Assembly (NCBI GenBank): GCA_017624645.1
Contig: JAGAMQ010000106.1
Location: 1 to 11,915 of the forward strand
Source: Oscillospiraceae bacterium
GTDB lineage: Bacteria > Bacillota > Clostridia > Oscillospirales > Oscillospiraceae
Reading direction: 5' to 3'
DNA: 11,915 bases
The position numbers were made by a program, and so were the translations under genes. The notes under the pieces are model-generated. The model saw nothing but the letters and a program-made list of their open reading frames with translations, was not told the DNA's origin and did not search any database. Below, piece by piece: positions 1 through 11,915 of the stretch. Every line of letters begins with the position of its first letter. Position 1 is the stretch's first letter.

Positions 1-587
<587 letters not shown>

Positions 588-628
588 GATGTGTCCCTCC
601 AGACAACGTATTCTTTAATATGCAATGA

Positions 629-657
629 ATTATACAGTGAATACCGGAAAAAGTCAA
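629..657 (-). promoter_or_regulatory. argG promoter (sigma-A type)
   Basis: On the minus strand TTGACT (652-657) is followed after 17 bases by TATAAT (629-634), about 42 bases upstream of the argG start codon. Both boxes are near consensus. Confidence 0.85.
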
Positions 658-664
658 TACTAAA

Positions 665-678
665 TGAATAAATATCCA
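665..678 (-). promoter_or_regulatory. Possible ArgR (ARG box) operator upstream of argG
   Basis: TGAATAAATATCCA differs at one base from the palindromic ARG-box core TGAAT-WWWW-ATTCA and lies just upstream of the argG -35 box. Two further TGAAT half-sites (626-630 and 638-642, plus strand) overlap and flank the -10. The position suits arginine-dependent repression, but AT-rich DNA gives such matches by chance. Confidence 0.4.
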
Positions 679-931
679 AGATTTGTAGGTATTATACACA
701 TCCGCGGGAGGGAACTGTACCTTTTTGGACAGAATGACAACAAAAATGGTTTTTCCGGGGGAAACAAATGCGTACAAGGCAAAAACAAATCCGAGATTAC
801 CGGAGCAGTTTTGTATACTGGGCTGTATGTTTTCCCGTTTTTTGCATATCACCGCAAAACCGTAGAAAAACATGGGCTTTCCCTTGGCGTTGCGGGGGAT
901 CCCGGGAAATTGTGGATACTTGCCCGGGAGG
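679..931. other. Intergenic stretch without a recognised gene
   Basis: The DNA between the argG control region and the MBL-fold gene promoter has open frames on both strands, but their translations have no family character and no ribosome binding site. A repeated CCCGGG (about 901-907 and 923-928) can form a stem over the region just upstream of the next promoter. Nothing else is assigned. Confidence 0.5.
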
Positions 932-959
932 TTGCAATCTCCGCCAGATGGTGTATAAT
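932..959 (+). promoter_or_regulatory. Promoter of the MBL-fold gene
   Basis: TTGCAA (932-937), a 16-base spacer, then a perfect TATAAT (954-959), 22 bases before the ATG at 982. The -35 matches consensus at 4 of 6 positions. Confidence 0.65.
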
Positions 960-981
960 AACGAAGAAAAGGGGGGTCTCC

Positions 982-1890
982 ATGCGCCAAAAGATCCAGC
1001 CGTATCTGGAGCAGGTGAAGGAAAACACCTGGTGTATCGTCACCGGCTATGCCCGGATACCGTTATATAAATTGAACAAGCAGGATGTGATCCTGATAGA
1101 TTCCGGTATTCCCGAGGACGGGAAGGGGATCGTTGCCTGCCTGCAGAAGGCAAGGCTCAATGTAAAGGCCGTGCTCACCAGTCACAAGCATCCGGATCAC
1201 ATCGGCAACCATCTGCTGCTGCGCCGTACCTTTGGAGCGAAGCTGTATATGTCCCGGTACACGGCAGCCGCCTGTGCCGAGCCGATGAATCAGGTGGAGA
1301 GCTATCTGGGGATCGCCAGCTACCGCAATATTGCCCAAATGATGGTGGAGGAGTTTGTGCCGGATGTTGTGATAGATTGGCGGGGGGACAGCCTTGAGGC
1401 GGAGGGTGTCCGATTCGGCATCCTGCATTTCCCGGGCCACTGCGCCGAGCATATGGGCTTTGTCACTGCGGATAATGTGGCGTACCTTGCAGATACGGTT
1501 CTAAGCAAAAAAATCGTAACGAAGCTGCGTACTTCCTTCTGCACCTGCGTAGAGCTGGATCTGCGGTCCAAGGAGGCAGCATCCAAGCTGAAATATGACC
1601 GCTATATCCTGGCCCATAATGAGGTGTGTGACAGCATTGAGGAGCTGGCAATTCTGAACCGGGATATTCTGCAGGGCAAGGCAGACCTATTGGCATCCCT
1701 GGCACAGGACTATGTGACGTTGGAGGAACTGGTGCGCCGGCTGATGATCTTTACGGGCAACGATATGTCTTCTGTCCACAAGATCCGGGGCACTCACCAC
1801 AATGTCCATGTGCTGCTGGATTACCTTTTGGATACCGGGGTGTTTACCTGCCGCGCCCGGGACGGTAAGCTGCAATATAAGAAGCAATAA
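982..1890 (+). CDS. MBL-fold metallo-hydrolase (302 aa)
   Basis: A metallo-beta-lactamase-fold hydrolase, probably a cytoplasmic two-zinc enzyme. The signature SHKHPDHIG supplies H68, H70, D72 and H73, followed by H153 (FPGHCAEH), D171 (YLADTV) and H212 (LAHNE), which is the full ligand order of the glyoxalase II-like superfamily. The last 70 residues or so (from DYVTLEELV) look helical and may be the small winged-helix tail seen in some relatives. The frame stays open upstream to 664, but that extension has no family character. The ATG at 982 has the purine-rich AAAAGGGGGG six bases upstream and a promoter just before it, so it is chosen as the start. No signal peptide is seen. Substrate cannot be told from sequence; thioesters, lactones, phosphodiesters and nucleic acids are all hydrolysed by members of this fold. 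The neighbours give no pathway clue. Confidence 0.9.
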   Translation: MRQKIQPYLEQVKENTWCIVTGYARIPLYKLNKQDVILIDSGIPEDGKGIVACLQKARLNVKAVLTSHKHPDHIGNHLLLRRTFGAKLYMSRYTAAACAEPMNQVESYLGIASYRNIAQMMVEEFVPDVVIDWRGDSLEAEGVRFGILHFPGHCAEHMGFVTADNVAYLADTVLSKKIVTKLRTSFCTCVELDLRSKEAASKLKYDRYILAHNEVCDSIEELAILNRDILQGKADLLASLAQDYVTLEELVRRLMIFTGNDMSSVHKIRGTHHNVHVLLDYLLDTGVFTCRARDGKLQYKKQ

Positions 1891-1894
1891 AGAA

Positions 1895-1933
1895 AGGGGC
1901 TGCTGCGAAATTCTGCATTTCGCAGCGGCCCTT
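1895..1933. terminator. Shared hairpin terminator between convergent genes
   Basis: Arms 1897-1911 and 1917-1931 pair over 15 positions (one G-U) around a 5-base loop, starting 6 bases after the MBL-fold gene stop. On the minus strand the hairpin is followed by a T-rich run (CCTTTCTTTATT), so it can end the HD gene transcript as well. On the plus strand the T-run is short. Confidence 0.8.
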
Positions 1934-1995
1934 ACTGTATGTTTGCCTTCTTAACTGCCAGCGCAGAATGGGGATTTGAAAGGAAACCTTTTGCC

Positions 1996-2673
1996 TTACT
2001 CCAAAATGTCTGCCAAGGTGGCTTTTCCCTCTTGGATGCCTTGGCAGACCTGCCGGTACAGGGTGCTGTAAAACGCCTCCGCCGCCTTTTTGTGCTGCTG
2101 TGCCATGGCGGCACCGGAAGCGGTGTAGAAGGTGTCGTACAAGGGCTCCAGCTTTCGCTTATATTCCTGAAAAAAGGATTTTGCCGGATCTGCCGTACCG
2201 TCACTGGGCAGGCCGTCGGGACGGAGGGTGTACAGGGGATGGTCATTTTGTCCCTGATACTGCAGGGTCCGGGCAATGCCGATGAGACCGGTCACATCCA
2301 GCTTGTCCGCATCAAAGAGGATCATTGCCTCAATGGTGCGTGGCGTACAGCGGTTGCTGAACCGGTGGGTGCGGATGCAATGGCAGACCTTTTGGATAAA
2401 ATCCTCTTCCAGACCCAATCCTGCAAGAAAATCCCCGGCCTTTTCTTCCCCTACCTGAGCATGGCACAGGGTGGGGTCGGCAAGCTGTTCCGGCCTTCCG
2501 ATATCGTGAAGCAGACAGGCAGCTATAAGTACATCGTAATCCACATCTGTTTCTGTGGCAGCGATCTGCAAACCATTCCACAGCACCCGATACACATGCT
2601 GGGTATCGTGGGCGCTGCCGTCCATGCAGCTGTACATATAGCTTTCTATGGCGTCAAAAAGCTCCCGTTTCAT
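1996..2673 (-). CDS. HD-domain phosphohydrolase (225 aa)
   Basis: A small HD-superfamily protein, which in this superfamily usually means metal-dependent hydrolysis of phosphate esters such as nucleotides or signalling nucleotides. The minus-strand protein has the metal-binding set in order: H26 (HDTQHVYRV), H56-D57 (CLLHDIGR) and D121 (LFDADKLD). A further conserved-looking histidine pair, CHCIRTHRFS, lies near residues 97-104. Length and motif order resemble the YedJ/YpgQ-like group of single-domain HD proteins. There is no signal peptide or membrane segment. The start at 2673 is supported by AGAGGTG, six bases before the ATG. It is divergent from the MATE gene with only 101 bases between them and shares a terminator with the convergent MBL-fold gene. 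Substrate is unknown. Confidence 0.9.
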   Translation of the reverse strand: MKRELFDAIESYMYSCMDGSAHDTQHVYRVLWNGLQIAATETDVDYDVLIAACLLHDIGRPEQLADPTLCHAQVGEEKAGDFLAGLGLEEDFIQKVCHCIRTHRFSNRCTPRTIEAMILFDADKLDVTGLIGIARTLQYQGQNDHPLYTLRPDGLPSDGTADPAKSFFQEYKRKLEPLYDTFYTASGAAMAQQHKKAAEAFYSTLYRQVCQGIQEGKATLADILE

Positions 2674-2690
2674 GGTATCACCTCTTTTTC

Positions 2691-2696
2691 AGTATA
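2691..2696 (-). promoter_or_regulatory. Extended -10 promoter of the HD gene
   Basis: The minus strand reads TGCTATACT, an extended -10 (TG-N-TATACT), 17 bases before the ATG. The expected -35 position holds only a poor match (TTTCCT), which is tolerable for an extended -10 promoter. Confidence 0.55.
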
Positions 2697-2724
2697 GCAC
2701 AGAAAAAAACAAAAGGAAAGACTG

Positions 2725-2753
2725 TTGAAAAATAGGAAAAAAAGGAATATAAT
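2725..2753 (+). promoter_or_regulatory. Promoter of the MATE gene
   Basis: TTGAAA (2725-2730), a 17-base spacer and a perfect TATAAT (2748-2753). TAGGAG (2761-2766) provides the ribosome binding site eight bases before the ATG at 2775. The implied leader is very short, about 15 bases. Confidence 0.85.
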
Positions 2754-2774
2754 GCTTCCTTAGGAGATGATGAA

Positions 2775-4142
2775 ATGGCACACCGTTTATCCAAAGATTT
2801 TACAAAAGGAAATGTGTGGAAGCAGCTTCTGTTTTTTACGCTTCCCTTTATGGCGTCCAACGCCCTGCAGGTCCTCTACAGCACCATCGATATGGTGGTT
2901 GTGGGCGCGTATGTAGGCACCCCCGGACTTTCCGCTGTGGCACAGAGCAGTCAGATCATGAACTTTGCCACTATGGTCTGCTTCGGTTTTTCCAACGGCG
3001 GTCAGGTGCTGGTGTCTCAGGCATTGGGTGCCGGTAAACGTAAGGAACTGAACCGGATCATCGGAACCTTGTTCAGTCTTATCGCACTACTGGCTGTGGC
3101 ACTTTCCGCGATCATTCTTTTTGGCAGAGCATGGATCATGGATGTGATGAACATTCCTGCAGAATCCTATGATTATGCCATGGACTACCTTGTGATCTGC
3201 GGGGCTGGTCTCGTTTTTACCGCCGGCTACAACATGGTCTCGGCGGTGCTCCGGGGTATGGGAGACTCCAAGCGGCCCTTCCTTTTTATCGGCATCGCCT
3301 CGGGGGTGAATCTGGTGCTGGATATTCTCTTCACGGGTATTTTCCGGTGGGAGGTGGCAGGTGCGGCCTGGGCAACCATCATCGGACAAGCCGTGTCTTT
3401 CCTGTTCTCTCTTTATTATCTGTTCCGTCGCAAGGAGGAATTCGGCTTCGATTTTCAGAAGGAGAGCTTCAGGATCAATGCACATTATACCAAGATGATC
3501 ACTGCACTGGGCACGCCTATGGCGATCCAGGCAGGCTGTATCAATGTGTCCATGCTCTTTGTCAACGCCATGATCAACGATGTGGGCGTGGTGGCATCGG
3601 CCACCTTCGGTGTGGGCATCCGTATTGACGATATTATCAACAAGATATCCCAGGGAATTCAGTTTGCGGCTCTGCCTATGATCAGCCAAAACATTGCTGC
3701 CAACAAGCCCAAACGGGCGGTGCAGGTGGTCTATGGATCGTGGGTCTATTCTGGGATTCTGACGGTGGTGTTCATGCTGTCATACATCCTCTTTGGCAAA
3801 GAGCTGTTTATGATGTTCTCCGACGATCCCCTGGTCCATGAAATGTCCGGCACTTTCATCCGTGCCATTTTGTGGATATTCCCGGCGCTGGCGGTGATGC
3901 GGGGCAGCGGCGCCTTTATTCAGGGCATCGGCAACGCAAAGCTCAGTATGATCCTTGCCCTGTTGGACGGCGTGGTGCTGCGGATCGGTCTCAGCTGGCT
4001 TTTCGGCATCTTCTTTCACTGGGGTTTTTACGGTTTTGTGCTGGGCTACGGCCTTGCCGCCTACGGCTGCGCTATCCCGGGTCTTATCTACTTTGTATCC
4101 GGTGTGTGGAAAAAGCGTAGAGTGCTGGCAGAGGACATCTGA
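2775..4142 (+). CDS. MATE-family efflux transporter (455 aa)
   Basis: An inner-membrane exporter of the multidrug and toxic compound extrusion family, which swaps cations (Na+ or H+) for organic substrates. The length of 455 residues is typical for 12 membrane helices. The N-terminal block TKGNVWKQLLFFTLPFMASN, then ALQVLYSTIDMVVVG and LSAVAQSSQIMNF, is the usual MATE opening. The second half repeats the pattern (KMITALGTPMAIQAGC, then FVNAMINDVGVVASATFGVG), as expected for the two-fold MATE fold. VSAVLRGMGDSKRP is the typical loop motif between helices 4 and 5. It resembles the DinF/MepA-like clostridial subfamily more than NorM, but the drug or metabolite exported cannot be read from the sequence. 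It has its own promoter, is divergent from the HD gene and has no adjacent regulator such as MarR or TetR. It ends before a perfect bidirectional hairpin. Confidence 0.95.
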   Translation: MAHRLSKDFTKGNVWKQLLFFTLPFMASNALQVLYSTIDMVVVGAYVGTPGLSAVAQSSQIMNFATMVCFGFSNGGQVLVSQALGAGKRKELNRIIGTLFSLIALLAVALSAIILFGRAWIMDVMNIPAESYDYAMDYLVICGAGLVFTAGYNMVSAVLRGMGDSKRPFLFIGIASGVNLVLDILFTGIFRWEVAGAAWATIIGQAVSFLFSLYYLFRRKEEFGFDFQKESFRINAHYTKMITALGTPMAIQAGCINVSMLFVNAMINDVGVVASATFGVGIRIDDIINKISQGIQFAALPMISQNIAANKPKRAVQVVYGSWVYSGILTVVFMLSYILFGKELFMMFSDDPLVHEMSGTFIRAILWIFPALAVMRGSGAFIQGIGNAKLSMILALLDGVVLRIGLSWLFGIFFHWGFYGFVLGYGLAAYGCAIPGLIYFVSGVWKKRRVLAEDI

Positions 4143-4156
4143 TACAGGCTGAAACA

Positions 4157-4222
4157 GGTTCCTGATCAGCAGAAAGATCCTGCAGCGCTGGCTTTGGTCA
4201 TGCTCAGGATGACAGATCTGAA
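4157..4222. repeat. Possible remnant of a dispersed intergenic repeat
   Basis: The stretch between the MATE stop and the terminator has no frame of note. It carries AAAGATCCTGCAGCGCTGG and then GCTCAGGATGACAGA. The second motif resembles a short sequence often seen between genes in Firmicutes and other gut genomes. This is recalled likeness only; no second copy is in the window. Confidence 0.25.
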
Positions 4223-4232
4223 AGGGAATGTA

Positions 4233-4270
4233 TCAAAAGGGAGCTGCTAAAAAAAGCAGCTCCCTTTTGA
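4233..4270. terminator. Bidirectional terminator between the MATE gene and the proX-like gene
   Basis: A perfect 16-bp stem (arms 4233-4248 and 4255-4270) encloses a 6-A loop. The arms begin with AAAA and end with TTTT, giving a U-run on either strand, and the hairpin sits between two convergent stop codons. Confidence 0.92.
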
Positions 4271-4272
4271 CA

Positions 4273-4812
4273 TTATGGCTCCAAACTCACCAGTGTGGGA
4301 GTGTGGTGTACGGCAGGCAGGATCTTTTCCATCAGATCCCGGGTCCGCAGCCGCAGGCTGGAGGTGTTGGTGCAGGGGTGGCAGCCGATATATTCCCCCG
4401 TCAGCAGCTCCTGGTCGATGAGAAGTTTCACCCGGTTTCCTTTGTCGTTCATCAGTCCCAGCACACTTAAGGAGCCGGGGGTGATGTCAAGAAATTCTTC
4501 CATAAATTCTGCCCCGGCAAAGGACAGCCGGGAGGACCCGATCTTTTTGGAAAGCTCACCGGTGCGAAACGCCTTGTCCCCCGGAAGCATCAGAAGATAA
4601 AAGTCTGTTTTCTGCCGGTTGCACAGGAGAAGATTTTTGCAGATAGTGGCACCCAGCACCAGATCGATCTCCTGGCAGTCTTTCATGGTCATGGCGGCTT
4701 CGTGGTCGATGCGCTGATAGGGGATCTGCAGGCTGTCCAGCAGATCGTACACTCTTATTTCTTTGTCCAGTCTGCCGTGACAGGAAAGGGGACGGCCAAT
4801 TTCAAGCTCCAT
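4273..4812 (-). CDS. ProX/YbaK-type prolyl-tRNA editing protein (179 aa)
   Basis: A free-standing trans-editing domain of the INS/YbaK superfamily. Relatives (ProXp-ala, PrdX) hydrolyse alanine mischarged on tRNA-Pro and so act as proofreaders in translation. Visible family marks are HEAAMTM near residue 37, the conserved lysine K59 in GATICKNLLL, KKIGSSRLSFA (residues 89-99), GSLSVLGLMND (113-123) and the GCHP-TNTSSL block (143-152). Length matches the stand-alone enzymes of about 160-180 residues. The ATG at 4810-4812 is chosen because the family N-terminus (a short lead before the HEAAMT region) fits and AGGAGG lies 12 bases upstream, a slightly long spacing. Specificity for Ala-tRNA-Pro rather than Cys-tRNA-Pro is inferred, not seen. 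It converges on the MATE gene and appears to have its own promoter about 175 bases upstream. Confidence 0.9.
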   Translation of the reverse strand: MELEIGRPLSCHGRLDKEIRVYDLLDSLQIPYQRIDHEAAMTMKDCQEIDLVLGATICKNLLLCNRQKTDFYLLMLPGDKAFRTGELSKKIGSSRLSFAGAEFMEEFLDITPGSLSVLGLMNDKGNRVKLLIDQELLTGEYIGCHPCTNTSSLRLRTRDLMEKILPAVHHTPTLVSLEP

Positions 4813-4819
4813 GTTTTAT

Positions 4820-4999
4820 TTATTCCTCCTGTGTGTTATGTAGGGGTTTGGGCAGAAGATCCCCGGTCAAGTCTACGCTGCGCCGGAGCATCCTATTCTG
4901 CTGCAGCACCTGTGCATAGGACAGGTGATAAAGGTGATCCGGCTCTGGGCTTCTTCTGCCTCTGCCGGCAAAGGCTCCTTTTTCTCTATCATAATCCAA
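4820..4999 (-). other. Doubtful small reading frame upstream of the proX-like gene
   Basis: A frame with no ATG near its 5' end closes at 4820, seven bases before the proX-like start. Its stop overlaps the end of the AGGAGGAATAA ribosome-binding segment, an arrangement typical of coupled genes. A TTG near 4999 would give about 59 residues, with a plausible-looking tail (LSYAQVLQQNRMLRRSVDL). Against a gene: no ATG or GTG start in a sensible place, and its beginning overlaps the promoter. More likely it is the untranslated leader of the next gene. Confidence 0.2.
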
Positions 5000-5016
5000 A
5001 ATATCCCCGAGTGCAA
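4988..5016 (-). promoter_or_regulatory. Probable promoter of the proX-like gene
   Basis: On the minus strand TTGCAC (5011-5016), a 17-base spacer, then TATGAT (4988-4993). It lies directly after two terminators, so it would restart transcription towards the proX-like gene with a leader of about 170 bases. Confidence 0.6.
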
Positions 5017-5017
5017 C

Positions 5018-5051
5018 AAAAAAACGCCACCGGACGAAAATGTCCGACGGC
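5018..5051 (-). terminator. Second of two tandem minus-strand terminators
   Basis: Minus-strand arms GCCGTCGGAC and GTCCGGTGGC pair over 10 positions (two G-U) around ATTTTC, followed after one base by seven T (5024-5018). Confidence 0.85.
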
Positions 5052-5101
5052 AAAAAAGAAATGACCCTTGACTGATTACTGGAACCTCAGTCAAGGGTCA
5101 T
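5052..5101 (-). terminator. Terminator of the orphan minus-strand transcript
   Basis: A perfect 15-bp stem (arms 5061-5075 and 5087-5101) with an 11-base loop, followed on the minus strand by TTTCTTTTTT. On the plus strand there is no comparable T-run, so it terminates minus-strand transcription. Confidence 0.9.
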
Positions 5102-5482
5102 CTCTGTTCACTCTTGATATCTAACATCTTTGGTTAACCTCTCTTTCTACAGTTTTACGACTCCGCTTTGCAACTACGCTCTGTCCTTCAACACCAACAT
5201 TACATCTTTTCATTTCTCATAAGCGAGAAGCTCATCTGTGTGGACTCTTTTGCAAGGGGTCGTATGGGGGAATGGCGCAGCCCAGTTTGTATCGGGATCT
5301 CCGGTCACATCCGCGTCTTTTTCCATCGTCTTACATGAACAAAACTTAAGTTAATCTTTTTGCTTAAATTTCCTGTCTACGAATGTGTTTTCTTCAAATC
5401 TATTTAAATTTCTGGATGAGGGAGAGATCCTTTCCTTTTTGCGCCTTGAGATCTACCTGTACATTGGTATCACCTCTTTGTG
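5061..5482 (-). ncRNA. Orphan transcript of about 430 nt, candidate structured non-coding RNA (possibly raiA-type)
   Basis: A consensus-like promoter (5488-5516) and a strong terminator (5052-5101) on the minus strand define a transcription unit with no reading frame longer than 38 codons. Local structure is visible in the RNA sense. CUU-GCAA-AAG inside GAC...GUC forms a GNRA-capped hairpin at about 5243-5261. UUCUC...GAGAA forms another at 5216-5231. GGTTAACC lies near 5132-5139, and TTGCAA occurs twice and could pair at a distance. A core of roughly 200 nt (about 5130-5336) is richer in GC and in purine-rich loops than the AT-rich 5' part. It is not tmRNA, SRP RNA, RNase P RNA or a T-box: their hallmark sequences are absent. 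Length, position and look of the core suggest comparison with raiA RNA of Clostridia, but I cannot confirm the family by eye. The unit is divergent from the YgjP-type gene. Confidence 0.6.
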
Positions 5483-5487
5483 TCTAT

Positions 5488-5516
5488 AAGATAACACAAA
5501 AAATACGGAAAATCAA
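5488..5516 (-). promoter_or_regulatory. Promoter of the orphan transcript
   Basis: Minus-strand TTGATT (5511-5516), a 17-base spacer, then TATCTT (5488-5493), which predicts a start near 5481. It is back to back with the promoter of the YgjP-type gene. Confidence 0.75.
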
Positions 5517-5591
5517 TATGTAAAATTGTATAAAATGCACTATGCAATTTGGTGCAAATGGGAGAAAACAAAGCATGCCACTGAAAAATCG

Positions 5592-5621
5592 TTGACAGAT
5601 ACACGGCGTATTTGTTATACT
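5592..5621 (+). promoter_or_regulatory. Promoter of the YgjP-type gene
   Basis: A perfect TTGACA (5592-5597), an 18-base spacer and TATACT (5616-5621), with a predicted start near 5628. Confidence 0.85.
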
Positions 5622-5631
5622 GAATGTGTTG

Positions 5632-5658
5632 GGGCAGTCGGCGGACTGCTCTTTTTTT
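5632..5658 (+). terminator. Terminator-like hairpin (possible attenuator) in the leader of the YgjP-type gene
   Basis: GCAGTC (5634-5639), loop GGCG, GACTGC (5644-5649); two outer pairs extend the stem to 8. It is followed by TCTTTTTTT (5650-5658) and directly by the ribosome binding site GGAGG (5659-5663). It begins only a few bases after the predicted transcription start. It has the form of an intrinsic terminator placed before the start codon. Confidence 0.6.
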
Positions 5659-5670
5659 GGAGGATACCCT

Positions 5671-6213
5671 ATGGAAACTGTTGCTTACCGGGTGGTGCGC
5701 AGCAACCGGCGCACCGTTGCAATACAGATTACTGAGGAAGGGGTGCTGGTCCGTGCGCCCCGGGCAATGACAGACCGGCAGATCCGGGAATTTGTCCAAA
5801 GCAAAGAACGCTGGATCCGTACCCATTTGCAGAAAATGCCCCCGGTCCAGCCGCCCTTTTCAAAGGAAATCGTCGCCGCCCTTTCCCGGCAGGCACAGCT
5901 TGTCATCCCCCAAAAGGTTGCCCATTACGCAAGGGTTGTGGGGGTGACCTACGGGAACATCACCATCCGCAGTCAGCGCACCAGATGGGGCAGCTGCAGC
6001 GGAAAGGGGAATCTGAATTTTAACTGTCTTTTGATGCTGGCACCGGAAGAGGTTTTAGATTATGTGATCGTCCATGAGCTGTGCCATCGGAAGCAGATGA
6101 ACCACTCTCCCGCTTTTTGGGCGCTGGTGACGCAGGCGCTTCCTCATTGGCAGGATTGCCGCCGTTGGCTTCGGCAAAACGGCGCAGCGCTGATCCGGCG
6201 GCTTCCTAAATAA
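5671..6213 (+). CDS. YgjP-type (DUF45/M48-like) zinc metallopeptidase (180 aa)
   Basis: A cytoplasmic protein of the YgjP/DUF45 family, zinc-dependent gluzincin-like proteins whose natural substrate is generally unknown. The family signature is clear: TRWGSCSGKGNLNFN (residues 104-118) just before the zinc site HELCH (135-139), then MNHSPAFW with a third histidine at 145. The N-terminal half (VRSNRRTVAIQI, LVRAPRAMTDRQI, FVQSKERWI) is the usual substrate-side domain. There is no signal peptide. An in-frame ATG at 5626 exists, but it overlaps the transcription start region. The ATG at 5671 has GGAGG with a 7-base gap and gives the expected N-terminus. Length is slightly short of the 230-240 residues of the longer family members but within the range. 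The hairpin before the start may attenuate expression. Confidence 0.92.
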   Translation: METVAYRVVRSNRRTVAIQITEEGVLVRAPRAMTDRQIREFVQSKERWIRTHLQKMPPVQPPFSKEIVAALSRQAQLVIPQKVAHYARVVGVTYGNITIRSQRTRWGSCSGKGNLNFNCLLMLAPEEVLDYVIVHELCHRKQMNHSPAFWALVTQALPHWQDCRRWLRQNGAALIRRLPK

Positions 6214-6287
6214 ATATTCCGTGGCTTCATGGCTGTTTCACCTTGCGATTTATGTTTCCGATGTCAGCAAAGAAATCCTCCAACCTT

Positions 6288-6316
6288 GGGCATTACTTCC
6301 TTGTGGAGTACTGCCC
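6288..6316. repeat. Imperfect inverted repeat between convergent genes
   Basis: GGGCATTACTTCC and GGAGTACTGCCC pair over 11 positions with one mismatch and one bulge around TTGT. It sits between the stops of the YgjP-type gene and the sortase gene. No T-run follows on either strand, so it may be a weak or degenerate terminator. Confidence 0.4.
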
Positions 6317-6330
6317 TTCGGGTGGAGCTT

Positions 6331-7152
6331 TTATTCTGTGACCATTCTTGCCACCACTACCAGACGGCCGTTGTCCAGAGACTTGTCGCAGGTGGAAAGG
6401 GTGATGAGCTTGTCGCCGTAGGTGGGGGTGATGCCGGTGTCGTATCGGGAGATCTCCTTGCAGCCGGAAACATAGTCATTGAAGTCTTCTGCATCCAAAG
6501 CGTCCACAAAGGTGTGGTACTCAAAGCCTTCTCCGATGACGGCAGAGGTGAGAAAGACCGCAAACACCTCGTACCGGTTGCGTTCCTTCAGGGTGTCAAA
6601 GTAGATATAGGGGTTTTTCTGCCAAAACTCTTTTTTAAGGTATTCCCCAAGGGGAGCGAACATGGAGCCGTTGCGCATCCGGTGACCGTAGATGGTCAAA
6701 TTATCCGAAGGGGCAAAGACATCGCACTCTTCCCGGATATAGATGCAGCCTTGGGTTTTGGGGTTGCCGTAGAAATCCCGGCGCAGATAGTGATCCTTTC
6801 GGTCCGGGGTCTGGACAACGGGATAGTCCAGAACAGTGCCGGGAAGCCGGATCCAGCCAACAAGGTCGTTGTTAATGGTGTAAAGCTCACTGAGCTCTGG
6901 GAGCAGCTCCACAGGTTCGCCGGTCTCCGGGTCAGTGACGGTGACCCAGGGGGAGGGAGGTTCTGTAGAGGGGGCAGAGGGGTCGGGCTCCTCCGGGGTA
7001 GGTGCCGTAACTGCCTGATGCAGGGCTGAAAGATCATCATAAGCCTGCTTCTGTTGCCGGGAATCCAAATAATGGAAGATGAGTACAGCGGCGCTGCCAA
7101 GAAAAATAAAAACAAAAAAGATGATAAGTATTGTACGAAGCCACGGTTTCAT
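6331..7152 (-). CDS. Class B sortase (273 aa)
   Basis: A membrane-anchored cysteine transpeptidase that cuts sorting signals of surface proteins and links them to the cell wall or a pilus subunit. From the N-terminus: a short basic start, a membrane segment at about residues 7-28 (uncleaved anchor), a Pro/Glu/Ser-rich linker (50-70), then the sortase barrel. Catalytic residues are H157 in YGHRM, C255 in ITLSTC and R263 in NGRLVVVAR. The TPTYGDKLITLSTC block and the long region before it fit class B. An in-frame GTG at 7159-7161 would add three residues, but AGAGGTG lies upstream of the ATG at 7150-7152, which is therefore preferred. No LPxTG or NPxTG substrate gene is visible, so it may act on proteins encoded elsewhere. 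It is divergent from the lipoprotein gene. Confidence 0.93.
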   Translation of the reverse strand: MKPWLRTILIIFFVFIFLGSAAVLIFHYLDSRQQKQAYDDLSALHQAVTAPTPEEPDPSAPSTEPPSPWVTVTDPETGEPVELLPELSELYTINNDLVGWIRLPGTVLDYPVVQTPDRKDHYLRRDFYGNPKTQGCIYIREECDVFAPSDNLTIYGHRMRNGSMFAPLGEYLKKEFWQKNPYIYFDTLKERNRYEVFAVFLTSAVIGEGFEYHTFVDALDAEDFNDYVSGCKEISRYDTGITPTYGDKLITLSTCDKSLDNGRLVVVARMVTE

Positions 7153-7172
7153 AGGGTTCACCTCTTACATTT

Positions 7173-7201
7173 ATCATAGCGGTTTCGCAGGAAAAAGTAA
7201 A
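7173..7201 (-). promoter_or_regulatory. Promoter of the sortase gene
   Basis: Minus-strand TTTACT (7196-7201), a 17-base spacer, then TATGAT (7173-7178), about 20 bases before the ATG. Confidence 0.65.
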
Positions 7202-7216
7202 GAAAAAGCTTTTGTC

Positions 7217-7245
7217 TTACAAAGAAAGCGAAAGGGAGTTATAAT
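7217..7245 (+). promoter_or_regulatory. Promoter of the lipoprotein gene
   Basis: A perfect TATAAT (7240-7245) lies 17 bases after TTACAA (7217-7222), a weak -35. AAAGGAGG (7253-7260) is the ribosome binding site, eight bases before the ATG at 7269. Confidence 0.6.
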
Positions 7246-7268
7246 GATTCCCAAAGGAGGCATGTACG

Positions 7269-7853
7269 ATGAGAAGAAGATTTGTTTGTGTGCTTATGGT
7301 AGTGGTGCTGCTTTACTGCACCGGTTGTTCCCTGAAGGGGGATTTGACCGGCACCTGGGAAGCAGAGGTGGATGCTCTGCACACGGTAGTGCCGAACCTG
7401 CCTGAAGGGCTGTCTGTGCTGAAGCTGGGAGCCATTCCTGTGGAGATCGTTCTGACCTTGACAGAGGATGGGGCGTTCACCCTCACGGTGAAGCAGGAAA
7501 GCATCCAAAAGGCGGAAGAAAATCTGTGGCAGCGGGTAGAGAAGCTGTTGGGAGAGAAGGATGGGGAAGTACAGGGCGCGGCTGCATCCTTGGAGGGACT
7601 GCTGGGCAGTGCCACGGATCAGCTGAAGGAAACCTTGGAGCAGGTTTTAGAGGATGCCCGGATTGAGGAGAAGATCACCGAGGCATATACCCGCAACGGC
7701 ACCTATGATTATGACGGAAAACAGCTGTTGCTTACAGATCAAAATGGGGACACGTTCCTGACCAGCAAATGCCTGCTGATTGGCGATAAGCTGACCTTGA
7801 CTGCGCCTTTTCCCGGAGTGGCCCTGCTGACTATGGAAAGAAACAAAGGATAA
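7269..7853 (+). CDS. Putative lipoprotein of unknown function (194 aa)
   Basis: A probable membrane-anchored lipoprotein. Residues 1-19 are a signal peptide (MRRRF then a hydrophobic run) ending in YCTG before C20, a lipobox with an unusual Cys at the -3 position. The mature part starts SLKGDLTGTWEAEVD, reminiscent of the GTW opening of small lipocalin-like beta-barrel proteins. A middle stretch rich in Glu, Leu and Ala (about residues 80-140) looks helical or coiled. The C-terminal part (NGTYDYDGKQLLLT, GDTFLTSKCLLIGDKLTLT) again looks like beta strands. I do not recognise a named family and assign no function. The start is chosen because AAAGGAGG is eight bases upstream; another ATG at 7262 is in a different frame. 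It is divergent from the class B sortase, but lacks a sorting signal and is not an obvious substrate. Confidence 0.8.
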   Translation: MRRRFVCVLMVVVLLYCTGCSLKGDLTGTWEAEVDALHTVVPNLPEGLSVLKLGAIPVEIVLTLTEDGAFTLTVKQESIQKAEENLWQRVEKLLGEKDGEVQGAAASLEGLLGSATDQLKETLEQVLEDARIEEKITEAYTRNGTYDYDGKQLLLTDQNGDTFLTSKCLLIGDKLTLTAPFPGVALLTMERNKG

Positions 7854-7858
7854 GCGGA

Positions 7859-7887
7859 AAAGGGCGGGATCATCCATCCCGCCCTTT
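7859..7887. terminator. Terminator of the lipoprotein gene
   Basis: A perfect 12-bp stem (7859-7870 with 7876-7887) around a 5-base loop, six bases after the stop. The only T-run on the plus strand is the TTT of the arm itself. Confidence 0.75.
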
Positions 7888-7904
7888 CAAGTCCCGCCAG
7901 CCAC

Positions 7905-7943
7905 AAAAAAATACAGACACACCGAAGTGTGTCTGTATTTTTT
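7905..7943 (-). terminator. Terminator of tRNA-Leu with UUCG loop
   Basis: A perfect 17-bp stem (7906-7922 with 7927-7943). On the minus strand the loop reads TTCG, the very stable tetraloop, and the stem ends in a run of seven T. It starts right at the tRNA 3' end. The A-run and T-run also allow action on the plus strand. Confidence 0.92.
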
Positions 7944-8030
7944 GGTGGGCGAGGCGGGACTTGAACCCGCACGTCCGCAGTGAACACTAGAACCTGAATC
8001 TAGCGAGTCTACCAATTCCACCACTCGCCC
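7943..8030 (-). tRNA. tRNA-Leu (anticodon CAG), CCA encoded
   Basis: The minus strand folds as a type II tRNA. The acceptor stem is GGGCGAG with CTCGCCC, discriminator A, then an encoded CCA (7945-7943). The anticodon stem CTAGA/TCTAG encloses the loop TTCAGGT, so the anticodon is CAG, reading CUG. A long variable arm follows, and the T-arm is GCGGG-TTCAAGT-CCCGC. The total of 88 nt including CCA is right for leucine tRNA. It has its own consensus promoter and stands alone, not in a tRNA cluster. Confidence 0.97.
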
Positions 8031-8037
8031 ATATTTC

Positions 8038-8055
8038 GTGAGCTTTCGCTCAACG
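8038..8055 (-). other. Small GAAA-capped hairpin in the tRNA precursor leader
   Basis: TGAGC-GAAA-GCTCA on the minus strand lies between the tRNA promoter and the tRNA 5' end. It would be a structured 5' leader removed by RNase P. Confidence 0.5.
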
Positions 8056-8062
8056 CCCCAGT

Positions 8063-8091
8063 ATATTAACACGCCTGCAAAGATTTGTCAA
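8063..8091 (-). promoter_or_regulatory. Promoter of tRNA-Leu
   Basis: Minus-strand TTGACA (8086-8091), a 17-base spacer and TAATAT (8063-8068), a strong match as usual for a stable RNA gene. Confidence 0.88.
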
Positions 8092-8123
8092 CCACTTTTT
8101 TGCGTTTTTTAAAAAGAATTGTC

Positions 8124-8318
8124 TTAATCTTTATAATACAGCAGACAATGGCAGTAGCCCTTGAAATTGGGGTCTGCAATCTGCTCCCGAAACTCCTTGC
8201 AGATGCATTTGTTGTCCTCCGACCGTTCCAGTCGGCAGGGGCAATAGCCACCGGTTCGCTTCAGTCCTTCCCGGACGGTCTGAACCATCTGTTTGTCGTC
8301 GTTAAGTCGCACAGCCAT
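8124..8318 (-). CDS. Small ferredoxin-thioredoxin reductase catalytic-domain-like protein (64 aa)
   Basis: A tiny cytoplasmic redox protein related to the catalytic chain of ferredoxin-thioredoxin reductase. That chain uses a [4Fe-4S] cluster beside a redox disulfide to reduce thioredoxin-like partners. All six cysteines of the family are present as three Cys-X-Cys pairs: CPC (26, 28), CIC (38, 40) and CHC (56, 58). The first gap (9 residues) is shorter and the second (15) longer than in the plastid/cyanobacterial enzyme. Sequence between the motifs (CRLERSEDNKC, CKEFREQI) is as in short clostridial relatives. No partner chain (FTR variable subunit) or thioredoxin gene is nearby. The ATG at 8316-8318 has AGAAGGG about 10 bases upstream. 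A good TTGACA lies at 8355-8360, but no well-spaced -10 follows. With no hairpin before the tRNA promoter, readthrough into tRNA-Leu is possible. Confidence 0.85.
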   Translation of the reverse strand: MAVRLNDDKQMVQTVREGLKRTGGYCPCRLERSEDNKCICKEFREQIADPNFKGYCHCLLYYKD

Positions 8319-8369
8319 ATGCTCACATCCCTTCTGTATACATTATATATGCCTTGTCAATCCGTACCA

Positions 8370-8398
8370 TTGCCTTTTTACAGGGGGTGTGCTATACT
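8370..8398 (+). promoter_or_regulatory. Promoter of the Nudix gene
   Basis: TTGCCT (8370-8375), a 17-base spacer, then TATACT (8393-8398) preceded by TGC, an extended -10. The predicted transcription start is close to the GGAG at 8405-8408. Confidence 0.65.
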
Positions 8399-8414
8399 CT
8401 AGCCGGAGTGTGAG

Positions 8415-8921
8415 ATGATTATGGAATATATGGATGTATACGATAAGGATCGGCAGCTTACCGGCAAGATCCATCGCCGTGGCACCCCTTGGCGCCGAGG
8501 GGAGTACGGCCTGGTGGTGTGTGTATGGGTTTATGACGGTCACGGTCGGCTGCTGCTGACCCGCCGGGCACCGGAAAAAAGCTTTTCCGGCACATGGGAA
8601 AACTCCGGGGGTGCGGCGCAGGCAGGGGAGACCAGCCGACAGGCAATGGCGCGGGAATTGCTGGAAGAGACCGGGATCCGGGCAGAGCCGGAGGAATTTG
8701 AATTGATCGCCACGGACCGGGACCGGACCTGCCACTATGATTTCTACTGCCTGAAGCGGGACGTTCCGGTGGAAGAAGTGGTGCTGCAGCCCGGTGAGAC
8801 CGACGGGGTCCGCTGGGCGACCTTCCCCCAGGTCCATGAACTGATTGGGGAGGGGAAGATCTGTAAGATCATTGCCGACCAATTCCAAAAACAGGAACCG
8901 ATTCTGCTGACAAAGAAATAG
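8415..8921 (+). CDS. Nudix hydrolase (168 aa)
   Basis: A Nudix-superfamily pyrophosphohydrolase, cytoplasmic and Mg2+-dependent, cleaving an X-linked nucleoside or prenyl diphosphate. The Nudix box GX5EX7REUXEEXGU is exact at residues 66-88, with metal ligands E81, E84 and E85 and G66 at its start. The opening (YMDVYDKDRQLTGKIHRRG) followed by YGLVVCVWVYDGHGRLLLTRRA resembles the isopentenyl-diphosphate-isomerase-like or YfcD-like branch. True isomerase activity is not implied. The ATG at 8415 has GGAG with a 6-base gap; a second in-frame ATG lies two codons on. The gene stands alone and is divergent from the FTR-like gene. Substrate is unknown. No clear T-rich terminator follows the stop. 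Confidence 0.93.
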   Translation: MIMEYMDVYDKDRQLTGKIHRRGTPWRRGEYGLVVCVWVYDGHGRLLLTRRAPEKSFSGTWENSGGAAQAGETSRQAMARELLEETGIRAEPEEFELIATDRDRTCHYDFYCLKRDVPVEEVVLQPGETDGVRWATFPQVHELIGEGKICKIIADQFQKQEPILLTKK

Positions 8922-9054
8922 AAACCTTCCGCTGCGGACGGATATGTTGCCCCCACAAAAGACAGTTTTTCTTCTTGCTGTCTCATATGGGGAGCAGCAT
9001 ATCATCCCGGCGGCATTTTATTATAAAAATATGTATAAAAACAAAAAAACGCGG
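8922..9054. other. Gene-free spacer between the Nudix gene and the rpoB promoter, with a long inverted repeat
   Basis: No gene is seen. A long imperfect inverted repeat (arms 8941-8954 and 8990-9003, 13 of 14 positions paired including one G-T) encloses a smaller stem, AGACAG/CTGTCT. No U-run follows closely on either strand. An AT-rich stretch (9015-9049) then leads to the rpoB promoter and may act as an UP-like element. Confidence 0.55.
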
Positions 9055-9066
9055 TTGACACCGCGT
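9049..9066. promoter_or_regulatory. Dyad over the rpoB -35 box, possible operator
   Basis: ACGCGGT-TGAC-ACCGCGT is a perfect 7-bp inverted repeat with a 4-base centre that encloses the TTGACA of the rpoB promoter. A regulator bound here would compete with RNA polymerase. No cognate regulator is in the window. Confidence 0.4.
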
Positions 9067-9083
9067 ACAGACTGTGGTAAAAT
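9055..9083 (+). promoter_or_regulatory. rpoB promoter
   Basis: A perfect TTGACA (9055-9060), a 17-base spacer and TAAAAT (9078-9083). It predicts a leader of about 165-175 nt before rpoB. Confidence 0.88.
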
Positions 9084-9089
9084 AGTACT

Positions 9090-9256
9090 CCATACTGTGG
9101 GAGTATGCCGTTTTGGCAACACACCCCTTGATACAGTCATTGTATCACAATGCAACAGCTCCTGTCAAGAGGAAGTTTGAAACTTTCCAAACGGAGCCGA
9201 GCGTATCATGTGTGGCAACTATTTAGATTCCGGCGAAAGCCGAAAGAAAGGCAGTG
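9090..9256 (+). promoter_or_regulatory. Structured 5' leader of rpoB
   Basis: The leader contains several stems in order: TACTCC/GGAGTA near 9085-9105, TGATACA-GTCAT-TGTATCA near 9129-9147, GGAA...TTCC near 9171-9188, and CGGC-GAAA-GCCG at 9231-9242 just before the ribosome binding site AAAGG (9247-9251). It is not recognisably an L10 leader, which normally precedes rplJ. Regulation is inferred from structure only. Confidence 0.45.
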
Positions 9257-9264
9257 ATGTTTGA
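9208..9264 (+). CDS. Possible 18-codon upstream ORF in the rpoB leader
   Basis: ATG at 9208 opens [18 protein letters not shown] and stops at TGA 9262-9264, one base before the alternative rpoB ATG at 9266 and overlapping the ATG at 9257. CGGAG (9192-9196) is 11 bases upstream. The layout suits translational coupling, but an ORF this short may be chance. Confidence 0.3.
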
Positions 9265-11915
9265 CATGGCAGAACCTATGGTCAAGGACCAACTGTTTGG
9301 CAAGACCGTGCGTAAGTCCTATGCCAAGTACCGGGAGATCCTGGAAATGCCCAACATGCTGAAGATTCAGAAGGACTCTTACCAGTGGTTCCTGGATGAG
9401 GGCCTCCGAGAGGTCTTCAAGGATGTGGGTGTGATCACCGATTTCTCAGGGAAACTGGAGCTGAGCTTCCTGGATTACACCATGGAGGACAAGCCCAAGT
9501 ACACCATCGAGGAGTGCAAGGAGCGGGACGCCACCTACGCCAAGCCTATCAAGGTGAGAGTGCGCCTGCGCAACACCGAGACTGACGAAATCAAGGAACA
9601 GGAAATCTTTATGGGAGATTTCCCCATTATGACGGGCGGCGGCACCTTTGTGATCAACGGTGCGGAGCGTGTCATTGTTTCCCAGATCGTCCGCAGCCCC
9701 GGTATGTACTATGGCCATGAGGTGGACAAGGCTGACCAGCATACCTACAGTGCCACTGTGATCCCCTACCGGGGCGCATGGCTGGAGTATGAAACGGACC
9801 TGTCCAATGTGTTTTGGGTCCGGATCGATAAGAACCGGAAGCTGCCCGTCACCTGCCTGATCCGTGCATTGGGCGTGGATACCGACGAGAAGATCAAGGC
9901 TATGTTCGGCGAGGATGCCCGAATTCTTGCCACTCTGGAAAAGGATACCTTCAAGACCAGAGAGGAAGGCCTTTTGGAGATCTACCGCCGTCTGCGTCCT
10001 GGTGAGCCTCCCACAGTGGAGACTGCCATTGCCCATTTGGACGGCCTGCTCTTCGATGCCCACCGTTATGATGTGAGCACCGTGGGTCGTTATAAGTTCA
10101 ATAAGAAGATGGACATTTGGAGCCGTCTGTCCGGTCAGGAGCTGGCAGAGCCCATTGCCGATCCCATGACCGGCGAGATCCTTGCTATGCCCGGCGAGTT
10201 CATCAGCCGTGACCGTGCCCATGAGCTGTCTGACCGTGGTGTCAACGAGGCTGTGGTCAAGGTGGGCGACCGGAATGTGAAGATCCTGTCCAACGACATG
10301 GTGGATATGGCCCGCTTTGTGGACTTTGATCCCAAGGAGTACGGCATCCGGGAGAAGGTCCGCTTCAGCGTACTGAAGGAAATGCTGCAGACTGTTCCTG
10401 CCGACGGTTGGGAAGAGGCTTGTGTCGAGCGGATGGATGATCTGATTCCCAAGCACATCATTGTGGATGACATCATGGCATCCATCAACTATCTCAACTG
10501 CGTGGCAGAGGGTGTCGGCACCGCTGACGATATCGACCATCTGGGTAACCGCCGCCTGCGCTGCGTGGGCGAACTGCTGCAGAACCAGTTCCGCATCGGC
10601 TTCAGCCGACTGGACCGTGTGATCCGTGAGCGTATGACCGTTCAGGATCTGGAGGCCGTCACTCCCCAGAGCCTGATCAACATTCGTCCTGTGACCGCGG
10701 TGATCAAGGAATTCTTCGGTTCCTCTCCGCTGTCCCAGTTTATGGACCAGAACAACCCCCTGGCAGAGCTGACCCACAAGCGCCGTCTGTCTGCACTGGG
10801 CCCCGGCGGTCTGAGCCGTGAGCGTGCATCCTTCGATGTGCGTGATATCCACTATACTCACTATGGCCGTATGTGTCCCATCGAGACCCCCGAAGGTCCC
10901 AACATCGGTCTGATCAACTACTTGGCGACCTTTGCCAAGATCAATGAGTACGGCTTCGTGGAAGCTCCCTACCGCAAGGTGGACAAGGCTACCGGCAAGG
11001 TCACCGATCAGGTGGATTATATGACCGCCGATGTGGAAGACGATTTCTATATCGGTCAGGCCAACGAACCTCTGGACGAGAATGGCTGCCTGGCAAATGA
11101 GCGTATCACCTGCCGTCACCGTAATGAGATCATTGAGGTGGACCGCAACGTCATCGACTACATCGATGTGTCCCCCAGAATGATGATCTCCATTGCGACT
11201 TCCTTCATTCCCTTCCTGCAGAACGACGACGCAAACCGTGCTCTGATGGGCGCAAACATGCAGCGTCAGGCAGTGCCTCTGCTGACCACCGAGCCTCCCA
11301 TCGTTGCCACAGGCATTGAGCATGCTGCTGCTGTGGACTCCGAGGTTTGCATCAAGGCAGAGGGTGTCGGTACCGTTACTGCGGTTTCCGCCACCGAAAT
11401 CGCCATCCGTTACGATGACGGTGATGTGCAGACCTACCGCCTGACCAAGTTTGCCCGAAGCAACGCAGGTACCTGCATCAACCAGCGGCCCATTGTTACT
11501 GTGGGCGAGCGGGTAGAGGCAAACCAGATCATTGCCGACGGTCCTTCCTGTTCCGGCGGTGAGATCGCTCTGGGTAAGAACGTGCTCATCGGCTTCGTGA
11601 CCTGGGAAGGTTACAACTACGAGGACGCCATTCTGCTGAACGAGCGTCTGGTCCGGGAGGATGTGTTTACCTCCATCCACATCGAGGAGCACGAGACCGA
11701 GGCCCGGGATACCAAGCTGGGACCCGAGGAAATCACCCGTGACATCCCCAATGTGGGCGAGGATACCCTGAAGGATCTGGACGAGAACGGTATCATCCGT
11801 ATCGGTGCTGAGGTCCACTCCGGCGATTACCTGGTGGGTAAGGTTACCCCCAAGGGCGAGACCGAGCTGACCCCCGAGGAACGCCTGCTCCGGGCTATCT
11901 TCGGCGAAAAGGCAA
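9257..11915 (+). CDS. rpoB: DNA-directed RNA polymerase beta subunit (first 886 residues, cut at the window edge)
   Basis: The catalytic-core beta subunit of RNA polymerase. The N-terminus ([32 protein letters not shown]) and the block [20 protein letters not shown] (near residues 130-155) are diagnostic. The rifampicin-pocket segment lies at residues 488-515 (10718-10801), [14 protein letters not shown] at about 540-553, and [19 protein letters not shown] near residue 782. The frame is open to position 11915, so the C-terminal part of the family's 1150-1300 residues is missing. Two in-frame starts are possible. ATG 9257 has AAAGG with a 5-base gap and is chosen; ATG 9266 would fit coupling to the small upstream ORF. 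rpoB here has its own promoter and leader and is not directly preceded by rplJ-rplL. rpoC is expected downstream, outside the window. Confidence 0.97.

Follow-up and report, generated by a model that had tools for sequence, protein, structure and literature searches.

Very short translated units, or minigenes, are already known from several systems, the lambda bar minigenes among them, and dual-function RNAs such as SgrS and RNAIII carry a small open reading frame (ORF), although these ORFs are longer than the ones described here. In the Firmicutes, the 5' stabilisers known as STAB-SD place a strong Shine-Dalgarno sequence (SD) beside the 5' end of an RNA and need neither an AUG nor a stop; the RNA considered here has a strong SD near its presumed 5' end, and conserves both the AUG and the stop. 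The two-codon minigene of axe-txe, in the passages of that study drawn on here (PMC8708949), resembles our RNA in consisting of an SD and a start codon that is followed by a stop after one or two more codons. According to the same passages, ribosomes go on re-initiating on minigenes that have strong SDs, the shortest and UAA-ending minigenes being the most inhibitory, and ribosomes bound on minigenes may protect the RNA; strong SDs and UAA stops are tied to re-initiation and toxicity in that paper's discussion, and both features recur here. The axe-txe minigene, however, is part of an operon leader, acted in cis and not in trans, and did not inhibit growth when overproduced, whereas our RNA is a stand-alone transcript with a second conserved ORF and, in some genera, with minigenes in tandem. 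VcdRP (PMC8672173) also looks like a regulatory RNA and contains a small ORF, but that ORF has 29 residues, as against ORFs of 1 to 9 codons and arrayed starts and stops here. The fthC motif, a uORF attenuator in the part of PMC11109978 that treats it, shares the SD, the AUG, the stop inside a hairpin and the intrinsic terminator, but precedes a fixed main gene, which the present family does not. The raiA RNA, or ModT, is in the sections of PMC11706538 used here a structured RNA that Clostridia make as a separate transcript from a SigA-type promoter, as with ours, but the family in our DNA has no Rfam match to raiA.

A stand-alone RNA with start-stop ORFs as its conserved parts was not found in the open-licence literature, a negative result that is weak evidence because most subscription journals and preprints lie outside that scope. 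The main text of a survey of new RNAs in 50 genomes (PMC11109978) contains neither "Oscillospir" nor "Ruminococcaceae". The family, from gut Clostridia, is apparently undescribed, and we rate the arrangement as new, its ingredients (minigenes, dual-function RNAs) being already known.

The transcription unit and its family

The window, by which we mean the whole stretch of DNA analysed, is 11,915 nucleotides of contig JAGAMQ010000106.1 from an Oscillospiraceae bacterium. Positions 5516-5052 of its minus strand are a complete stand-alone transcription unit, the window's one copy of the family. The unit opens with a -35 element, TTGATT (5516-5511), a 17-nt spacer and a -10 element, TATCTT (5493-5488), the promoter being accompanied upstream by a conserved A/T-rich stretch, TTTTATACAATTTTACATA, within 5488..5540; transcription presumably starts at about 5481. 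It closes with a terminator hairpin (5105-5057; 18 pairs, one of them G-U, and a 13-nt loop) and a run of six T (5057-5052). Both signals lie where the original prediction had put them, and the promoter keeps its position in those 101 of 130 copies from the genus Faecousia that a script could anchor, the copies from which the genus consensus was drawn. They are absent from a generic promoter and terminator scan because that scan accepts promoters with at least 9 of 12 matches (this one has 8 of 12) and terminator loops of at most 8 nt; what the scan did report is another terminator-like hairpin, with a run of seven T, immediately downstream of the first (5025-5052, minus strand). A strict 20-base promoter pattern, which captures a small part of the copies, occurs at 10 sites in 61 genus genomes, and nine of these coincide by their coordinates with covariance-model matches to the 3' block of the family; the tenth, L267, has no RNA and stands upstream of a seemingly unrelated gene with its own SD. 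The folding of a 446-nt stretch of the unit has a z-score of -2.52, with 1 of 100 shuffles equally good.

Known RNA families were sought in Rfam 15 scans of the window with nine related loci (E up to 1), of 18 loci (0.5) and of 10 loci (0.1). A single hairpin match, far below cut-off, falls over the unit in the window, and nothing above cut-off falls over the elements in the nine, 18 and 10 loci; the sub-threshold matches are mostly to the long terminator hairpin (e.g., mir-2363, 45.1 bits against a cut-off of 90). The suggestion that raiA RNA (RF03072) would be the first family to consider has to be given up, as it is missing from the listed matches of every scan. OLE, ROOL, GOLLD and other large Rfam RNAs were likewise rejected, with only a few hairpin matches below cut-off, and a trpB motif in L171 (36.4 bits, cut-off 59) proved on inspection to be two generic hairpins. 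The unit is not a tmRNA, as originally stated: Rfam gives no match and ARAGORN finds only a tRNA-Leu in the window (7943-8030, minus strand, anticodon CAG). The window also has a plus-strand ORF of 194 residues (7269-7853) that had no match in a Pfam search. Since there is no tmRNA and no Rfam 15 family above cut-off in the window, the fallback of the original prediction, that this may be something undescribed, holds.

The unit is conserved in related genomes, one of the matters on which that prediction depended: a BLAST search at the DNA level matched 51 of 99 related genomes, belonging to 2 of 33 genera, and the matches agree at their two ends while diverging in the middle. A pattern scan of public species genomes gave at least 118 stretches, the titles among the matches listed being those of Oscillospiraceae, Clostridia and similar metagenome genomes, including Candidatus Faecousia species. 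The scan pattern contains GATGTTAGATA and so over-represents, in the genus set, copies with Leu-Asp at codons 2 and 3 of the downstream ORF; copies from the BLAST search and from model searches in other genera are less affected. Profile searches of all loci yielded 167 3' blocks, or 145 after removal of 22 duplicates, and both ends of the element were located in 132. With a covariance model of the 3' block, matches were obtained in 108 of the 121 genomes from the genus Faecousia, with up to six copies per genome, in 71 of 394 from the order (spread over 34 of 168 genera and 11 families), in 14 of 391 from the class (six further families) and in 1 of 398 from the phylum, the own genome being included in each set and the sole match in the last. 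These counts are lower bounds, since the stricter filters applied in searches of more than 40 genomes miss the weaker matches; no match was obtained in 13 of the 121 genus genomes, many of them incomplete, or in most of the order. As judged from sequence, the family is common in Faecousia and patchy in several families of Clostridia, and that it is a real family of RNA genes we regard as almost certain.

The start-stop mini-ORF and the variable interior

The 5' part of the RNA, near the presumed start, reads AAAGAGGUGAUACC and then AUG. In the window this corresponds on the minus strand to SD 1, AAAGAGGTGATACC (5466..5479), and mini-ORF 1, ATG TAC AGG TAG (5453..5464), both enclosed by a 5' hairpin (5448..5476) in the minimum free energy and centroid structures. 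The AUG is present in 99 of the 132 genus copies (33 lack it, two of which, L021 and L124, are clipped at the locus end), and in 89 of those 99 a stop follows in frame within three codons, as compared with 9 and 1 in the other frames; for interior AUGs, used as a control, an early in-frame stop was found in 101 of 518. The stop follows two further codons in 70 of the 89 and one further codon in 19, and it is UAA in 71, UGA in 9 and UAG in 9, while in ten copies the ATG is not followed by an early stop. Mini-ORF 1 is not one frozen sequence, because 42 different 9-mers follow the AUG and 35 of them keep a stop, versus 1 and 1 when the other frames are read. Of the 79 copies outside the genus, 72 had a promoter that could be anchored; the AUG is present in 52 of these and lacking in 20, and an in-frame stop occurs in 42 of the 52 (other frames, 3 and 1). 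An SD, an AUG, very few codons and a stop make up a minigene, and this is what 89/99 and 42/52 of the copies having the AUG possess.

Two to four mini-ORFs stand in tandem in 8 of the 79 copies outside the genus: four in L236, three each in L195, L169 and L246, and two each in L165, L171, L230 and L161, the last with an additional one that lacks an ATG. In these tandem counts, as in the alignment of 12 copies mentioned below, twelve bases are doubled at the joins of adjacent locus pieces; the counts of 72, 52 and 42 are free of this. Four loci from one family (L172, L173, L182, L197) have, in place of the start-stop ORF, a conserved-looking ORF of 13 codons that was translated by eye as MYT...TGR.

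The SDs are near the maximum that the anti-SD permits. Calculated against a 16S rRNA tail whose sequence we have in part assumed, the median duplex energy is -16.0 kcal/mol for mini-ORF 1 (99 copies) and -15.8 kcal/mol for the second ORF, ORF2 (144 copies), compared with -10.5 kcal/mol for the best possible start of 136 flanking genes, 14 of which reach the mini-ORF median, and -4.3 kcal/mol for 660 random interior sites. An SD of the first type also serves ordinary genes, since an HD-domain gene in the window shares with mini-ORF 1 all 15 bases of its SD-to-start stretch (2673-2687, minus strand). The original prediction described the unit as lacking a protein gene, and with regard to a structured RNA in a unit of its own it was right, but it overlooked two tiny ORFs with very strong SDs.

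We favour the view, with a probability of roughly 40%, that the main output of this RNA is the capture of ribosomes on its minigenes, in trans. The early in-frame stops, the tandem modules, the strong SDs and those copies that keep the translation signals with little interior all point in this direction; a role in trans is weakened because the minigene in the part of PMC8708949 referred to above acted in cis and did not inhibit growth. Also telling against capture are the copies that lack the ATG or an early stop, the genus genomes and the greater part of the order without a match, and the covariation of core helices described below.

Between the two ends lies an interior (5264..5447, minus strand, in the window) that cannot be aligned between most copies. 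By sequence similarity, the 132 genus copies fall into clusters of 53 (to which the window copy belongs), 23, 13, 3 and 2, the rest being single. Within the 53-copy cluster a core is closed by helix P1, whose 5' arm (5250..5263) pairs with its 3' arm (5157..5173). In a test that compared own with swapped strands, P1 gave -16.25 versus -10.87 kcal/mol with 0 of 2000 permutations as good, in 45 of the 53 copies (the other eight could not be anchored, and in a few of the 45 the anchor was misplaced). P1 occurs in mixed register in alignment A1, where 42.0% of its cells are paired. By the swap test it is a real helix in this cluster, held by compensating changes. Hairpin P3 (5213..5230, TTCTC-GCTTAT-GAGAA) has 79.1% of its cells paired in 37 copies, with both sides changed at all four pairs, and with its GCUUAU loop it is the sole core hairpin confirmed across relatives. 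Helix P2 (5183..5245, with 5238-5245 opposite 5183-5195) was placed by eye; its columns in A1 are 78.4 and 60.5% paired, and it is weakly supported because its swap test (43 of 53 copies; -9.10 versus -8.55 kcal/mol) gave 156 of 5000 permutations. A pseudoknot around P3 was dropped after inspection by eye.

Several families outside the genus carry in the interior the motif CACGRCGGUG...ACGY...AUAUAGAU, followed by a helix at the position of P1 and a P3-like hairpin (12 copies aligned). This domain, seen upstream of the 3' block in L165, L167, L169, L176, L178, L187, L188, L190-L194 and L252, is strongly conserved there but absent from the window copy; the ancestral RNA probably had it as a second structural domain. 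A pairing of CACGGCGGUGU with 16S rRNA, considered by eye, was dropped, as GRCG variants break it and the stretch also reads as a hairpin.

That core helices covary in many copies suggests a role for the interior itself. The alternative that we take most seriously, though we think it unlikely, is a structured regulatory RNA in which the interior is the effector, by base pairing or protein binding, and the SD and ORF modules protect the two ends. The compensating changes in P1 agree with this, as does the position of SD 1 a few nucleotides from the presumed start, where a bound ribosome would block decay by a 5' exonuclease in the manner of the Firmicutes stabilisers. A 5' hairpin protects likewise, and the copies without the AUG tend towards one: their 5' ends have a z-score below -1 in 24 of 33, versus 56 of 99 with the AUG, and a median z of -1.78 versus -1.17 (p = 0.045); they are also longer from the element start to the 3' block (median 334 versus 241 nt, p = 0.04). 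Shielding of RNA by minigene ribosomes is, moreover, suggested in the portion of PMC8708949 already cited. Against this, the AUG and its in-frame stop have been kept although a stabiliser needs neither, the modules are repeated in tandem, and there is almost no interior that could serve as an effector between the last mini-ORF and ORF2 in L195, in L236 and in the genus copy in L141, all of which keep the translation signals.

ORF2, the terminator and the flanking genes

At the 3' end of the window copy, SD 2, AGAAAGAGAGGTT (5136..5148, minus strand), precedes ORF2 (5098..5127), which reads MLDIKSEQR and ends with a TGA inside the terminator stem. Across the family, AGAAAGAGAGGUU is followed by AUG UUA GAU, the beginning of a nine-codon ORF with the consensus MLDxKxxxK. 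In 219 readable copies (five of 224 were unreadable) the stop is at codon index 9 in 203, at 10 in 9, at 8 in 4, at 11 in 2 and at 15 in 1, the ATG giving index 9 having been preferred where several were possible; among genus copies with GATGTTAGA, 133 of 139 stop at index 9, by UGA in 79, UAA in 43 and UAG in 11. The terminator stem that receives this stop is paired in 98.1% of 1098 cells from 61 copies, with both sides changed at 16 of its 18 pairs; none of 500 shuffles scored as high, and slid controls were at most 51.5% paired.

The variants of the ORF2 stop are matched by changes in the opposite arm of the stem, so that the stop stays in the stem as UGA, UAA or UAG. It is conceivable on these grounds, though quite unlikely in our estimation, that the RNA is a translation sensor, in which formation of the terminator hairpin depends on the progress of the ribosome over ORF2, whose stop lies in the hairpin's 5' arm, and in which the amount, length or decay of the RNA reports the capacity for initiation or elongation while the output comes from the interior. 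Some candidate uORF motifs do have their stop within a hairpin, the fthC motif in the part of PMC11109978 noted above being one, but a sensor of this type would be expected to have a consistent gene on the same strand downstream, and such a gene is missing. The downstream gene is on the same strand in 59 and on the opposite strand in 47 of the 106 genus copies with both flanks (a scored flank is missing in 26 of the 132), and in 12 and 13, respectively, of 25 loci outside the genus. With the upstream gene included and named first, and relative to the RNA, the genus copies are opposite/same in 32, same/same in 27, opposite/opposite in 24 and same/opposite in 23, and the 26 loci outside the genus are same/opposite in 10, opposite/same in 6, same/same in 6 and opposite/opposite in 3, with no downstream gene in 1. 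Ten of 51 flanking proteins from loci outside the genus belong, by Pfam, to unrelated families or to none. Since the neighbours differ and their strands look random, the RNA is not a leader or attenuator of a neighbouring gene; the original prediction was right in seeing here an independent structured RNA some 430 nt long. Other RNAs were seen near two copies, namely a T-box leader in L180 (806-1054, minus strand) and, just downstream of the copy in L192, a Gut-1 RNA (RF01706) and a tRNA, at 1806-1880 and 1690-1763.

ORF2 itself shows signs of selection on its codons at a few places. Single-base variants are synonymous in 10 of 11 cases at the Leu codon, 12 of 15 at Lys4 and 29 of 49 at Lys8, where 22, 11 and 11% would be expected, and the remaining codons vary freely; the overall synonymous fraction, 73 of 226 in frame against 94 of 386 in one shifted frame, is not decisive. 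The case for ORF2 consequently rests on Leu, Lys4, Lys8 and the kept stop, because the overall fraction is so near that of the shifted frame. A conserved small ORF within the RNA, as in dual-function RNAs, is present in ORF2, and it is very probable that both ORFs are translated. The original prediction had opposed a structured RNA to a protein frame kept by synonymous substitution; what is found is some of each, ORF2 keeping its Leu and two Lys codons synonymously and helix P1 being kept by compensating changes: a structured RNA that also has the appearance of being translated. The codon evidence would also suit a plain mRNA for a micropeptide, MLDxKxxxK, with the remainder as its leader, but we hold this to be improbable, for the other codons are free to change, the argument from the overall fraction is weak, and a long structured leader with minigenes of its own would be left unexplained. 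That the family is a small mobile element with conserved ends, as its copies (up to six per genome) in different places and with divergent interiors might suggest, is highly improbable, for conservation seems limited to the stretch from promoter to U-run, searches of phage and plasmid collections gave no match and nor did viral contigs with one pattern, so that a phage or plasmid origin was dropped, and some copies occupy inherited places, since 32 of 109 have both flanks in common with a copy in another record.

Proposed minigene RNAs in gut Clostridia

Comparison of the copies shows a family in which a conserved promoter is followed by a start-stop mini-ORF behind a very strong SD, then by an interior that varies and is often structured, and finally by a conserved nine-codon ORF with a very strong SD of its own, ending inside the terminator stem. 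The parts that persist across genera are the two micro-ORFs with near-maximal SDs, and the most constant feature is a signal for translation initiation followed by one for quick termination. The evidence for these parts is strong at the level of sequence, and the function is what we infer from them.

Under ribosome capture, our preferred reading, the RNA would act in trans by engaging ribosomes on its minigenes. A ribosome terminating on a minigene with a strong SD tends to start again in place, and short peptidyl-tRNAs drop off; on this RNA initiating ribosomes or tRNAs would be held in futile cycles and translation would be throttled or metered, while the interior might tune stability or provide contacts specific to each lineage. 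The RNA may be a natural ribosome trap or a translation sensor. More broadly, and more tentatively still, the Clostridia might possess trans-acting "minigene RNAs" that trap, recycle or count ribosomes and thereby set the capacity for translation.

If the ORFs are translated, common gut bacteria would be running minigenes, which are usually seen as inhibitory, as a regulator, and if the capture of ribosomes is true, this would be a natural and regulated use of minigene inhibition. The family also gives reason for caution in annotation, in that a "non-coding" RNA gene may have the initiation and termination of translation as its main conserved signal.
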